Assembly (NCBI GenBank): GCA_938045585.1
Contig: CALIAU010000025.1
Coordinates: 1 to 64,000 of the forward strand
Origin: an uncultured Saprospiraceae bacterium
GTDB taxonomy: Bacteria; Bacteroidota; Bacteroidia; Chitinophagales; Saprospiraceae
Length of the DNA: 64,000 nucleotides
Direction: 5' to 3'
Positions within the stretch are counted from its first letter, which is position 1. Each line of letters starts with the position of its first letter. Made by a program: the position numbers and the translations under genes. The notes beneath the pieces are model-generated. The model was not told where the DNA came from, ran no database searches, and saw nothing but the letters and a program-made list of their open reading frames with translations. Shown here in pieces: positions 1 to 64,000 of this stretch.

Positions 1-1150
1 GATGACCAGGGCGTAATTTTAGGCTTACCACCCACATTTAGTGCAGTAGACTTTGATGGAGCAGGACCGGGTACATGTCTAGTATGGTACCTCAGGTATG
101 AAGATGGCTTAACAGGCTTAGAGCCAGGGAATAATGCTACAACAGACTTAGAAGGATGTTATGATCTATCGAATTCAGTTGAAGTAAATAGAATTCAGCC
201 AGATGGGGGTACTCTAGAGGGTGGACCATTTGAGTTCTGTGTAGGTGATGGTGAAGCGGATAATATTCCAGCGGGAGCTATCACAGTAGTTGGCGGAATG
301 GGAAGCAATGCACAATGGGTTATCACAGATGACCAGGGCGTAATTTTAGGCTTACCACCCACATTTAGTGCAGTAGACTTTGATGGAGCAGGACCAGGTA
401 CATGTTTAGTATGGTACCTAAGATATGAAGATGGCTTAACAGGATTAGAGCCAGGGAATAATGCTACAACAGACTTAGAAGGATGTTATGACTTATCGAA
501 TTCAATCGCAGTTGTAAGAAATCAGCCAGATGGCGGTACTCTAGAAGGTGGACCATTTGAGTTCTGTGTAGGTGATGGCGAACCGGATAATATTCCAGCA
601 GACGCTATTACAGTAGTTGGCGGAATGGGAAGCAATGCACAATGGGTTATCACAGATGACCAGGGCGTAATCTTAGGCTTACCACCTACATTTAGTTTAG
701 TAGACTTTGATGGAGCAGGCCCAGGTACATGTCTAGTATGGTACCTAAGGTATGAAGATGGTTTAACAGGATTAGAGCCAGGGAATAATGCAACTACGGA
801 CTTAGAAGGATGTTATGACTTATCGAATTCAATCGCAGTTGTAAGAAACCAGCCTGATGGCGGAACTATAACAGGAGGACCATATGAGTTCTGTGTAGAT
901 GGTGTTCCTGATTTTGTGTCAGGTGTTACGTTGAGTGGAAATGAAGGAGCTAATAATCAATGGGTTATTACTGACGATCAGGGTCTAATCTTAGGCTTAC
1001 CACCAATGCCAAGTGTTGTCGATTTTGATGGCGCAGGAGCAGGTGTTTGCTTTATCTATCACATTAGTTATGCTGATGGTCTAAGTGGCTTATCCGCAGG
1101 AGAATATCTAGCAGATGTAGATGGATGTTATGACTTGTCTAACTTTATTA
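1..1150 (+). repeat. In-frame 327-bp tandem repeats in adhesin gene
   Basis: The codons for DDQG start at 1, 328, 655 and 973, giving spacings of 327, 327 and 318 bases. The first three copies are nearly identical at DNA level, differing at scattered, partly synonymous bases; the fourth is clearly diverged. The array probably continues to the left of the window. Confidence 0.9.
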
Positions 1151-2952
1151 TGGTAACAAGGAACGCACCAGGAGAAGGCGGTTGTCCAGATGATATGGGA
1201 GGAGATTGTGAAGTTATACATGTAGAAAATTTTGACGATGGTTATGGTTTTTGGAATGATGGAGGTAGCGACTGTTCACTATTTGGATGGCCTACAGATA
1301 GTTCTAATCCAGCCGTTAGAATACGTGATAATTCTTCATCAAGTAATACGTTTACAAACAATATTAATCTTAGCAATAGTACAAGTTTAGAAGTAAGTTT
1401 TGACTACTATGCTATAAGTATGGAAACGGGAGAAGATTTCTTCTTAGAGTACTCTCTGAATGGAGGTGCATCTTGGATCATTGCTGAGCAATGGGTGAGA
1501 GGTATAGATTTTAATAATAATCAAGAAACTTCTGGTTTTGCTGTCATTATGGATAATTTCACTAGTAATACTAGACTGAGATTTAGAAATGATGCAAGTG
1601 TAGACAATGATAGAATTTTCCTTGATAATATTGTAATATCAGATTGTTCAACTGATAATGATGTTTGTACAGGAGCGATTACAGATATTGAAATCAATCT
1701 TCAAAATGGAACGCCATTATTTTCATTTATGGATGGCGAGGTATTCCCACTTTCATTGTTTGAGGATTCAGACATTAGAATCAGAGCTACAGCAACGGGA
1801 GAACACGAAAGTCTAGTATTTAATATAGTTAGACCAGATGGTGTTTCTTATAACGTTGAAAATTTTGTGACCTATGATTCACATCAGTTCTGGGTAGTAC
1901 CTGGTACGTATACAGTGACTGCGCAATTGTATCAAGATGGAAATGGAACTGGTCAGTTATGTGACGAGCAGACCATTAGCTTTATTGTAGAAGATGATAC
2001 ATGCACAGGAGCGATTACAGATATTGAAATCAATCTTCAAAATGGAACGCCATTATTTTCATTCACAGATGGCGAGGTATTCCCACTTTCATTATTTGAA
2101 GATTCAGACATTAGAATCAGAGCTACAGCGACGGGAGAACACGAAAGTCTAGTATTTAATATAGTTAGACCAGATGGTGTTTCCTATAACATTGAGAATT
2201 TTGTGACCTATGATTCACATCAGTTCTGGGTAGTACCTGGTACGTATACAGTAAATACAGAATTATATCAAGATGCTAACGGGACAGGAGAATTATGTGA
2301 TGCACAGACTATAACGTTTGTTGTAGAGGACGATAGCAATGCATGTTCTGGTATGATTACTGAACTCCTATTAAATCCGCAAACAGGTGCGCCACTCATT
2401 TCGCTTACTGATGGTGATGTATTCTGTGCAGATGACTTCGCTGCGCACGATGTAAGAATTAGAGCAGCAGTAACTGGAGAGCATGAAAGTCTAGAGTTTT
2501 ATATAACTAGGCCGAATGGTACTACTAGCAATGTTGAGAATATTGTTACGTATGATTCTAATCAATTCTGGGCAACTACTCCTGGCGTATATACGATCAA
2601 TACACAGTTATATAAAGATCCAAATGCAACAGGTGATTTATGTGACGAAGCAACACTTTCGTTTACGATACTAGCGTCAGACGATTGTGATGAAGGAGCT
2701 CAAGAAGAAGAAGATGACTTTATGTTACGTACTGAAATGGAAGCATCTGTAATTTCAGTATATCCAAACCCTGCTACAAGTGTTCTAAACATAAGTGGGC
2801 TTAAGGATAAGACATATCAGGTGCTTGATATTACAGGAAAGCTTGTTAAATCTAAGAGCAATGAGCAAACTTTAAATGTACAAGATCTTGAAAAGGGTAC
2901 ATACATATTGCGCATGAGCGATGGTTCAACAACACGATTTATAAAACTATAG
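1..2952 (+). CDS. Repeat-rich T9SS-sorted surface adhesin, 5' end outside window
   Basis: The reading frame is open from base 1, so the start lies upstream; the ATG at 298 is internal to a repeat. The visible 983 codons hold four copies of an approximately 109-residue module (core TDDQGVILGLPP, then DFDGAG, a YEDGL segment and GCYDLSN) beginning near 1, 328, 655 and 973. A jelly-roll/MAM-like domain follows near 1210-1650 (ENFDDGYGFW, FDYYAIS, IFLDNIVIS). Next come three copies of a module of about 112 residues (TGEHESL, TYDS.QFW) at about 1663-2690. The end, about 2750-2949, is a type A T9SS sorting domain (VYPNPATSVLNISG ... GTYILRMSDG). Paired cysteines in each module fit a secreted protein. 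Such modules are common in Bacteroidota surface proteins; the ligand is unknown. Confidence 0.9.
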   Translation, partial: DDQGVILGLPPTFSAVDFDGAGPGTCLVWYLRYEDGLTGLEPGNNATTDLEGCYDLSNSVEVNRIQPDGGTLEGGPFEFCVGDGEADNIPAGAITVVGGMGSNAQWVITDDQGVILGLPPTFSAVDFDGAGPGTCLVWYLRYEDGLTGLEPGNNATTDLEGCYDLSNSIAVVRNQPDGGTLEGGPFEFCVGDGEPDNIPADAITVVGGMGSNAQWVITDDQGVILGLPPTFSLVDFDGAGPGTCLVWYLRYEDGLTGLEPGNNATTDLEGCYDLSNSIAVVRNQPDGGTITGGPYEFCVDGVPDFVSGVTLSGNEGANNQWVITDDQGLILGLPPMPSVVDFDGAGAGVCFIYHISYADGLSGLSAGEYLADVDGCYDLSNFIMVTRNAPGEGGCPDDMGGDCEVIHVENFDDGYGFWNDGGSDCSLFGWPTDSSNPAVRIRDNSSSSNTFTNNINLSNSTSLEVSFDYYAISMETGEDFFLEYSLNGGASWIIAEQWVRGIDFNNNQETSGFAVIMDNFTSNTRLRFRNDASVDNDRIFLDNIVISDCSTDNDVCTGAITDIEINLQNGTPLFSFMDGEVFPLSLFEDSDIRIRATATGEHESLVFNIVRPDGVSYNVENFVTYDSHQFWVVPGTYTVTAQLYQDGNGTGQLCDEQTISFIVEDDTCTGAITDIEINLQNGTPLFSFTDGEVFPLSLFEDSDIRIRATATGEHESLVFNIVRPDGVSYNIENFVTYDSHQFWVVPGTYTVNTELYQDANGTGELCDAQTITFVVEDDSNACSGMITELLLNPQTGAPLISLTDGDVFCADDFAAHDVRIRAAVTGEHESLEFYITRPNGTTSNVENIVTYDSNQFWATTPGVYTINTQLYKDPNATGDLCDEATLSFTILASDDCDEGAQEEEDDFMLRTEMEASVISVYPNPATSVLNISGLKDKTYQVLDITGKLVKSKSNEQTLNVQDLEKGTYILRMSDGSTTRFIKL
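1663..2690 (+). repeat. Three in-frame repeats of about 336 bp
   Basis: The equivalent TGAIT/SGMIT codons lie at 1669, 2005 and 2347. The first two copies, spaced 336 bases, are almost identical in DNA; the third, 342 bases on, is diverged. Each encodes one beta-rich module of about 112 residues ahead of the sorting domain. Confidence 0.85.
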
Positions 2953-2963
2953 GTTCATTGACG

Positions 2964-2996
2964 AAGCCAGTACATAAATAATTTATGTGCTGGCTT
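2964..2996 (+). terminator. Long hairpin after adhesin gene
   Basis: AAGCCAGTACATAAAT (2964-2979) pairs with ATTTATGTGCTGGCTT (2981-2996), with one G-T wobble. It lies 12 bases after the adhesin stop. The T-run after it is weak, so it may work together with the next hairpin. Confidence 0.6.
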
Positions 2997-3033
2997 TACA
3001 TGTTCGTAAAACTTATACTAGAATTGAGAAACT

Positions 3034-3073
3034 AGAGCGAAGGCCTTTGTAATAAGGTTTTCGCTCTTTTTTT
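3034..3073 (+). terminator. Rho-independent terminator
   Basis: AGAGCGAA (3034-3041) pairs with TTCGCTCT (3060-3067), with an inner CCTT/AAGG pairing, followed by a T-run to 3073. This is a classic intrinsic terminator for the adhesin transcript. Confidence 0.8.
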
Positions 3074-3190
3074 GTTTTAGAAGCAAAACATGCCTATAAC
3101 TATGGAAGCTATATCCCGTTTATTATATGAGCTACTCTAAATTATTCCAATTAAAAATGTAGATTAGCATTAGTTAAAATACAATGAATA

Positions 3191-3538
3191 ATGGCTTATA
3201 TCATAGAAGAATTTAAGAATTACAAGGTTACTCTATTTAGTCGATCTGCTGAAGGTGAGAAAACAGATTATGGTATCCAGTTTAGAATTCCATCAGGAAG
3301 AGTTGTCCTCCGTTTTACAAGAGACCTTCAAAAAGACAATGTTGTTTTAGAAAAGAATAATCTTAAGGTATTTATGATTTACCTACGTGTAGAAAAGTAT
3401 GCTTCATTTATAGATATCATGCGCAATGAAGGACCTCTTTATTTTTATTATGATGACGAAACTAAGGAAGCCTATGTCACCACTTCTGATGAACCTGTAG
3501 GAGAAGGTGAGTGGGTAAATGGTCAGCCTCCAGTTTAG
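3191..3538 (+). CDS. Hypothetical protein, 115 aa
   Basis: I do not recognise the family. The protein is soluble-looking, without a signal peptide or membrane segment, and of mixed alpha/beta composition (IQFRIPSGRVVLRF, then acidic YYDDETKEAYVTTSDEP). It starts with ATG after a terminator and ends 38 bases before bioY, so the two may be co-transcribed. Codon usage and amino acid composition look normal for the neighbours, which supports a real gene. Confidence 0.7.
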   Translation: MAYIIEEFKNYKVTLFSRSAEGEKTDYGIQFRIPSGRVVLRFTRDLQKDNVVLEKNNLKVFMIYLRVEKYASFIDIMRNEGPLYFYYDDETKEAYVTTSDEPVGEGEWVNGQPPV

Positions 3539-3576
3539 GAGTGTCATACTTTTTTTAATCCATAAGGCTAATTAAC

Positions 3577-4107
3577 ATGCCAAACATCAAACAGGCGTTT
3601 AAAATTTTACTTGGCCTCATTGCACTAGTTATTGGGTCTTATGTAGATTTTAATATTCCATTCAGCAGATTAGAAATTCCTATCTCTTTACAGAGTTTGG
3701 TTGTGCTTTTGATAGCTTACTTTCTAGGTAAAGCTGACGGAATGATAGTCATCTTAGCCTACCTTATCTTAGGAGCCTTGGGTCTTCCAGTTTTCGCAGA
3801 TGGGAATTCAGGTGTTTCCGTTTTAATGGGTAATTCTGCAGGCTATCTTTTCGGTTTCCTTATGGCAGTGATTATCCTTGAAAGTGTATTCCATGCATGG
3901 AAATACAGTTTTGTGAAGATTTGTATGTATATGACTATCGGTACAGCTATTATATTACTGTCGGGAGGGTTACGTTTACTTCTTGTTTATGATCCTGCTA
4001 CAACATGGAAACATGGTATTCAACCCTTCTTAGCAGGTGGTTTTATTAAGATATTAGTAGGATCTACGGTCGCATTTTATCTAAAATCACACAGATTTAG
4101 GGGATAA
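3577..4107 (+). CDS. bioY: Biotin transporter BioY-family protein
   Basis: This 176-residue integral membrane protein has about six hydrophobic segments. It matches the BioY substrate-binding (S) component of ECF-type biotin transporters: the early IPISLQSLVVLL motif, the GLPVFADGNSGVSVLMG motif and the GYLFGF motif are all visible. BioY binds biotin in the inner membrane and works alone or with a shared energising module. No ECF ATPase genes lie nearby. It follows a small hypothetical gene by 38 bases. Confidence 0.88.
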   Translation: MPNIKQAFKILLGLIALVIGSYVDFNIPFSRLEIPISLQSLVVLLIAYFLGKADGMIVILAYLILGALGLPVFADGNSGVSVLMGNSAGYLFGFLMAVIILESVFHAWKYSFVKICMYMTIGTAIILLSGGLRLLLVYDPATTWKHGIQPFLAGGFIKILVGSTVAFYLKSHRFRG

Positions 4108-4190
4108 CCCTGAAATACTGGGCACTGATTTCGCTCTAATTCTAGAGTCGTTTTTCTTATATTCGCATAAAATTTAATTAATCTACAATT

Positions 4191-5036
4191 ATGAAAAAAT
4201 TATTGATGTTAACATTGGCAGTGGCACTTTGTTACTGTGTTGATGCGCAGATTAAAACACCTGCAGCTTCCACCTCGGCTAAAATTATGCAAACAGTTGG
4301 TTTGACTGACTTTACTGTAGAATATTCAAGACCTAATATGAAGGGTCGTAAAATATTCTCAGCTGATGGACTTGTTCCTTATGGCAAAATGTGGAGAACT
4401 GGAGCAAATCAAGCAACTAAAATAACTATTGCAGACGATGTAATGGTTGGTGATTCAAAGTTAGCTGCGGGTACGTATGCTATTACTACAGTTCCAACTG
4501 CAGCAAGTTGGACAGTACATTTTTATGAACATAATTCTACTAGTTGGTCATCTTACACAGAAGCAACTCCGGTTGCAGCTGTAAAAGTTTCTCCTATGAG
4601 TTCTAACTGTTCTGTTGAAACGTACAGAATGAGTTTTGAGAATGTTACAGACACTTCTGCTGATCTTGTAATGGCATGGGAGAATACTTCTGTACCTGTT
4701 AAATTTACAGTGGATGTAGACGAAAGAGTAATGAAGAATATTGAGCAAGTACTTGCTGGACCATCAGGTAATGATTATTACAATGCAGCATCTTATTACC
4801 ATACATCAGGTAAGGATAAAATGAAAGCATTAGAGCTTATCCAAAAGGCTACAAATGTAGACAAGCCAAAATTCTGGCAGGTGAGAAGAGAAGCTTTGAT
4901 TTTAGCTGATATGGGTAAATTTGCTGAGGCTATCAAAGCAGCTGATAAATCTATGCAGTTAGCAAAGGCAGCAGGAAATGATGGCTATGTGAAGATGAAT
5001 AAAGAGTCTATTGCAGCTTGGGCAATGAAAAAATAG
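4191..5036 (+). CDS. DUF2911 domain secreted protein
   Basis: This 281-residue protein has an N-terminal signal peptide (MKKLLMLTLAVALCYCVDAQ). The DUF2911 region covers about residues 25-170 and shows the usual VEYSRPNMKGRKIF, VPYGKMWRTGANQAT and AGTYAITTVP motifs. The C-terminal 80 residues are alpha-helical and TPR-like (KALELIQKATNVDKPKFWQ). The domain is common in Bacteroidota and its biochemical role is not established. The gene has its own terminator and appears monocistronic. Confidence 0.88.
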   Translation: MKKLLMLTLAVALCYCVDAQIKTPAASTSAKIMQTVGLTDFTVEYSRPNMKGRKIFSADGLVPYGKMWRTGANQATKITIADDVMVGDSKLAAGTYAITTVPTAASWTVHFYEHNSTSWSSYTEATPVAAVKVSPMSSNCSVETYRMSFENVTDTSADLVMAWENTSVPVKFTVDVDERVMKNIEQVLAGPSGNDYYNAASYYHTSGKDKMKALELIQKATNVDKPKFWQVRREALILADMGKFAEAIKAADKSMQLAKAAGNDGYVKMNKESIAAWAMKK

Positions 5037-5055
5037 TCTTGCACTCTAGAATATA

Positions 5056-5086
5056 AAAAAGGCTTCGCTACAGCGAAGCCTTTTTT
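5056..5086. terminator. Bidirectional terminator
   Basis: GGCTTCGCT and AGCGAAGCC pair with a 2-base loop (5061-5080), flanked by an A-run before and a T-run after. It sits between the convergent DUF2911 (+) and DUF2807-like (-) genes and should serve both. Confidence 0.88.
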
Positions 5087-5114
5087 GTTTTACACTTCTT
5101 TGAAGTGCGTACTC

Positions 5115-6008
5115 TTAGTTAAATAAAGATACCACTGTATTTTCATCTTCTTCTTTTATAGTAACTAACAATTCGCGTTTACCGAACTTTTTCTCTTCAA
5201 AGATTTGAGTTCCCACTGACCATTTTTCAGATTTGTTTGTTTTAGGAAACATAGAAAAACCATAGCTAAAAGTGCTCCCATCTTTTTTAGGACCTACTAC
5301 GACGAAGTGCTTTCTTCTAAACGAATTATTTCTAATTTTAAATTCGATGTATCTCAAATCAGGATTTGGAGCATAGGATAGTCTATTAGAATTCTCATAT
5401 TCTCCTTCTGTGGCAATATATTCTTCTGGCTCTTCTTCTAATATGATACGATCATCATTCTTATATTTTGTTTCAATCTTTCTGACCTTTCCCAATCGAA
5501 CTTTGGAATCTTCTAAGGCTGAAATATTAATTTCGTCGATTGCCAAATCTTGTAATTCTAAGTCTGTTCCGCTGGTAAGTACCCTTAGATTTTCTACCTG
5601 ACCCTCTGCTATTATCTTACCCACATTACCCTCAAGTCGCAGTTTGTTAGCTTTCACATGTACTAATTTGCTTGTACTGTGTGTGCCTTGAAAAATTCTC
5701 TTGAGTGCTGGCGAACCAATACGAATCTGAGGTAATTGCTTTGGTTCTATCCATTTCTTTTGATCCAGAGTAAGTCTTCCACTAATAAATGAAATACCAA
5801 CATGTTCTATGAGGTTTTCGTCTATTTTGATTTGTATTGTTTCTTCAGCACTATAATCCAAAATGATATCTGCATTTAGCTGAATATCTATGCTTGTTAA
5901 TCCTTTTACACTTTGAGAAAATTCGACCATTTTGCCATTGCCATATATTTGGGACTGAGCTGCGTTATAAGTAATGATGCATAAAATTACGAGTAAGACA
6001 TTTTTCAT
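5115..6008 (-). CDS. DUF2807-like secreted protein
   Basis: This 297-residue protein has a signal peptide (MKNVLLVILCIITYNAAQSQ). Residues 25-195 form a repetitive beta-strand region resembling the DUF2807 head domain (putative auto-transporter adhesin head, GIN fold): GLTSIDIQLNADIILDYS, LRLEGNVGKIIAEGQ and VRLGKVRKIE. The C-terminal third is charged and of unknown type. Two direct repeats lie in its upstream region, next to an AraC-type regulator gene, which hints at regulation. Confidence 0.7.
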   Translation of the reverse strand: MKNVLLVILCIITYNAAQSQIYGNGKMVEFSQSVKGLTSIDIQLNADIILDYSAEETIQIKIDENLIEHVGISFISGRLTLDQKKWIEPKQLPQIRIGSPALKRIFQGTHSTSKLVHVKANKLRLEGNVGKIIAEGQVENLRVLTSGTDLELQDLAIDEINISALEDSKVRLGKVRKIETKYKNDDRIILEEEPEEYIATEGEYENSNRLSYAPNPDLRYIEFKIRNNSFRRKHFVVVGPKKDGSTFSYGFSMFPKTNKSEKWSVGTQIFEEKKFGKRELLVTIKEEDENTVVSLFN

Positions 6009-6064
6009 TATTTAAATTTTTTGATGAATAATATCTCAAAGATGGACCAAGAACAAAGGGGGAG

Positions 6065-6119
6065 CGTCTCAAATGATATAGATGGAGTCTTAGATAATTT
6101 TTGACACGTCTCAAATCAT
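6065..6119 (-). promoter_or_regulatory. Two 13-bp direct repeats, possible operator
   Basis: CGTCTCAAATGAT (6065-6077) and CGTCTCAAATCAT (6107-6119) are 42 bases apart, close to four helical turns. They lie upstream of the DUF2807-like gene and just after the AraC-type regulator gene. An operator role is inferred, not shown. Confidence 0.4.
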
Positions 6120-6155
6120 CTAAGAAGTTGAAATTCAAAGCTTTATATTTTTAGA

Positions 6156-7310
6156 TTATTTCCGAAAAGAAGAAGGAGAAGAGCCTGCTAACTTCTTGAA
6201 TACCCGATTAAATGTTGCCTTACTATTAAAACCTGCGTCTAAGGCTATCGCCAGAATGGAAAGATGAGCCGTGTCAGGACTAGAAATTCTTTCTTTGACC
6301 AGTTCCACTCGATACTGATTGACAAAATCATTAAAATTCTGTCCCGCAGCAATATTTATAATCTTTGACAATTGAGAAGGCGGATGACCAGAACGTTGAG
6401 AAAGAGAACGTAGACTTAGAGATGGATCTAAAAAGAGTTGTTCACTGCTCATGAGAAGCTTGAGAGATTCTAACTCTTCCAAGTAGTGTGTTTTATCCAA
6501 GTTTTGAAACCTTGATTTTTCCAAGCTGTTAGTTTCTTCTAGATCCATAGATAGATCTGGAAGGGATTCAGTTGAGGTAAAATATCCCTTTACGCCTAAG
6601 TAAATGACAACAAGAATAGAGAAGAACTGGAACCACCATTCCTCTGTCCAATGCAGGTCAAGGATGAAACCATCTGTGATAGATTGCAATACATCATAAA
6701 TGAACAGAAAACTAAATAGATATAAGAAGTTACGTAACCATTTTAATTCATATTTATAGGTATTGGAAAAATGATGTATGAGCGACGTCCTATATTTAGA
6801 ATACATACGAAAGGAAAGAAAAAGATATAGAGCTAATTGAATTGTATGTATAGTTGTGACTGTTGTCCAGTACTTAAAGCCCAGACTCTCTTTCAACACG
6901 CCGTTGAAAGTGTCGTCAAAACCAGCTTGCTGGCTATCATAGATATAGATGTAGATATTCCAAAGTACATAGACTAGGACGGGTATAAAATGCAGGAGGT
7001 CTTTCTTATTAAACTTACTATTCTTATCAACACAGGAACGTATATATAAATAAATCAAAGGTCCTGTTGCTAGCGCAAGAGAAATCAGATAGTAATTGAT
7101 TTTGGAATTTCTAAAGGTATCGTACCAACCCATAAAGCCGATGGTATAGGTAGTTCTATGGTAGCAGGTAATAAGGAGTAACATGGCTAATAGGAGGTAA
7201 GATCTATTTGTCATTTTCATTGCTTTACCAAGCAATAAAAATGACAAAATGATACCCTGGCTAACTAATACAAGTAGGGGAGTCGAATACAAATTAAAAT
7301 CAGGAAACAT
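6156..7310 (-). CDS. Membrane-anchored AraC-family regulator
   Basis: Of 384 residues, about 1-250 form a multi-helix membrane domain of roughly seven segments. The C-terminal 100 residues form an AraC-type double helix-turn-helix (LSLRSLSQRSGHPPSQLSKI; AIALDAGFNSKATFNRVFKK; GSSPSSFRK end). This architecture is frequent in Bacteroidota, where membrane signals are thought to control DNA binding directly. The ligand and targets are unknown; the DUF2807-like gene downstream is a candidate target. Confidence 0.88.
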   Translation of the reverse strand: MFPDFNLYSTPLLVLVSQGIILSFLLLGKAMKMTNRSYLLLAMLLLITCYHRTTYTIGFMGWYDTFRNSKINYYLISLALATGPLIYLYIRSCVDKNSKFNKKDLLHFIPVLVYVLWNIYIYIYDSQQAGFDDTFNGVLKESLGFKYWTTVTTIHTIQLALYLFLSFRMYSKYRTSLIHHFSNTYKYELKWLRNFLYLFSFLFIYDVLQSITDGFILDLHWTEEWWFQFFSILVVIYLGVKGYFTSTESLPDLSMDLEETNSLEKSRFQNLDKTHYLEELESLKLLMSSEQLFLDPSLSLRSLSQRSGHPPSQLSKIINIAAGQNFNDFVNQYRVELVKERISSPDTAHLSILAIALDAGFNSKATFNRVFKKLAGSSPSSFRK

Positions 7311-7363
7311 ATCTACAAGATATGTTTTCTGATTTTAATAAGCATGAGCAGTTTTGAATAAAC

Positions 7364-8845
7364 TTATCTCTGAACAAGAAACTTAAAGAACTCTTTGGCA
7401 CCGGAAGAATTTTCCAAGGACAGAAAATATATGCCTGACTGCCACCCAGTTGTGGATAGAGACATGCCAGTATCCAAGGACTGGCTTTTACTTGCAAAAA
7501 CTAATTTCTGATCCGCCGAAAGCACTTGAACATTATATAACTGTTTCTTTGCCACTTCTATTCGTACAAAATCTATACTTGGGTTAGGGTAGATGCTAAG
7601 TCCAAAATCTACTTCTTGATTATTTGTGTGAGTAGATATAGCACCAAATTCCTGAGCACCCATATCTATCGTACCATAATCAGAGCGTAATTTTTTGTCA
7701 ATATCGTACATAAGTTCATCTCCTAAGTCTTCTCCCTGGTCTACAAGAGAAGTGACCATACCCGCTAAACGTAAATCTCCTGCCTCTAAATCCACAAACC
7801 AATCATCAGAGACTGTCTCTAGATTTGATCGCACATCTGCTTCTCCGCCATTTCTAGAAGTAATTCTCTTATTAGTTATGTTGTTGACAATTTCCACTCC
7901 CGTAGTTGCTTCAAATCTATATTCGATAGCATTCGGATAGTCTATGTAAATACTATTGTTATACACACGCGTGTCTGGTGATGTTTCTAAACCTATGCCC
8001 ACATCATCAAAATCATGATGCCCATCATTATATATCATGTTGTTTCTAATGATGCCACCTGTATTTCCAGAACTTCCCAGACCAAAACCAATTCCTCTGT
8101 CACAATTATAAATATGGTTTCGTTCCACAATAGCATTTGACGAATTATTCCAAAAATGGATGGCATGCTCTGCTAAACGCATAGATGGACTTGCAATATT
8201 TTTAAATACATTATCACGTACAGTCCAATCGTCTCCATCATGAATGTCTAAACCGCCTATATAATATTGCGGACCAACACCTGCTGTATATTCAAAAAGG
8301 CTGCACTGTACAGTGCCCTTTTCTGCGCCACCACCTCCAGAAGTTCCTTTGAGTAGTTGCTCAAACGCATCTTGAATTTTTACATTATGTACAAATAGAT
8401 TATCTCCTGAAACAGAAATGCCATGATTAGAAACACCTCTGATTGTCAGATCAGCAATAGTAATATTATCGCCCACTGCAGAAATACCTATTTCAGTTCC
8501 AGTTTGGCTTATCATACCTGTTCCAGTAAGTATAACAGCATCTCTGTTTCCAGAGACTGATCTAAAAACAACATTACTTGCCGTTATATAAGGGTAGGAG
8601 GCAGTACTCGCAATTTGGTAGGTACCGTCTTCTATAAGAATAGTTAGATTTCCTCCGCTCTGGTTTGCAGTAGAAATGGCGGATCTTAGTTCTGATGTAG
8701 TTGCTACTTGTATAATATCTCCAACGACTAGATCACTTGGTTCTACAGTATTTGTTTCTACCTCTTGTATGGTACAGGGACATTCTTGTGCACCTAATTG
8801 GAAGGAAAATGAGAGGAATGTTAGGAAAAGGAGTACAGTTTTCAT
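7364..8845 (-). CDS. T9SS-sorted right-handed beta-helix protein
   Basis: This 493-residue protein has a signal peptide (MKTVLLFLTFLSFSFQLGAQ). About residues 45-330 form a right-handed parallel beta-helix of the pectate-lyase/chondroitinase-B type, with repeated short strands and Asn ladders (NNITIADLTIRGVSNHGISV-like turns, NHIYNCDRGIGFG, NNMIYNDGHHD). The last 75 residues are a type A sorting domain (SIYPNPSIDFVRIEV ... GIYFLSLENSSG). The fold suggests polysaccharide binding or cleavage, but no catalytic residues could be assigned. Confidence 0.87.
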   Translation of the reverse strand: MKTVLLFLTFLSFSFQLGAQECPCTIQEVETNTVEPSDLVVGDIIQVATTSELRSAISTANQSGGNLTILIEDGTYQIASTASYPYITASNVVFRSVSGNRDAVILTGTGMISQTGTEIGISAVGDNITIADLTIRGVSNHGISVSGDNLFVHNVKIQDAFEQLLKGTSGGGGAEKGTVQCSLFEYTAGVGPQYYIGGLDIHDGDDWTVRDNVFKNIASPSMRLAEHAIHFWNNSSNAIVERNHIYNCDRGIGFGLGSSGNTGGIIRNNMIYNDGHHDFDDVGIGLETSPDTRVYNNSIYIDYPNAIEYRFEATTGVEIVNNITNKRITSRNGGEADVRSNLETVSDDWFVDLEAGDLRLAGMVTSLVDQGEDLGDELMYDIDKKLRSDYGTIDMGAQEFGAISTHTNNQEVDFGLSIYPNPSIDFVRIEVAKKQLYNVQVLSADQKLVFASKSQSLDTGMSLSTTGWQSGIYFLSLENSSGAKEFFKFLVQR

Positions 8846-8956
8846 CTTAAATTTTTTTAGGGTGTGTAAAAAGGATGATCTACTGCTACATGTAAGTTAG
8901 TGAAAATTAATCAGAAATTAAACATTATACATACAATGTCCCCTTTCATCTCATTC

Positions 8957-9066
8957 TTCCGTTCTTCCGTTAGTCCGTTAGTCCGTTAGTCCGTTAGTCT
9001 GTTCTTCCGTTAGTCCGTTAGTCCGTTAGTCCGTTCGTCTGCTCCGTCCTGCCTGCAGGCAAGCCG
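8957..9066. repeat. TCCGTTAG octamer array plus GC-rich hairpin
   Basis: Tandem octamers TCCGTTAG build a 40-base unit at 8961-9000, which is duplicated at 9001-9040 with one mismatch. It is followed by CCTGCCTGCAGGCAAG (about 9049-9064). The element fills the gap between the symporter stop and the beta-helix gene start. It does not code for protein in any convincing frame. Confidence 0.85.
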
Positions 9067-9070
9067 CTCC

Positions 9071-10786
9071 CTAGTCTGCCGCACCAAGCCCACCCTTGTC
9101 CATAAACACACTTAAGACACTAGCAAAAATTATCGTTAGTCCCGTTCCAATCAGATTTAACCATAAAAAAGAAAAATGCTCTTCTACATAAATAAAGTTA
9201 TACCATAAATAGATTACAATACATTCCGCTAAGAGGGCGCCAAAAAAAACAGCATTTGCCTTAATCCATTTCATATAAAAGGCGACTAGGAAAATTCCCA
9301 GGATAGTGCCATAGAAAACCGAACCAATGATATTTACAAATTGAATTAGATTTTCTGCAAGCGTACCAAAGGCTGCAAAAAGCATGGCCAGTACCCCCCA
9401 CATAAGCGTGAGTAACTTAGATGCTTTTAGATAATGCGCCTCATCCGCATTTGGATTGATGGAGCGTTTGTAAATGTCTATGGAGGTAGTCGAACCAAGT
9501 GCATTTAATTCAGATGCGGTGGAAGACATAGCTGCAAAAAATATCATCGCAAGTAAGAGTCCTACCAATCCCTTAGGGAGATAGTTCAGTATGAAATTCA
9601 AAAAGATATAATCCTTGTCATTCGTTTCTATCGTGCTATCATAGCTTTTGATAATTTCCTTAGCATCTGTGCGTAACTGTTTTTCCTTTTCTGAACTTAG
9701 TTCGATCAATTTTTGTGAGTTAAGGATCTTGCTATCATCCTTGGATTCTTTTGCAGCCAGATAATCCTTGTACAGCGATTGCCTTTCATCGAATAAGGTG
9801 CTTAGTTCTTGTTCGGTATTCTTGTATGCATCAGAATATTCAGAAGCATAAATTTTTTCACTTACCTTCTCATTAAAAAAGATGGGCGGTTGTGTAAATT
9901 GGAAAAAGATAAATACAAGGACTCCAATAAATAGGATAAAAAACTGTAGAGGTAGTTTTAACATACCATTCATTATAAGTCCTAGACGACTGGCACGAAT
10001 ACTCTGTCCTGAAATATATCGCTGCACCTGCGATTGGTCTGTTCCAAAATAAGATAGAAAGAGAAAAACAGCGGCTAAGGATGTCCAGATATTATATCTG
10101 TCCTTCCAATTAAAGGACGTATCTATAACTTCTAGCTTTTCATTGGCATTTGCAATTTGTAATACCTCTCTAAACGAATAATCATCCGGCATAAAACTAA
10201 GCAGCAAGAAGAATATTATAATAAGACCAATAAAGATTATGGTCATCTGCAGTTTGTGTGTTACATGTACTGCCTTCGTGCCTCCTGAGACTGTATAGCC
10301 AATAGCGATAAGTCCAATGATCAGTGTGGTGAGGTTTAGGTTCCAACCCATAATGGATGAAAGCACTAATGCTGGGGCATATATAGTAATACCACAGGCG
10401 AGTCCTCGCTGTACTAAAAATAAAAACGCGGTCAAGGATCTTGTCTTAAGATCAAACCTTCCTTCTAGAAATTCATAGGCAGTATATACCTTCAATTTAT
10501 AAAACATTGGAATGAAAGTGATGCAAATGATAATCATTGCAACAGGGAGCATCAGGTAGAATTGTGCAAAACCCATCCCATCATTGTATGCTTGTCCTGG
10601 TGTAGAAAGAAAGGTAATTGCACTTGCCTGCGTTGCCATAACAGAGAGACCCACAGTCCACCATTTTGCCTCGTTTCCGCCGAGTAAGTAGCCTTCAATA
10701 TTTTTACTTCCCTTTGTTTTCCATATCCCGTATCCTACTACGGCAATGGTAGAACAAATTAATACAACCCAATCTAATACACTCAT
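9071..10786 (-). CDS. Sodium:solute symporter (SSS family)
   Basis: The 571-residue protein starts at the ATG at 10786 (MSVLDWVVL), one base short of touching the preceding small gene's stop; a start at 10822 would lie inside that gene. It is an integral membrane protein with about 13 helices and SSS motifs (GYLLGGNEAKWWTVGLSVMATQASAITFLS; GFAQFYLMLPVAM; FLSYFGTDQSQVQRY). A charged segment of about 90 residues (around 305-395, rich in E, K, D and S) interrupts the helices and is predicted to be coiled. The substrate is unknown; the operon links it to a deacetylase, so an amino sugar or its derivative is possible. Confidence 0.9.
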   Translation of the reverse strand: MSVLDWVVLICSTIAVVGYGIWKTKGSKNIEGYLLGGNEAKWWTVGLSVMATQASAITFLSTPGQAYNDGMGFAQFYLMLPVAMIIICITFIPMFYKLKVYTAYEFLEGRFDLKTRSLTAFLFLVQRGLACGITIYAPALVLSSIMGWNLNLTTLIIGLIAIGYTVSGGTKAVHVTHKLQMTIIFIGLIIIFFLLLSFMPDDYSFREVLQIANANEKLEVIDTSFNWKDRYNIWTSLAAVFLFLSYFGTDQSQVQRYISGQSIRASRLGLIMNGMLKLPLQFFILFIGVLVFIFFQFTQPPIFFNEKVSEKIYASEYSDAYKNTEQELSTLFDERQSLYKDYLAAKESKDDSKILNSQKLIELSSEKEKQLRTDAKEIIKSYDSTIETNDKDYIFLNFILNYLPKGLVGLLLAMIFFAAMSSTASELNALGSTTSIDIYKRSINPNADEAHYLKASKLLTLMWGVLAMLFAAFGTLAENLIQFVNIIGSVFYGTILGIFLVAFYMKWIKANAVFFGALLAECIVIYLWYNFIYVEEHFSFLWLNLIGTGLTIIFASVLSVFMDKGGLGAAD

Positions 10787-10787
10787 A

Positions 10788-10919
10788 CTATAATGACTTA
10801 AAATAAAAATAGATACTAGCAATCAATAGCACATTGGCTATTACAATCAAGGCATACCAATAATTCCACGATGGAAATAGAGGAACGGTACTGTCGGAAG
10901 TATCTACTTTTTTATTCAC
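10788..10919 (-). CDS. Small single-helix membrane protein, 43 aa, coupled to symporter
   Basis: This short gene starts with GTG at 10919, which overlaps the PIG-L gene's TGA by GTGA, and its TAG ends one base before the symporter ATG. The product has a polar head (VNKKVDTSDSTVPLFPS), an aromatic turn (WNYWYAL) and one membrane helix (IVIANVLLIASIYFYF). Small one- or two-helix proteins next to SSS genes are known in other groups as accessory subunits (DUF4212, DUF3311). I infer a similar role here. It could also be a non-functional spacer, but the two-sided coupling argues for translation. Confidence 0.72.
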   Translation of the reverse strand: MNKKVDTSDSTVPLFPSWNYWYALIVIANVLLIASIYFYFKSL

Positions 10920-13423
10920 GCTTTATTTTGTTTTAATGCTAAGATGTTTGAAAGTAATCTAAATGCGCCTGGAACACCTGCAGGTAATTCTCTAAACCAT
11001 GAAATACCTGTGTACACAAAGTAACCACTGCCGTGCGGAGCAATGAGCAAGGAACCATCCTTGGGATCTTCATTGACATCATTCATGGATAAGATTGCAG
11101 TATATTTACTGTCCCATTCATTCGGAAAATATAAGCCTCTTTCTTGAATCCAACCATCGAAATCTTTTGAGCTGATCTTATTTGGATAATGCAGGACCTG
11201 ATGCTCAGGAGCAAGTATGCGCACCTCCGCATTTTCATCAGATACTCTATCACGAGAAAGCTTTAAAGGGTAGGGTGCAAATTCATCTATATTCAGACCC
11301 CTTGTTGTGTTGTACTGAATGACAAGATTCCCTCCATTTTCAACATACTTAAGAAGCTCTTTCATTTTAAACTTTAACTCCTTCTTTGTATTCAAAGCTC
11401 GTATACCAATCATGATTGCATCATAGCCTTTTAGCGCTTCAGCGTTTAAAGTTTCAATGGGCAGATTAGTAACATTGTATCCGACCAATCGTAAACTTTC
11501 TGCAACCTTATCCCCAGCACCATCTATGTAGCCTATGTTTTCTGCTGCTGTTTCTAATTCTATCTTAACAATCTTTGACTTGGCAGGTACATTCACTGTC
11601 TGTTTAGTAATATGATCATAATCTATGACTATGGATTCTGTATGGATACTTGGATTGCCAGCAATATCTGCAGAGACAGCAATTTCAGCAATAGACTGTG
11701 CTTGCGGAGGAACTACTGTAAATTCAAAACTGGCCTCATCTCCCTTTTGTGCAATGTTGAAATTATGTGATGCAGGAGAAATCTGCCATCCGGTTCCCAT
11801 TGTTTGTAGACGTACAGTGCCTGTAACATTTTCTTTACCTGCTTTGACATAGGCTTTGACGACCTGTTTGTCATTTGTAGAGAAAAAGTACGAACCATTT
11901 TCTATGCGGACTGAGACTGGATTTACAATTTCTACGGGCTCTATCACCTCACCAGCTACTCGATCTGTATACTTATGTATGATGTCCTTCTGAAGTACAA
12001 CTGTTTCGCCATAAATATCCAATTCAAATTCGGCCTTTAGTTCCCGTGGTGTTTCTGCCATACCTATCTTCAATGGGTCATCCACATTATACATCCCAAA
12101 CTCGGCCTTATCATTTATCCAATATGGTTCTGAGGTTCGAAGATTAGGAACGGTCATAGTTTCAAACCATTTCATTTGAGCATTGTCTTCTAGGCTTTCG
12201 TTTACAGTCTTTTCCATCTGAGCAGTTGGTATGCGGATACTACGAATAGTGACAGGCACATTACTTCGATTAGTACATTCGATTGTAAGATCAGTTACAT
12301 CAGTAGGGGTGAGCGTCTGAGCATCTGCATAAACTTCCGCATATAGACCAAGACAAGATTCTATAATACGATCTACTTCAGATAATTTTATGTTTTTCCA
12401 GTAATCATTATCTATTCCGCGTATGAGGGAACGTATTTCTACGAGTTGCTTTACCGATTTTTGTGGTGCTAGATAATCATAGTCAGCAATCAGTGCATCC
12501 ATTTTCATTTGAATAGCCTTGCCTCCTTGTACACGAGTCCAAGTAGTGTTGATACCATCAAAAATATTTTCATTGTCTACTGGTGCTACCCCTTTTACTA
12601 TTTCTAGAAATTCAGTAGAGCTTCCTCTAGACCCTGTATTTCCCATGCCCTGACATTTATGCATACTTCTTGCCTCACTAGCAATTTCAGAATTTGATTT
12701 TCCTAATACTGGATAATAGACACCTATGTCTACGCGTGCCATTTTACTTTTGTCCACTTCAGCAAATTTTTCTCTACTACCATATCTCCACCATGAAGTA
12801 TTATAATACAACTTATTTACCTGCCAAGGTTCTGTATGTTTTAATTGTTCAGGGTAAACCGTACTATCGTTAGTAAGATCAAATGCTTCTATGGATAATA
12901 GTGCAGAAGAGGTATGATGTCCATGTGTTCTTCCTGCTCGTCTATGATCAAATCTATTGATAACTACATCCGGTTTGAAATTACGGATGATCCATACTAC
13001 ATCTTTGAGCACTTCTTCCTTATTCCAAATTCGGAGGGTCTCATCCGGATGCTTTGAGTAGCCAAAATCATTGGCGCGTGTAAAAAACTGTTTACCGCCA
13101 TCTATTTTCCTTGCCTCTAATAATTCTTGCGTACGCAAAACGCCTAATAATTCTTGAATTTCTAATCCAATGAGATTCTGACCGCCATCTCCTCTAGTTA
13201 GTGAAAGATAGGCTGTATTTGCTTTTACCTCATTTGATAGATAGGAAATCATCCTTGTGTTTTCGTCATCTGGATGGGCAGCGAGGTAGAGTGCTGTACC
13301 TAAGAAATTTAGTTTTTCTATAGCATGATAAATTTCACCAGAATTGAGTTGATTTGGTTTTTGTGCCTCTAAATGACTCGAAACGAGTAAAATCAGTAGT
13401 ATAAATATAACGATTCTTTTCAT
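10916..13423 (-). CDS. PIG-L (LmbE-like) family deacetylase, secreted
   Basis: The 835-residue protein starts at ATG 13423 (MKRIVIFILLILLVSSHLEA, a signal peptide); the longer frame to 13474 adds an unlikely leader. The PIG-L catalytic motif AHPDDE is near residue 43, followed by LTRGDGGQN and the metal-ligand region THGHHTSS. The middle region is beta-rich. The C-terminal part (about 620-820) resembles a class I glutamine amidotransferase-like/ThuA fold (GYDAIMIGIRALN, ENGGNLVIQYN). PIG-L enzymes are zinc-dependent N-deacetylases of GlcNAc-type substrates. It is the first gene of the operon with the micro-protein and symporter. Confidence 0.9.
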   Translation of the reverse strand: MKRIVIFILLILLVSSHLEAQKPNQLNSGEIYHAIEKLNFLGTALYLAAHPDDENTRMISYLSNEVKANTAYLSLTRGDGGQNLIGLEIQELLGVLRTQELLEARKIDGGKQFFTRANDFGYSKHPDETLRIWNKEEVLKDVVWIIRNFKPDVVINRFDHRRAGRTHGHHTSSALLSIEAFDLTNDSTVYPEQLKHTEPWQVNKLYYNTSWWRYGSREKFAEVDKSKMARVDIGVYYPVLGKSNSEIASEARSMHKCQGMGNTGSRGSSTEFLEIVKGVAPVDNENIFDGINTTWTRVQGGKAIQMKMDALIADYDYLAPQKSVKQLVEIRSLIRGIDNDYWKNIKLSEVDRIIESCLGLYAEVYADAQTLTPTDVTDLTIECTNRSNVPVTIRSIRIPTAQMEKTVNESLEDNAQMKWFETMTVPNLRTSEPYWINDKAEFGMYNVDDPLKIGMAETPRELKAEFELDIYGETVVLQKDIIHKYTDRVAGEVIEPVEIVNPVSVRIENGSYFFSTNDKQVVKAYVKAGKENVTGTVRLQTMGTGWQISPASHNFNIAQKGDEASFEFTVVPPQAQSIAEIAVSADIAGNPSIHTESIVIDYDHITKQTVNVPAKSKIVKIELETAAENIGYIDGAGDKVAESLRLVGYNVTNLPIETLNAEALKGYDAIMIGIRALNTKKELKFKMKELLKYVENGGNLVIQYNTTRGLNIDEFAPYPLKLSRDRVSDENAEVRILAPEHQVLHYPNKISSKDFDGWIQERGLYFPNEWDSKYTAILSMNDVNEDPKDGSLLIAPHGSGYFVYTGISWFRELPAGVPGAFRLLSNILALKQNKA

Positions 13424-13679
13424 GTTAGGTATAATAATTATTTGTTCTATTCTAAATATAAACAAGCTATGCATTACGCAAATAAATATATGATAATTCT
13501 AAGACCTATTTTTTTATAAACGCTTGTAATTGAGCAACTTTAGAGTGAGAAACTTAATTTTAGCACACACCCATAAAGAGTACAAATAGATGTTAGTATT
13601 ATATGTAATGACTGCGACTTTTGTTTGCAGTGGATTAATAGTAGTTGGATCCAGATTAACCGAGAAAAGATAGAACAAA

Positions 13680-13886
13680 TTATTCCGACTCAGGCATCTT
13701 ACAAGCTTCGTCGGATTTCTTCCCACACATAGTACATTCCCCCAGTTCCGTTTTTAACAATGGATTATTGGAAGCGCAGGTTCCTCTGAACTCATTGCCT
13801 GTCAGCATGTAACGCACGTTCATGAGCAGAAAAGAGATAAGAAAGACGCCAAAGATAATGACCAAAGTATATAGAAAAGCACTCAT
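13680..13886 (-). CDS. Small Cys-rich membrane protein, 68 aa
   Basis: One N-terminal membrane helix (LYTLVIIFGVFLISFLLMNVRYML) is followed by a short tail with four cysteines: GTCASNNP, GECTMCGKK and EACKMPE. Similar small proteins occur in many Bacteroidota and are usually annotated only as membrane protein. A CxxC pair could bind metal or iron-sulphur, which is an inference. It starts at ATG 13886 and is divergent from mazG, sharing a 72-base upstream region. Confidence 0.72.
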   Translation of the reverse strand: MSAFLYTLVIIFGVFLISFLLMNVRYMLTGNEFRGTCASNNPLLKTELGECTMCGKKSDEACKMPESE

Positions 13887-13958
13887 ATCTTATTGATTAT
13901 ATGGTAAATTTACGAAGCTTAGAATTAATAACCATATTCTCACTAATTAGTTTACAAA

Positions 13959-14720
13959 ATGAAGGAAAAGCTAGCTGCTTTTGAACGTACTTTGAAGATC
14001 ATGGATGAACTCCGTGCACAGTGTCCTTGGGACAAAAAACAGACCATCCACACGCTTAGAAAGCTTACCATAGAAGAGACATACGAACTCTGTGATGCTA
14101 TATTGGAAGATGATTATGAGGGAGTCAAAGAAGAAATAGGAGACATTATGTTGCACATGGTATTCTATGCTAAAATCGCGGAAGAAAAGAAAGCCTTTGA
14201 TATTGCAGATGCTCTCAATAATTTGTGTGATAAATTGATTAAACGCCATCCGCATATTTATGGAGACTTACAGGTAGCAGATGAAGAAGAGGTAAAGCGA
14301 AACTGGGAAAAGATAAAATTACAAGAGGGGGGAAAGAAAACAGTTTTGGGGGGAGTACCCAAGAGTCTACCCGCTATGGTGAAGGCCTTTCGTATCCAAG
14401 AAAAAACATCTACGGTTGGTTTTGAGTGGGAAAACAAAGATCAGGTCTGGGAAAAAGTAAAGGAAGAAGAAGATGAATTACTGGAGGCAGTGCAAGAAGG
14501 AAATCAAGATAAGATAGAAGAGGAATTTGGAGACCTTTTATTTTCAATGATAAATTATGCACGGTTCTTAAAAGTAGATCCAGAAACAGCCCTCGAAAAA
14601 ACCAATAAAAAGTTCAAGCGAAGATTTGAATACATCGAAAAGCACGCAGACAAAGAATTAGAGCAAATGAGTTTAGCTGAGATGGATGCCCTATGGGAAG
14701 AGGCGAAGGGGGAACATTAA
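13959..14720 (+). CDS. mazG: Nucleoside triphosphate pyrophosphohydrolase MazG
   Basis: The 253-residue length matches full-length MazG. Both tandem MazG domains are visible. The first has CPWDKKQTIHTLRKLTIEE followed by the metal-binding acidic cluster EEIGDIMLHMVFYAKIA. The second has EEEDELLEAVQEGNQDKIEEEFGDLLFSMINYARFL. The SLPAMVKAFRIQEKTSTVGF linker and FKRRFEYIE end are characteristic. MazG hydrolyses NTPs and dNTPs to NMP plus pyrophosphate and cleans up aberrant nucleotides in the cytoplasm. Confidence 0.95.
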   Translation: MKEKLAAFERTLKIMDELRAQCPWDKKQTIHTLRKLTIEETYELCDAILEDDYEGVKEEIGDIMLHMVFYAKIAEEKKAFDIADALNNLCDKLIKRHPHIYGDLQVADEEEVKRNWEKIKLQEGGKKTVLGGVPKSLPAMVKAFRIQEKTSTVGFEWENKDQVWEKVKEEEDELLEAVQEGNQDKIEEEFGDLLFSMINYARFLKVDPETALEKTNKKFKRRFEYIEKHADKELEQMSLAEMDALWEEAKGEH

Positions 14721-14878
14721 GGCGCTAGCTATTCCTATGTTTATTTTTATAATTCAGAGGGCGAAACCTTATTCCTTCAGCCTCTGGCTTTTGGAAATGG
14801 CCCGGGCTATGCAGGGGTTCCGTCCTGACTGCGTGACTTGTCAGGCAGGCCCCATAAGTTTTTGCGGCGATAGCTTCG

Positions 14879-14994
14879 GCCTGCGTGTACGAGAAGGACC
14901 TGCCTGCGTGTACGAGAATGACCTGCCTGCGTGCGCAAGAATGACCTGCCTGCGTGCGCGAGAAGGACCTGCCTGCGTGCGCAAGCAGGCAGGT
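14879..14994 (+). repeat. 23-bp GC-rich tandem repeat ending in a hairpin
   Basis: The unit GACCTGCCTGCGTGYRCRA plus GAAK starts at 14897, 14920, 14943 and 14966, with a partial copy from 14879. The last copy forms a perfect inverted repeat: ACCTGCCTGC (14967-14976) pairs with GCAGGCAGGT (14985-14994). There are no unique spacers, so it is not a CRISPR array. Confidence 0.9.
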
Positions 14995-15213
14995 AGTAGT
15001 ATTCCCGCTAGGGAGTCCGAAGGACCGGAACGCAGGTGGAGATACGCATAGCCTGGTGCCAGATGATCTGGCGCTCGCCCTTATTCTATTAATTAGCCTA
15101 CTTTTATCTTATATCTGTTGAAAAAGCTGGAATAGATACATTATTTATAGAATTACCTGCGTTTATTAATAATTAAGACATTTTTAAGAATTTTTCAACT
15201 GTATTTTGCGTCC

Positions 15214-15221
15214 TATATTTG
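15214..15221 (+). promoter_or_regulatory. Bacteroidota -7 box, TATATTTG
   Basis: TATATTTG fits the TAnnTTTG consensus and lies 18 bases before the ATG of the DUF6438 lipoprotein gene. No clear TTG -33 element is seen at the usual spacing. Confidence 0.55.
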
Positions 15222-15238
15222 AATAAGAAATTATCAGA

Positions 15239-16000
15239 ATGAAATACCTACTTATACTTATGCCTGTATTCCTTTTTATGACCGCGTGTAATAGCACCAA
15301 AGAAGCTGCACAGGCAAAACAAATGGAAGAGGAAGATAGCATGTTTCTAATGTTGAAAAAGGGGCCCTGTTTTGGAAACTGCCCTGTCTTTACATTATCT
15401 GTTTACAAGAGTGGTTTAGCAGAGTTGCATGGAAAATCTAATCTTGCAAATAGAGGAAAATATAAAAAGCAATTAACACAGGAGGAGTTAGATGATCTGA
15501 ATCTGTCTTGTGAGGATGCGGATCTTATTTCTATGCAGGATAACTATCCAAGTCAAATAGCAGACCTACCGCTGATAACAATTAAATATGTGACAGAGGA
15601 TTCTACCAAAGTGATACGAGGAAAGGAAAATAGACCGGTTAAACTGGAAGCGTTAGAAAGAAAATTATCTGCTATTGTTCATGCGGAAGACTGGACTCTA
15701 GTGGAAGCACCGGAAGGAGAAATAGGTGGGATTACACCACCTGAGGAACAGCGTGAAGAACTGGTAAAAACTGAAATAATTATTCAACCTGCAGCGGGAG
15801 TCTTATTGCCAAAGTGGATACAGAAAAACAAAGAACGCTATGGTATCAGATTGCTTGATCGTGTGTCGGCAAAGAAGAATTATTGGCTCATTACCTGGGA
15901 TCAGGCAAAGGGGGAACCAAATGAGTTTCTAGATAAGTTACATCGTGATCCAGAGATACAAATGGCACAGTTTAATATGACTGTAGAGCCTAGGAAATAG
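15239..16000 (+). CDS. DUF6438 domain lipoprotein
   Basis: The 253-residue protein has a lipoprotein signal with lipobox FMTAC (Cys at residue 17). The DUF6438 region (about 32-145) begins with the typical KKGPCFGNCPVFTLSVYKSG motif and includes GKYKKQLTQEELDDL. The remaining C-terminal part (about 175-250) carries IIIQPAAGVLLPKWIQKNK and has no clear match. The function is unknown and the location is probably the inner or outer membrane, facing the periplasm. It ends 11 bases from the convergent arsS-like gene, leaving no room for a terminator. Confidence 0.82.
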   Translation: MKYLLILMPVFLFMTACNSTKEAAQAKQMEEEDSMFLMLKKGPCFGNCPVFTLSVYKSGLAELHGKSNLANRGKYKKQLTQEELDDLNLSCEDADLISMQDNYPSQIADLPLITIKYVTEDSTKVIRGKENRPVKLEALERKLSAIVHAEDWTLVEAPEGEIGGITPPEEQREELVKTEIIIQPAAGVLLPKWIQKNKERYGIRLLDRVSAKKNYWLITWDQAKGEPNEFLDKLHRDPEIQMAQFNMTVEPRK

Positions 16001-16011
16001 CTTCAATGTGC

Positions 16012-17082
16012 TTAGGCAACTTCGCCACCACAACTAGAACCAGCGCCGGCTGTACAACCATAACAGTGTTGATTCAATACTACTTTTCGGTCAAGATACT
16101 GTTCTAATTCAAAGCTAGAAATGTGATTTCCTTTGATATTACTTTTAAGATCCAACATCTGATTAAAATCACAGTCATAGATATAGCCATCCCAACTTAC
16201 TGAAATGGTATTTCTACACATAAGCCCTTCAATGGTATTGGGATTAAATGCATCTACGAGTTCAGTCATATATTGTTTATAATTTCCTGTCTCCAACAGA
16301 TAGTCTAAGAATCTACTTACGGGCAAATTTGTAATTGCAAACAAACTATTAAACTCTATCTGATAGCGTCTAGACAATTGGCTTTTAAATTCTTTTTCTA
16401 GTGCAGCCTGATCTCCAGGAAGATAGGCACCACTTGGGTTGTAGACTAGGTTTAGGGTGAGCCCAGAACCTGCAATACCATAACCTACAGCATTCAGCCT
16501 CTTTAGAGCAGAAATAGAATCTTCAAAGACACCATCACCGCGTTGGCTATCCGTTCTCTTTTTAGAAAAGTAGGGGAGCGAAGAAATGATCTCTACCTTG
16601 TTAGCTGCAAAAAAATCAGGAAGATCGTGATATTTTTTATTGGCCTCTATAACGGTAAGATTACATCTATCCATTACGTGTTTTCCTGCCTTATAGCATT
16701 CTTCTACAAACCATCTAAAATGTGGGTTAAGTTCAGGAGCCCCACCCGTAATATCCACCTTAGGAATATTATATTTTATAATCAGTTCAAGACAACGCTC
16801 TAGTGTTGCCCTGTCCATATTTTCCTCTTTCTTATCTGGCCCTGCATCTACATGGCAGTGTGCACAGGTCTGATTACATAGTTTGCCAATATTGATTTGG
16901 AAAATTTCGATTGGACTAGATGTAATGCCGTTTGGAAATCCATGTTCTCTTATTTTCCTAGCAAAAGGAGGAAACTGCGCATCCACTACGGCCTGCCCAT
17001 TTAGGACATCCAACTGAATTAGCGTACTGGCTAATTCACTATTTCTAGATTTAAGAGATTTTGTTTTTTGTTTAACCCCCAT
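16012..17082 (-). CDS. arsS: Arsenosugar biosynthesis-type radical SAM protein ArsS
   Basis: The 356-residue protein has a radical SAM cluster motif CNQTCAHCHVDAG (about residues 73-85), the DITGGAPELNPHFRWF motif typical of this family, and a C-terminal Cys-rich region (LMCRNT, YDCDFNQ, HCYGCTAGAGSSCGG). This is the radical SAM/Cys-rich (DUF3641) architecture named ArsS, proposed to add the 5'-deoxyadenosyl group to arsenic in arsenosugar formation. It starts three bases after the AhpD-like gene, so the two form an operon. No in-frame UGA suggesting selenocysteine is present. Confidence 0.85.
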   Translation of the reverse strand: MGVKQKTKSLKSRNSELASTLIQLDVLNGQAVVDAQFPPFARKIREHGFPNGITSSPIEIFQINIGKLCNQTCAHCHVDAGPDKKEENMDRATLERCLELIIKYNIPKVDITGGAPELNPHFRWFVEECYKAGKHVMDRCNLTVIEANKKYHDLPDFFAANKVEIISSLPYFSKKRTDSQRGDGVFEDSISALKRLNAVGYGIAGSGLTLNLVYNPSGAYLPGDQAALEKEFKSQLSRRYQIEFNSLFAITNLPVSRFLDYLLETGNYKQYMTELVDAFNPNTIEGLMCRNTISVSWDGYIYDCDFNQMLDLKSNIKGNHISSFELEQYLDRKVVLNQHCYGCTAGAGSSCGGEVA

Positions 17083-17085
17083 AAT

Positions 17086-17421
17086 TTACATCAACTTCTT
17101 TTTAACATGATTCATCATCTGTACACTATTTACCAAGGTAGCGCCTCCTTTAATAGCAGCAGCTACGTGTACTGCCTCCATCATCTGTTCCTCATCTGCT
17201 CCTACGGATAGGCAGGTGCTCGAATAGGCATCTATGCAGTATGGACAAGAAATAGCATGCGCTACGGCTAAGGCAATGAGACTTTTCTCTCTTTTACTTA
17301 ATGCACCTTCTTCAAAAACAGTTCCATACCATTCAAAGAATTTCTTTCCATATTCTTCTTGGAATTCAGTAATATTTGAGAACTTCTTGAGATCTTCCGG
17401 CTTAAAATATGAGTCTTCCAT
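17086..17421 (-). CDS. AhpD/carboxymuconolactone decarboxylase-like protein
   Basis: This 111-residue, all-alpha protein has the AhpD core: EKSLIALAVAHAISCPYCIDAYSS with the redox CxxC pair, then AVHVAAAIKGGATLVNSV. Proteins of this subfamily are regularly encoded next to ArsS and are called arsenosugar biosynthesis-associated peroxidase-like. It is the first gene of a two-gene operon with the radical SAM gene. Its exact chemistry is not known. Confidence 0.85.
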   Translation of the reverse strand: MEDSYFKPEDLKKFSNITEFQEEYGKKFFEWYGTVFEEGALSKREKSLIALAVAHAISCPYCIDAYSSTCLSVGADEEQMMEAVHVAAAIKGGATLVNSVQMMNHVKKKLM

Positions 17422-17438
17422 AAGTTTAGTATTACAAA

Positions 17439-17446
17439 CAAAGGTA
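17439..17446 (-). promoter_or_regulatory. -7 box for AhpD-arsS operon
   Basis: On the minus strand this reads TACCTTTG, matching TAnnTTTG, 18 bases ahead of the AhpD-like ATG. A matching -33 TTG is not evident. Confidence 0.5.
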
Positions 17447-17501
17447 ATTTATCTACAGGAATATGTTATTATCTAGACAATTAGACCATCATTTAATTAA
17501 T

Positions 17502-17509
17502 TAGCTTTG
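17502..17509 (+). promoter_or_regulatory. -7 box for lipoprotein/FemAB-like operon
   Basis: TAGCTTTG matches TAnnTTTG and lies 28 bases before the ATG at 17537. With the box at 17439-17446 it defines a compact divergent promoter region. Confidence 0.5.
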
Positions 17510-17536
17510 CAAAACTATAAGGAATTTAGTGTTTAA

Positions 17537-18058
17537 ATGAGATATCGCCTTCTTATCATTTTGATTTTTAATACTTTATTACTCTTACAAGCATGTAAGG
17601 AGCCGCAGGTTAGCAGCACTGAGGCAGTATTGTTATCTGGCTATGATGTAAGTGTACAGACACCTGCTGGGAGCTTTGAAAATCTAGATTTGAAGAATTC
17701 ACTAGTCCCTCCTTTTAATATTGCTCAAATAAGGGGTCTTAAAGATGTACAAATTATAGTAATATCTGAATCTTTAAAAGAGGGCAGGTCTTTAAAAGTT
17801 TTCCCCGTTGGCTTATTAAAAATAACCAGTGCTCAGCAAAATATAGACTATGTAATTGCAGTTCCATCTGATGAAAAGCTCAATTACCTGGGTATAGAAA
17901 GTTATGGAGATCTTTCTCTTAACCATGTTGTGAGTAAGCAGATGATAGAAGCTTGGTGTAAGGAAAATAGCATACAGGATACAAGCACTTCCATTCGATG
18001 GATGAGTGAACAATCTGCTATAGAAATTATTTCAAAAAGAGATCAAAACAAAAAGTGA
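17537..18058 (+). CDS. Lipoprotein of unknown function, 173 aa
   Basis: An N-terminal lipoprotein signal (LLIILIFNTLLLLQAC, Cys at residue 20) is followed by a soluble domain of about 150 residues that I do not recognise. It contains VSVQTPAGSFENLDLKNSLVPPFNIAQI and ends in a basic tail. The TGA stop overlaps the GTG start of the FemAB-like gene by GTGA, which indicates translational coupling and a shared task, possibly at the cell envelope. Confidence 0.75.
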   Translation: MRYRLLIILIFNTLLLLQACKEPQVSSTEAVLLSGYDVSVQTPAGSFENLDLKNSLVPPFNIAQIRGLKDVQIIVISESLKEGRSLKVFPVGLLKITSAQQNIDYVIAVPSDEKLNYLGIESYGDLSLNHVVSKQMIEAWCKENSIQDTSTSIRWMSEQSAIEIISKRDQNKK

Positions 18059-19236
18059 GTATAGCAGAGAATGACATGCGGCTGGAATTCTTTCATAAGA
18101 TAGAAGAATGTGCTTCTAACTGGGATAGTATTGGAGATAATAATCTGTATTGGAAATCAAAGTATCTTGCCTTATTGGAGAGGTATCCGGCTAAAAACAT
18201 GACACAGGTCTATGTGCTTGTGTACGTCAAGGACGAGCTTACTGCAAAATTTTTATTTCAAAATATTTTCATTAAACTATCTGAAAGTTACGGCGAGCAT
18301 AATCATGAACTCAGTCTAGGACAAAAGACGAAAGAGCTTGCAAAAAAACTAGTGCTGCCTTTTTTGAAGTTTCAACTTGTCGTCAGTGGGAATGCCTTGC
18401 TTACCGGAAATTACGGCCACTTTTTTAAACAAGATTTAAATTTAGTTAATAAGGAAGAAATTGTTGCCTTTGTAACAGAGGCCTACAAGGATTATTACCG
18501 GAAAACAGTAAAGAGACCAAGTGGTATTTTACTAAAAGACATTCAAGAAAAAACTGCTAGTAAGTATACCCAAGTATTAGCAGAAAATGGCTTTTCAAAT
18601 TTTCAGGTAGAACCAAAAATGAAAATCGATATTGATGCATCTTGGAATAGTTTCGGTGATTATCTCAGTGCCATTAAATCAAAATATCGTGTCAGAGTGC
18701 GACGCGCTAAAAAGAAACTAGGAGATACGATTACGAGAAGAAAGCTAACAGCAGTGGAGTTGGAACAGTACGCAGGTAAAATGTATGCACTGTATATGGA
18801 AACGGCAGGAGGTGCGGGGTTTAATTTGTTTTTTTTGGATGATTATTATTTTGCAGCAATGGGAATCGAATTGCCTAATGATGTGCACGTTGTTGGGGTT
18901 TTTGAAGGAGAAGAGATGCTAGGATTTTATACGCTAATAAAAGGCGGTACAGAAATGGATGCCCACTTTTTAGGTTATTCAATCAAACGCAATGCCGCAC
19001 ATCAGCTCTATCTAAATATGCTTTACTTTATGATCGAGGACTCTATAAATGCAAACACGACGGTACTCCACATGTCACGTACTGCTCTCGAAATCAAATC
19101 CTCTGTAGGGGCTAAGCCGCAGCAATTAGAACTCTATGTGAAACACTATTCTAAACCTCTCAACAAGCTTGTAAAAAATCTACTAAAGATTACTGTGCCA
19201 GAAGTAGAATGGAAAGAAAGGAGTCCGTTTAAGTGA
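18055..19236 (+). CDS. FemAB-like / peptidoglycan-type GNAT N-acyltransferase
   Basis: The 393-residue protein starts with GTG at 18055, inside the previous stop; an ATG at 18076 is the alternative. The second half fits the FemAB-like acyltransferase fold: a basic motif (SKYRVRVRRAKKKLGDTITRRKL), then LYMETAGGAGFNLFFLDDYYF, VHVVGVFEGEEMLGFYTLI and HMSRTALEIKSSVGAKPQQLELYV. Members with this layout transfer an aminoacyl or acyl group from a carrier. The substrate is unknown. Coupling with a lipoprotein gene points to an envelope role. Confidence 0.75.
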   Translation: MSIAENDMRLEFFHKIEECASNWDSIGDNNLYWKSKYLALLERYPAKNMTQVYVLVYVKDELTAKFLFQNIFIKLSESYGEHNHELSLGQKTKELAKKLVLPFLKFQLVVSGNALLTGNYGHFFKQDLNLVNKEEIVAFVTEAYKDYYRKTVKRPSGILLKDIQEKTASKYTQVLAENGFSNFQVEPKMKIDIDASWNSFGDYLSAIKSKYRVRVRRAKKKLGDTITRRKLTAVELEQYAGKMYALYMETAGGAGFNLFFLDDYYFAAMGIELPNDVHVVGVFEGEEMLGFYTLIKGGTEMDAHFLGYSIKRNAAHQLYLNMLYFMIEDSINANTTVLHMSRTALEIKSSVGAKPQQLELYVKHYSKPLNKLVKNLLKITVPEVEWKERSPFK

Positions 19237-19243
19237 TGAGAAT

Positions 19244-19449
19244 GAGACACTGTGTGTCTCTGGTTTCTTGGTGTCATGGTGTCCGCTGCGCTGGTATCTA
19301 GGTATAGGAGTAAGAATAAGAATAGTTTTTTATTGACTGGCAGTTTACTATTATTTGTAGCTGAATTTGTAGAATTGACAGAATGTTCAGAATTTTAGAA
19401 TAGTTACATACCGCGAAACCTGGAAACCGAGAAACCTGGAAACCGAGAC
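19244..19449. repeat. Convergent intergenic region with low-complexity repeats
   Basis: GAGACAC/GTGTCTC form a hairpin (19244-19260). A TGGTGTC-type repeat and GTCCGCTGCGCTGG follow. At the right end a 16-bp unit (CGAGAAACCTGGAAAC) is repeated at 19412-19427 (one mismatch) and 19428-19443, running into the stop codon of the anti-sigma gene at 19449. No gene is seen. Confidence 0.75.
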
Positions 19450-19808
19450 TAATATTCCAATATCTTACCCATTGACTTACTTGCCTCTCTTAGTTGGACT
19501 AGCTGCTCAACCCTTCTTGTATTATAAAAATCATCTGCTTCTACAGAAATTTCTTCGAGATGTAAATTTTCATCAGCAGTATACGCTAGTAATTCTGGAT
19601 TCCATGCATTTGAATTATAGTATAGAAGAGAAACTATAGAAACAATAGCAATTAGGCTGGAAGCAATGGCTAAGCTGCGATAAAACGAAATCTGTTTTTT
19701 CTGTTGCTTTCTATCTATTTTGCGTTCAAGTCTGCCCCAGAGATATTCTGGTGTTTCATCTCTAGCAGAATCAGCTGCGCGTTTAATTTCTTTTTCAAAA
19801 ATGTTCAT
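19449..19808 (-). CDS. Putative anti-sigma factor
   Basis: The 119-residue protein has an acidic/basic cytoplasmic N-terminus (ETPEYLWGRLERKIDRKQ), one membrane helix (SLAIASSLIAIVSIVSLLYY, about 46-65) and a short outer part. Its ATG overlaps the stop of the ECF sigma gene by ATGA. The position and topology fit a single-pass anti-sigma partner, though no named domain (such as zinc-binding HxxxCxxC) is visible. Confidence 0.65.
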   Translation of the reverse strand: MNIFEKEIKRAADSARDETPEYLWGRLERKIDRKQQKKQISFYRSLAIASSLIAIVSIVSLLYYNSNAWNPELLAYTADENLHLEEISVEADDFYNTRRVEQLVQLREASKSMGKILEY

Positions 19809-20410
19809 AACTTGGCAATGTTATATAGGTGTTTTTTTTTAATGATTTCCTGTAGTCGCTTTCTTGCTTGAATCAATTGTGATTTTGAGGTATTAATGCT
19901 GATATCAAGCTTTTCAGCAATCTCCCTGTGTTTGTAACCTTCAATAACATACATGTTAAAGACTGTTCTGTATCCTGTAGGAAGGTAGTCTAGTATTTTT
20001 ATCAGTTTTTGATAATCTATATTTTCATCATAATTCACTTCGTACTTAATATTCACCTTGCTTAATTCTAAGGTCATTGAAAAATTATTATTTTTTCTGA
20101 GATGCATAAGTGATTCATTGACCATAATCCTGCGCATCCAACCCTCAAAACTCCCCTTACCTGAATACATTTTAATTTTAGAAAGGATCTTGTAAAATCC
20201 TTCAATAAAGACATCCTCAGCATCTGCTGAGTTTTTAACGTAACGTTTGCATACACTCAGTAGAAAGGCGCTATGCTGCTTGTACAGCATCTCTTGACAT
20301 TTCCTGTCTTCTGACTTGAGTCCTTCAATTATATATGCGTTGTCATAGGTCAAAGGAATTGCTTTTGGTATTAAGATGCCACATATTTGACTTTTGGTGT
20401 TTGATAGCAA
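19805..20410 (-). CDS. ECF-type RNA polymerase sigma factor
   Basis: Sigma region 2 (LLSVCKRYVKNSADAEDVFIEGFYKILSKI, GSFEGWMRRIMVNESL) and region 4 (LPTGYRTVFNMYVIEGYKHREIAEKLDISINTSKSQLIQARKRL) are clear. There is no ATG before the conserved core: the frame opens with TTG at 20410, and a second TTG at 20353 (TYDNAYIIEGLKSEDRK) gives a more usual family length. The coupled membrane anti-sigma candidate downstream suggests response to an envelope signal. It is divergent from lysA. Confidence 0.88.
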   Translation of the reverse strand: MLSNTKSQICGILIPKAIPLTYDNAYIIEGLKSEDRKCQEMLYKQHSAFLLSVCKRYVKNSADAEDVFIEGFYKILSKIKMYSGKGSFEGWMRRIMVNESLMHLRKNNNFSMTLELSKVNIKYEVNYDENIDYQKLIKILDYLPTGYRTVFNMYVIEGYKHREIAEKLDISINTSKSQLIQARKRLQEIIKKKHLYNIAKL

Positions 20411-20472
20411 GTTTTTTTTAAATTAATACTTATCTCTTGAATAAGCAAGTGTCTATAAATACAGTAAAAATC

Positions 20473-20480
20473 TATATTTG
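20473..20480 (+). promoter_or_regulatory. -7 box for lysA-valS
   Basis: TATATTTG matches TAnnTTTG and lies 29 bases before the ATG at 20509. Transcription from here would start after the upstream in-frame ATG at 20437, so the box decides the lysA start. Confidence 0.6.
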
Positions 20481-20508
20481 CAAGCTTAATCAATCGTTCA
20501 TTAAAATC

Positions 20509-21720
20509 ATGATACCAGAAAGTACCTTATTACAAATAGCTGAACGTTACGATTGTCCACTATATATATATGATAGTGAAAAAATTAAAGAACAATATGA
20601 GCGCCTTATTAAGGCCTTTAGCTATAAATCTATTAAGATAAATTACGCATGTAAGGCATTAACGAATATTAACATTCTTCGTTTCATTCGCCAACTTGGT
20701 TCAGGTTTAGATACTGTTTCTATACAGGAAGTAAAATTAGGTTTGCGCGCAGGTTTTGCCCCCAAGGATATTATTTATACACCCAACTGTGTATCATTAG
20801 AAGAATTAGAACATGCTGTTGCACTAGGCGTGCGGATTAACATTGATAATCTGTCTATTTTGGAGCAATTTGGTCAGAAGTACCCAGAATATCCTGTTTG
20901 CATTCGAATAAATCCACATATCATGGCAGGTGGTAATTCTAAAATTATGACTGGTCATATCGATTCCAAATTTGGAATTTCTATTCATCAATTACCCCAC
21001 ATTGTACGGATTGTAAAAGCAACGCAATTAAAAATAGAAGGACTGCATATGCATACGGGATCAGATATACTAGATCCACGTGTATTTATCCAGGCATCTG
21101 AAATCCTGTTTAATGCTGCCAAGGAATTTGAGGATTTAGATTATTTAGATTTTGGAAGCGGTTTTAAAGTATCCTATAAGGATGGAGGTGCTGAGACAGA
21201 TATTGAGGATTTAGGAGAACAGATCAGTGAGGCATTTGAAAAATTCTGCTCAGAATATGGTAAAGATCTCACACTTATGTTTGAGCCGGGTAAGTACCTG
21301 GTAAGTGCATCAGGTTCGTTTTTAGTGAACGTAAATGTGATCAAGCAAACGACCTCTACAGTCTTTGTAGGAATTGATTCGGGATTGAATCATCTTATTC
21401 GACCAATGTTTTATGATGCATATCATCATATTTCCAACTTATCCAATCCAGCTGGTAAGCAAAGATTCTATACGGTCGTTGGGTATATATGTGAAACTGA
21501 TACGTTTGCAGTGAATAGAAAGATTTCTGAGGTGAGAGAGGGAGATATTTTGCGATTTCATAATGCAGGAGCATACTGTTTTTCTATGGCTTCTAATTAT
21601 AATTCAAGATATAGACCAGCAGAGGTGTTATATATCAATGGAGAAAGCCATTTGATCAGAGAACGAGAAACAATGGATGATTTGTTAGCAAGACAGGTAG
21701 AGTTGGATATCTTTACTTAG
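20509..21720 (+). CDS. lysA: Diaminopimelate decarboxylase
   Basis: The 403-residue PLP enzyme converts meso-diaminopimelate to L-lysine. The PLP lysine is in NYACKALTN; other family motifs are YTPNCVSLEELEHA, RINPHIMAGGNSKI, HMHTGSDILD, DFGSGFKV, EPGKYLVSASG and the C-terminal GAYCFSMASNYN. The start at 20509 (MIPESTLLQIAERYDCPLYIY) is preferred because a promoter box lies between it and the longer ATG at 20437. valS follows after 11 bases, so the two are probably co-transcribed. Confidence 0.94.
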   Translation: MIPESTLLQIAERYDCPLYIYDSEKIKEQYERLIKAFSYKSIKINYACKALTNINILRFIRQLGSGLDTVSIQEVKLGLRAGFAPKDIIYTPNCVSLEELEHAVALGVRINIDNLSILEQFGQKYPEYPVCIRINPHIMAGGNSKIMTGHIDSKFGISIHQLPHIVRIVKATQLKIEGLHMHTGSDILDPRVFIQASEILFNAAKEFEDLDYLDFGSGFKVSYKDGGAETDIEDLGEQISEAFEKFCSEYGKDLTLMFEPGKYLVSASGSFLVNVNVIKQTTSTVFVGIDSGLNHLIRPMFYDAYHHISNLSNPAGKQRFYTVVGYICETDTFAVNRKISEVREGDILRFHNAGAYCFSMASNYNSRYRPAEVLYINGESHLIRERETMDDLLARQVELDIFT

Positions 21721-21731
21721 AAAATAGAATT

Positions 21732-24356
21732 ATGGAATTATTATCAAAATATGATCCCAAGGGAATAGAAGAAAAGTGGTATGCGCATTGGATGGAAAAA
21801 AACTATTTCCATTCGGAACCAGACGAACGTGAAGCATTTTCTATCGTTATACCACCACCCAATGTTACTGGTGTTTTGCATATGGGACATATGCTTAATA
21901 ATACCATTCAAGATATTCTTATTAGAAAAGCACGTATTGACGGTAAAAATGCGTGCTGGGTTCCAGGGACTGACCACGCATCGATTGCTACTGAGGCGAA
22001 GGTAGTGCGCATGCTAAGAGAAGAGGGTATTAAGAAGTCAGACTTGACACGTGATCAGTACATGGAGCGTGCTTGGGAGTGGAAGGAAAAGTATGGTGGC
22101 ATCATATTGCAGCAGTTAAAGAAGTTGGGAGCTTCTTGTGATTGGGAACGTACAGCGTTTACTATGGATGAGGTACGATCCAAGGCAGTGAACAAAGTCT
22201 TTGTAGATCTTTACAAAAAAGGAAAGCTGTATAGAGGCTTGCGTATGGTGAACTGGGATCCTGAGGCGCAGACAGTGCTGTCTAATGAAGAAGTATTGTA
22301 TGAAGAGGAAAATGGACATTTATACCATGTCAAGTATAAATTAAAAGATAGTGATGACTTTATAACCATAGCGACTACACGTCCAGAAACAATCTTAGGA
22401 GATTCAGCTGTTGCTGTGTCGCCAGAAGACCCTAGATATACGCATTTAAAAGGGGCGATGGCCATTGTTCCACTTGTGAACAGAGAGGTACCTATTATAC
22501 ATGACGACTATGTAGAGATGGAGTTTGGTACGGGAGCACTAAAGGTTACACCGGCGCATGATGTCAATGATTATGAGATAGGTAAGCGCCACTCACTTGA
22601 GGTAATCGATATATTTAATGATAATGGTACAATCAGCGATGCAGGGCAATTATTTATTGGAGAAGATAGGTTTGCGGTTCGGAAAGCTATTGTCAAACAA
22701 CTCAAAGAAATTGACCAAATTGTGAAGATAGAAGACTACAGACACTCAGTAGGTAGGTCAGAAAGAACCAATTCGGTAGTAGAGCCGAAGCTATCCTTAC
22801 AATGGTATGTTGACATGCCAGCGATAACCAAACCTGCCTTAGATGCAGTGATGACTGGAGAAGTAGAGTTCTTTCCTGAAAAATATAAGAATACGTATAA
22901 GCATTGGTTAGAAAATGTCCGTGATTGGTGTATTTCTAGGCAGCTATGGTGGGGGCACAGGATTCCTGCTTGGTATTATGAGGATGAGGTATTTGTTGGA
23001 GAAGAGTTTGAAGTAGTATTTGCAGAGGCAAAAGCAAAGTTTCCGAATATAACAAAGGAAGATTTAAAGCAAGATGAGGATGTATTGGATACATGGTTTT
23101 CTTCTTGGTTATGGCCTATATCTGTTTTTGATGGGTTTGAGTCTAGAGAAGAGTTAGACTACTACTACCCGACATCTGTACTTGTGACAGGTTGGGATAT
23201 TATTTTCTTGTGGGTGGCACGTATGATTATGGCGGGCTATGAGTGGGAAAATATATTTCCGTTTAAGCATGTATATTTCACAGGAATGGTGCGTGATCAG
23301 AAGCGACGCAAGATGAGTAAGTCCTTGGGGAATTCTCCAGATGCCTTAGGCCTGATAGAAAAATTTGGGGCTGATGGTGTGCGTTTTGGTATGATGTCTT
23401 GTTCGCCGGCAGGGGGTGATTTGTTATTTGACGAAGCACTTTGTGATCAGGGGAAGAAATTTTGTAATAAGATATGGAATGCACTACGTTTTGTAAAAGG
23501 ATGGAATGTATCGGATAATAAAATACAGACAGAAGCAGAAGTATTTGCGATTCGGTGGTTTGAAAATAAACTAAGTGCTGTCCAAGCAGAGATAGAGAAA
23601 AGTTACGAGACCTATAGATTGTCTGAAGTTCTTAAAAACTTATATAGTTTTATTTGGGATGATTTCTGTTCATGGTTTTTAGAAATGATCAAGCCATCTG
23701 ATGGGGAGATTAGTAAAGCAAGCTATGATAAGACGATGGAGTTCTTTTCTGAACTTTGTATTCTCTTACATCCATTTATGCCGTTTATAACTGAAGAGGT
23801 TTGGCACATACTCAAAGAGCGAAAGGATGGTGAAGATTGTATCATGAGTAGAACCTCGGTGTTTAAACCTGCAGATGTAGCTCAGTTAAAAGAAGTGGAA
23901 GCACTTTATGATATTGTAAAGAATGTACGTGATATCAAGAATAAGAATGGGATTTCACGCGCAGATAAGTTGGAGTTTTTTGCTTTAAAAAATAGCAACA
24001 CGGAAAAATTGTCTGCTGATCTGGGTTGGAAATCTGTTGTTTCTAAGTTGGCCTTAGTCCATGAGTTGGCCTTGGTTGACGAGAATTATAGCGAGGGTGT
24101 TTCTTTTATTAGCGGTACAGATAAATTCTTTGTGGTCTTAAACAAAGAGATTGATGTAGAAGCAGAATTGCTAAAACTAGAGGAAGAATTAAAGTATCAG
24201 GAAGGTTTTGTTCTTTCTGTTTCTAAGAAGTTAGATAATGAACGTTTCGTCAATAATGCACCTGCATCAGTTGTAGACAACGAACGTAAGAAGTTGGCTG
24301 ATGGCCAAGAACGTATCAAGCAAATTCAAGATTCTTTAGCAAACCTTAAAAAATAG
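21732..24356 (+). CDS. valS: Valyl-tRNA synthetase
   Basis: The 874-residue length is normal. The class I signatures are present: HIGH form HMGHM in PPPNVTGVLHMGHML and KMSKS in RRKMSKSLGNSPDALG. The CP1 editing domain includes TTRPETILGDSAVAV and GTGALKVTPAHD. The C-terminal 70 residues form the ValRS coiled-coil arm (EAELLKLEEELKYQEGF ... RIKQIQDSL). It charges tRNA-Val and edits threonine. Confidence 0.97.
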   Translation: MELLSKYDPKGIEEKWYAHWMEKNYFHSEPDEREAFSIVIPPPNVTGVLHMGHMLNNTIQDILIRKARIDGKNACWVPGTDHASIATEAKVVRMLREEGIKKSDLTRDQYMERAWEWKEKYGGIILQQLKKLGASCDWERTAFTMDEVRSKAVNKVFVDLYKKGKLYRGLRMVNWDPEAQTVLSNEEVLYEEENGHLYHVKYKLKDSDDFITIATTRPETILGDSAVAVSPEDPRYTHLKGAMAIVPLVNREVPIIHDDYVEMEFGTGALKVTPAHDVNDYEIGKRHSLEVIDIFNDNGTISDAGQLFIGEDRFAVRKAIVKQLKEIDQIVKIEDYRHSVGRSERTNSVVEPKLSLQWYVDMPAITKPALDAVMTGEVEFFPEKYKNTYKHWLENVRDWCISRQLWWGHRIPAWYYEDEVFVGEEFEVVFAEAKAKFPNITKEDLKQDEDVLDTWFSSWLWPISVFDGFESREELDYYYPTSVLVTGWDIIFLWVARMIMAGYEWENIFPFKHVYFTGMVRDQKRRKMSKSLGNSPDALGLIEKFGADGVRFGMMSCSPAGGDLLFDEALCDQGKKFCNKIWNALRFVKGWNVSDNKIQTEAEVFAIRWFENKLSAVQAEIEKSYETYRLSEVLKNLYSFIWDDFCSWFLEMIKPSDGEISKASYDKTMEFFSELCILLHPFMPFITEEVWHILKERKDGEDCIMSRTSVFKPADVAQLKEVEALYDIVKNVRDIKNKNGISRADKLEFFALKNSNTEKLSADLGWKSVVSKLALVHELALVDENYSEGVSFISGTDKFFVVLNKEIDVEAELLKLEEELKYQEGFVLSVSKKLDNERFVNNAPASVVDNERKKLADGQERIKQIQDSLANLKK

Positions 24357-24583
24357 GGTACTACACAACTTCAAGTTTTAGTTTTTAATCTGTCCGTTGG
24401 TCCGTTCTTTGTGCATAGCGCATTGTTTTTCCCTCTCGCACACGCCGCCCTCCTGCCTGAGTAGGCAAGCTCTTCATCCCTTCATCCTGCTGCGCCAGCG
24501 CAAGTAGGCAATCTACAGTCTTCTCTGTCGCTTTGTCCGTTCAGTCCGCTTTGTCCGTTCAGTCCCAAATAGGCATAAAAAAA
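24357..24583. repeat. Intergenic low-complexity and GC-rich repeat element
   Basis: TCCGTTGGTCCGTTC (about 24392-24406), CTGCCTGAGTAGGCAAG (about 24454-24470), a GCTGCGCCAGCGC inverted repeat (about 24489-24501) and an exact 18-bp tandem duplication of GCTTTGTCCGTTCAGTCC (24530-24547 and 24548-24565) fill the gap between convergent genes. The parts resemble the element at 8957-9066. No gene is present. Confidence 0.8.
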
Positions 24584-24605
24584 CCCTGATGCGTTAACAT
24601 CAGGG
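24576..24605 (-). terminator. Terminator of the T9SS PA-domain gene
   Basis: CCCTGATG (24584-24591) pairs with CATCAGGG (24598-24605) around a 6-base loop. On the minus strand the stem is followed by seven T (plus-strand A-run 24577-24583). It sits 21 bases beyond the minus-strand stop. Confidence 0.85.
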
Positions 24606-24626
24606 CCCTTTTGGAAGATAAAAGTC

Positions 24627-27080
24627 TTATTTCTGAACGACAATCTTTTGAGATTTCATTCCTTCTTCAGTTCTAACATTCAAGATATAAACACCATTGC
24701 TTACATCACTTATATTAAGAATCAATGAACCAACTTGTCTTGATTCAAATACATTATGCTGAACTCTTTTTCCATCTAGACTTAGAAGTTCTATGTCTAT
24801 TGCAGATGGAGCAGTTAATCCAACATTCACCGTTATTAAATCTCTTGCTGGATTCGGGAATGCAACAAGTGATATATTATCATTTAAATCTTCAGTTCCT
24901 GTTTTAAGACCTATTTCTACTTCAGTCCATAAGGTCATAATTGACCAATAGTCAGGAACAAGGCTTTCGAATTCTGCAGTAGTACCACTTGTCATTGCTG
25001 CAATATATGTTCCCGCTCTTCTATCTATGAAAGTAGAGTCAAAGGCCATATTTGTAGCGAAGGTGTTGAAGTTTCTTTCAAAGCCATTTGTATTATTACC
25101 TCCAATTAAATCAAGAGATTGAATACCAGCTGTTAAAGGTTGACACAATAACATAAAAATATACTGTGAATCATCTTCTAGATCAACTGTTGTTCCTGGT
25201 ATAGGAGCTCCTGCAGCATTAATATCATGGATTGGAATCTGAATAGCTCGAGCATCACTGATACCGTTAGCAATAAGAGTATCTACAATAAGTGTATTCG
25301 CACCTACTAATTCTCTTTCTCCAATATCCATCATTCCATCTCCATCTAGATCACCAAACCACTTATACATCTGCGCATGTATAAATCCGGACTGAGGAAG
25401 GTCTTCATCAGTCACACCAAAGGTCATGGACCTAATTTCATGTCCTGCACCATTCGGCATATAATATACACTACCCACAGCCATAGCTGCAGTAAACGCA
25501 TCATTATCAGGATTTCCCCAAGTAGAGTTACCAGTAAATGCTTCTGTATTAGGATTTCCGTCTGCCTCACTAAGAACATTTGAGAATGTATTCTCTGTTA
25601 CTTCTAATTGGAAAACGATAGAATCGTTGTTAGTTTCTAAGTTACTTGGTACAGCTGGATCTCCTGAATCAGCAGAGATTACATAGACTCCTGTATATAC
25701 ACCAGGCACATCTGGTGCAGTCCATGTTTGGTCCGCATCGAAGGCGTTATTTTCATTTAATGTATACACTGGAACAGTACCATAGTCTTTATTGAAAGTC
25801 TCCAATGGAGCTCCTCCTGATTCATCATAGATATCAACACGCACATTTACATTCTGTGCATCTACATTACCATTATTAAAGATATCTACTATAAATGGCA
25901 TTTCAGAAACCTGTGAAGCAGGTACTCTCCATGTTGGAGGTGCAGAATACCAGTTGGTGTTTACTTGCATATCTACATAAGACTCGTTCGTTACAGCAAC
26001 ATCATCGATTATCCAGTAATAGTAGTTACCCACGTATTCGAACTTAAATCTTAGGTTTTGGACACCAGTATATCCCTCTAAAGGAATTTTGATAGTTTCA
26101 TTTATGTTAGGTGAGTTTACAACTGCATCCGTGTTTAATTGTAATGTATCAATCCAGTTATTTCCACCATCCTTACTGAGGATGATTAAATACTGAGAAG
26201 TAAACTGTCTGAAAGCCTGCGTAAATTGTAGGAAGAATCCTTGTGAAGGATCTGCTCCACTAATATCAATCACTGGACTTACTAAAGCAGAAGTACAAGG
26301 CATCGGACAAGGTCCTGCACCAATAGCTACACCACCATTATCTAAATCATCTGAACTCATTACCATAGCTCCATTACATGTTGTAGCTGAATTTATTGTA
26401 AAGTTTGTAAATAGGCCAGTCGCAGTACCAGATTCACTCCAGAACCATGATTCTATAGAGGGATCAAGACCATTTGGTCTCTCAATTTCCCAATCAGCAG
26501 GTAGGCCTCCAGCAAAATCACCTTCTCCTGTATTTCTTCCCCATATAACTTCAGGTCCGTAAGTAGGAGGAGCACACACGTAGCTTAGCATCAGATCAAT
26601 ATCTCCATTTGCAAGTTCTACTTTTATTGTTTCACAGTCCTCAAATCCCATCATAAATACAGCAACGTTCACATCATCACCATCATCACCTGGACCTGGT
26701 GGAATTAGATCTCCTGTTTGTGTATTACAGATAATAACTGCTGCTGCACCTGCATTCTCAGCAAATAATGCTTTTGTTCCAAACTCACAATCACCTCTGT
26801 CAATGAATGCAAGTTTTGAACTAACATTTGATGCACCTGGCTCACAACCATCGTTTGCTGGATCTGTACCATCATCTAAAAGGGCAGCTGAGTAGCTCTG
26901 AGGTAGGTTCTCTTGTTTTCCAAAAGTTCCGATTACAACTCTATACTCACCAGCTATTGATTCTGGCGCATCAATAGTCACTGTATTGACTAGTTGTCCA
27001 TTAAGACTAGAAACAAGACACATAAATGCCATGCTCATCATAATGGAAGAAATACGTTTTAATGTAAATTTTTCTCTCAT
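24627..27080 (-). CDS. T9SS-sorted protein with PA domain
   Basis: The 817-residue protein has a signal peptide (about residues 1-29, ending LNGQ). Residues about 60-165 form a protease-associated (PA) domain (KLAFIDRGDCEFGTKALFAENAGAAAVIICN). A MAM/concanavalin-like jelly roll follows (FLQFTQAFRQF, WIIDDVAVTNES, about 195-365), then beta-sandwich segments. The last 75 residues are a type A sorting domain (LVAFPNPARDLITVNVG ... GVYILNVRTEEG). No peptidase catalytic site is visible, so the PA domain is probably for binding. It has its own terminator. Confidence 0.88.
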   Translation of the reverse strand: MREKFTLKRISSIMMSMAFMCLVSSLNGQLVNTVTIDAPESIAGEYRVVIGTFGKQENLPQSYSAALLDDGTDPANDGCEPGASNVSSKLAFIDRGDCEFGTKALFAENAGAAAVIICNTQTGDLIPPGPGDDGDDVNVAVFMMGFEDCETIKVELANGDIDLMLSYVCAPPTYGPEVIWGRNTGEGDFAGGLPADWEIERPNGLDPSIESWFWSESGTATGLFTNFTINSATTCNGAMVMSSDDLDNGGVAIGAGPCPMPCTSALVSPVIDISGADPSQGFFLQFTQAFRQFTSQYLIILSKDGGNNWIDTLQLNTDAVVNSPNINETIKIPLEGYTGVQNLRFKFEYVGNYYYWIIDDVAVTNESYVDMQVNTNWYSAPPTWRVPASQVSEMPFIVDIFNNGNVDAQNVNVRVDIYDESGGAPLETFNKDYGTVPVYTLNENNAFDADQTWTAPDVPGVYTGVYVISADSGDPAVPSNLETNNDSIVFQLEVTENTFSNVLSEADGNPNTEAFTGNSTWGNPDNDAFTAAMAVGSVYYMPNGAGHEIRSMTFGVTDEDLPQSGFIHAQMYKWFGDLDGDGMMDIGERELVGANTLIVDTLIANGISDARAIQIPIHDINAAGAPIPGTTVDLEDDSQYIFMLLCQPLTAGIQSLDLIGGNNTNGFERNFNTFATNMAFDSTFIDRRAGTYIAAMTSGTTAEFESLVPDYWSIMTLWTEVEIGLKTGTEDLNDNISLVAFPNPARDLITVNVGLTAPSAIDIELLSLDGKRVQHNVFESRQVGSLILNISDVSNGVYILNVRTEEGMKSQKIVVQK

Positions 27081-27213
27081 ATTGAATATTTGAATAGTGT
27101 TTAAGATTTTGATTTCGAATTAAGTATCTAAAAATATAAAAAACTACTATGAATACTACATCTTAAGCGCTAAATCTAGTTCTGTTCTTAACTAATTTGT
27201 CCTGAAAAGAACA

Positions 27214-28170
27214 TCAAAACTCTAAGTAACTACAAGTTTGCACTCCCTGTTTAGTGCAAACGACTGAAGAAACCTTATTTGCAAGTGAAATTGCCTGATT
27301 TATGTCCAAATTCGCGCACAATGCAAGACTTAATGCTGCAATAAAACTATCGCCAGCACCACAAACATCAGCATTCTCTATAGGTTTAGTAGGAATAAGT
27401 CCATTTTTGGATTGATTATGATAATAAGCACCCTTTTCTGACAAAGTGAGTACGAGGGTCTCAAATCCTACTTGCTTCATGAGTATTTCTGCAGCTTTTC
27501 CAAGTGCTGACAGGTCTGTATCAAGGCTTTCTCCCAAAAATGAAGAGATTTCTTTCAAATTTGGCTTAAAAATACTAGCACCGGCATACGCCTTGTAATT
27601 ATTCACTTTTGGGTCTACAAATACTGGAACTGCATGTTTTTTTGCATTTGCCATAAGTCTCTTAATCAGAGCCTCCGTGAGAATACCCTTGTTATAATCT
27701 TGCAAGATAATGCCATCAATTTTATGCTCTTCTAATAATCTATTACTGGCAAGCCAAATACGCTCTTGTAGTGTATGGTCAATATTTTCTAATTGCTCGT
27801 CATCTAGCCTGGCAACAGGCTTATTGTTAGAAAATATACGCGATTTTACAGTTGTAATACGCTTATTATTTTGAAATAGGCCCTGTGTTTTGCATCCAGC
27901 AGTTTCAAGCAGTTTAGTTAGATGCTTTCCATTTGTATCTCCACCAATAACAGATAGGAGTTCGACCTGCCCTCCTAAAGCCAATATATTTGTAGCAACA
28001 TTAGCTGCTCCTCCAGGATACTGGTCTTTGCTTTGAATAGAGTAGACAGGAACAGGGTATTCTGGCGACATACGATTGCTCTCTGTATAAATAAATTGGT
28101 CTAACATAACATCCCCAATAACGAGAAGGCGAATTGCGCTGAAGTCGGGTTTGTTATTTAGTAAGTTCAT
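27214..28170 (-). CDS. hldE: D-glycero-beta-D-manno-heptose-7-phosphate kinase (HldE/RfaE1 domain)
   Basis: The 318-residue PfkB-family kinase has VIGDVMLDQFIYTESNRMSPEYPVPV and GGAANVATNILALGG at the N-terminus, and DVCGAGDSFIAALSLAL with the catalytic Asp at the C-terminus. Only the kinase half of bifunctional HldE is present; the nucleotidyltransferase half must be encoded elsewhere if the pathway is complete. It makes heptose 1,7-bisphosphate for the LPS inner core. The start overlaps the waaA end by 17 bases, linking the two LPS genes. Confidence 0.88.
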   Translation of the reverse strand: MNLLNNKPDFSAIRLLVIGDVMLDQFIYTESNRMSPEYPVPVYSIQSKDQYPGGAANVATNILALGGQVELLSVIGGDTNGKHLTKLLETAGCKTQGLFQNNKRITTVKSRIFSNNKPVARLDDEQLENIDHTLQERIWLASNRLLEEHKIDGIILQDYNKGILTEALIKRLMANAKKHAVPVFVDPKVNNYKAYAGASIFKPNLKEISSFLGESLDTDLSALGKAAEILMKQVGFETLVLTLSEKGAYYHNQSKNGLIPTKPIENADVCGAGDSFIAALSLALCANLDINQAISLANKVSSVVCTKQGVQTCSYLEF

Positions 28171-29350
28171 GTACGCTTTCTATTATAAGCTTATTGCTGT
28201 TATTGTTATTAAAATATTGTAAGACCTTTTCTTTATGCTTGTATTCAAGATTTTGCGCACTTAATTCTTTGGCTTTATTGCCAAATTCTTGTGGACTAAA
28301 AATAGTATAATACATGGCATTTTTAAAATACAGTACTTCTTCAAATCCCTTATCTTTTGGTCCGGCAATTACAGGAACATGTTCCACAATAGCTTCAAGA
28401 CTATTATGTATGCTATTTGAAAATCCACCGCCAATATAGGCAAGGCTGGCATATTTATAAAGATGCTTTAAGATCCCCAGTTTATTTACTAATACTAACC
28501 TACTGGTCTTTACTGCTGTTTGAAATTCTACCATATACTCAGGAAGACTTGTTTTGAAAAAAGTGAGGTTTTCAGTATCAAGCTCATGTGGTACAATGAT
28601 ATGTGTTACATGAGGTAAGATCTCAATTCCTGATATAATAGCCTGAATATCTGATCTGTGTACACTCCCATAAATTACAATTTCTCCTTGTAAGTTTGCT
28701 ATTTCAGGGATTATTATAGCCTTGTTTTTTTCATGCAGGATAGATGATATCCTTGAGTCAGATGCATCTTGTATTTTATCATCAGGAATGCCAAACTCTG
28801 TTAGTGCTAAACGCGAATCTTCATTGTGAACAAAAAACAAATCGGCTTCTCGAATAATGGAATGAAGACTACGTAAAGGCCATTTAAAATACTTTGCATT
28901 CTTCTTTGTATTCATATTAATAAACACAAAAGGTATTTTACTCTCCTTGAGCACATACATTAGATTGTACCAGTATTCATATTTATTAATTATAAACAAA
29001 CTCGGATTAAGTTTATTTACAAAAGCGTTCATTTTGGCGGGCAGGTCAATAGGCAGAAATACAATATCGTCGTAGAATTCTTTTTCCTCTTGAATGATCT
29101 CTTGGCCAGAGAGGGAAAAGAAACTCATTATTACAAAGTATCCTTCAGACCTGAGTTGTTTAGCTAGTAACTTGGTTTGCTCGTATTCACCATGAGAGGC
29201 ACAATGAATTATAATTTTTTTTTTGCTGGTAGGAGGGGAGCTAAAGTCCTTTCTAACTAAAAACCAGTTCTTCCACTTTGGGTTGAACACAGATAGAATA
29301 CGAATGCATGATGAAGCAATAAAAACAGTAAGAGTATACAGTAAACGCAT
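28154..29350 (-). CDS. waaA: Kdo transferase WaaA
   Basis: The 398-residue GT30 glycosyltransferase has an N-terminal membrane anchor and the KIIIHCASHGEYEQTKLLAKQL acceptor-side motif. The C-terminal nucleotide-sugar half has EIVIYGSVHRSDI, YKYASLAYIGGGFSNSIHNSLEA and VPVIAGP. WaaA transfers Kdo from CMP-Kdo to lipid A precursors at the inner membrane. It starts two bases after the outer-membrane protein gene and overlaps hldE. Confidence 0.9.
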   Translation of the reverse strand: MRLLYTLTVFIASSCIRILSVFNPKWKNWFLVRKDFSSPPTSKKKIIIHCASHGEYEQTKLLAKQLRSEGYFVIMSFFSLSGQEIIQEEKEFYDDIVFLPIDLPAKMNAFVNKLNPSLFIINKYEYWYNLMYVLKESKIPFVFINMNTKKNAKYFKWPLRSLHSIIREADLFFVHNEDSRLALTEFGIPDDKIQDASDSRISSILHEKNKAIIIPEIANLQGEIVIYGSVHRSDIQAIISGIEILPHVTHIIVPHELDTENLTFFKTSLPEYMVEFQTAVKTSRLVLVNKLGILKHLYKYASLAYIGGGFSNSIHNSLEAIVEHVPVIAGPKDKGFEEVLYFKNAMYYTIFSPQEFGNKAKELSAQNLEYKHKEKVLQYFNNNNSNKLIIESVHELTK

Positions 29351-29352
29351 TA

Positions 29353-30105
29353 TTAATAAAATATCTCTTCATCCACTACAGTATTAACAAGTGGAATGAG
29401 CCATTTTAAATTAAGAGCATAAATAAGATCAAGTCGACCCTGCGTGTCAGAAAGTCCAGTATCAAAGTTTATAGCTCTTACATTTTTTGTAAAGCCCTGA
29501 GTGAATTCAAAACCAAAAGATAAATTCATTCTACGACTATCAGAAACATAGTTATAACTTATTCTTTCTTTAAGTGCAAATCCTCTAGTACTTCTATCGT
29601 AGCCTTTTTTATATCGTCCAGCAACCTGAGGTACAGAAGAGGTGTCGTCTTGCACACGGATAAAATGATTTAATAGCCCTGCGCCAGCGCCTAAACGGAA
29701 TCCGCGCCCATTTTCATTTCCTGCAATAATTTTTTCTAACATCAGTCCCATGTAGACACCACGTTGTCTTAAAAATATATTGGCATAGCCTCCATTATTT
29801 CCGAGAACGAGACCATTTTCTAGGCGGAGTGGAGCTAATACATCTTCCTTAACATTGTTGCCAAAGAGAAAGCCAGTCTCAAAACTTGCAGCCCATTTTG
29901 ATGGGCTCAATTGGTACTCTAATCCAACCCTGATTTCATTGTTGTTTCCAAACCTCTCTTTCAGGTCACCTCCAGGAATATTATAGGCGGCACCAATCGT
30001 TATACCTATAACTCTTCCAGATTTAACTGTAGACTCTTCTTCTGTCTGAGACATAAGTAAATAAGGGATACAAAAAAAGATTATGAGTAAAGTGTGAATA
30101 CGCAT
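29353..30105 (-). CDS. Predicted outer-membrane beta-barrel protein
   Basis: The 250-residue protein starts at ATG 30105 (MRIHTLLIIFFCIPYLLMSQ, a signal peptide). Alternating strands ending in aromatic residues (IGITIGAAYNIPGG, NEIRVGLEYQLS, AASFETGFLFG, MNLSFGFEFTQGF, LIYALNLKWLIP) suggest an 8- to 10-strand beta-barrel. The specific function is unknown. It sits between pgk and waaA with 2 bases to waaA, which suggests a link to outer-membrane biogenesis. Confidence 0.72.
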   Translation of the reverse strand: MRIHTLLIIFFCIPYLLMSQTEEESTVKSGRVIGITIGAAYNIPGGDLKERFGNNNEIRVGLEYQLSPSKWAASFETGFLFGNNVKEDVLAPLRLENGLVLGNNGGYANIFLRQRGVYMGLMLEKIIAGNENGRGFRLGAGAGLLNHFIRVQDDTSSVPQVAGRYKKGYDRSTRGFALKERISYNYVSDSRRMNLSFGFEFTQGFTKNVRAINFDTGLSDTQGRLDLIYALNLKWLIPLVNTVVDEEIFY

Positions 30106-30161
30106 GAAGCAAATGTAAGGATGTTTTTTGAACAATTGTGATTTGCTTTTGTCGTAAGGGC

Positions 30162-31370
30162 TTAATCCTCATTAAATATGGCTGCAATACCAGGAAGCTT
30201 TTTGCCTTCTAAATATTCAAGCATTGCTCCTCCACCTGTAGAGATAAAACTCACTTCGTCCGCTTTTCCGCTTTGATTTATTGCTGAAACAGAATCGCCT
30301 CCGCCCACGAGAGAGAATGCACCCTTTTTGGTTGCCTTGGCTATACTATCTGCAATTGCTAAAGACCCCTTGGCAAAGTTTTCAAATTCGAATACACCCA
30401 CCGGCCCATTCCATATTATGGTTTTAGAGTCTTGAATAATGGCATCATATTTTGCAATGGCTTTGGGTCCAATGTCTAATCCCATTTCTCCATCTTGTAT
30501 GCGATCAGTATCTACAATACCTGAATAACTATCATTAGAAAAACTGGTAGCACTTACTGTATCCTCCGGTAATAGAATTTCTACGTTTTGTGCCTTGGCT
30601 TTTTCCAGTAATTCAAGTGCGAGATCAAGATAATCTTCCTCACAAAGGCTATTCCCAATTTGTCCTCCTTTTGCTTTAATAAAGGTATAGGACATGCCTC
30701 CTCCAATAAGGATAAAGTTTACAAAATCTATTAGCTTTTCAATCAATTGAATCTTGTCAGAGACTTTTGCTCCTCCTAGTATTGCAGTGCAGGGTCTATT
30801 AGGACTATTAAGAATTTTATCCGCATTCTGTATCTCATTTTCTAGCAGTAGGCCTAAGGTTCTGTCTTTGCGTTTAAAAAACTTTGCAACTGTGGTTGTA
30901 GACGCATGCGCTCTATGCGCAGTGCCAAATGCATCATTCACATACGTGTCACCATGCTTGGAGAGGCGGGCAGCAAAGTCATCATCCCCTTTGGCTTCTT
31001 CTGGATAGAACCTAGTGTTTTCTAAAAGCAGTACCTCACCCGCTTTTAAATTGGTAGACTTTTCTAAGGCTTTTTCACCTACACAATCATCTACAAACTG
31101 TACATCTGTTTCTAAGAGACTTGAGAGATGTTGCACAATTTGACGTAGCGAAAATTTCTTTCTATTAATGGAACCGTCCTCATTCTTTTTTTTCTGAGGT
31201 CGTCCGAGATGAGACATAAGCACTGCACTACCGCCTTGATCTATAATACTACGAATTGTTGGCAGAGCCTTTCGCATTCTTGTATCATCTAAGATCTTTC
31301 CATCTTTATCAAGAGGCACGTTGAAATCTACACGAATTAGAGCTCTACGTCCATTAAAGTCTATTGTCAT
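30162..31370 (-). CDS. pgk: Phosphoglycerate kinase
   Basis: The 402-residue length fits bacterial Pgk. Motifs: [13 protein letters not shown] at the N-terminus, [68 protein letters not shown] and [17 protein letters not shown]. It converts 1,3-bisphosphoglycerate and ADP to 3-phosphoglycerate and ATP. It follows gap by 5 bases, forming the common gap-pgk pair. Confidence 0.97.
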
Positions 31371-31375
31371 CTGTA

Positions 31376-32368
31376 TTATGCTTTATCTGCAAGGTCAGCT
31401 AAACGAGCCGAATACCCTGCTTCGTTATCGTACCAACTTACAACCTTAACCATGTTGCCCATCGTGTTAGTCATAAGTGAATCAAATATGCTAGAATGGG
31501 GATTACCTACGATATCTGAAGATACTAGAGGATCAGTAGAATATTCAACGATTCCTTTGTAAGCACCATCAGCTGCTGATTTAAATGCTGCATTTACTTC
31601 TTCGATAGAAGGTGCTTTTTCTAAAATTGCATTTACCTCAATCATTGAACCTGTAATTACAGGAACACGTACTGCAATTGCAAATAACTTTCCTTCCACT
31701 GGTGGATATACCTTACCCACTGCAGATGCTGCACCTGTGGTAGTAGGTACTATGTTGTATGCTGCCGCTCTAGCTCTTCTTAAATCTTTGTGTGGAGCAT
31801 CCTGTATTCTTTGATCAGATGTATATGCATGTGTAGTTGTTAGAGAGCCTTGAACAAAGCCAAAATTTTGGTCTAATATTTTCATTACAGGAGCAAGGCA
31901 GTTCGTTGTACAACTTGCATTGGAAAGGATATCACATTGCGCATTGAGTTGTTCTCCATTTACACCTAAAACAATTGTGTCTATACCTGCACCCTTGCCA
32001 GGGGCAGAAATGATTACTTTTTTTGCACCTGCCTGTAAATGAAGAGCTGCTTTGTCCGCTTCTCTAAAGAAACCTGTACATTCCAGTACGACATCGATTT
32101 TTAATTCTTTCCAGTTTAGTTTTGACGGATCGCGTTCTGCTGTAGCCTGCATTTTATTTCCATCTACAGTAATGTGCGTATCTGTAGCACTGATATCTGC
32201 GTTTAATTTACCATGCGCACTATCAAACTTGAGCAAGTGCGCTAGTGTTTTGTTATCAGTAAGATCATTGATAGCAACAACTTCGATGTTGTCGTTTTTT
32301 ATTAGATTTCTGAAAGTTAATCTTCCAATTCTTCCGAAACCATTAATTGCAATTCTTTTTTTAGACAT
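31376..32368 (-). CDS. gap: Glyceraldehyde-3-phosphate dehydrogenase, type I
   Basis: The 330-residue protein starts at ATG 32368 ([16 protein letters not shown]); a TTG nine bases earlier is less likely. The NAD-binding motif [10 protein letters not shown] and the catalytic [13 protein letters not shown] with its Cys are present, as are the [22 protein letters not shown] and [10 protein letters not shown] motifs. It makes 1,3-bisphosphoglycerate in glycolysis. It is the first gene of the gap-pgk operon. Confidence 0.97.
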
Positions 32369-32430
32369 AGTGCTCAACTTTAATTCGTGAAAAAATTAAG
32401 CCACAAAGAACGCATATTCTAATGAAAGCG

Positions 32431-34029
32431 TCAGCTTTTTATAAACTTTTCTGTGAGTATAAAGTCTTGTCCTTCAACTACTATAAGATATAATCCTGCC
32501 GTAAAGGTTTTCGAATCAAACTGAAGGGAATGATTCCCCATATGAAAGAATTCTCCGTTTCGCAAAACTTTAATTTCTTTACCATCCATGTCTTGCACAG
32601 AAATTTTGCAAGGACCACCTGAAGCCATATTAAAACGAAGGTTTACAGTTTCTCTTACTGGATTTGGAAAAATAGGATCTAGAGAATGTTTTCGAGGATC
32701 AAACTGTGGATTGCTAGTGGAAGTACTGGAATCATCAATAAAACTGATATCCTCATCGCCTTCCTGATAATCTACATAAAAGACGGGTAAATAATACATT
32801 TCGTCCCCAGTACGCTCACCCCATGCTACAGTCTGAGGCGGATTATTTGGATTTTGTGGATTTTCAGCAGTGTTGTCATATCCAGCAATTGCATGAATTT
32901 TTGAACCTGCCTTAGCAACTATAAATTCTTGAAAAAAGTAATTACCCTGCCAATTAAAATCCCATTCGGGAATATTAATTAAATTGACTATGTCACCATT
33001 TGGCTCTTCTAAATACACAGTCCAATCCTGTCCTAAAAGATGCATGTGTGGACTAAGACCTAATAGACTTATGTCTTGGTTTATATTCCAGACACCATGA
33101 AATGTTTTTTCTTGATCAGGAGGTATGATGAAGGAGAAAAAACCACCCGGAAGATCAAACGGAAGCATGATTCTATCGCGTGTAAATCGGTTTACTTCTT
33201 CTGTATCATCTGCAAAGAATAAATTTATCTTACTTCTATCGGTTTCATCAACTGGGGTAGGAGCATAGTGGATCTGTACTACAATATCAGCACCTGCTTC
33301 TAAAGTTTGTCCCAGGCCTACGGGATAACGAATAGGCTTTTGACCAGGTACATATCCGGGATATTGTTTTTGACCTAAAATGGAAAGATCATTGGAATCT
33401 CCATCAAAACCACCAAATCCTTCGAAGCCATATTCTGGAGTAGAGGCATCCGTTTCTCGTGCGATACCTTCTGTATCCTCAAAAATTAAGGCATGATGCA
33501 CAATCTTTGTATTACCTGGTCTAAATTCTACAGCCTTGATAATTTTATCTTCTAATAAATCAGTAGGTAAAACGAAATAGTAATAGGAGTCTTCTCCATT
33601 CCCTTCATGTACGTGCGCTTGTTCCATTTCTAAGACTAGGTCCGGTTCTCCTAGTAAAGATTCGTTTGGGAAACTAGGAAAATCAGGTTCTAAAGAAATA
33701 TCTCCTCTTGGAGTTCCATTGTCTACCCAATTAGCAATTTTATCTATTTCATCTTGACTTAAAAAATTTTCGGAAAGATAATTTTGATACTCAGGATTTG
33801 CTTGCCATGGGGGCATATATCGTATAGAAGTTACATATTTAATTGTGCTAGCCCAATTTTTTACTTCATCATAGTTAGTCAAGGACATCGGACCTATTTC
33901 ACCAGGTCTATGACAAGTACTACAATTTTTATAAATGATGGGGGCTATGTCTTCGGCAAAATTAACCTGTGTTTTGCCACTGATGGTACTTAGAAGAATT
34001 AAAGCTACAATGGATAGGTAAGATTTCAT
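32431..34029 (-). CDS. T9SS-sorted cytochrome c / copper monooxygenase-like protein
   Basis: The 532-residue protein starts at ATG 34029 with a signal peptide (MKSYLSIVALILLSTISGKT). A c-type heme motif CSTCHRPGEIGP lies near residue 38, with a likely Met ligand further on (RYMPPW). The middle resembles the copper type II ascorbate-dependent monooxygenase (PHM) fold, with candidate copper ligands HHALIFED (about 180) and PHMHLLGQDW (about 330). The end is a type A sorting domain (DPIFPNPVRETVNLRF). The substrate is unknown; an extracellular redox role is inferred. Confidence 0.82.
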   Translation of the reverse strand: MKSYLSIVALILLSTISGKTQVNFAEDIAPIIYKNCSTCHRPGEIGPMSLTNYDEVKNWASTIKYVTSIRYMPPWQANPEYQNYLSENFLSQDEIDKIANWVDNGTPRGDISLEPDFPSFPNESLLGEPDLVLEMEQAHVHEGNGEDSYYYFVLPTDLLEDKIIKAVEFRPGNTKIVHHALIFEDTEGIARETDASTPEYGFEGFGGFDGDSNDLSILGQKQYPGYVPGQKPIRYPVGLGQTLEAGADIVVQIHYAPTPVDETDRSKINLFFADDTEEVNRFTRDRIMLPFDLPGGFFSFIIPPDQEKTFHGVWNINQDISLLGLSPHMHLLGQDWTVYLEEPNGDIVNLINIPEWDFNWQGNYFFQEFIVAKAGSKIHAIAGYDNTAENPQNPNNPPQTVAWGERTGDEMYYLPVFYVDYQEGDEDISFIDDSSTSTSNPQFDPRKHSLDPIFPNPVRETVNLRFNMASGGPCKISVQDMDGKEIKVLRNGEFFHMGNHSLQFDSKTFTAGLYLIVVEGQDFILTEKFIKS

Positions 34030-34044
34030 ACAAGACAGTTTTAC

Positions 34045-34052
34045 CAAATTTA
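34045..34052 (-). promoter_or_regulatory. -7 box for cytochrome/monooxygenase gene
   Basis: The minus strand reads TAAATTTG, matching TAnnTTTG, 16 bases before the ATG at 34029. It supports that start over the longer frame. Confidence 0.5.
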
Positions 34053-34083
34053 CAACATATTCGCTTGTAAAACCATCCTTGGA

Positions 34084-34749
34084 TTAATTTATAACACCTA
34101 AAGATCGTAGCTCTGTACTTATATCAGCCATTCTCGAAAAATTAGGTACATCAAGATCTAATATGGCTTTATTTTGGTGTGGATTATAGGCAAGCACATC
34201 AATATTTGCATTGATGGCTCCCATGACGCCGGAGAAGGAATCTTCAATAACAAGTGCATGCTGATAGTCAACACCCATTTTGTTGCATGCATACATAAAA
34301 AGATCAGGTTCAGGTTTCCATTTCTGAACATCATAGGCACTAAATATTCTATCCTTGGAAAAATATCTATCGAGTTTACAAGTTGGAATAGAAATATCCA
34401 TTTTGACATGGGGAGCATTAGAAGCTACACAGGAAGGAATTTGTATCTGTTCCAAAATCTCTACAACTCCTTCTATAGGTTTGAGTTCGGTTTCAAATAA
34501 GACCTGCGATCGCTTGCGATATTCTGCTTCAAAGTCAAAACTCGGAAGTTCCCCATTATGTTTGATAATATGATTTCGGATATCAGAAAACTTTGTCCCT
34601 AAGAATAAATCACTCGATTCTTCAGGTGTACAGGGAATTCCTATTTCTGTCAACATACTCGCAATGAGCGTGCAAGCTATTTTTTCGCTATCCACCAAAG
34701 TCCCATCGCAATCAAATATAATAAGCTGGTAATTCTTGTCTTTATGCAT
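34084..34749 (-). CDS. HAD-superfamily hydrolase, phosphoglucomutase/phosphatase-like
   Basis: The 221-residue protein has HAD motif I FDCDGTLVDSE, motif II SNAPH, motif III KPEPDLFMYA with Lys, and motif IV VIEDSFSGVMGA. A helical cap lies at about residues 20-85, as in beta-phosphoglucomutase-like HAD proteins. The substrate cannot be told from sequence. The ATG at 34749 is chosen over the TTG at 34752. Confidence 0.85.
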   Translation of the reverse strand: MHKDKNYQLIIFDCDGTLVDSEKIACTLIASMLTEIGIPCTPEESSDLFLGTKFSDIRNHIIKHNGELPSFDFEAEYRKRSQVLFETELKPIEGVVEILEQIQIPSCVASNAPHVKMDISIPTCKLDRYFSKDRIFSAYDVQKWKPEPDLFMYACNKMGVDYQHALVIEDSFSGVMGAINANIDVLAYNPHQNKAILDLDVPNFSRMADISTELRSLGVIN

Positions 34750-34881
34750 CAAATTTAAGTTTTCAGGTCTATATCCATGTAATTTGAACCATTTGGGCCG
34801 AAAATAGCCATTATTTTGGAATGGCTGCGGTATATGTTTCCTTGGACTCTACCGATAATTATACTTATTAAATGCTAGGTA

Positions 34882-34910
34882 TAAAAAAAGCTCCCAGTAA
34901 ACTGAGAGCT
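34882..34910 (-). terminator. Terminator after tRNA-Glu
   Basis: AGCTCCCAGT (34889-34898) pairs with ACTGAGAGCT (34901-34910) with one mismatch; on the minus strand a T-run follows. It lies just downstream of the tRNA. Confidence 0.75.
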
Positions 34911-34914
34911 TGAG

Positions 34915-34986
34915 CAGCCCGTAGGGGATTCGAACCCCTGCTACCAGGATGAAAACCTGGCGTCCTAACCCCTAGACGAACGGGCC
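34915..34986 (-). tRNA. tRNA-Glu (anticodon TTC)
   Basis: On the minus strand the gene starts GGCCCGTTCGTCTAGGGGTT. The anticodon arm CCAGG-TTTTCAT-CCTGG gives anticodon TTC. The T arm is GGGGTTCGAATCCCC. The acceptor GGCCCGT pairs with ACGGGCT with one G-T pair at the top. CCA is not encoded. Promoter and terminator are both visible, so it is a single-gene unit. Confidence 0.95.
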
Positions 34987-34999
34987 GTTTAAGGAGTCG

Positions 35000-35028
35000 C
35001 AAATATATATGTTTCTTAAAATAACCAA
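35000..35028 (-). promoter_or_regulatory. Promoter of tRNA-Glu
   Basis: The minus strand has TTG (35028-35026), an 18-base spacer, and TATATTTG (35007-35000), close to the Bacteroidota TTG-N19-TAnnTTTG form. The expected start falls a few bases before the tRNA 5' end at 34986. Confidence 0.7.
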
Positions 35029-35250
35029 GCTTATTTATAAGGAATTTTTAAGCGAAAAGCCACTAAATCGCTTCTTGTAGTACATATTTAAAATACAGAA
35101 TGCAGAAACGCTATAAACTATGGGTCTTAAGCAATTTAAACTGACCTGGAATAATTTCATAGAATTCTTCCATTCTGGCTTTAATACATTGGCTTAACAT
35201 TATATTGAAGACCATTTTGCCTCTGTATCGAATTCTAATTTAATCTAGCA

Positions 35251-36876
35251 TTAATTCCACAATAGGGGTTCTCCGCCATGCTTAGTCTTGTTATTTCTAA
35301 TCAAATCTTCCACTTCCTTACTAATGTCTTTGTTTCCTAAGGCCTCCAATGATTTAAGTTTGCCCTCTAAAGACATTAATCGACCAGGGTTTCTCTCTAA
35401 AGATGCATCATATGCAGCCAGTGCTTCTTGAAAATTCCCTTTCTTAAAAAGTGCTTCCGCATAGGCTTCTGAAGCAGGTTTGAATATAGATGGAGGTCCA
35501 AAAGCATAGCTCAGAGATTTGTCTAAAGCGTCTGCCTTTTTTAATACAGCTAATGCCGCATCTTCTTTTCCTTCCAATTGGAGTAGGGCAGCCTCTAATT
35601 CATACTCTATGATACTTACCATATCTATATCAACTTGACTAGTAGCAGCATTAATTATATCACCAGCGCTGCACATGGTGGTTTGTTTATCACTGAGATT
35701 AAGACTAGCTGTATATTTTTCCTTTTGTAATGTTCTAATAATCGATTTCAATTCAGCTCCATCCTTATTATGAAAAGCTCGCATACCATTCAAGAAATAA
35801 TTTTCAGCGCGTTTCATAATAGAAAGATCTTCTACCTGTACTGTTATTTCAGAAATAGCATCTGTCCAAAGATTATTCTCTGTCATGTAGGCACCTTTCA
35901 TTGCTAACAAGTATGCTCTTGCCTCTTTGCTAGGTCTGCCTTCTGCATAGGCTTTCATTTTATCTAAGAGAAGTCTTGCTTCATCTTTTTCTCCCGTTTG
36001 GTACAGAGCATATTGTAGCCAACTCAGGGAATGATAACTGCCATCCATGCCATACTTTGTACGTCTACGCATACTTGCGTTCCATGAAGCGATGTTAGAG
36101 AGTATAACATCTTTCCATCTTCCCAAGGCAATGTATATATGAGATGGCATATGCAAGGCATGCGAAGCATCAGGTGCTACTTTTGCATACGTATCCGCAG
36201 CGTCAATTGCTAAATGAGCATGCTCAGGATCATCGTAAGAATGAATTAAGTAATGAAGAGCTCCAGGATGATTTGGGTTTTCAGCAAGAATTCCTTTTGA
36301 TATTTCTGCGCACTTATTATACAACTCTTCATCTCTTCCGTTTTTAGCGGTACCTAATAGGGAAATAGCGTACAAGGCTGAAATTTCTTGATTCCCAGGA
36401 TACTTTTTTTCTAAACGTTGCATGTGTTTTTTATAGGCGAGATCCCGTTGATCTTTTGGCCCTGTACCGTAAAGAATTTCTACTCCTTGGAATAGGTCTT
36501 TTTCTAAATCTGTTTGTAATAATTCTAACCGACTAGCACGTGTGGGACCCATTCTTTTGAAACAATCCTGCGCTCTTGCCGTTAATTGGCGTTGCCAAAG
36601 ATTGTGATTATAGGCCATGGCTTCTCCCCAATACGCCATTCCAAAATCTTTATCAATTTCTTGTGCCTTTAAAAAAGCATTGGCAGCATCAAGGTATTCA
36701 AAACTGTGTAAGAGTAGGAGACCCTGGTTGAAATAGGGAAGAGCTTCTTTTGCACCAGAGACTTTTAAATGAACATCTCCTAATTGCAGCTGCTCTTCGC
36801 CCGTAGAGCTTTGACAGGCAAACATTATTAATAGTATGAGGCCTGTCAAACATAATAACTGTATGCTTCGATTCAT
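35251..36876 (-). CDS. TPR-repeat lipoprotein, 541 aa
   Basis: Starting at ATG 36876, the protein has a lipoprotein signal (LTGLILLIMFAC). It is alpha-helical throughout, with TPR-type units such as ALPYFNQGLLLLHSFEYLDAANAF, AFLKAQEIDKDFGMAYWGEA and GNFQEALAAYDASLERNPG. The segment HYLIHSYDDPEHAHLA with LHMPSHIYIALGRW is typical of a conserved group of Bacteroidota and proteobacterial TPR proteins of unknown function. It probably acts as a periplasmic scaffold. Confidence 0.82.
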   Translation of the reverse strand: MNRSIQLLCLTGLILLIMFACQSSTGEEQLQLGDVHLKVSGAKEALPYFNQGLLLLHSFEYLDAANAFLKAQEIDKDFGMAYWGEAMAYNHNLWQRQLTARAQDCFKRMGPTRASRLELLQTDLEKDLFQGVEILYGTGPKDQRDLAYKKHMQRLEKKYPGNQEISALYAISLLGTAKNGRDEELYNKCAEISKGILAENPNHPGALHYLIHSYDDPEHAHLAIDAADTYAKVAPDASHALHMPSHIYIALGRWKDVILSNIASWNASMRRRTKYGMDGSYHSLSWLQYALYQTGEKDEARLLLDKMKAYAEGRPSKEARAYLLAMKGAYMTENNLWTDAISEITVQVEDLSIMKRAENYFLNGMRAFHNKDGAELKSIIRTLQKEKYTASLNLSDKQTTMCSAGDIINAATSQVDIDMVSIIEYELEAALLQLEGKEDAALAVLKKADALDKSLSYAFGPPSIFKPASEAYAEALFKKGNFQEALAAYDASLERNPGRLMSLEGKLKSLEALGNKDISKEVEDLIRNNKTKHGGEPLLWN

Positions 36877-36898
36877 GGCATAAAGATAACACACAAAT

Positions 36899-36937
36899 AA
36901 AAAAAAGCTCCTTCAAACGTGTAAAGGAGCTTTTTTT
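36899..36937. terminator. Bidirectional terminator
   Basis: AGCTCCTT (36906-36913) pairs with AAGGAGCT (36924-36931), with an A-run before and a T-run after. It ends the choice-of-anchor gene on the minus strand and separates it from the TPR gene. Confidence 0.85.
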
Positions 36938-36956
36938 AATCTTTTTAATAGAACGA

Positions 36957-39314
36957 CTAATCTACTTTTATTAATTTCTTAGCAGAGCTTAGCGTATTAT
37001 CAGTCACAATTTGAAGACTGTAATATCCAGCATCCAAATCGGCAATTTGAATAGTTGTAATTCCTTGTTCTAAGGCTTCAGTTCTAACAAGTTTACCTGC
37101 AAAATCGAAAATGCGCACCTTGCTATCTTTTTCATTCCATTGAATAGAAATCACATCCTGAGCTGGATTTGGGAAGTATACAAAGTCAATAGATTCATCT
37201 AAGTCTTCATTGCTACTGATTGCTCCATCTGTTACTAAAAAAGCATCAAAGCCTCCTTCTACCCAATGGCCTGCAACTGGTAAATCAGCAGTTTCTACTA
37301 TCAATTGCATTTTGTCATTGATCTCTAAACCGGTAATAGGTAGATTTGTTGTTTCTACCCATTCTGCTAAGGACTCATCTGTCTGATATAAAACAACAGT
37401 TTCTATTCCATTTGTAATACTTACAGTTAATTCATCATTCGGTGTATTGTTTCCTGCTGTATTTACAAACCAAGTAGAAAAGTGAATTACAGGATCCGAA
37501 TACCAGGTTAGATCCATAAGGTCAGATGTAATGACAGTATTTCCATTGTCTACATCATTTTCCCATGGATTTCCATCAGCATTACCTGTGACATATGCAA
37601 AATTCGCCAAATCGTTAGGTGCATCACCCTCCGGCGCAATTGCCAAACCATCATCAAAGGTACCTAGAGGTTTTCCTCTTTCCCATATGCCGAGGGTAGC
37701 ATTTCCTGAAACAGTCCAATTATTATCTCCAACAAACGTATCCTCATATCCTCGGTCTAATTCTAAGACAATATTTGAACCATCGAAAGAAATATCTGAT
37801 ACAGAGTTGCGATATCCCCAAGCACTTGCAATTACTTTAAAGTCACCTAAGAAAACACTAGTAGTGATATCTCCAGTCAATCCAGTACCTGTAAATACTT
37901 CAATATTATCTCTGAATATATAGATGTCTGCATTTGGTATTAAATTTTCACTAAAACTCTCTTTGGTAGTAATAGTTACTGTTACTTCTTCTCTTGGCAA
38001 CAATTCAGCATTTACCAATGTAACTTCACCATTTTCCAGAATAGCTGTAGTTTCAAATGGGTAGTAGTTAGGATGAGAAACTTGAACATTTATCGTACCT
38101 GGCTCCACTCTTCCCGTAGCAAATCGACCTGCTGGATCCGAGCTTGCATTTAAATTTGCATCTTCAACAACAAGAATTTCAGCATCAAAAACAGCAGCGC
38201 CTGTCATAGAGTTAGTCACCCTACCTTCTAAATAACATGCGCGTTGATAAGTAGGGCTAAGTACATAAAGCCCAGTTTGTCTATCAGAAGCTAATACATG
38301 TCCTGAAGGTAACCATGGGTAGGCTCCCCAACAACCTCCAAATCCGCCGTCATTTCCTAAAAAAGTATCGTAACCACCTACTTTAACCATGTTTTGAGGT
38401 CTGTTTACGTCTGTTATAACAACACCGTCTGTGTACCACGAGGTGACCAAAAAGCCATCAATATAATGTGTGTTATGCGGTACAACACCATTCCCAGCTG
38501 TTTCTGCTGGTTGGAATATGTCTAATTGTTTGATATCTGTTATATCTGATACATCATAAGCATCCACATAAGCATTCGCTCTTTCATCTGTGGTAAAAAT
38601 ATAATTGCCATCATCTGAGAACCAAGCATTATGTGTAAAATTAGATGAAGTAGCTGTTCCACCTAAATAAATAGGATTCGCTTTGTCGCTCACATCATAA
38701 GCCGCAAGCTCACCAATAAAGATTTCTGAAGTCCACATGGTGTCTCCGCGAACTACCACATCGTGTGCATATTCAAAATCTTCAAAACCAACAACTGTTG
38801 GATTCATCGGATCAGGGTTCAGATCAAGAATGATCACGCCATCAACGAAGTTTCCTCCTGCTAGATAGGCATAGCCATTTTCATCAATAAATATATTATG
38901 TGAATTTGTGTGAAAAGTTGGGGGCGTCTCTTCTAAGAGAATCTGCGTTTTAAACCCCCAAGAGATATTTGCTGGGTCTGACATGTCAATAATTAAAAGA
39001 CCATCAGGGCAATTATCACACACGACATACACATATTCTTGCCATGTTTTAATGTCTCTCCAAGTAGTACTACTTCCAGGTATATTAGCAAGTTCTATGG
39101 GATTTGAATGATCTTCTAAACTAAAGATACGTGTATTGTTTACTGTACCCATGATAGCATATTCAATTCCAGTGCTTTCGTCCACATAGCCCCAAATATC
39201 ATTTCCGGTATCTCCTACCTCGACATTCGCTACTAAATCTAAGTTGAAATTGGTTTGGGCGAATCCCATTTGGGCAATAAAACCTAAGCATATAAGTGTA
39301 ATTATCCTCATCAT
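36957..39314 (-). CDS. Choice-of-anchor B family T9SS protein
   Basis: The 785-residue protein starts at ATG 39314 (MMRIITLICLGFIAQMGFAQ, a signal peptide), supported by a promoter box that would lie inside the longer frame. About residues 20-370 form a LVIVD-type propeller with repeats such as GLLIIDMSDPANIS, GVIILDLNPDPMNP, LAAYDVSDKANPIYLG and DAYDVSDITDIKQL, as in choice-of-anchor B proteins. A carboxypeptidase-regulatory-like beta-sandwich follows (LEGRVTNSMTGAAVFDAEI). The end is a type A sorting domain (FVYFPNPAQDVISIQW). Confidence 0.87.
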   Translation of the reverse strand: MMRIITLICLGFIAQMGFAQTNFNLDLVANVEVGDTGNDIWGYVDESTGIEYAIMGTVNNTRIFSLEDHSNPIELANIPGSSTTWRDIKTWQEYVYVVCDNCPDGLLIIDMSDPANISWGFKTQILLEETPPTFHTNSHNIFIDENGYAYLAGGNFVDGVIILDLNPDPMNPTVVGFEDFEYAHDVVVRGDTMWTSEIFIGELAAYDVSDKANPIYLGGTATSSNFTHNAWFSDDGNYIFTTDERANAYVDAYDVSDITDIKQLDIFQPAETAGNGVVPHNTHYIDGFLVTSWYTDGVVITDVNRPQNMVKVGGYDTFLGNDGGFGGCWGAYPWLPSGHVLASDRQTGLYVLSPTYQRACYLEGRVTNSMTGAAVFDAEILVVEDANLNASSDPAGRFATGRVEPGTINVQVSHPNYYPFETTAILENGEVTLVNAELLPREEVTVTITTKESFSENLIPNADIYIFRDNIEVFTGTGLTGDITTSVFLGDFKVIASAWGYRNSVSDISFDGSNIVLELDRGYEDTFVGDNNWTVSGNATLGIWERGKPLGTFDDGLAIAPEGDAPNDLANFAYVTGNADGNPWENDVDNGNTVITSDLMDLTWYSDPVIHFSTWFVNTAGNNTPNDELTVSITNGIETVVLYQTDESLAEWVETTNLPITGLEINDKMQLIVETADLPVAGHWVEGGFDAFLVTDGAISSNEDLDESIDFVYFPNPAQDVISIQWNEKDSKVRIFDFAGKLVRTEALEQGITTIQIADLDAGYYSLQIVTDNTLSSAKKLIKVD

Positions 39315-39330
39315 ATTTTTTTTGTGAGCC

Positions 39331-39338
39331 CAAAAATA
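39331..39338 (-). promoter_or_regulatory. -7 box for choice-of-anchor B gene
   Basis: The minus strand reads TATTTTTG, matching TAnnTTTG, 17 bases before the preferred start at 39314. Confidence 0.5.
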
Positions 39339-39460
39339 CATGGAAATTTAGAACTATTGTATCCAAATACAATTATTAGAAGACAGTTTATACATTTTAC
39401 ATATATGAGCTTTTGTTAGAAACAATTCCTAATCATTCCTAAAAATCCCACTCAAATCAA

Positions 39461-39468
39461 TATATTTG
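39461..39468 (+). promoter_or_regulatory. -7 box upstream of arsC-like gene
   Basis: TATATTTG matches TAnnTTTG exactly at the fixed positions. It would give a leader of about 90 bases before the ATG at 39566. The leader contains a small hairpin (39509-39528) followed by a T-run. Confidence 0.55.
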
Positions 39469-39565
39469 CACCTGATATTGAGGATGGCTTGTTTTTAAAA
39501 ATGGGTTAAGAGTTCATTATGAATCTCTTTTTAATTTAAAAACATCCAAAAGTATTGCTTTAACT

Positions 39566-39907
39566 ATGATGGAATTTTTTCACAACCCCAGATGCAGAAA
39601 GAGTAGAGAGACCTTACAACTTCTTCACTCAAAGGGACTACAACCAGAAATCGTAGAGTATCTAGATCAGGTGCCTACTCCCAAAGAAATAAGAAATTTG
39701 TTAGAAAAGTTAGGATGTAAGGCGGAGGACCTCGTTAGAAAAAACGAAGCGCTCTATAGATCCAAATTTAAAGACAAAGACTTTTCAGAATCAGAATGGG
39801 TAACCATTCTTTCAGATAATCCAAGACTCATAGAAAGACCTATTCTTGTAAAAGATAATAGAGCTGCTCTTGGAAGACCTCCTGAGAACGTACTTAGAAT
39901 TCTTTAA
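39566..39907 (+). CDS. arsC: ArsC-family thioredoxin-fold reductase
   Basis: The 113-residue protein has the ArsC/Spx fold: FFHNPRCRKSRETLQLL with the catalytic Cys at about residue 10, VEYLDQVPTPKEIRNLLEKLG, and the C-terminal RPILVKDNRAALGRPPENV with the conserved RP. These point to glutaredoxin-type arsenate reductase. A related housekeeping role (YffB-like) cannot be excluded. The stop codon overlaps that of the convergent miaA in the sequence TTAA. Confidence 0.82.
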   Translation: MMEFFHNPRCRKSRETLQLLHSKGLQPEIVEYLDQVPTPKEIRNLLEKLGCKAEDLVRKNEALYRSKFKDKDFSESEWVTILSDNPRLIERPILVKDNRAALGRPPENVLRIL

Positions 39908-40818
39908 GAAGCCATTTCTTCTTTTAAATATTGTACAATGTCTTCATGTGCAAACGGTGAAAACTGTTTAGCAGTTAATCTATTTTTGAACCATGTGATT
40001 TGTCGTTTAGCATAGTTTCTAGAATGTTGTTTTATTTTGCTTATAGCATCTTCTGAGGTCAGTTCATTTTCAAAATACTTAAACAACTCTTTGTAACCTA
40101 CTGTATTTAATGCACGTTTATCTTTATAAGGTATGAGTGCTTTTACCTCAGCTTCTAGTCCAGCATCTATCATCTTGTCAACACGTTGATTAATCCGTAG
40201 ATACAAATCTTCTCTAGGTAAATTTAAAACTATTGGGATTGCTTTAAACTTGCGAGTTTGTTTTGCATGTTTCTGAAAAGAGCTAAATGGTTTACCAGTA
40301 GCTCGAATTACTGATAGTGCTCTTAGCAAACGCCGAGGGTTTTGTATGTCTATGTTTGCATAGGCTGGTGGATCCTTACTTTGTAATTCATTCTGCAATT
40401 TATCTAAGCCTCCTACCTTTAATTCGGTCTCTAAATTATCTAGAATCAAATCTGAAACTTCTGGGAAGTTGTCTAAGCCATGCAGCACCGCTTGTAGATA
40501 TAAACCGGTACCTCCTACCAATATTGCTACTTCCTTTTCTTTATAATAGGCATCCAAAAAATCTAAGACCTCTCTTTCATATTGGCCAGCAGAGTAGTCT
40601 TCATTTACATGTTTTATATCTATGAAGTGGTGCGCTATGTTTTCTTTCTCTTCCCTGGTAATCTTAGCAGTGCCAATGGTCATTTCTTTAAATACCTGTC
40701 TACTATCCGCAGAGATAATCTCTGCATCAAATTGTTTTGCCAGTCTTATAGAGAGACTCGTTTTCCCTACTGCTGTAGGACCCGCAATGACTATTAAATA
40801 TTTGTTTTCCTTCGACAT
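39904..40818 (-). CDS. miaA: tRNA dimethylallyltransferase
   Basis: The 304-residue protein has the P-loop GPTAVGKTSLSIRLA, the substrate motif DAEIISADSRQVFKEM, VGGTGLYLQAVLHGL and the C-terminal KQHSRNYAKRQITWFKNR. MiaA adds a dimethylallyl group to A37 of tRNAs that read UNN codons. It converges on arsC with a 4-base overlap of stops. Confidence 0.96.
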   Translation of the reverse strand: MSKENKYLIVIAGPTAVGKTSLSIRLAKQFDAEIISADSRQVFKEMTIGTAKITREEKENIAHHFIDIKHVNEDYSAGQYEREVLDFLDAYYKEKEVAILVGGTGLYLQAVLHGLDNFPEVSDLILDNLETELKVGGLDKLQNELQSKDPPAYANIDIQNPRRLLRALSVIRATGKPFSSFQKHAKQTRKFKAIPIVLNLPREDLYLRINQRVDKMIDAGLEAEVKALIPYKDKRALNTVGYKELFKYFENELTSEDAISKIKQHSRNYAKRQITWFKNRLTAKQFSPFAHEDIVQYLKEEMAS

Positions 40819-40912
40819 TGTAAATACAAGGGGTATTTCAGGGCATAAAAGTAGTCTACTTACAAAATATACTGCTATTTAAAGTTATCTTGTGACAATA
40901 CATTAATAAACT

Positions 40913-42145
40913 ATGCTGTATTATATTCTGAGGCCAATAGCAACATTAGCCTACAAAATATTTTACCGAAAGATACACCTTATTGGCGTAGAAAAGCTGC
41001 CAAAAGATAGGCCACTTTTGGTAGCATGTAATCATCCCAATGGTTTCACAGAGCCCTGTGTGTTATCATGTATATTTCCTATTTCACTAAACTTTATGAC
41101 GCGAGGAGATCTGTTCAAGAATCCTATTATGCGCATATTCCTTAGGTCAACACATCAAATTCCTATTTTTAGATTTAGAGATGGATTTGAAGCAATGCGC
41201 TCTAATGAAAAAAGTATAGAAGAAGCAAACAAAGCCTTGTTGGATAACAAAGCGATCATCATGTTCGTTGAAGGAAGTACGCAAAACACACGAAAATTGA
41301 GAAAATTCCAGAAAGGACTAAGCAGGATGACCCGTGATTTTGAATTAGCCTACCCAGATGCTAATCTTGGTATTTTGCCCGTAACAATAAATTTTTCTGA
41401 CCCAAATAATACAGGTTCATCAGTAACTGTTTCTGTGTATGATGTTGTGGAACCAAAGGACTTTAACTTTAAAGAAAATACTAGCAATGCTCCGCTGACC
41501 CAATTGACAAAACAATTACATGAAACCATGAAAGAAGGTGTCTTTCATTTTGAAAACACTGAGAATCAAGATGTTTTTAATAGCATTATTGCAAAAATGC
41601 CGCACAAGGAATTTCCCAGTTTTTTGCCAAAACTCATCTCCAGTGATGAATTATTAAAGCGTGGTAAACATTTAATTCAAGCCCTCGAAGAATCAGATAC
41701 TTACCAAAAGGATTTTGAAGAAATAGCAAACTCTAAATCTGCATTTCTTGGACAAGTGAACTATAGCATGTTTGAAAAGTTCATGTATTTTCTACTAAGC
41801 CCTTTTGCCTTGCTTGGTTATCTCTTAAATTTTATTCCTCTGAAATCTGCCTTTAGTTTTACCAAGTCTAAGGTCAAAAAACCTATATTTTTCACCTCAG
41901 TTCTAATTGCAATAAATGTAGCTGCTTACTTTTTGTTTGTCCTCACTCTTATTGTTTTCTCTTTAGTATTCCATTTTCCGATTTATATCACTCTGGCTAT
42001 CTTTGCGATATTCAGTTTTATCTATGTGTATTTCTCGTATTTGAAATCAAAGAAACAAGCGGCTGAGGATTTTCACAGCATGGGGGATAGATTAAAATCA
42101 GCTTATTTAAAGACACAAAAAATCATGGAAAATGGAATTGCGTAA
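40913..42145 (+). CDS. PlsC-like glycerolipid acyltransferase
   Basis: Of 410 residues, about 1-230 form an acyltransferase domain: ACNHPNGFTEPCVLS (active-site block), MTRGDLFKN, IPIFRFRDG, and IIMFVEGSTQNTRKLRKFQKG (block III, FxEGxT-like). The normal HX4D/HX5D aspartate is a glutamate here. The C-terminal part has two or three membrane helices (about 285-305 and 325-375). It probably acylates glycerol phosphates or another lipid at the inner membrane. It overlaps the next gene by 14 bases. Confidence 0.78.
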   Translation: MLYYILRPIATLAYKIFYRKIHLIGVEKLPKDRPLLVACNHPNGFTEPCVLSCIFPISLNFMTRGDLFKNPIMRIFLRSTHQIPIFRFRDGFEAMRSNEKSIEEANKALLDNKAIIMFVEGSTQNTRKLRKFQKGLSRMTRDFELAYPDANLGILPVTINFSDPNNTGSSVTVSVYDVVEPKDFNFKENTSNAPLTQLTKQLHETMKEGVFHFENTENQDVFNSIIAKMPHKEFPSFLPKLISSDELLKRGKHLIQALEESDTYQKDFEEIANSKSAFLGQVNYSMFEKFMYFLLSPFALLGYLLNFIPLKSAFSFTKSKVKKPIFFTSVLIAINVAAYFLFVLTLIVFSLVFHFPIYITLAIFAIFSFIYVYFSYLKSKKQAAEDFHSMGDRLKSAYLKTQKIMENGIA

Positions 42146-43211
42146 CCTACTGCTAATTTGCTTCCTCATTACTGTTTTGAGTTCTTGTAGTTCTCAGAAG
42201 ACACTACAACCGACTTTAGTTAAATCAGAAACTAGTTCAGTCAATAAGCAGAAAACTAAAGTGGATCGACCTATGTATGCAATGGTTATCCATGCTGGAG
42301 CAGGAACTATATTAAAAGAGAATATTACAGAAGAGGAGGAGTACTATTATAAACGTGCACTATATGCTGCCCTGCAGTCTGGAGAAGTAATTTTAGAAAA
42401 TGGAGGGACTGCACTGAATGCAGTCGAAATAACTATTAAATACTTAGAAGATATTCCTTTGTTTAATGCAGGCAAGGGTGCTGTGTTTACGAATGCAGGA
42501 ATCAACGAATTGGATGCATCCATCATGGATGGAAATACATTGAATGCGGGTGCCGTGGGTGGTGTTACCAATATTAAAAATCCCATTTCAGCAGCAATTG
42601 AGGTGATGAAAAATTCTAATCATGTTATGTTAGTCGGAAAAGGAGCGGAAGAATTTGCAGCAAAACAGGGCCTTGAGTTAGTAGAACCTGATTATTTTAA
42701 AACGGATGCAAGATGGGAGTCTCTTCAAAATGCAAAAGCAAAAGAAAAGGATACAGGTGCTATCCTGGAAGATAACCCAGACTGGAAATTTGGAACAGTG
42801 GGCTGTGTGGCCCTTGACCAATTTGGAAATATAGTTGCAGGAACTTCTACAGGAGGTATGACTAATAAACGCTATAATCGCATAGGAGATTCTCCAATAA
42901 TTGGAGCTGGTACCTATGCGAATAATGAAACCTGTGGAGTGAGTTGTACAGGCCATGGAGAATATTTCATACGATATACAGTAGCACATGATGTTTCTGC
43001 TATTATGGAATACACAGGTGCTAGTTTAGAAGAGGCAAGCCAGCAGGTCGTTATGGAAAAATTAGTGAAAGCGAAGGGCAGTGGTGGTTTAGTCGCTTTG
43101 GATAAAGATGGAAATATTTCAATGACCTTTAATACGCCTGGAATGTATCGAGGTTATGTCAAACCGGGTGAACGCTTTGTAGCGATTTATAAAGAAGAAA
43201 GCCCTGAATAA
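42132..43211 (+). CDS. Isoaspartyl peptidase / L-asparaginase family lipoprotein
   Basis: The 359-residue Ntn-hydrolase of the plant-type asparaginase family has a lipobox (VLSSC, Cys 19). The N-terminal part has MVIHAGAGTI and NAGKGAVFTNAG.NELDASIMDG. The autocleavage site is in FGTVGCVALD, where the Thr becomes the nucleophile, followed by GTSTGGMTNKR, GDSPIIGAGTYA and HGEYFIR. It removes isoaspartyl residues or degrades asparagine-type dipeptides, probably in the periplasm. Confidence 0.92.
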   Translation: MELRNLLLICFLITVLSSCSSQKTLQPTLVKSETSSVNKQKTKVDRPMYAMVIHAGAGTILKENITEEEEYYYKRALYAALQSGEVILENGGTALNAVEITIKYLEDIPLFNAGKGAVFTNAGINELDASIMDGNTLNAGAVGGVTNIKNPISAAIEVMKNSNHVMLVGKGAEEFAAKQGLELVEPDYFKTDARWESLQNAKAKEKDTGAILEDNPDWKFGTVGCVALDQFGNIVAGTSTGGMTNKRYNRIGDSPIIGAGTYANNETCGVSCTGHGEYFIRYTVAHDVSAIMEYTGASLEEASQQVVMEKLVKAKGSGGLVALDKDGNISMTFNTPGMYRGYVKPGERFVAIYKEESPE

Positions 43212-43241
43212 TAGAATCAAATATACGTTAGAAAGATAGTT

Positions 43242-45644
43242 ATGATAAAAAAGAATCTTCCGCATATAGCTGCCATATTAAGTTTTGTAATTCTCGCCTG
43301 CATTTATTTTGCACCCCAACTCTCTGGCAAGAAAATACAGCAAGGAGATATTATGATGTTTAAGGGTATGGTGCAAGAGATTACCCAACATAAAGAAAAG
43401 ACAGGGGAGGATGCACTTTGGACTAATTCGATGTTTGGAGGAATGCCAGCATATCAGATTTCAGCTCCACAAAAATATAATGTTTCTAAGTATATAGAAA
43501 AAGGATTTAACCTGGGTATGCCACGCCCGATTGGGTATTTTATCTATGCCATGATAGGATTCTATATCATGCTTTTAATTATGGGTGTCAATCCATGGTT
43601 AAGTATTATCGGAGCAATCGCATTTGGATTTACAACGAATAATTTAGTACTCTACGAGGCTGGTCATGCTTCCAAACTCAGAGTTTTGTTTGCTTCCCCT
43701 TTGATAATTGCGGGAGTCATCCAAACCTTTAGATCTTACTTCCTTAGTGGAGGTTTACTTTTTACTTTGGGGATGATGTTGAGTTTGTATTGCAATCATC
43801 CTCAGATGACTTATTATCTCGGGATGTCATTAGCTATTTACACATTGCTTAAAGGAATTGAATTTGCCAAAAAAGGGAAGCTAAAAACATTTGGAATAGC
43901 ATTAGTAGTATTGATTGCAGGTACACTTCTTGCCTTAGGCACATCTGCGGGTAAAATCATGTCTACTTTGGAATATTCTAAAGATACAATGCGTGGCAAA
44001 GCAATTTTGCAGCAAACAGGAACTGCCGTAAATAGTAGCAGTGAAACGGATGGATTGGCCTGGGATTATGCCATGAGTTGGAGTAATTCTGGGAGCGACC
44101 TAATCTCTTCAGTTATACCTAGAGCTGTCGGAGGAGGCTCAGGAGAGCAGCTAGCAAGCGATTCAGAAACAGCAAAAGTTTTAAAAAGGAGAGGAGTAAA
44201 TACTAGAGAGGGCGTGCGTGCTCCCTTATATTGGGGAGGCCTTCCATCAACAAGTGGACCTATATATTTTGGCGCCATTATCTGTTTTCTCTTCGTAATT
44301 GGTTTGTTTACTGTTAGAAAGTCCATTTCGATTTGGATAGGATTATCTGTTTTACTATTCTTTCTTTTATCTATGGGGAAAAACTTTGAAGGCTTTAATC
44401 GCTTGTTTTTTGATTACTTCCCTATGTATAACAAGTTCAGAACACCTAACTCTATTCTGACTATTTCTTCTGTTCTATTTCCTTTACTAGCAATGCTTGG
44501 ACTCAGCAATCTTATCAAAGCGGAGAATAAAGAACAGTTTCTAAAACCTGTATATGCTGTAACGGGATTCTTCTTAATGTTTTGTTTACTGATGGCGGTA
44601 CTTGGGCCTAGTATGTTTGATTTTAATAATCCTAATGATGCTCGATACAGTCAAAGAGGCTATGATATTGCGGCTTTGAAAAGTGATAGAATTGCTGCTC
44701 TAAGAAGCTCAGCACTACGTTCATTGGGACTTATTTTAGCATCCGCTATATGTTTGATCGCCTACTTGAAAAGTAAATTAAAACTGGAATACGTATTAGT
44801 AGCTCTTGGTATACTTATTTTAAGTGATCTCATTTCTGTTGGGAAGCGATATTTAGATAGTGATAGTTTTGTTTCGAATAGAGTGTATGAAAGTAATTTT
44901 GTGCCACGTGATGTGGATAAGCAAATCTTACAAGATAAGGATCCGCACTACCGTGTTATGGACTTTAGTATTGATGCATTTAATTCTTCTTCCAGTTCGT
45001 ATTTCCATAAAACGATAGGAGGGAATCATGCTGCGAAGCTTCAGCGTTTTGATGATGTCAAATTGCGACATTTAGTCAATAGTAATCAGTCTGTTTATAA
45101 TATGCTGAATACCAAATACTTTATTGCTCCGCAGGGGGATAAGGTAGTGGCGCAAAGAAATCCTGCTGCTCTTGGGAATGCTTGGTTTATCAATTCATTG
45201 AGGCAGGTGAGTTCCGCAAACGAAGAGATAGATGCCTTAGCTACTATTGATCCTGCTGGAGAAGCTGTGATACACAAAGAATTTACAAATTACAATACTA
45301 GCTCCTTTGACAAAAATGGCACAATTAACTTAACGAGTTATTCGCCAGATAAAATAACATATCAGTCAAATAGTAATTCAGAACAATTTGCTGTATTCTC
45401 TGAGGTGTGGTATGGTCCCAACAAAGGATGGCAGGCTTGGATTGATGGGAATAAAGTAGAGCATGTCAGAGTTAATTATTTGTTGAGAGGTCTTAAAGTG
45501 CCAGCAGGAGCCCATGAAATAGTCTTTGAATTTAATCCTAGTACCTTCAAAACAGGCGAATTAATAAGTCTAGTCTCATGTTTGCTATTTTTATTGCTAG
45601 CAGGTTTTTACTTGTTTAGAAGATTTAGAGAAGCTAAAAATTAA
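43242..45644 (+). CDS. YfhO-family membrane protein
   Basis: The 800-residue protein has about 12 membrane helices (for example FVILACIYFAP, IMLLIMGVNPWLSIIGAIAFGF, LGMMLSLYCNHPQMTYYLG) and a soluble C-terminal domain (VWYGPNKGWQAWIDGN, APAGAHEIVFEFNP-like end), then a last helix. This is the layout of YfhO/GT-C-like envelope proteins, which are thought to glycosylate surface polymers. It is followed after 9 bases by a flippase gene, which agrees with a surface polysaccharide role. Confidence 0.87.
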   Translation: MIKKNLPHIAAILSFVILACIYFAPQLSGKKIQQGDIMMFKGMVQEITQHKEKTGEDALWTNSMFGGMPAYQISAPQKYNVSKYIEKGFNLGMPRPIGYFIYAMIGFYIMLLIMGVNPWLSIIGAIAFGFTTNNLVLYEAGHASKLRVLFASPLIIAGVIQTFRSYFLSGGLLFTLGMMLSLYCNHPQMTYYLGMSLAIYTLLKGIEFAKKGKLKTFGIALVVLIAGTLLALGTSAGKIMSTLEYSKDTMRGKAILQQTGTAVNSSSETDGLAWDYAMSWSNSGSDLISSVIPRAVGGGSGEQLASDSETAKVLKRRGVNTREGVRAPLYWGGLPSTSGPIYFGAIICFLFVIGLFTVRKSISIWIGLSVLLFFLLSMGKNFEGFNRLFFDYFPMYNKFRTPNSILTISSVLFPLLAMLGLSNLIKAENKEQFLKPVYAVTGFFLMFCLLMAVLGPSMFDFNNPNDARYSQRGYDIAALKSDRIAALRSSALRSLGLILASAICLIAYLKSKLKLEYVLVALGILILSDLISVGKRYLDSDSFVSNRVYESNFVPRDVDKQILQDKDPHYRVMDFSIDAFNSSSSSYFHKTIGGNHAAKLQRFDDVKLRHLVNSNQSVYNMLNTKYFIAPQGDKVVAQRNPAALGNAWFINSLRQVSSANEEIDALATIDPAGEAVIHKEFTNYNTSSFDKNGTINLTSYSPDKITYQSNSNSEQFAVFSEVWYGPNKGWQAWIDGNKVEHVRVNYLLRGLKVPAGAHEIVFEFNPSTFKTGELISLVSCLLFLLLAGFYLFRRFREAKN

Positions 45645-45653
45645 GAATAATTC

Positions 45654-47120
45654 TTGGGAGTCATAATAAAAGAAAGTGCAAAGCAGACAGTCGTAAGAAT
45701 ATGTCTTTCTGTGCTTGGAGCAGTTGCCACACTGTTTATCTATCCCTTGAATAGAGAATTATATGGTATTATGGGATTTATATTGGATACCTCCCTCTTA
45801 CTTTCTCCTATGGTGCTCATAGGCTTAGGTGAATCCTCTATTAAGTTTTTTCCTTTTAAGAATTTTGATCATACTACTCGATCTGGTTTTTTTAAATTTC
45901 TAAGTGGATTACTTGTCCTGAACACGCTACTTGTTACACTCTTGTTTTTTCTGCTTAAAGATGTGGTAATATCATGGGCTGAAAATACTTCTAATGATTA
46001 TGCTGCGTATTTTATCTATGTTCTGCCTGCTGCCATTTGTTTTGGTGCAACACAGTTTTTTGTCCAATATATTTCAAACTATAAAATAGTTACCCTTCCT
46101 ATATTTATTCAAGGTCTATATAGAATTGGAATGCCTTTAGCCTTTGTTTTAGTCTATTATAAACTCATTGATAAGATAGCAGGAATACATCTTATCATTG
46201 CTAGCCTACTTTTAGGAGCATGTATTATGGCGGGTTATGCTTGGTGGGCCTTGACAAAAAATAAAAAAGAAAAAACAAACACAGCAGAATCACTACCCAG
46301 AAAGACATTTTTTAGTTTTTATTTTTGGGCTTTTGCAAGCAGTATTGGTAGTCTAATGGCATTCAAAATTGACGGATATATGGTGCCTACCCTAACTAAT
46401 TTTGAATCGGGAGGAGATTATAGAATGTCCGTTTTTATAGCATCCATAATAGCTTTGCCTATTACCTCTGTTGTTGCCATCTCAAGTCCTATTCTTTCTC
46501 AGGCATGGAAAGAAAACAATATGGAAGAGATTAAAAAAGTGTATTTGACTGGCTCTAAAAATCTTGTTTATATAGGAGCAGTTATGCTGCTGGGAATATT
46601 AATCTTGATTGATATTTTGCCGCAGGTATTAAAAAGTTGGGAAGCACTCAGACATATTAAAGTTTTAGTAATCATAATTGGATTTGCAAAATTAATTGAT
46701 ATGACCGCAGGAGTAAATGGCGTCATTATTCAACATTCGCCTTGGTATAGATTCAATACAATTTTTGTATTAATTATGATGGTGATAAATGTGCTGCTTA
46801 ACTTGATTTTAATTCAAAGCTTCGGTGTGATTGGAGCAGCTATAGCAACTGCAATTTCATTGATAGTATTTAATTTGATGAAAGCAGTGTTCTTACATAG
46901 AAAGATTCATCTGAATCCTTTTGACAGAGCCACCTTAGGCTTTATTGCGAGCTTTAGTTTGATCGTTTTGACTATGTACTTGACAATAGAGAATTTTAAT
47001 TTTCCAATAGCTCTTTGTATTAACATCATACTTTCACTTATATTTTCAGTCATTTACCTATTCAAGACTGACTTGGCTGCTGAAACAAGAGCTACATTTT
47101 TAAATATTCTAAAAAAGTGA
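45654..47120 (+). CDS. Oligosaccharide flippase (Wzx-like)
   Basis: The 488-residue, 12-14 helix protein belongs to the polysaccharide biosynthesis/MATE-like flippase superfamily. Recognisable parts are LSVLGAVATLFIYPLNRELYG, ASSIGSLMAFKIDGYMVP and FGVIGAAIATAISLIVFN. The start is TTG at 45654, because a stop codon lies two codons upstream and no ATG is nearby. It is expected to move lipid-linked sugars across the inner membrane. Confidence 0.85.
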   Translation: MGVIIKESAKQTVVRICLSVLGAVATLFIYPLNRELYGIMGFILDTSLLLSPMVLIGLGESSIKFFPFKNFDHTTRSGFFKFLSGLLVLNTLLVTLLFFLLKDVVISWAENTSNDYAAYFIYVLPAAICFGATQFFVQYISNYKIVTLPIFIQGLYRIGMPLAFVLVYYKLIDKIAGIHLIIASLLLGACIMAGYAWWALTKNKKEKTNTAESLPRKTFFSFYFWAFASSIGSLMAFKIDGYMVPTLTNFESGGDYRMSVFIASIIALPITSVVAISSPILSQAWKENNMEEIKKVYLTGSKNLVYIGAVMLLGILILIDILPQVLKSWEALRHIKVLVIIIGFAKLIDMTAGVNGVIIQHSPWYRFNTIFVLIMMVINVLLNLILIQSFGVIGAAIATAISLIVFNLMKAVFLHRKIHLNPFDRATLGFIASFSLIVLTMYLTIENFNFPIALCINIILSLIFSVIYLFKTDLAAETRATFLNILKK

Positions 47121-47420
47121 ATTTACAATAGTCAGGAACATTACAATTAGCAGATTTAGTACAATTTTATTGCCATAAAGTAATAATTTTGTCTAATTCA
47201 GATGAGAATTGATGAAAGACCGTTATTTCACCACTTGTTCCTCTCCAAAAGCACCTAATATCAGAACGTAGTTTCGCGTAAGTTTTTGTGTAATAGGATC
47301 GGATTTATTGGAAAGCTCAATCTTGCTATACTTAATTGTTAAGATGCTTTTCTACAGTTAAAATGTAGATTGTTTTTAGCCAATTGAATTTTTTTATCTG
47401 ATTAGGTAATTGATCACACT
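47121..47420 (+). other. Intergenic region before adhesin, no gene seen
   Basis: These 300 bases contain no convincing open frame. TAATTTTG at 47184-47191 could be a -7 box, which would give a leader over 200 bases long. A small CTACA/TGTAG inverted repeat lies near 47352-47370. No terminator follows the flippase gene. Confidence 0.5.
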
Positions 47421-50400
47421 ATGCGAAAAGTATTATTCATAAGTTGTCTGTTAATTCTTAGCCACACGGTCATCAGTCAATGCCCTGTGGATGCTGTTTT
47501 GGCTCTTGATACAAATTGTATTGGTACAGCTGGAGGAGCTAACTCTGGTGACCCTACTGGAAATGATCCTATTGATGATAATCCTTGTAGTATTAACTAC
47601 GCAGGAGGAGATGATTATATTTTTACATATACAGCAACTACTACGGACGCACTGCAATTGGATCTAGAAGGTACAAATGCTTGGTCTGGTATTATGGTTA
47701 CAGATGACTGTCCTGATGAGTCCGCTGCAAACTGTATAGGCTTTTCGACTTCTTCTTCAAACATTGAGTCTTTAGCAACAGATGCTTTGGTACCTGGAAC
47801 AACATATTACATCCACATTTCAACCTGGCCCACGCCTCAATCGATAGGGCAATTTTGCTTAAATGCATCCTTAATTACACCACCTACTCCGCCTGAAAAT
47901 GATGAATGTGCTGATGCCATTTCTTTAACAGTTAATCCAGAAGGAGAAGAGTGTATTACTACAACTCCAGGAACGATCAACTTTGCAACTCCTTCCCCTG
48001 AAGACGATACAGCATGTGATGGTACAGAAAATGATGATGTATGGTTTTCTTTTGTGGCAACTAGAACTGAACATTTTATAGATCTGCTGAATATTTCTGG
48101 TTCAACTACAAATTTATATCACTCTGTCTGGGAAGGCCCCTGTGGAGCAAATGCGACAAACCTTTTATGTAGTGATGAAGATGCGAGCACAGTAACAGGT
48201 TTAACAGTAGGAACAACATATTATCTACGCGTGAATACGTGGTCAGAGGCCATTAATGCAAATGCCAACTTTGAAGTATGTATTACCACGCCACCACCAA
48301 TTCCAGAAAATGATCTTATATGTGATGCTATAACTCTTGCTTGTGATACGGGAATGGAGGGTACAACACTTGCAGCCTCAGGAGGACTAGAGATTTCATG
48401 TCTTGGTAGTCAGGGTGATAATGTTTGGTACGAGGTAATTGGAAATGGAGACGTAATGGAAATCACAGTGGATGTATCAACAGCTGGAGAAGCGGCACAG
48501 ATTGATATTTATACAAGTAATACAAATTGTAATGGCTCATTAAATTGTGTCTTAGGTATTGGGGCTGGATCAAATCCCATAACAGCAAGTTTAGAAAGTG
48601 ATGCAGGTACAACATATTATATAGCGGTTGGTAATTGGATTAACGATGGCGCACCATTTGATTTTAATATTGATCTAGCCTGTCCTGCCTGTCCTGATCC
48701 TACAGACCTTTCTGTAGGGAATGAAACAGATAATTCTGTTCTAGTTACATGGACATCTTTTCCTGCATTTACCTCAATTGTGGAAGTATGCCCATCAGGA
48801 ATTACTCCTGGTGATGCAACATGTACTATCGTCGTACCCGCTACTAGTCCATTACTAGTAACAGGTTTGACAGAATGTACAGATTATGATGCCTATGTGT
48901 ATGGAGAATGTGAAGAAGATGTTTTTTCAGGATTTGTGGGACCTTTAGGATTTTCAACAGTGGGACCTGATTCAGATTTGATGCCTAGCTGTGGGAGTAC
49001 TATTAGCTATCCTACCTGCACAGGTGAAACGTATGAACCAAATGAAAATATTACATGGACTCTTTGCCCTGAGCCCGGTATGACTGCTGAAATTGAGTTT
49101 ACTTATGTAGATATAGAAACGGATGGTACGGCATGTTTTGATAATTTAGCAATAAGCTATTCAGATGGTAGCTCTGAGCCTTCGCAGTGTGGAGAACCAG
49201 ATGGTGATGGCGGAATAGGTACAGGTCTTAGTCCAGGGAGTGTATTTACAAATCCGGTGCCAGATGGATGTATAACAGTAACGTTTAGCTCAGATGAAAC
49301 CATTCAAGAATCAGGTTTCTCTTTTGACTTTAATTGTGTCTGTGACAATGTTATTGGTCAGGCATGTGATGATGGTGATGACTGTACGGAAAACGATATA
49401 ATTAATGAAGACTGTGCCTGTGTAGGCGTATTTATGGATTCAGATAACGATGGGGTCTGTGATGACCAAGACCAATGTCCTGGTGAAGATGATAGTATTA
49501 TAGGTGCAACGTGTGATGATGGTGATCCATGTACAATAAACGATGTCTATACTTCTGCATGTAATTGCGAGGGTGTAGAAACGTCAGATGAAACGGTAGA
49601 GCTTTCTGCGGAAGATGATGCGTATCTGCAAGGTGGTTCAAGATTTAATGTGAATATTTTACGCGTGGAGAACCCGAATAGAGTTTCTTATCTAAAATTT
49701 GACCTATCATCAATATCAGCACCCATCGTAGATATTGTTTTAGAACTTACAACAGAATCGGACGCAGGAAGTGGCACGGTAGAAATTTACAAGAGCGATG
49801 ATGTGAATTGGACAGAAAATGATTTAAATACAAATAATGCACCTGGACAAGATCTCTTGGTGGGAAATTTGTCAGGTACGTTTAGTATTGGTACAACATA
49901 TTCTACGTCTCTTTCTGGCATAAATAATACTGGTTTGTTTTCAATTATCCTAGTACACCAAGCTGGTGGAAATGATGTAGCATTTGCTTCAGACGAATAT
50001 GCAACGGTTTCTAGTAGACCTAGACTTGTTGTAACTACAGCTGGTTCTAACTGTGATTTAGATTATAGTATTACGATGAACACTAATCAAATCAATACAA
50101 CAGGTAACGACGCAGCTTCAGTTGTTTTAACTCTGCAACAACTAAGTGGAGAACTTGACGCAGAAGTTAATACGGTATATCTGAATAAGGATCCTAAAAT
50201 TGTACTTAGCTATGATCCTTTAGTAACAGCTGTAAATGGGGTCCCTGTTGAAAATTCGGCATGGAGTTTTGATGACTCAGACCCAAATTTTTACATTTGG
50301 ACAAGAGCAGGAAATCTTAATCTGATGACAGATTATAGTTTTTCATATGATCTCAATATTACACCATCTGCTCAAGATGGCATTTTGAACCAAACCATCT

Positions 50401-50474
50401 ACCTTAAGCTAAAACCAGAGGAAACGGACATACTCAACAATACAAGTAATGTTAAGATATTTTATACCCACTAG
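47421..50474 (+). CDS. Large modular secreted protein without visible sorting domain
   Basis: The 1017-residue protein has a signal peptide (MRKVLFISCLLILSHTVISQ). Three PPC/jelly-roll-like modules follow (DDVWFSFVATRTEH, GTTYYLRVNTWSE, GTTYYIAVGNW), then an Fn3-like module, a CUB-like module (CGSTISYPTCTGETY ... GFSFDFNC, about 510-630), calcium-binding DSDNDGVCDDQDQC repeats, and a DNRLRE-type domain (DAYLQGGSRFNVNILRV, about 725-860). The end (LKPEETDILNNTSNVKIFYTH) is not a T9SS domain. The protein is probably surface or extracellular. Confidence 0.85.
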   Translation: MRKVLFISCLLILSHTVISQCPVDAVLALDTNCIGTAGGANSGDPTGNDPIDDNPCSINYAGGDDYIFTYTATTTDALQLDLEGTNAWSGIMVTDDCPDESAANCIGFSTSSSNIESLATDALVPGTTYYIHISTWPTPQSIGQFCLNASLITPPTPPENDECADAISLTVNPEGEECITTTPGTINFATPSPEDDTACDGTENDDVWFSFVATRTEHFIDLLNISGSTTNLYHSVWEGPCGANATNLLCSDEDASTVTGLTVGTTYYLRVNTWSEAINANANFEVCITTPPPIPENDLICDAITLACDTGMEGTTLAASGGLEISCLGSQGDNVWYEVIGNGDVMEITVDVSTAGEAAQIDIYTSNTNCNGSLNCVLGIGAGSNPITASLESDAGTTYYIAVGNWINDGAPFDFNIDLACPACPDPTDLSVGNETDNSVLVTWTSFPAFTSIVEVCPSGITPGDATCTIVVPATSPLLVTGLTECTDYDAYVYGECEEDVFSGFVGPLGFSTVGPDSDLMPSCGSTISYPTCTGETYEPNENITWTLCPEPGMTAEIEFTYVDIETDGTACFDNLAISYSDGSSEPSQCGEPDGDGGIGTGLSPGSVFTNPVPDGCITVTFSSDETIQESGFSFDFNCVCDNVIGQACDDGDDCTENDIINEDCACVGVFMDSDNDGVCDDQDQCPGEDDSIIGATCDDGDPCTINDVYTSACNCEGVETSDETVELSAEDDAYLQGGSRFNVNILRVENPNRVSYLKFDLSSISAPIVDIVLELTTESDAGSGTVEIYKSDDVNWTENDLNTNNAPGQDLLVGNLSGTFSIGTTYSTSLSGINNTGLFSIILVHQAGGNDVAFASDEYATVSSRPRLVVTTAGSNCDLDYSITMNTNQINTTGNDAASVVLTLQQLSGELDAEVNTVYLNKDPKIVLSYDPLVTAVNGVPVENSAWSFDDSDPNFYIWTRAGNLNLMTDYSFSYDLNITPSAQDGILNQTIYLKLKPEETDILNNTSNVKIFYTH

Positions 50475-50912
50475 CTACAATGTAGAAACTATATGTTTAG
50501 TGAAATAGTCTACATAGATCATTTATCTTTTCACGATAAACTTATCAACCTTTTTAGTTTGTTCGTAATCTAGTTATTTCGTATAACTTGTTAAAATTGT
50601 CATTAATTACATATAAAATACTATATTGATTCAAATCATTATTAGAGATGATTCCTAAACGTTAATCTTCATCTCTGCCTTCCCTTCGAAACAGTGCCTA
50701 TTCATAGGTAACTATTTAGTCGTAATTATTTTTCGAGAATGTATTGGATTTGAATGGATAGCTGTCCTAAGGACAGACTTATAGGGCGTGGATTAATATT
50801 TCCCCTCGTCTCATATATCTATCTAGTTTTTTAATAATGCATAACATTAAACAGGGTACGTATGTCCCTACCTAAGCAATTGAAATTATTTATTGAACTA
50901 AATATTTTACTT
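50475..50912 (+). other. Intergenic region between the two adhesins
   Basis: No gene was found in this stretch. A palindrome CTGTCCTAAGGACAG lies at 50762-50776 and CTACAATGTAG at 50475-50485. Either could be an operator or a weak structured element. No clear intrinsic terminator follows the first adhesin gene. Confidence 0.5.
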
Positions 50913-53780
50913 ATGAAGAATTTTTTACTTTTTATACTAATTTTTTTCTGCTCTACTTCAATGTTTGGGCAGTTATGTATGCAGACTTTTACTGCTTCGG
51001 GTCAAGATGACGATCCAACTGTGTTGACGATTGCTAGTGCAGACATTACTTGTAACATGGGTAATATGATAACAGGTATTACTTTGTGTAATCCTGCTGG
51101 GAATCTAACAAATTCATTTTGTGGTAACTGGTATGACTTTACTCTAGCAATAGATGGAGTTGATCAAGTAACTGGTTGTGCTGCTGATCTTGATGGAATT
51201 GTAATACCTCCGAGTTTTTCAACGGTTACTATTACATCTGCAGATTTGGATGTGTTCAGTGATGGTGTTACAATTACAATCGACATGTGTGTATCATTTA
51301 TGGCAGCATGTACTCCTCCAGCTGGAGTTGCGGCTATTAATCTAGCTATGTGTCCAACTGATTTTGAAGTTGATGTTAATGTAAGTGCATTAGGAGATGG
51401 TGCACCATTCATATCAGATGGCGTCTCTAACTGGCCAGTAACGGCTGTTGGTGTAACAACAGTAGGACCCTTTCCAGTTGGATCATCGGCAACGCTAACC
51501 TTACATCATGGTTCAGACGCAGTTTGCGATGTTCCTCTAGGAACATTTACATTGAGTAGCTGTCCACCCCCAAATGATGATTGCGTAGATGCCATTCCAT
51601 TGACAGTAGATGCAATGAATTGTGATGGAACCATTACAAACGGTGACAATACTGGCGCAACTGCTGGTGCAGATCCTCTCGGATCTTGTTTTTCAGGTGG
51701 TGTGAATGGGGTTTGGTACTCTTTTATGGCACCAGCTTCAGGCAACGTTATTGTTACAACAGATTTTACAGGAGGAACCAGTGGCGATACAGAAATTGCT
51801 GTGTATGATGATTGCGCAGGAACCACAGAGTTAGGTTGTGATCAAGATGGAGGATCAGTGGTGAATTTTAATTCTGTCATAGATCCTTTGGTTGGACTTA
51901 CCCCAGGCGTTACGTATTATATTGTAGTATCAGGTTGGAATGGTACTGAAGGAAGTTTTTGTATAGAGGTGAATGAAATACCAGCCTGCTTGAGTCCTTC
52001 TGGTCTTGCAGTTGCTAATATAACGGATTCTTCAGCAGATGTATCTTGGACCACAGATCCTGCACATACAGATGTAACTGTAGAGGTTTGTCCATCAGGA
52101 GTGCTACCTGGCGATGCCTCATGTATTGCAGTTTCAGGAGCAGTAAGTCCTGAAACTGTCAGCGGTTTAGATCCTTGTACAGATTATGATGCGCATATAT
52201 TTGTTCTGTGTGGAGACGAAAATCCTGGATTAGTTAATCCTGTGGCATTTTCGAGCGATGGACCTGTAGAACTTATGCCAGCATGCGGTAGTACCGTAAC
52301 TTATCCACCCTGCCCAGGAGCTACGTACAATAGCGGCGAAAATATAACATGGACACTCTGCGCAACCCCAGGAATGGTTGCAGAGATAGAATTTACTTAC
52401 GTGGATTTAGAAACATCAGGCAGCGGAGATTTATGTTGGGATGAGCTACTAATAACATATTCTGACGGTAGTGCAGAACCGGTACAATGTGGTGAGCCGG
52501 ATGGTGATGGAGGTGTAGGCTCTGGTCTAGCACCAGGAAGTGTATTTACTGATCCAGTACCAGGTGGATGTATGACAGTTACGTTTACTTCCGATGGCTC
52601 CGTGACAGAAACAGGCTTCTCATTTGACTTTAATTGTGTAGAGCCTTGTAGTGGTACTAATAATGTTGTGCTTGTAGCAAGTGCAACAACAGTTGTAGCG
52701 CCACCATCCATGACTTGCGACGATCCAAATGGATATACCTACTATGAAGATCCTGCAAATCCTGGAACCTTTGTTTTTGCTATAAACTGGGGAACAATGA
52801 ATGCTGCAGCAAAAGCAGCAGCAACAGTGACTGTAACTCAGGCAGGAGCCATGGGTTATACTGAAGGAGGTGCTCCTGGTGTATCAGGTGATGCTACTTG
52901 GACTATGGAAAGATACTGGGATGTGGACCTAGGTGGAGCAAGTTTGGCTGCGCCAGTAGATGCACGTTTTTATTACGACCCTGCTGAAAAAGCAGCAGTG
53001 GATGCAGCTGTGATGGGGGATGGAAGATCTATTGTAATCCAGGATTGGTTTAAGACTGTAACTGGTGCTTATTCAGGAACACCAATGGCTGGTGGACCAG
53101 ATCCAGGAAACGAATTACTCTTAACAGGAGCTACCACAGGAGTGGAAAATGGTGTAGACTATGTGGAGTTTGCAGGTGTAGCAAGTTTCTCAGGAGGAAC
53201 ATTCGCTGGTTCAGTAAGTGAAGCATTACCTATAGATCTCGTTTCAATTAAAGGAACAGCAATGCCAGATCACAACAGAATCGATTGGGAAACTGCCACT
53301 GAAATAAATAATGATTATCAAGCGATTGAGCGATCTGTAGATGGAAGAAATAATTGGACTGAAATTGCTAGAGTTTCTGGTAGAAATACGCAACAGTTAC
53401 AAGCATACACGGTACAAGACGATCAGCCATTGAAGGAGTCATACTATAGATTAAGAAGTGTGGATCTGAACGGAGCTACTCAAATCTCAGAAGTGATAAG
53501 TGTAAATAGAACATCGTTCAATAGTGTTCGCTCTATGATTAGCCCTAATCCATTTGCTGATGTACTACAGGTGAGATTAGAATCTGATTCGGACCAGATG
53601 GCTACTATTTCAGTATTCAGTTTGGAGGGTAAAATCTTACACCAAACACGTGTTCAGTTAAGAAATTCAGTTGTTCATAATGAAAGTATGCAACTAGAAG
53701 AATTACAAACAGGTATCTATCTGTTACAAATAAACATGGGTGACTATAATGAAACTCGTCGAATCGTTAAAGTTCAATAA
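50913..53780 (+). CDS. T9SS-sorted modular adhesin
   Basis: The 955-residue protein starts at ATG 50913 (MKNFLLFILIFFCSTSMFGQ, a signal peptide); the 17-residue extension to 50862 breaks the signal. Modules in order: an N-terminal beta domain, a PPC/jelly-roll domain (NGVWYSFMAPASGNV, GVTYYIVVSGWN), an Fn3-like domain, a CUB-like domain (CGSTVTYPPCPGATY ... GFSFDFNC) closely related to one in the preceding protein, a further beta domain, and a type A sorting domain (ISPNPFADVLQVRLES ... GIYLLQINMGDY). A strong terminator follows. Confidence 0.88.
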   Translation: MKNFLLFILIFFCSTSMFGQLCMQTFTASGQDDDPTVLTIASADITCNMGNMITGITLCNPAGNLTNSFCGNWYDFTLAIDGVDQVTGCAADLDGIVIPPSFSTVTITSADLDVFSDGVTITIDMCVSFMAACTPPAGVAAINLAMCPTDFEVDVNVSALGDGAPFISDGVSNWPVTAVGVTTVGPFPVGSSATLTLHHGSDAVCDVPLGTFTLSSCPPPNDDCVDAIPLTVDAMNCDGTITNGDNTGATAGADPLGSCFSGGVNGVWYSFMAPASGNVIVTTDFTGGTSGDTEIAVYDDCAGTTELGCDQDGGSVVNFNSVIDPLVGLTPGVTYYIVVSGWNGTEGSFCIEVNEIPACLSPSGLAVANITDSSADVSWTTDPAHTDVTVEVCPSGVLPGDASCIAVSGAVSPETVSGLDPCTDYDAHIFVLCGDENPGLVNPVAFSSDGPVELMPACGSTVTYPPCPGATYNSGENITWTLCATPGMVAEIEFTYVDLETSGSGDLCWDELLITYSDGSAEPVQCGEPDGDGGVGSGLAPGSVFTDPVPGGCMTVTFTSDGSVTETGFSFDFNCVEPCSGTNNVVLVASATTVVAPPSMTCDDPNGYTYYEDPANPGTFVFAINWGTMNAAAKAAATVTVTQAGAMGYTEGGAPGVSGDATWTMERYWDVDLGGASLAAPVDARFYYDPAEKAAVDAAVMGDGRSIVIQDWFKTVTGAYSGTPMAGGPDPGNELLLTGATTGVENGVDYVEFAGVASFSGGTFAGSVSEALPIDLVSIKGTAMPDHNRIDWETATEINNDYQAIERSVDGRNNWTEIARVSGRNTQQLQAYTVQDDQPLKESYYRLRSVDLNGATQISEVISVNRTSFNSVRSMISPNPFADVLQVRLESDSDQMATISVFSLEGKILHQTRVQLRNSVVHNESMQLEELQTGIYLLQINMGDYNETRRIVKVQ

Positions 53781-53806
53781 GTAATTATTTGAATTCTTAC
53801 TTTTCT

Positions 53807-53839
53807 AGGATGATGGCCAAAAGCCATCATCCTTTTTTT
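53807..53839 (+). terminator. Terminator after adhesin
   Basis: AGGATGATGGC (53807-53817) pairs perfectly with GCCATCATCCT (53823-53833), followed by a T-run to 53839. Confidence 0.92.
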
Positions 53840-53885
53840 GTACCCTATCAAGCAGACTAGTCTGCTTTCTTCTTATCTTCGCGCC

Positions 53886-54677
53886 ATGAAATTGCACAAG
53901 GATAAAGACTTGTATTTTGAGATTCAGAGACGTGTGACGGAGGCACATATTATTCCATTTTTAGGTAAACACCTAAATGAGAATTCCAATATTTGCGAGG
54001 TCGGTTGTGCAGAAGCGGGTGTACTCAAAGCTTTTTTAGATCAAGGGCATAATTGCGTAGGGATCGAACTCTCAGATTATAGATTGCAGTTAGCAAAACA
54101 GTTTCTTGCTCAGGAAGAAAAAGAGGGGAGAGCATATCTGTACAATAAAAACATATTCGACAAAGACATTCTAAATTCCCTACCCTTTAAATTTGATCTT
54201 ATTATCCTGAAAGATGTGATCGAACATCTACCCAATAAAGAGAATGTCCTAGCAACTTTAAGCTCATTTCTCAAACCCAACGGACTTATCTTTTTTGCTT
54301 TCCCGCCCTGGTGGATGCCCTTTGGTGGACACCAGCAGATTACAAAAAACAAAGTGCTAAAACACCTTCCTTATGTTCACCTCTTACCCAATATATTCTA
54401 TAAAAAATTGTTGTCTCTGACAAAAGAAAGAGAAAGTACTACTGCGGAATTGATGGAGCTAACTGAAACTGGGATTAATATAGGAGCTATGCGCAAACTT
54501 CTAAACAAAGAAGGCTATGTAATCTTAAAAGACAAACATTGGCTCTTTAATCCAATCTATGAATATAAATTTGGAGTCAAGCCAAAAACAGTGCTTGCAC
54601 CTTTTAAAAATCTAATCTTCTTGAGAAATTTTTATACGAGCTGCTATTATGTCTTGTTCAAGCCAGAACAAGCCTAG
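53886..54677 (+). CDS. Class I SAM-dependent methyltransferase
   Basis: The 263-residue protein starts at ATG 53886, after the terminator. The SAM-binding region has ICEVGCAEAGVLKAF (motif I), CVGIELSDYRLQLA, and FDLIILKDVIEHLPNKENVLA, as in UbiE/Methyltransf_11-type enzymes. The substrate is unknown. The C-terminal half is basic and aromatic (KDKHWLFNPIYEYKFGVKP). Confidence 0.87.
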   Translation: MKLHKDKDLYFEIQRRVTEAHIIPFLGKHLNENSNICEVGCAEAGVLKAFLDQGHNCVGIELSDYRLQLAKQFLAQEEKEGRAYLYNKNIFDKDILNSLPFKFDLIILKDVIEHLPNKENVLATLSSFLKPNGLIFFAFPPWWMPFGGHQQITKNKVLKHLPYVHLLPNIFYKKLLSLTKERESTTAELMELTETGINIGAMRKLLNKEGYVILKDKHWLFNPIYEYKFGVKPKTVLAPFKNLIFLRNFYTSCYYVLFKPEQA

Positions 54678-54695
54678 CAAACCAAGATGCAAAGA

Positions 54696-55073
54696 CTATC
54701 CTCCGCATTCTTTTTGAAGTGTAATAATTTGAGATGTCCAAAGATCCTTTTGCGCATCTATTTCATCATCATCGCAAAAGTCAGTTACCTCTAGAATGGT
54801 TTCATTCGTCACATCTGACTTATACATTCTAAATTCTAGATACTCACCCTCATCCGCATCTTCCCAAACAAAGCGAATACGCTCTTCTTCGATGTCGTCA
54901 ATCATTTCCGCTATCTCTGGGGAACCCTCCCAACTAAAGGTGTACACATCTTCAGTTATATCTATCTCATCACAGAACCATCTGACTAAACAATCTGGTG
55001 CTGTTAAAAACTTGTATATAATTGCTGGTGAGGCCTTAAAAATAAATTCTAAATCAAAAGATACTCTTGCCAT
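54696..55073 (-). CDS. START-like domain protein, 125 aa
   Basis: The small acidic protein fits the START-like/AHSA1-related fold seen in many Bacteroidota: FIFKASPAIIYKFLTAPDCLVRWFCDEIDI, then TFSWEGSPEIAEMIDDIEEERIRFVW and a C-terminal helix (DLWTSQIITLQKECG). The function is unknown; a small hydrophobic ligand or chaperone-associated role is inferred from the fold. It is separated from rpoD by about 250 bases. Confidence 0.85.
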   Translation of the reverse strand: MARVSFDLEFIFKASPAIIYKFLTAPDCLVRWFCDEIDITEDVYTFSWEGSPEIAEMIDDIEEERIRFVWEDADEGEYLEFRMYKSDVTNETILEVTDFCDDDEIDAQKDLWTSQIITLQKECGG

Positions 55074-55252
55074 TTCGTTTTCAATCCTTCTTATAAATGC
55101 CTGTTTATTCAGACAGGGCGGAATATAATTTTAAAAGGCTTTAAAAAAAAATATTTTAAGATTTATTTTTAATTCTAGTACAATTTTTGTATAACTATTA
55201 AGTACTAAGTGTAAAAAATTGTGAGTGTTAAGAACATTAAAGCCCTAAAACA

Positions 55253-55283
55253 TTGATTAGCGGGTGAATTAGTCTTATTTTTG
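55253..55283 (+). promoter_or_regulatory. Promoter of rpoD
   Basis: TTG (55253-55255), a 20-base spacer and TATTTTTG (55276-55283) match the Bacteroidota housekeeping promoter form. The box is 41 bases before the rpoD ATG. Confidence 0.7.
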
Positions 55284-55324
55284 CACTCTTTGTTCCAATC
55301 ATAAAAATATTAAGCAAGATATAC

Positions 55325-56194
55325 ATGAGGCAGTTAAAAATTACAAAGTCAATTACTAACCGTGAAAGCCAGTCATTAGAGAAATATCTACAGGAAATTG
55401 GGAAGGTAGATTTGTTGACACCGGAGGAAGAAGTGACATTGGCAAAACAGATAAAGGAAGGGGACCAAGAGGCATTGGAGAAATTGACAAAAGCCAACCT
55501 CAGATTCGTTGTTTCAGTAGCAAAGCAATACCAAAACCAAGGTCTTTCTCTTTCTGATTTAATTAATGAAGGAAATTTAGGTCTCATTAAGGCTGCGCAA
55601 AGATTTGATGAAACAAGAGGGTTCAAATTTATCTCTTATGCGGTTTGGTGGATTAGACAATCTATCCTGCAAGCATTAGCAGAACAGTCAAGAATTGTTA
55701 GACTACCTTTGAATAAGGTAGGTTCATTAAATAAAATAAATAGAGCATTTTCAGAGCTGGAACAAGAATTTGAAAGAGAGCCTTCTCCAGAAGAACTCGC
55801 TGAATTGCTAGATATCGCAACAGAAGAAGTAGAGACTACCTTAGGTGTTGCAGCACGTCACGTTTCCATGGATGCTCCTTTTGTGGATGGTGAAGATAAT
55901 TCACTGCTTGATGTACTAGAAAATGGGAATACTCCCAAAACAGATACTGCACTCGAATACAGTGAGTCTCTTAGAAGAGAAATCGAACGTTCACTCAATA
56001 CACTTACAGAAAGACAATGCGATGTAATCAAATTGTACTTTGGAATAGGTGTAGAACATCCTATGTCACTTGAAGACATTGGCGAGAAATTTGGACTTAC
56101 TAGAGAACGTGTAAGACAAATTAAGGACAAAGCGATAAACAAGCTTAGGTCTGCTTCTCGAAGTAAACTCCTCAAGCATTACCTAGGAGCCTAA
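55325..56194 (+). CDS. rpoD: Primary sigma factor RpoD (sigma A)
   Basis: The 289-residue length is normal for Bacteroidota, whose primary sigma lacks the long region 1.1. Motifs: [20 protein letters not shown] (1.2), [20 protein letters not shown] and [20 protein letters not shown] (2.1-2.2), [17 protein letters not shown] (2.3-2.4), [11 protein letters not shown] (3), and [17 protein letters not shown] with [19 protein letters not shown] (4). It recognises the TTG/TAnnTTTG promoters seen across this window. Confidence 0.96.
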
Positions 56195-56207
56195 GAACAT
56201 ACCAAAC

Positions 56208-57734
56208 ATGTCAGGAAAATTGACCTATAAAATCCTAGAGCCTTTATTACTCGCTCTCATGGTAATCGTAGGCATATTCGTAGGTCTTAAGCTAAGTGAA
56301 AAGAAAGCTAGTTTTTCTATTGTGAAAGATGATACCTCATTCCAAAATTTGGAAGTGGGTGCCATAGAAGAAATAGTCAAGTTCATTGATGCTAAATATG
56401 TGGATAAGATTGATCAAGAAGAAATCCTAGTAGAAGCTATTCAATCTATTTTCTCCGGCCTAGATCCACATTCCAATTATATTTCTCCTGACAGACTGCA
56501 AGAAATAAATGAAGAAATGGAAGGCTCCTACGTAGGTGTAGGTGTCCGTACAATTTATCATAATGATACGGTATATGTAAGTGAGGTTTTAGATGAGTCT
56601 CCCTCCAAAGCAGCTGGTTTGTTGCGCGGAGACAAACTCTTATTTATAGGCACAGATTCACTTTCAGGAACAGGTAAAGATTATAGTGTACTGCGCAAAT
56701 ACTTCGATAGAGAAGAAGGAGAAGAGGTGAAAATTACCATACTTCGCGATGGAGAAGAAAAACAAATTTCCATTACACCCGAAGCTATTTCTGTCTCCTC
56801 TGTAGATGTCGCCTATGAAATTGCAGAGAATACAGCTTACATTAAACTCGCAAGATTTAGTGAACATGTCTATACTGATTTTATGACAGCCTTAGAGTCT
56901 ATTGGGGACAAGAAAACTAAAATGGATTTAATCTTAGACCTAAGAGATAATCCGGGTGGTTACCTGCCACAGACAGTCAAAATCCTGAATCAAATTTTTA
57001 AAGAGAAAGGAAGAGTACTTGTATACACAGTAGGAAGAGATCAGAAAAAGGTAGAGTACAAGACGAATGGTAAGCGATTTTATAACGTGGATAAGGTAAT
57101 TGTTCTTATTAATGAACGTTCGGCTTCTGCAAGTGAAATAATAGCTGGCGCTATTCAAGATTGGGATAGAGGATTGGTCATAGGAGAAACTTCTTATGGC
57201 AAAGGCTTAGTACAAGAGCAGTATCCTCTAAAAAATGGAGGTGCTATCAGGCTTACTGTTTCAAGGTATTATACGCCTAGTGGCAGACTCATTCAACGCC
57301 CTTTTAAAAATGACAGATTGGAAGAAGATGCGGATTCTTCGAATTATCTTACCCATGTATTAAAGCGCAAAATGTCAGGATCTGGTGGTATAGAACCGGA
57401 CTTGAATGTTATGCAAGCATATGATAATGCACATACGGAAACCTGTCAATTCGCTCTTGATAAATTGGATATCTATAGCTTAAAGAATCACGATGCAGAT
57501 ATGGCCAAAAGTACCCTGATGTCAAAACTCCATCAGTTTCTTTCCAAAGAACAAGCAGTAGACAAAAATCTACTCTGTGAAAATCTCATTCAGGATGAGT
57601 ACAACAACCGAAAGATTTATATCGAAAAAGGAAATGATGCCTGGTACAAAGCAATAAATGCAGACGACCCCGTAATCCTATCTGCTTTAGAAAATCTTAA
57701 AAACAAAGACCTGTTTGCCGGTCTGCAAGAATAG
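56208..57734 (+). CDS. S41-family C-terminal processing peptidase
   Basis: The 508-residue protein has an N-terminal membrane anchor or signal (LLLALMVIVGIFVGLKL). A PDZ domain is at about 85-170 (GVGVRTIYHNDTVYV, PSKAAGLLRGDKLLFIG). The S41 catalytic region has LILDLRDNPGGYL, INERSASASEIIAGAIQDWDRG with the nucleophile Ser, and GETSYGKGLVQ with the general-base Lys. CtpA-type enzymes process or degrade periplasmic proteins. It follows rpoD by 13 bases. Confidence 0.93.
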   Translation: MSGKLTYKILEPLLLALMVIVGIFVGLKLSEKKASFSIVKDDTSFQNLEVGAIEEIVKFIDAKYVDKIDQEEILVEAIQSIFSGLDPHSNYISPDRLQEINEEMEGSYVGVGVRTIYHNDTVYVSEVLDESPSKAAGLLRGDKLLFIGTDSLSGTGKDYSVLRKYFDREEGEEVKITILRDGEEKQISITPEAISVSSVDVAYEIAENTAYIKLARFSEHVYTDFMTALESIGDKKTKMDLILDLRDNPGGYLPQTVKILNQIFKEKGRVLVYTVGRDQKKVEYKTNGKRFYNVDKVIVLINERSASASEIIAGAIQDWDRGLVIGETSYGKGLVQEQYPLKNGGAIRLTVSRYYTPSGRLIQRPFKNDRLEEDADSSNYLTHVLKRKMSGSGGIEPDLNVMQAYDNAHTETCQFALDKLDIYSLKNHDADMAKSTLMSKLHQFLSKEQAVDKNLLCENLIQDEYNNRKIYIEKGNDAWYKAINADDPVILSALENLKNKDLFAGLQE

Positions 57735-57790
57735 CCTTGATAACGGCTTCTTCTAGTCTAGCATCTATTGTCTAGCGTCTAGACTGAGCA
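57735..57790. repeat. Short TCTAG-type repeats between convergent genes
   Basis: TCTAGTCTAGCATC and TGTCTAGCGTCTAGAC recur within 50 bases, between the stops of the S41 peptidase (+) and the TsaC-type gene (-). The last part forms an inverted repeat. No terminator with a T-run is seen. Confidence 0.6.
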
Positions 57791-57799
57791 TCTCTACTC

Positions 57800-58369
57800 T
57801 CATTCGCGTAAAACAATAAGCTGACCTTCGTCATCATAACGAGCAAGAACAGAGGGTAACAAACGTCCTTTCTTCTTAGGATAAGGATTTGCAATGCCAT
57901 CCACAGTTTGTATAATCTCTTCAGAAATATCCTCATAATTGACCGGGAAGGGTGCACCAGAAATATTGGCACTGGTGGAACTGATCGGTCTACCTAAGCG
58001 CTCAATAATGCGCTTACAAAACCCATCTGTAGATACACGGAAAGCAATAGTTCCTTCTTTAGATTTGGCCCAGCCCGGTACATTATGTGCTGCCCTGTGT
58101 ATCAGAGTCAAAGGTTTGTTATGGTAAAAAAGCAGGGTTTCTATCCTAGGATGCAGATCAACTGTATATTCTTTAAGCATTTCGATGGATGAAACAAGAT
58201 AAATCAAGGGCTGCGAATGCTCTCTTTTTTTAATATGATAGACTTGGTGACAAGCCGCCTCATTGCGAATATCTGCCCCAATTCCCCAAATTGTATCCGT
58301 TGGGTAGAGTAAAACTCCTCCAGAACGCAGAGTTTTGTAACTATTCTCGATTATGTCCGCAATTTTCAT
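57800..58369 (-). CDS. tsaC: L-threonylcarbamoyladenylate synthase (TsaC/YrdC/Sua5 family)
   Basis: The 189-residue protein matches the YrdC fold: GGVLLYPTDTIWGIGADI, KKREHSQPLIYLVSS, TIAFRVSTDGF and PISSTSANISGAPFPVNYEDI. It makes threonylcarbamoyl-AMP, the first step of the t6A modification of tRNAs reading ANN codons. The length fits the short TsaC/YrdC form without the Sua5 extension. Confidence 0.93.
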   Translation of the reverse strand: MKIADIIENSYKTLRSGGVLLYPTDTIWGIGADIRNEAACHQVYHIKKREHSQPLIYLVSSIEMLKEYTVDLHPRIETLLFYHNKPLTLIHRAAHNVPGWAKSKEGTIAFRVSTDGFCKRIIERLGRPISSTSANISGAPFPVNYEDISEEIIQTVDGIANPYPKKKGRLLPSVLARYDDEGQLIVLRE

Positions 58370-58490
58370 TGAGATAACATATTTTGCAAAGCAACGTTTA
58401 ATAACTTTAGAAAGTCTATTAATTTTAAGAAAGACTTTAAAACAAAACGCAAAGCTGCTAGTTTTAATATTTATAAATGCAAATTAGTCT

Positions 58491-60779
58491 ATGATTTTAC
58501 GTCCACATAAAAGATCTTTTGCTTTCCATGCATTTTTAACGGTTTGTTGCCTCTTTCTGTTTAGTGTAAATAAAACAAAGGCTGCACATATCGTGGGCGG
58601 TGACGTAATCTATACATTTCTAAGTTTCAACTCTGATTCTACAGTCGTTAACTATAGAATCACATTTACTATGTATCGAGATGCAAATGGAGGAGGAGCA
58701 GATTTTGATAACGATGCGCGTTTTGGAATCTATAGTGGGAGTGGAAACGATTGGACCTTCGTAGAGCAAATGATAAACATCAATTTTATGGATAAAAGTC
58801 GGGTAGACTTTGTTCCAGATAATCCGTGTATTGATGTGCCAGATGTGAATGTAGAAAAGGCAGTCTATGAATTTAATGTCTCCTTGGATGTGCAAGACGA
58901 ATCCTATATGATTTCTTATCAGCGTTGTTGTAGAAATGATAACATAAATAATATAATTAACTCAGGAGAAACGGGAGCAGCATTTATTATCGAAATTTCT
59001 CCAGAAGCACAACGCTCTGGAAATAATTCTCCAAGGTTTAATAATTTTCCTCCGATAATAATTTGTTCTGGATTACCACTTGTATTTGATCATAGTGCTT
59101 CAGATGCAGAGGGTGACCAGCTAGTTTATGAATTTTGTGCTCCACTTGAATCAGGGGGTACAGATGGTGCAACTGGTCCGGGTGATCCTAACTCATGTAC
59201 TGGTGTACGACCTGCTCCAAATAATTGTTTGCCTCCCTACGGAGAAGTAATCTATCAATTGCCTACCTACAATCAAAGTGCCCCGCTTGCAGGAGACCCA
59301 GTTGTAGAGATAGACCCAAATACTGGCCTGATTACCGGAACACCTACAGCCAATGGATTATACGTGGTCGGTGTCTGTGTCAGAGAATTTAGAGATGGTG
59401 TCTTAATAGGGGTAGTAAGAAGAGATTTTCAATTTAATGTAACTACATGTAATGCACGTGTATTTGCTGATTTAGAAGCAGATACTACGCTGAATGGTCA
59501 GAATTTTATTATAAACTCATGTGGTGAAACAGATGTATTTATAGAAAATCAGAGTATCCAAGAATCAAATATCAATGGCTACGATTGGACATTTGATATA
59601 AATGGGGTAGAGCAAAAATTTAATACAAGAGATGTTACAGTAACATTTCCTGGAGAAGGAGAATACTTTGGAACAATGATATTAAATCCCGGCGACCCGG
59701 AATGTTCTGATACTGCAACTATTAAGGTGAATTTATTTCCGAGTATAGAAGGCGATTTCACCTTTGATTTTGATACCTGTGTGGCAGGCCCTGTCAGCTT
59801 CCGTGACATGTCCGTTACAGGTGCTCTGAGTTTAAAAGATTGGACCTGGGATTTTGAAGGTTCTCCTGGATCTGGTGCGATAACAAATCATCAATTTCCA
59901 AATCCAGGACAGAAAACTGCATCACTTATAGTAACAGATACAAATAACTGTCAAGATACAGTTACAAAGGATTTTGACTGGTTTCCAGTACCACCTCTGC
60001 TTATTATCGAACCGTCTAATTTTTTAGGTTGTGCACCCGCAGAAATTTTCTTCAATAACCTCTCTACACCTATTGATGATACTTACGAAATAATTTGGAA
60101 CTTTGGAGACGGAAGCGATGAGGTAGATGCTATTAGTCCTACACATATATATGAAGAAGTAGGCGCTTACGATGTAAGTGTAGAAATTACTTCTCCGATA
60201 GGATGCACCACCTCAGATTTTTATCCTAATTGGATACGCATAGAGGAGAAACCTACAGCAGATTTCACCTTTAGCCCTGATATGCCTAATACATTTAATA
60301 AAGAAATAAGCTTTAATGATAATTCTACAAATGCAGTATCCTGGCAATGGGATTTTGCTGGACTAGGGGCAAAATTTGATAGAAACCCTACATTTACCTT
60401 CCCCGATACAGGAATGTACGAGGTGATATTAACAGTTCTTCATCAATCAGGATGCCCAGACACAGCTAGAGCAATTATAGATATATCTCCTGAAGTGACT
60501 TTGACCTTTCCAAATGCCTTTTCCCCCAATAATGACGCTAAAAATGATGTCTTTAGAGGTATCGGCGTACTAGACGGTGTAAGAGATTATCAATTATCTG
60601 TGTGGAATAGATGGGGAGAAATGATCTTTGAAACAGACGATCCCACCCTCGGCTGGAACGGTATGATCGATAATAATGGAGCACTCTCACCAAACGGAGT
60701 CTATGTCTATTATGCTAAATATGAGGGCCCTAGAGGCGATACAGAGGAATTTAAAGGGCATATTACACTACTTCGCTAG
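58491..60779 (+). CDS. CHU_C (T9SS type B) protein with PKD domains
   Basis: The 762-residue protein has a signal peptide (about residues 1-32). The start AAHIVGGDVIYTFLSF is typical of a large Bacteroidota family. Beta domains and at least two PKD-type domains follow (GYDWTFDINGVEQ, WTWDFEGSPGSG, EIIWNFGDGSDEV, SWQWDFAGLG). The C-terminal gliding-motility-associated CHU_C domain is complete: FPNAFSPNNDAKNDVFRGIG, LSVWNRWGEMIFETDD and GVYVYYAKYEGPRG. It is secreted by T9SS and probably anchored at the surface. Confidence 0.9.
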   Translation: MILRPHKRSFAFHAFLTVCCLFLFSVNKTKAAHIVGGDVIYTFLSFNSDSTVVNYRITFTMYRDANGGGADFDNDARFGIYSGSGNDWTFVEQMININFMDKSRVDFVPDNPCIDVPDVNVEKAVYEFNVSLDVQDESYMISYQRCCRNDNINNIINSGETGAAFIIEISPEAQRSGNNSPRFNNFPPIIICSGLPLVFDHSASDAEGDQLVYEFCAPLESGGTDGATGPGDPNSCTGVRPAPNNCLPPYGEVIYQLPTYNQSAPLAGDPVVEIDPNTGLITGTPTANGLYVVGVCVREFRDGVLIGVVRRDFQFNVTTCNARVFADLEADTTLNGQNFIINSCGETDVFIENQSIQESNINGYDWTFDINGVEQKFNTRDVTVTFPGEGEYFGTMILNPGDPECSDTATIKVNLFPSIEGDFTFDFDTCVAGPVSFRDMSVTGALSLKDWTWDFEGSPGSGAITNHQFPNPGQKTASLIVTDTNNCQDTVTKDFDWFPVPPLLIIEPSNFLGCAPAEIFFNNLSTPIDDTYEIIWNFGDGSDEVDAISPTHIYEEVGAYDVSVEITSPIGCTTSDFYPNWIRIEEKPTADFTFSPDMPNTFNKEISFNDNSTNAVSWQWDFAGLGAKFDRNPTFTFPDTGMYEVILTVLHQSGCPDTARAIIDISPEVTLTFPNAFSPNNDAKNDVFRGIGVLDGVRDYQLSVWNRWGEMIFETDDPTLGWNGMIDNNGALSPNGVYVYYAKYEGPRGDTEEFKGHITLLR

Positions 60780-60820
60780 CTTTTTTTTACAATTTAGCCA
60801 CTTTCAATCACTAAAAATTA

Positions 60821-60828
60821 TATCTTTG
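60821..60828 (+). promoter_or_regulatory. -7 box for rplS
   Basis: TATCTTTG matches TAnnTTTG, 24 bases before the rplS ATG. The -33 element is weak (TTTAG near 60793). Confidence 0.6.
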
Positions 60829-60851
60829 CCGACCATTAAGAAATAGTAAAG

Positions 60852-61205
60852 ATGGAAATACTTAACTACATACACGATAATCTCGCAGAAAAGAAAAATT
60901 TACCAGATTTCAGACCTGGTGATAATGTTGAGGTATATTATAAGATTATTGAGGGTGCCAAAGAAAGAATTCAGGTATTCAGAGGAGATGTACTCCAGAT
61001 AAAAGGACATGACTCGCACAGAACATTTACAGTGAGAAAATTATCGAATGGCGTAGGTGTAGAAAGAATATTCCCTATGGCTTCTCCTAACGTAGCAGAC
61101 GTGAAAATCCTTAAGAGAGGAAAGGTAAGAAGAGCAAAGCTGTACTACCTCAGAGAACTAGTAGGAAAGAAAGCAAAGATCAAAGAAAAGAAATACAAGA
61201 AATAG
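60852..61205 (+). CDS. rplS: 50S ribosomal protein L19
   Basis: The 117-residue length is normal. Family motifs are DFRPGDNVEVYYKIIEGAKERIQVFRG, HRTFTVRKLSNGVGVERIFP and RGKVRRAKLYYLRELVGKKAKI. L19 lies at the 30S-50S interface. The gene stands alone with its own promoter and terminator; the usual neighbours trmD and rimM are not here. Confidence 0.97.
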   Translation: MEILNYIHDNLAEKKNLPDFRPGDNVEVYYKIIEGAKERIQVFRGDVLQIKGHDSHRTFTVRKLSNGVGVERIFPMASPNVADVKILKRGKVRRAKLYYLRELVGKKAKIKEKKYKK

Positions 61206-61211
61206 TATTAG

Positions 61212-61235
61212 AGCCATCTTCGGATGGCTTTTTTT
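61212..61235. terminator. Terminator after rplS
   Basis: AGCCATC (61212-61218) pairs with GATGGCT (61223-61229) around a TTCG loop, followed by a T-run. It also lies beyond the end of the convergent M1 peptidase gene. Confidence 0.9.
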
Positions 61236-61266
61236 ATACAAACTATATAAGTATTAAAAAATACAT

Positions 61267-62919
61267 CTATTCCTCCTCAATCTCCTCCACATCTATCAAA
61301 AACTTATTAACCAACACCTCTATATCGCCACGTGCAATCTTTGCCTCTTGCCAGGTACTATTTCCTTGCATTCGATATTTCTTATCCCCCACAAGCAGCT
61401 CAAAGGGCATGCTGAAATTTTTCACATCCGCTTCCCATCGATAATACAAGGTATTTCTAAAAGCACTGCGATCTACACGATACTGTAACTTGGGAATATC
61501 TGCGCGATATAGATACTGTGTGAAAAAATTATCCAAATCTAGTTCTGAATAGCTCTTAGCAAAATTGAAAAAATCCGCCGATTCAATATTTTGAAACTTA
61601 TATGCATTATAAAACTCTTTGATAAGACCAAACCACACATCATCATCATTGATGACATGTCTTAGTGTATGTAAAATCCAAGATCCTTTATAGTACATAT
61701 CTGATCCATTCCATTCTGTATAGTTAACTCCTAATGGACCTATGATTGGCTCTGAGTTATTATGTCTCCTTTGGAATGATAGGTAGCGTTCTACCTGCGG
61801 ATAACCCAAATGGTACTCTACATACAAGGCTTCCATATATGTAGTGAAAGATTCATGAATCCACATTTCTGCATGGTCCTGAGCACTAATGCTATTGCCA
61901 AAATATTCATGCCCTGTTTCATGCACGATAATATAATCCCAGTTCATTTCAGGAGGAATCATGCCTCCTAAATAACCCCTCTTGTATTTATTACCATACG
62001 CAATAGCACTCTGGTGTTCCATTCCAAGGTAGGGTGTTTCCACTAAGGCATATCCATCATTCCAAAACGGATACTTGTCAAAGTAAAATTCAAAGGCTTC
62101 CAAAACACCAGATACCTGTTCAAAATGTTTTTTGGCCTTCTCTAGATTTTCTGGTAATACGTAATAATCCAGCGGGAGTGTGTCACCGTCTAAGGAGATA
62201 TATCTATCACTAAAATGTGCATACTTGGCAATATTAAAGGAAACATTGTAATTGTTGATAGGGTAGTTGACTTGCCAGATGTAACTTGTCTTGTCTCCAT
62301 CTGGCTTTGCCTCTAAAAGATTTCCATTGGATACACAGTACAGTTCTTTCGGCACCGTAAACTGCATCCGCATACTGTCAGGTTCATCATACAAGTGATC
62401 CTTATTTGGCCACCAGGAGCTAGCGCCAAACCCTTCACAGGCCACCGCTATCCAGGGACTTCCTGTCTTATCCTCTGACCAAACAAATCCACCATCCCAA
62501 GGGGCGTGCCTTGCGACTATCGGTTTGCCACCATAATGGATTGCAATCGTGTTAGATTCTTCTGTGCTAAATGTATGAGCATCAATAAATATCGCATTGT
62601 GGATTCTTTCATATGCAAGCGTCTTTCCCTTCGATTCAATACGAGTAATTTCTAAATTTTCAAATAGGTCTATTTGAATCGTTTTAGAGCTACCATCGAA
62701 ATCAAAGTGAATATGATTGATACCAGCGATGGACTTTTCTTCAATGTTGAATGTGATGTCTAAGTCGTAAAAACTGATATCCGTACTTGTACGCTCCACA
62801 CGCAATGAACCCCTAAGAGAATCTGCTAATGTGAATTGTCGATATTGAAATTCCTGTCCTGTGATAAGGCTCAGCGAACTAAGAATACAGATAAAAACTA
62901 GGAAGGATTTCTGGATCAT
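61267..62919 (-). CDS. M1-family metallopeptidase
   Basis: The 550-residue protein has a signal peptide (MIQKSFLVFICILSSLSLITG). The N-terminal beta domain (about 25-240) and the catalytic domain are complete. The zinc site is HETGHEYFGN with the third ligand in AEMWIHESFTTYMEAL, and the exopeptidase-type motif YLGMEHQSAIAYGN is just before it. It is shorter than most M1 enzymes, lacking a C-terminal helical domain. The start overlaps the SDR stop by ATGA, so the two are coupled. Confidence 0.92.
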   Translation of the reverse strand: MIQKSFLVFICILSSLSLITGQEFQYRQFTLADSLRGSLRVERTSTDISFYDLDITFNIEEKSIAGINHIHFDFDGSSKTIQIDLFENLEITRIESKGKTLAYERIHNAIFIDAHTFSTEESNTIAIHYGGKPIVARHAPWDGGFVWSEDKTGSPWIAVACEGFGASSWWPNKDHLYDEPDSMRMQFTVPKELYCVSNGNLLEAKPDGDKTSYIWQVNYPINNYNVSFNIAKYAHFSDRYISLDGDTLPLDYYVLPENLEKAKKHFEQVSGVLEAFEFYFDKYPFWNDGYALVETPYLGMEHQSAIAYGNKYKRGYLGGMIPPEMNWDYIIVHETGHEYFGNSISAQDHAEMWIHESFTTYMEALYVEYHLGYPQVERYLSFQRRHNNSEPIIGPLGVNYTEWNGSDMYYKGSWILHTLRHVINDDDVWFGLIKEFYNAYKFQNIESADFFNFAKSYSELDLDNFFTQYLYRADIPKLQYRVDRSAFRNTLYYRWEADVKNFSMPFELLVGDKKYRMQGNSTWQEAKIARGDIEVLVNKFLIDVEEIEEE

Positions 62920-63779
62920 ATCGGTCTGTTTTTTGGATTCTTTTTAGCAAGCATTTTCCATATTATGCTATCTGCTGTTCGAGCTGGAACACATTTTCTA
63001 AAGAAATTAAATCCCAATGTGCCCTTATGAATAATATTATTAGTTGAAAACTTTCGTTTCTCCATCCTCTTAAATAATAAGTTGCTTACTCTTTCTACTG
63101 CAATCGCATTTTGCTCTGAATCACTAATATTTTTATCTGCAAACTGTAAAATATCTCCGTACTCTGAATCCTTAAAGCGATCTAGTTTGCCCTTACTCTT
63201 TCCCCATATCTTTGTCTTTATTGGTCCTGGTTGGACCGCGATAACATCAATTCCATGCATGTATAATTCTCTTCTATATATTTCTGTCATACTTTCCACA
63301 GCATGTTTTGAAATGCAATAGGCGCCCACAAAAGGAGAATTAAATAATCCTGAAATAGAACTAATATTAATTATTCTTCCAGCTGTTATTTTGACACTAT
63401 TGCTCTTTAATAAATCGAAAAAGCAATTCGTAACACGCATGATACCTACAACATTTACATCTAATTGCTGTGCTAATTCATTGGGCTCCAATTCTGTCAT
63501 GGGGCCTGGGTGCGCATAACCAGCATTATTAATAATGCCATCTAGACCACGTTCTCCACAGAAGCTAAGCACAGCCCTACGCGATGATCGGATGGCATCT
63601 TCATCTTGTACATCAAACACAAGAGGGAGAAATGAAGTTCCAAATGTCTGTTTCAACTGCTCTGCATCCTCTGTTTTACGTACAGAACCCATTACTTTCC
63701 ACCCTTCGTGTAGAAATTTTCTGCACGCATCTAGCCCTATTCCTGAACTTACGCCCGTTATTAAGATATTTTTCTGCAT
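62916..63779 (-). CDS. Short-chain dehydrogenase/reductase
   Basis: The 287-residue classical SDR has the cofactor motif TGVSSGIG at residues 8-15, NNAG, a catalytic Ser in ISSISG, and YCISK with Tyr and Lys. The specificity cannot be given; the C-terminal third (KRKFSTNNIIHKG) is variable. It is the first gene of a pair with the M1 peptidase and overlaps it by 4 bases. Confidence 0.92.
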   Translation of the reverse strand: MQKNILITGVSSGIGLDACRKFLHEGWKVMGSVRKTEDAEQLKQTFGTSFLPLVFDVQDEDAIRSSRRAVLSFCGERGLDGIINNAGYAHPGPMTELEPNELAQQLDVNVVGIMRVTNCFFDLLKSNSVKITAGRIINISSISGLFNSPFVGAYCISKHAVESMTEIYRRELYMHGIDVIAVQPGPIKTKIWGKSKGKLDRFKDSEYGDILQFADKNISDSEQNAIAVERVSNLLFKRMEKRKFSTNNIIHKGTLGFNFFRKCVPARTADSIIWKMLAKKNPKNRPI

Positions 63780-63838
63780 ATTCCTAGAGTTTAAGGTATT
63801 CTATTATTTTTGTGGATACCTTTCTTTAAATATAAAAG

Positions 63839-63846
63839 CAAAAGTA
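63839..63846 (-). promoter_or_regulatory. -7 box for SDR-M1 peptidase pair
   Basis: The minus strand reads TACTTTTG, matching TAnnTTTG, about 60 bases before the SDR ATG. Confidence 0.4.
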
Positions 63847-63874
63847 ATTAGAGTATATTAATATTGACCTATAG

Positions 63875-64000
63875 ATGCGAGAACGACAGTTATTCATATT
63901 AAGTCTACTTATCTTTATTACAGTATCCTGTAAACAAGATACTAAACAGCTGCCATTAGATAATCTATTAGGCTATTGGGATGTATATGCTGCAGAAAGA
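63875..64000 (+). CDS. Lipoprotein, 3' end outside window
   Basis: ATG at 63875 opens a frame to the window end (42 codons). It has a lipoprotein signal (LFILSLLIFITVSC, Cys 19) and then LLGYWDVYAAER, which resembles the first strand of lipocalin-like lipoproteins of Bacteroidota. The assignment to that fold is tentative. Confidence 0.65.
   Translation, partial: MRERQLFILSLLIFITVSCKQDTKQLPLDNLLGYWDVYAAER

Follow-up and report, generated by a model that had tools for sequence, protein, structure and literature searches.

A selected 43-residue membrane protein encoded beside a sodium/solute symporter across Bacteroidota, and its probable role as a symporter partner

Between the genes for a PIG-L protein and an SSS-family symporter in an uncultured Saprospiraceae bacterium lies a frame of 43 codons, and the locus raises the question of whether this short frame is a gene and, if so, with which of its two neighbors the product works. 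SSS transporters have long been regarded as single-chain proteins, and proteins of about 30-54 residues are often missed by gene finders. Several small membrane proteins are encoded beside SSS or NSS transporters, including DUF4212, DUF485 (YjcH), DUF997 (YhdT) and the NSS partner MetS, and the known small SSS partners among DUF3311, DUF4212, DUF485 and DUF997 have two helices. In particular, DUF3311 is a small membrane protein encoded beside the pyruvate symporter MctP (PMC9100948). A unit composed of PIG-L, a small protein and an SSS transporter was not found described in the open-licence literature.

In the window (the whole 64,000-nucleotide stretch of DNA that was analysed), the locus is arranged as follows.

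10916..13423, minus strand: PIG-L gene, from ATG at 13423 to TGA at 10918-10916, 835 aa
10788..10919, minus strand: small-protein gene, from GTG at 10919-10917 to TAG at 10790-10788, 43 aa
9071..10786, minus strand: symporter gene, from ATG at 10786-10784 to the stop at 9071, 571 aa
10916..10919, minus strand: GTGA, in which the PIG-L stop and the start codon of the small-protein gene overlap, read directly
10784..10790, minus strand: TAG-T-ATG junction of the small-protein and symporter genes, read directly, with the single spacer base 10787
13454..13482, minus strand: possible Bacteroidota-type promoter TTTG-18-TATATTT, a weak pattern match

The three genes thus follow one another without spacing, as the preliminary description had stated without giving the strand: GTGA occupies 10919-10916, and only base 10787 separates the small gene from the symporter gene. 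The candidate promoter precedes the start of PIG-L by about 30 nt, and this pattern is no more frequent in the 64,000-nt window than expected by chance.

The small frame and its family

The 43-aa protein, which starts with GTG, consists of the motif P-x-F-x-S-W-N-x-W-Y followed by one hydrophobic helix. Its relatives are about 30-54 aa in length and likewise have one helix, and both W18 and Y22 are invariant in an alignment of 66 of them. In the sister genome, the frame is kept at the same position with 43 aa and 74% identity, and the window/sister pair gave a pS of 0.59 and a pN of 0.157 (pN/pS 0.26), indicative of purifying selection. These rates, together with conservation in the sister genome and throughout the phylum, place the frame beyond chance and show it to be a real gene. 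In addition, identical 35-aa small proteins were observed in three Flavobacterium-group loci despite pS values of 0.5-0.7. The preliminary description had named two findings that would speak against it, neutral evolution of the small frame and the lack of a conserved frame in relatives; the pN/pS ratio is far from neutrality, and such a frame is present both in the sister genome and across the phylum.

None of the 66 members gave a convincing match to a Pfam or NCBIfam model. At E values up to 0.05, their matches were scattered, weak and restricted to unrelated families, from which DUF4212, DUF3311, DUF485, DUF997 and MetS were all absent; DUF3149 (E 0.027) fell under its own cut-off. Judged by these profile searches, the family appears to be uncatalogued, with no curated Pfam or NCBIfam model covering it, and its single helix differs from the two helices of the DUF-type SSS partners.

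Linkage to the symporter and to PIG-L

When 80 symporter orthologues were gathered with the symporter as sole search criterion, all 80 loci proved to have the small gene directly upstream, within 61 nt in 79 of them. Similarly, in loci found mostly from the small-protein side, the symporter is immediately downstream in 104 of 107. A sample of 395 Bacteroidota genomes was also searched with our own profile of the small protein, which matched in 127 genomes; 18 of these (15 genomes of genus g119, along with G104, G127 and G370) were set aside as probable false matches. The g119 matches are mostly weak and lie inside frames of 420-450 aa, and neither the symporter nor PIG-L was observed near the set-aside matches in the three loci fetched (L139, L144 and L148). 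The symporter is present in 109 of the 109 genomes with the small protein, compared with 143 of the 395 overall, as raw counts uncorrected for shared ancestry. One-base or overlapping junctions between the two genes are common, and gaps of 40-190 nt occur. The small gene remains beside the symporter where other genes part it from PIG-L, and also at loci with no PIG-L nearby. No such frame was found upstream of those symporter paralogues in the window's own genome that could be delimited, and the small-protein profile gave nothing convincing around the paralogues (best E 1.3). Taken together, the small gene is real, under selection and tied to the symporter across Bacteroidota.

Sequence and model comparisons point to an SSS-family Na+/solute symporter resembling SiaT. 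The TIGR00813 (SSS) score is 226.3 bits against a cut-off of 184, and the closest solved structure is the Na+/sialic acid symporter SiaT of Proteus mirabilis (5nv9/5nva; E 5.5e-42 for 5nv9). A model of the relative from locus L043, in a fold search covering its symporter part only, predicted a LeuT-type fold and matched SiaT with Z 43.2 over 465 residues at an rmsd of 2.3, followed by SMCT1, NIS and SGLT. The Na2-site serines S342 and S346 of SiaT correspond to S421 and S425 of the window symporter, which are kept in 154 and 142 of 182 relatives, respectively, with G or A in the rest. Variations from SiaT were also observed: its S345 aligns to A424, and its R135 aligns to A130, the family having a nearly invariant R127 instead. 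Relative to SiaT, the symporter family has about 75-90 additional residues of helical structure, inserted after residue 305. In L043, read-through of a natural in-frame stop places the small protein and the symporter in one modelled chain, in which the small protein is predicted to form one helix (residues 18-44, pLDDT 86-89). Co-variation between the two proteins was analyzed in 182 pairs, and the top scores equaled those of clade-preserving shuffles, so that no contact is indicated by this analysis.

The 835-aa PIG-L protein comprises an N-terminal signal segment, an MshB-like deacetylase domain, a beta-sandwich middle and a ThuA/GATase1-like C-terminal domain. Its Pfam PIG-L score is 56 bits (cut-off 28.2), and the AHPDDEN and HGHH motifs show little or no variation across 73 orthologues, with A48-H50-P51-D52-D53-E54 and H167/H170 invariant. 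A sequence search of the PDB gave no match, and the domains were assigned by fold search of a predicted model (pLDDT 92), in which residues 39-294 matched MshB (Z 22.3) and residues 626-835 matched GATase1-like folds (Z about 16-17). The deacetylase fold and metal-binding motifs are shared with MshB, Mca, BshB and the diacetylchitobiose deacetylases of the PIG-L superfamily, whereas the 835-aa protein is secreted and has two extra domains. Equivalog models for Mca (58.5 bits, cut-off 277), MshB (23.7, cut-off 224), BshB1 (23, cut-off 182) and BshB2 (19.7, cut-off 195) were rejected.

PIG-L is upstream in 68 of the 80 symporter loci, with none nearby in the other 12. Among the 395 genomes, 110 have both PIG-L and the symporter, 33 the symporter only, 11 PIG-L only and 241 neither (again raw counts, shared ancestry uncorrected). 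Where PIG-L is unlinked, it is present elsewhere in 10 of the 11 genomes that could be searched, and it is therefore still tied to the system. Genes that part PIG-L from the small gene vary with lineage and are uninformative on the substrate. PIG-L is a frequent associate and no obligate part. The three-part unit that had been suggested is therefore too strong a description: the small protein follows the symporter and not the deacetylase, and such a PIG-L is missing both from the surroundings of the 12 loci and from the genomes of the large family f43, which have the symporter and the small protein.

A probable accessory subunit and its alternatives

We propose that the 43-residue protein is probably a true membrane protein with a single pass whose working partner is the Na+/solute symporter, and that its likeliest role is that of a small accessory subunit. 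A small membrane partner for the SSS transporter had already been suspected from the window, and linkage, co-occurrence and selection now support it well. The best reading is an analogy with two known systems, to which no sequence relation was detectable. In SGLT2, MAP17 (PDZK1IP1) serves as an auxiliary subunit with one helix; it touches TM13, and full activity and stability depend on it (PMC10803289). MAP17 with human SGLT2/SGLT1 (SLC5, SSS) is likewise a single helix with a LeuT-fold transporter; however, MAP17 is eukaryotic and not co-encoded with its transporter, whereas the small protein is co-encoded and its partnership is predicted. No MAP17 chain was among the PDB matches of the small-protein profile at E up to 10, a search in which short proteins can be missed. 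The second system is CbrX of Pseudomonas, a small membrane protein whose gene lies just upstream of, and overlaps, cbrA; the two are translationally coupled, and the cryo-EM map shows CbrX bound (PMC6591292, PMC13022988), packing on the SLC5 domain of CbrA (PMC13022988). Both short frames overlap or abut the start of an SLC5 gene, although CbrX is a two-helix hairpin of ~58 aa, in contrast to one helix in about 30-54 aa, and its partner is a sensor kinase (an SLC5 transceptor) instead of a symporter.

By this analogy, the small protein would pack against the symporter and aid its folding, stability or work, much like MAP17 with SGLT2, and the tight gene order would couple the translation of the two proteins and match the amounts supplied; we infer the binding, the effect on transport and the substrate alike. 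The secreted PIG-L protein would be a periplasmic zinc deacetylase/amidase, probably acting on an N-acyl amino-sugar compound, and the symporter would import the product, a pathway suggested by linkage and co-occurrence.

The small frame could instead be mainly a translational-coupling device that hands ribosomes to the symporter start, its peptide mattering little. The frequency of one-base or overlapping junctions agrees with this, as do the reports that CbrA expression requires cbrX to be translated, irrespective of the peptide sequence (PMC6591292) and that CbrX is dispensable in a growth test, a strain without it still growing on histidine (PMC13022988). However, the amino-acid sequence (W, Y and helix) is conserved with low pN/pS, and junctions with gaps of 40-190 nt occur. 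In addition, four genomes carry an intact, selected small gene 15 kb from the symporter (pN/pS about 0.07-0.17 in informative pairs), another intact copy lies 108 kb from a symporter, and the three distant symporters examined have no upstream copy, a pattern that suggests action in trans and is hard to reconcile with a frame serving only as a leader. We consider this explanation unlikely on its own, and a coupling role is compatible with a role of the protein. Counting against the subunit reading, G219 and three genomes of genus g123, where PIG-L and the symporter adjoin, lack the small gene, so that it is not strictly indispensable, and locus L054 keeps it away from the symporter.

It is quite unlikely, in our view, that the small protein is no constitutive subunit and regulates the symporter or its turnover, for instance by shielding it from a membrane protease, by handing it over to one or by altering its specificity. 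The single-helix proteins AcrZ, MgtS, MgtR and MgtU do so on other transporters (review PMC10710835), but steady one-to-one adjacency across the phylum suits a subunit better, a weak argument. Alternatively, the small protein could serve PIG-L, as a partner or anchor in the membrane for the secreted enzyme, which would fit the GTGA overlap in the window and locus L054, where the small gene is beside PIG-L and 810 nt away from the symporter. This reading is largely refuted by the distribution of the small gene, and we regard it as very improbable: the small gene accompanies the symporter where the PIG-L gene sits elsewhere, the genomes of f43 carry it although they lack such a PIG-L, and lineages lacking it retain PIG-L. 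A bolder proposal, to which we give a low probability, is one phylum-wide assembly for deacetylation and import, in which the small protein would be an obligate symporter subunit, the extra helical hairpin of the symporter, placed in the periplasm, would dock PIG-L, and an N-acyl amino-sugar compound would be cut and its product imported, a substrate new to SSS.

If the small protein is an accessory subunit of the symporter, an arrangement of the SGLT2-MAP17 type would exist, apparently independently, in bacteria, and genetically tractable hosts such as Flavobacterium would carry such a single-helix partner. A function would then be named for an uncatalogued family of about 30-54 residues, and the system gives a handle on the substrate of a widespread pair of secreted deacetylase and importer.

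A short gene between the deacetylase and the symporter

The small membrane protein considered here is real, uncatalogued and widely conserved, and it is probably a subunit of the Bacteroidota SSS symporter. Direct reading of the window confirmed the three genes without spacing reported in the preliminary description, all on the minus strand:

13423 (ATG) to 10918-10916 (TGA), minus strand: PIG-L, a secreted deacetylase-like protein, 835 aa
10919-10917 (GTG) to 10790-10788 (TAG), minus strand: small frame, 43 aa, sequence VNKKVDTSDSTVPLFPSWNYWYALIVIANVLLIASIYFYFKSL
10786-10784 (ATG) to 9071 (gene end), minus strand: SSS-family Na+/solute symporter, 571 aa

The PIG-L stop and the small-frame start have GTGA in common, and a single base separates the small-frame TAG from the symporter ATG. 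Two repeats were also observed: an 8-bp unit, TCCGTTAG, present ten times at window 8958-9039 and beginning ~30 bases past the symporter stop, and 4.8 copies of a 23-bp unit at 14879-14989, inside several overlapping small ORFs.

Judged from sequence comparison, the small frame is a genuine gene; the preliminary description had proposed to look at its conservation in relatives and its substitution rates, and the frame proved conserved and non-neutral. In G001, the sole same-genus genome encountered, the small protein has 43 aa and 74% identity, with both junctions as in the window, and synonymous (pS) and non-synonymous (pN) change per site were 0.59 and 0.157, a ratio of 0.26, which is biased downward by the choice of pairs at >60% identity. 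Independent of that choice, the 35-aa small proteins of three Flavobacterium-type loci (L087, L093, L094) are identical despite pS of 0.5 to 0.7. An alignment of 66 members shows W18 and Y22 without exception; otherwise the protein has a short, polar N-terminal part that often reads PPxFxSW and a single helix whose end is FTxxF or a similar sequence. Comparison with Pfam and NCBIfam models gave no convincing match.

Linkage of the small gene with the symporter

Three differently started searches agree that the small gene travels with the symporter. Among the 80 best matches in named genomes to the symporter, a set that weights near relatives heavily and spans Saprospiraceae, Flavobacterium, Pontibacter, Tenacibaculum, Maribacter, Marivirga, Zobellia, Persicobacter and others, the small gene is directly upstream in all 80 loci (gap -4 to 61 nt in 79, 190 nt in one); PIG-L is also upstream in 68, ~2 kb distant in one of these. 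The symporter lies immediately downstream, with gaps <=88 nt, in 104 of 107 true loci collected mostly with a small-protein profile (L041-L056 were selected for a symporter seen near PIG-L), the exceptions being L054, L119 and L129. Where other genes (DinB-like secreted, phosphatase-like, others) stand between PIG-L and the small gene, the latter remains beside the symporter, except at L054, where it remains beside PIG-L.

In a phylum sample of 395 genomes, the profile matched 127, of which 18 were set aside as probably false; the symporter is present in all the remaining 109, versus 143 of 395 overall. Of the 34 genomes that have the symporter but no profile match, 28 were inspected: a small frame was present upstream of the symporter on local search in 19, another or strongly diverged short helical frame in five (G138 and four genomes of family f57), and no small frame upstream in four (G219 and three of genus g123), in which PIG-L and symporter are 20 nt apart or overlap.

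Several observations concern individual loci. The f57 frame (L248, L251, L252, L255), just upstream of the symporter, is short and helical without the W and Y motif, and is either a replacement of the small gene or its strongly diverged form. At L231, L243, L245 and L247, the small gene is lost and PIG-L and symporter are spaced by 20 nt or overlap by 4 nt. At L043, the interval 2725-3235 (sense orientation), which lies between PIG-L and the small gene, encodes a DinB-like protein that has a signal peptide. Thiol transferases are among the proteins with a DinB fold, and this gene might bear on the substrate. Downstream of the symporter, a convergent DUF2911-like gene occurs in 48 and a same-strand Gfo/Idh/MocA-like oxidoreductase in 14 of 80 loci (L151-L230). 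These three genes were named by sequence reading.

The deacetylase and the symporter

The proposed three-gene unit is real in most lineages, although PIG-L is a common functional partner rather than a required component. PIG-L co-occurs with the symporter: both genes are present in 110 of the 395 genomes, the symporter without PIG-L in 33, PIG-L without the symporter in 11 and neither in 241 (Fisher p ~7e-54, genomes taken as independent of ancestry). Of 11 searched genomes in which PIG-L is not next to the symporter, 10 carry it at another position. Family f43 accounts for most of the 33 genomes with the symporter alone; its symporter has ~40% identity and may take a different substrate.

PIG-L begins with a signal-peptide-like segment. 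An MshB-like domain (Z 22.3) follows, then a beta-sandwich in the middle and, at the end, a domain resembling ThuA/GATase1 (Z 16-17). The protein is likely active, since its metal motifs, AHPDDEN and HGHH, show little or no variation among 73 orthologues; it scores below each of the curated Mca, MshB and BshB cut-offs. The Persicobacter match (L226, genome G458) begins only at query residue 107, its N-terminus being possibly truncated or diverged.

The symporter scores above the SSS superfamily cut-off, and among solved structures SiaT, which transports sialic acid, is the closest. The L043 relative, in which natural in-frame read-through of the small-protein stop joins both proteins, was modelled as one chain, and 465 residues of the model matched SiaT (Z 43); pLDDT was 86-89 for the small-protein helix and 37-57 for the linker, scores that express model confidence, not contact. 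We do not call the symporter a sialic acid transporter, because SiaT R135, which we take to be the carboxylate ligand, aligns to A130 (HMMER), while R127, one turn away, is retained in 177 of 182 relatives. In relatives of the window symporter (gene 9071-10786), but not in SiaT, ~75-90 extra residues are inserted at positions that correspond to the stretch from window residue 305 to 390; they form two long helices in the model and, from SSS topology, are presumably periplasmic.

A subunit or a leader

A single-helix protein under selection is tied to the symporter. It would bind the symporter within the membrane and support its folding, stability or activity, with translation of the two genes coupled; in the periplasm, PIG-L would cleave off an acyl group, and the product would enter with Na+ through the symporter. 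Two parallels are known. In SGLT2, the single helix of MAP17 contacts TM13 and is required for robust function (PMC10803289); the small protein likewise has one helix. CbrX, encoded just upstream of its partner CbrA like the small gene, has two helices rather than one and packs on TM3 and TM8 (PMC13022988).

CbrX also serves as a warning that translation of the small frame, and not its peptide, may be what matters: translation rather than the peptide was reported as the requirement for CbrA expression (PMC6591292), and CbrX was dispensable for growth. However, in genus g122 the small gene lies ~15 kb from the symporter in four genomes with its frame intact and under selection (89-97% identity, pS 0.16-0.33, pN 0.02-0.06, omitting the pair L271-L274, too close to judge), and in G331 it lies 108 kb away on one contig. 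No separate small frame lies upstream of the symporters inspected in G331, G084 and G095. Since a pure translation helper for a neighbour is not expected to persist far away, these copies argue against a mere leader. For the small protein as a probable symporter subunit, the lineages without the small gene (L231; L243, L245, L247) represent natural experiments on its role.
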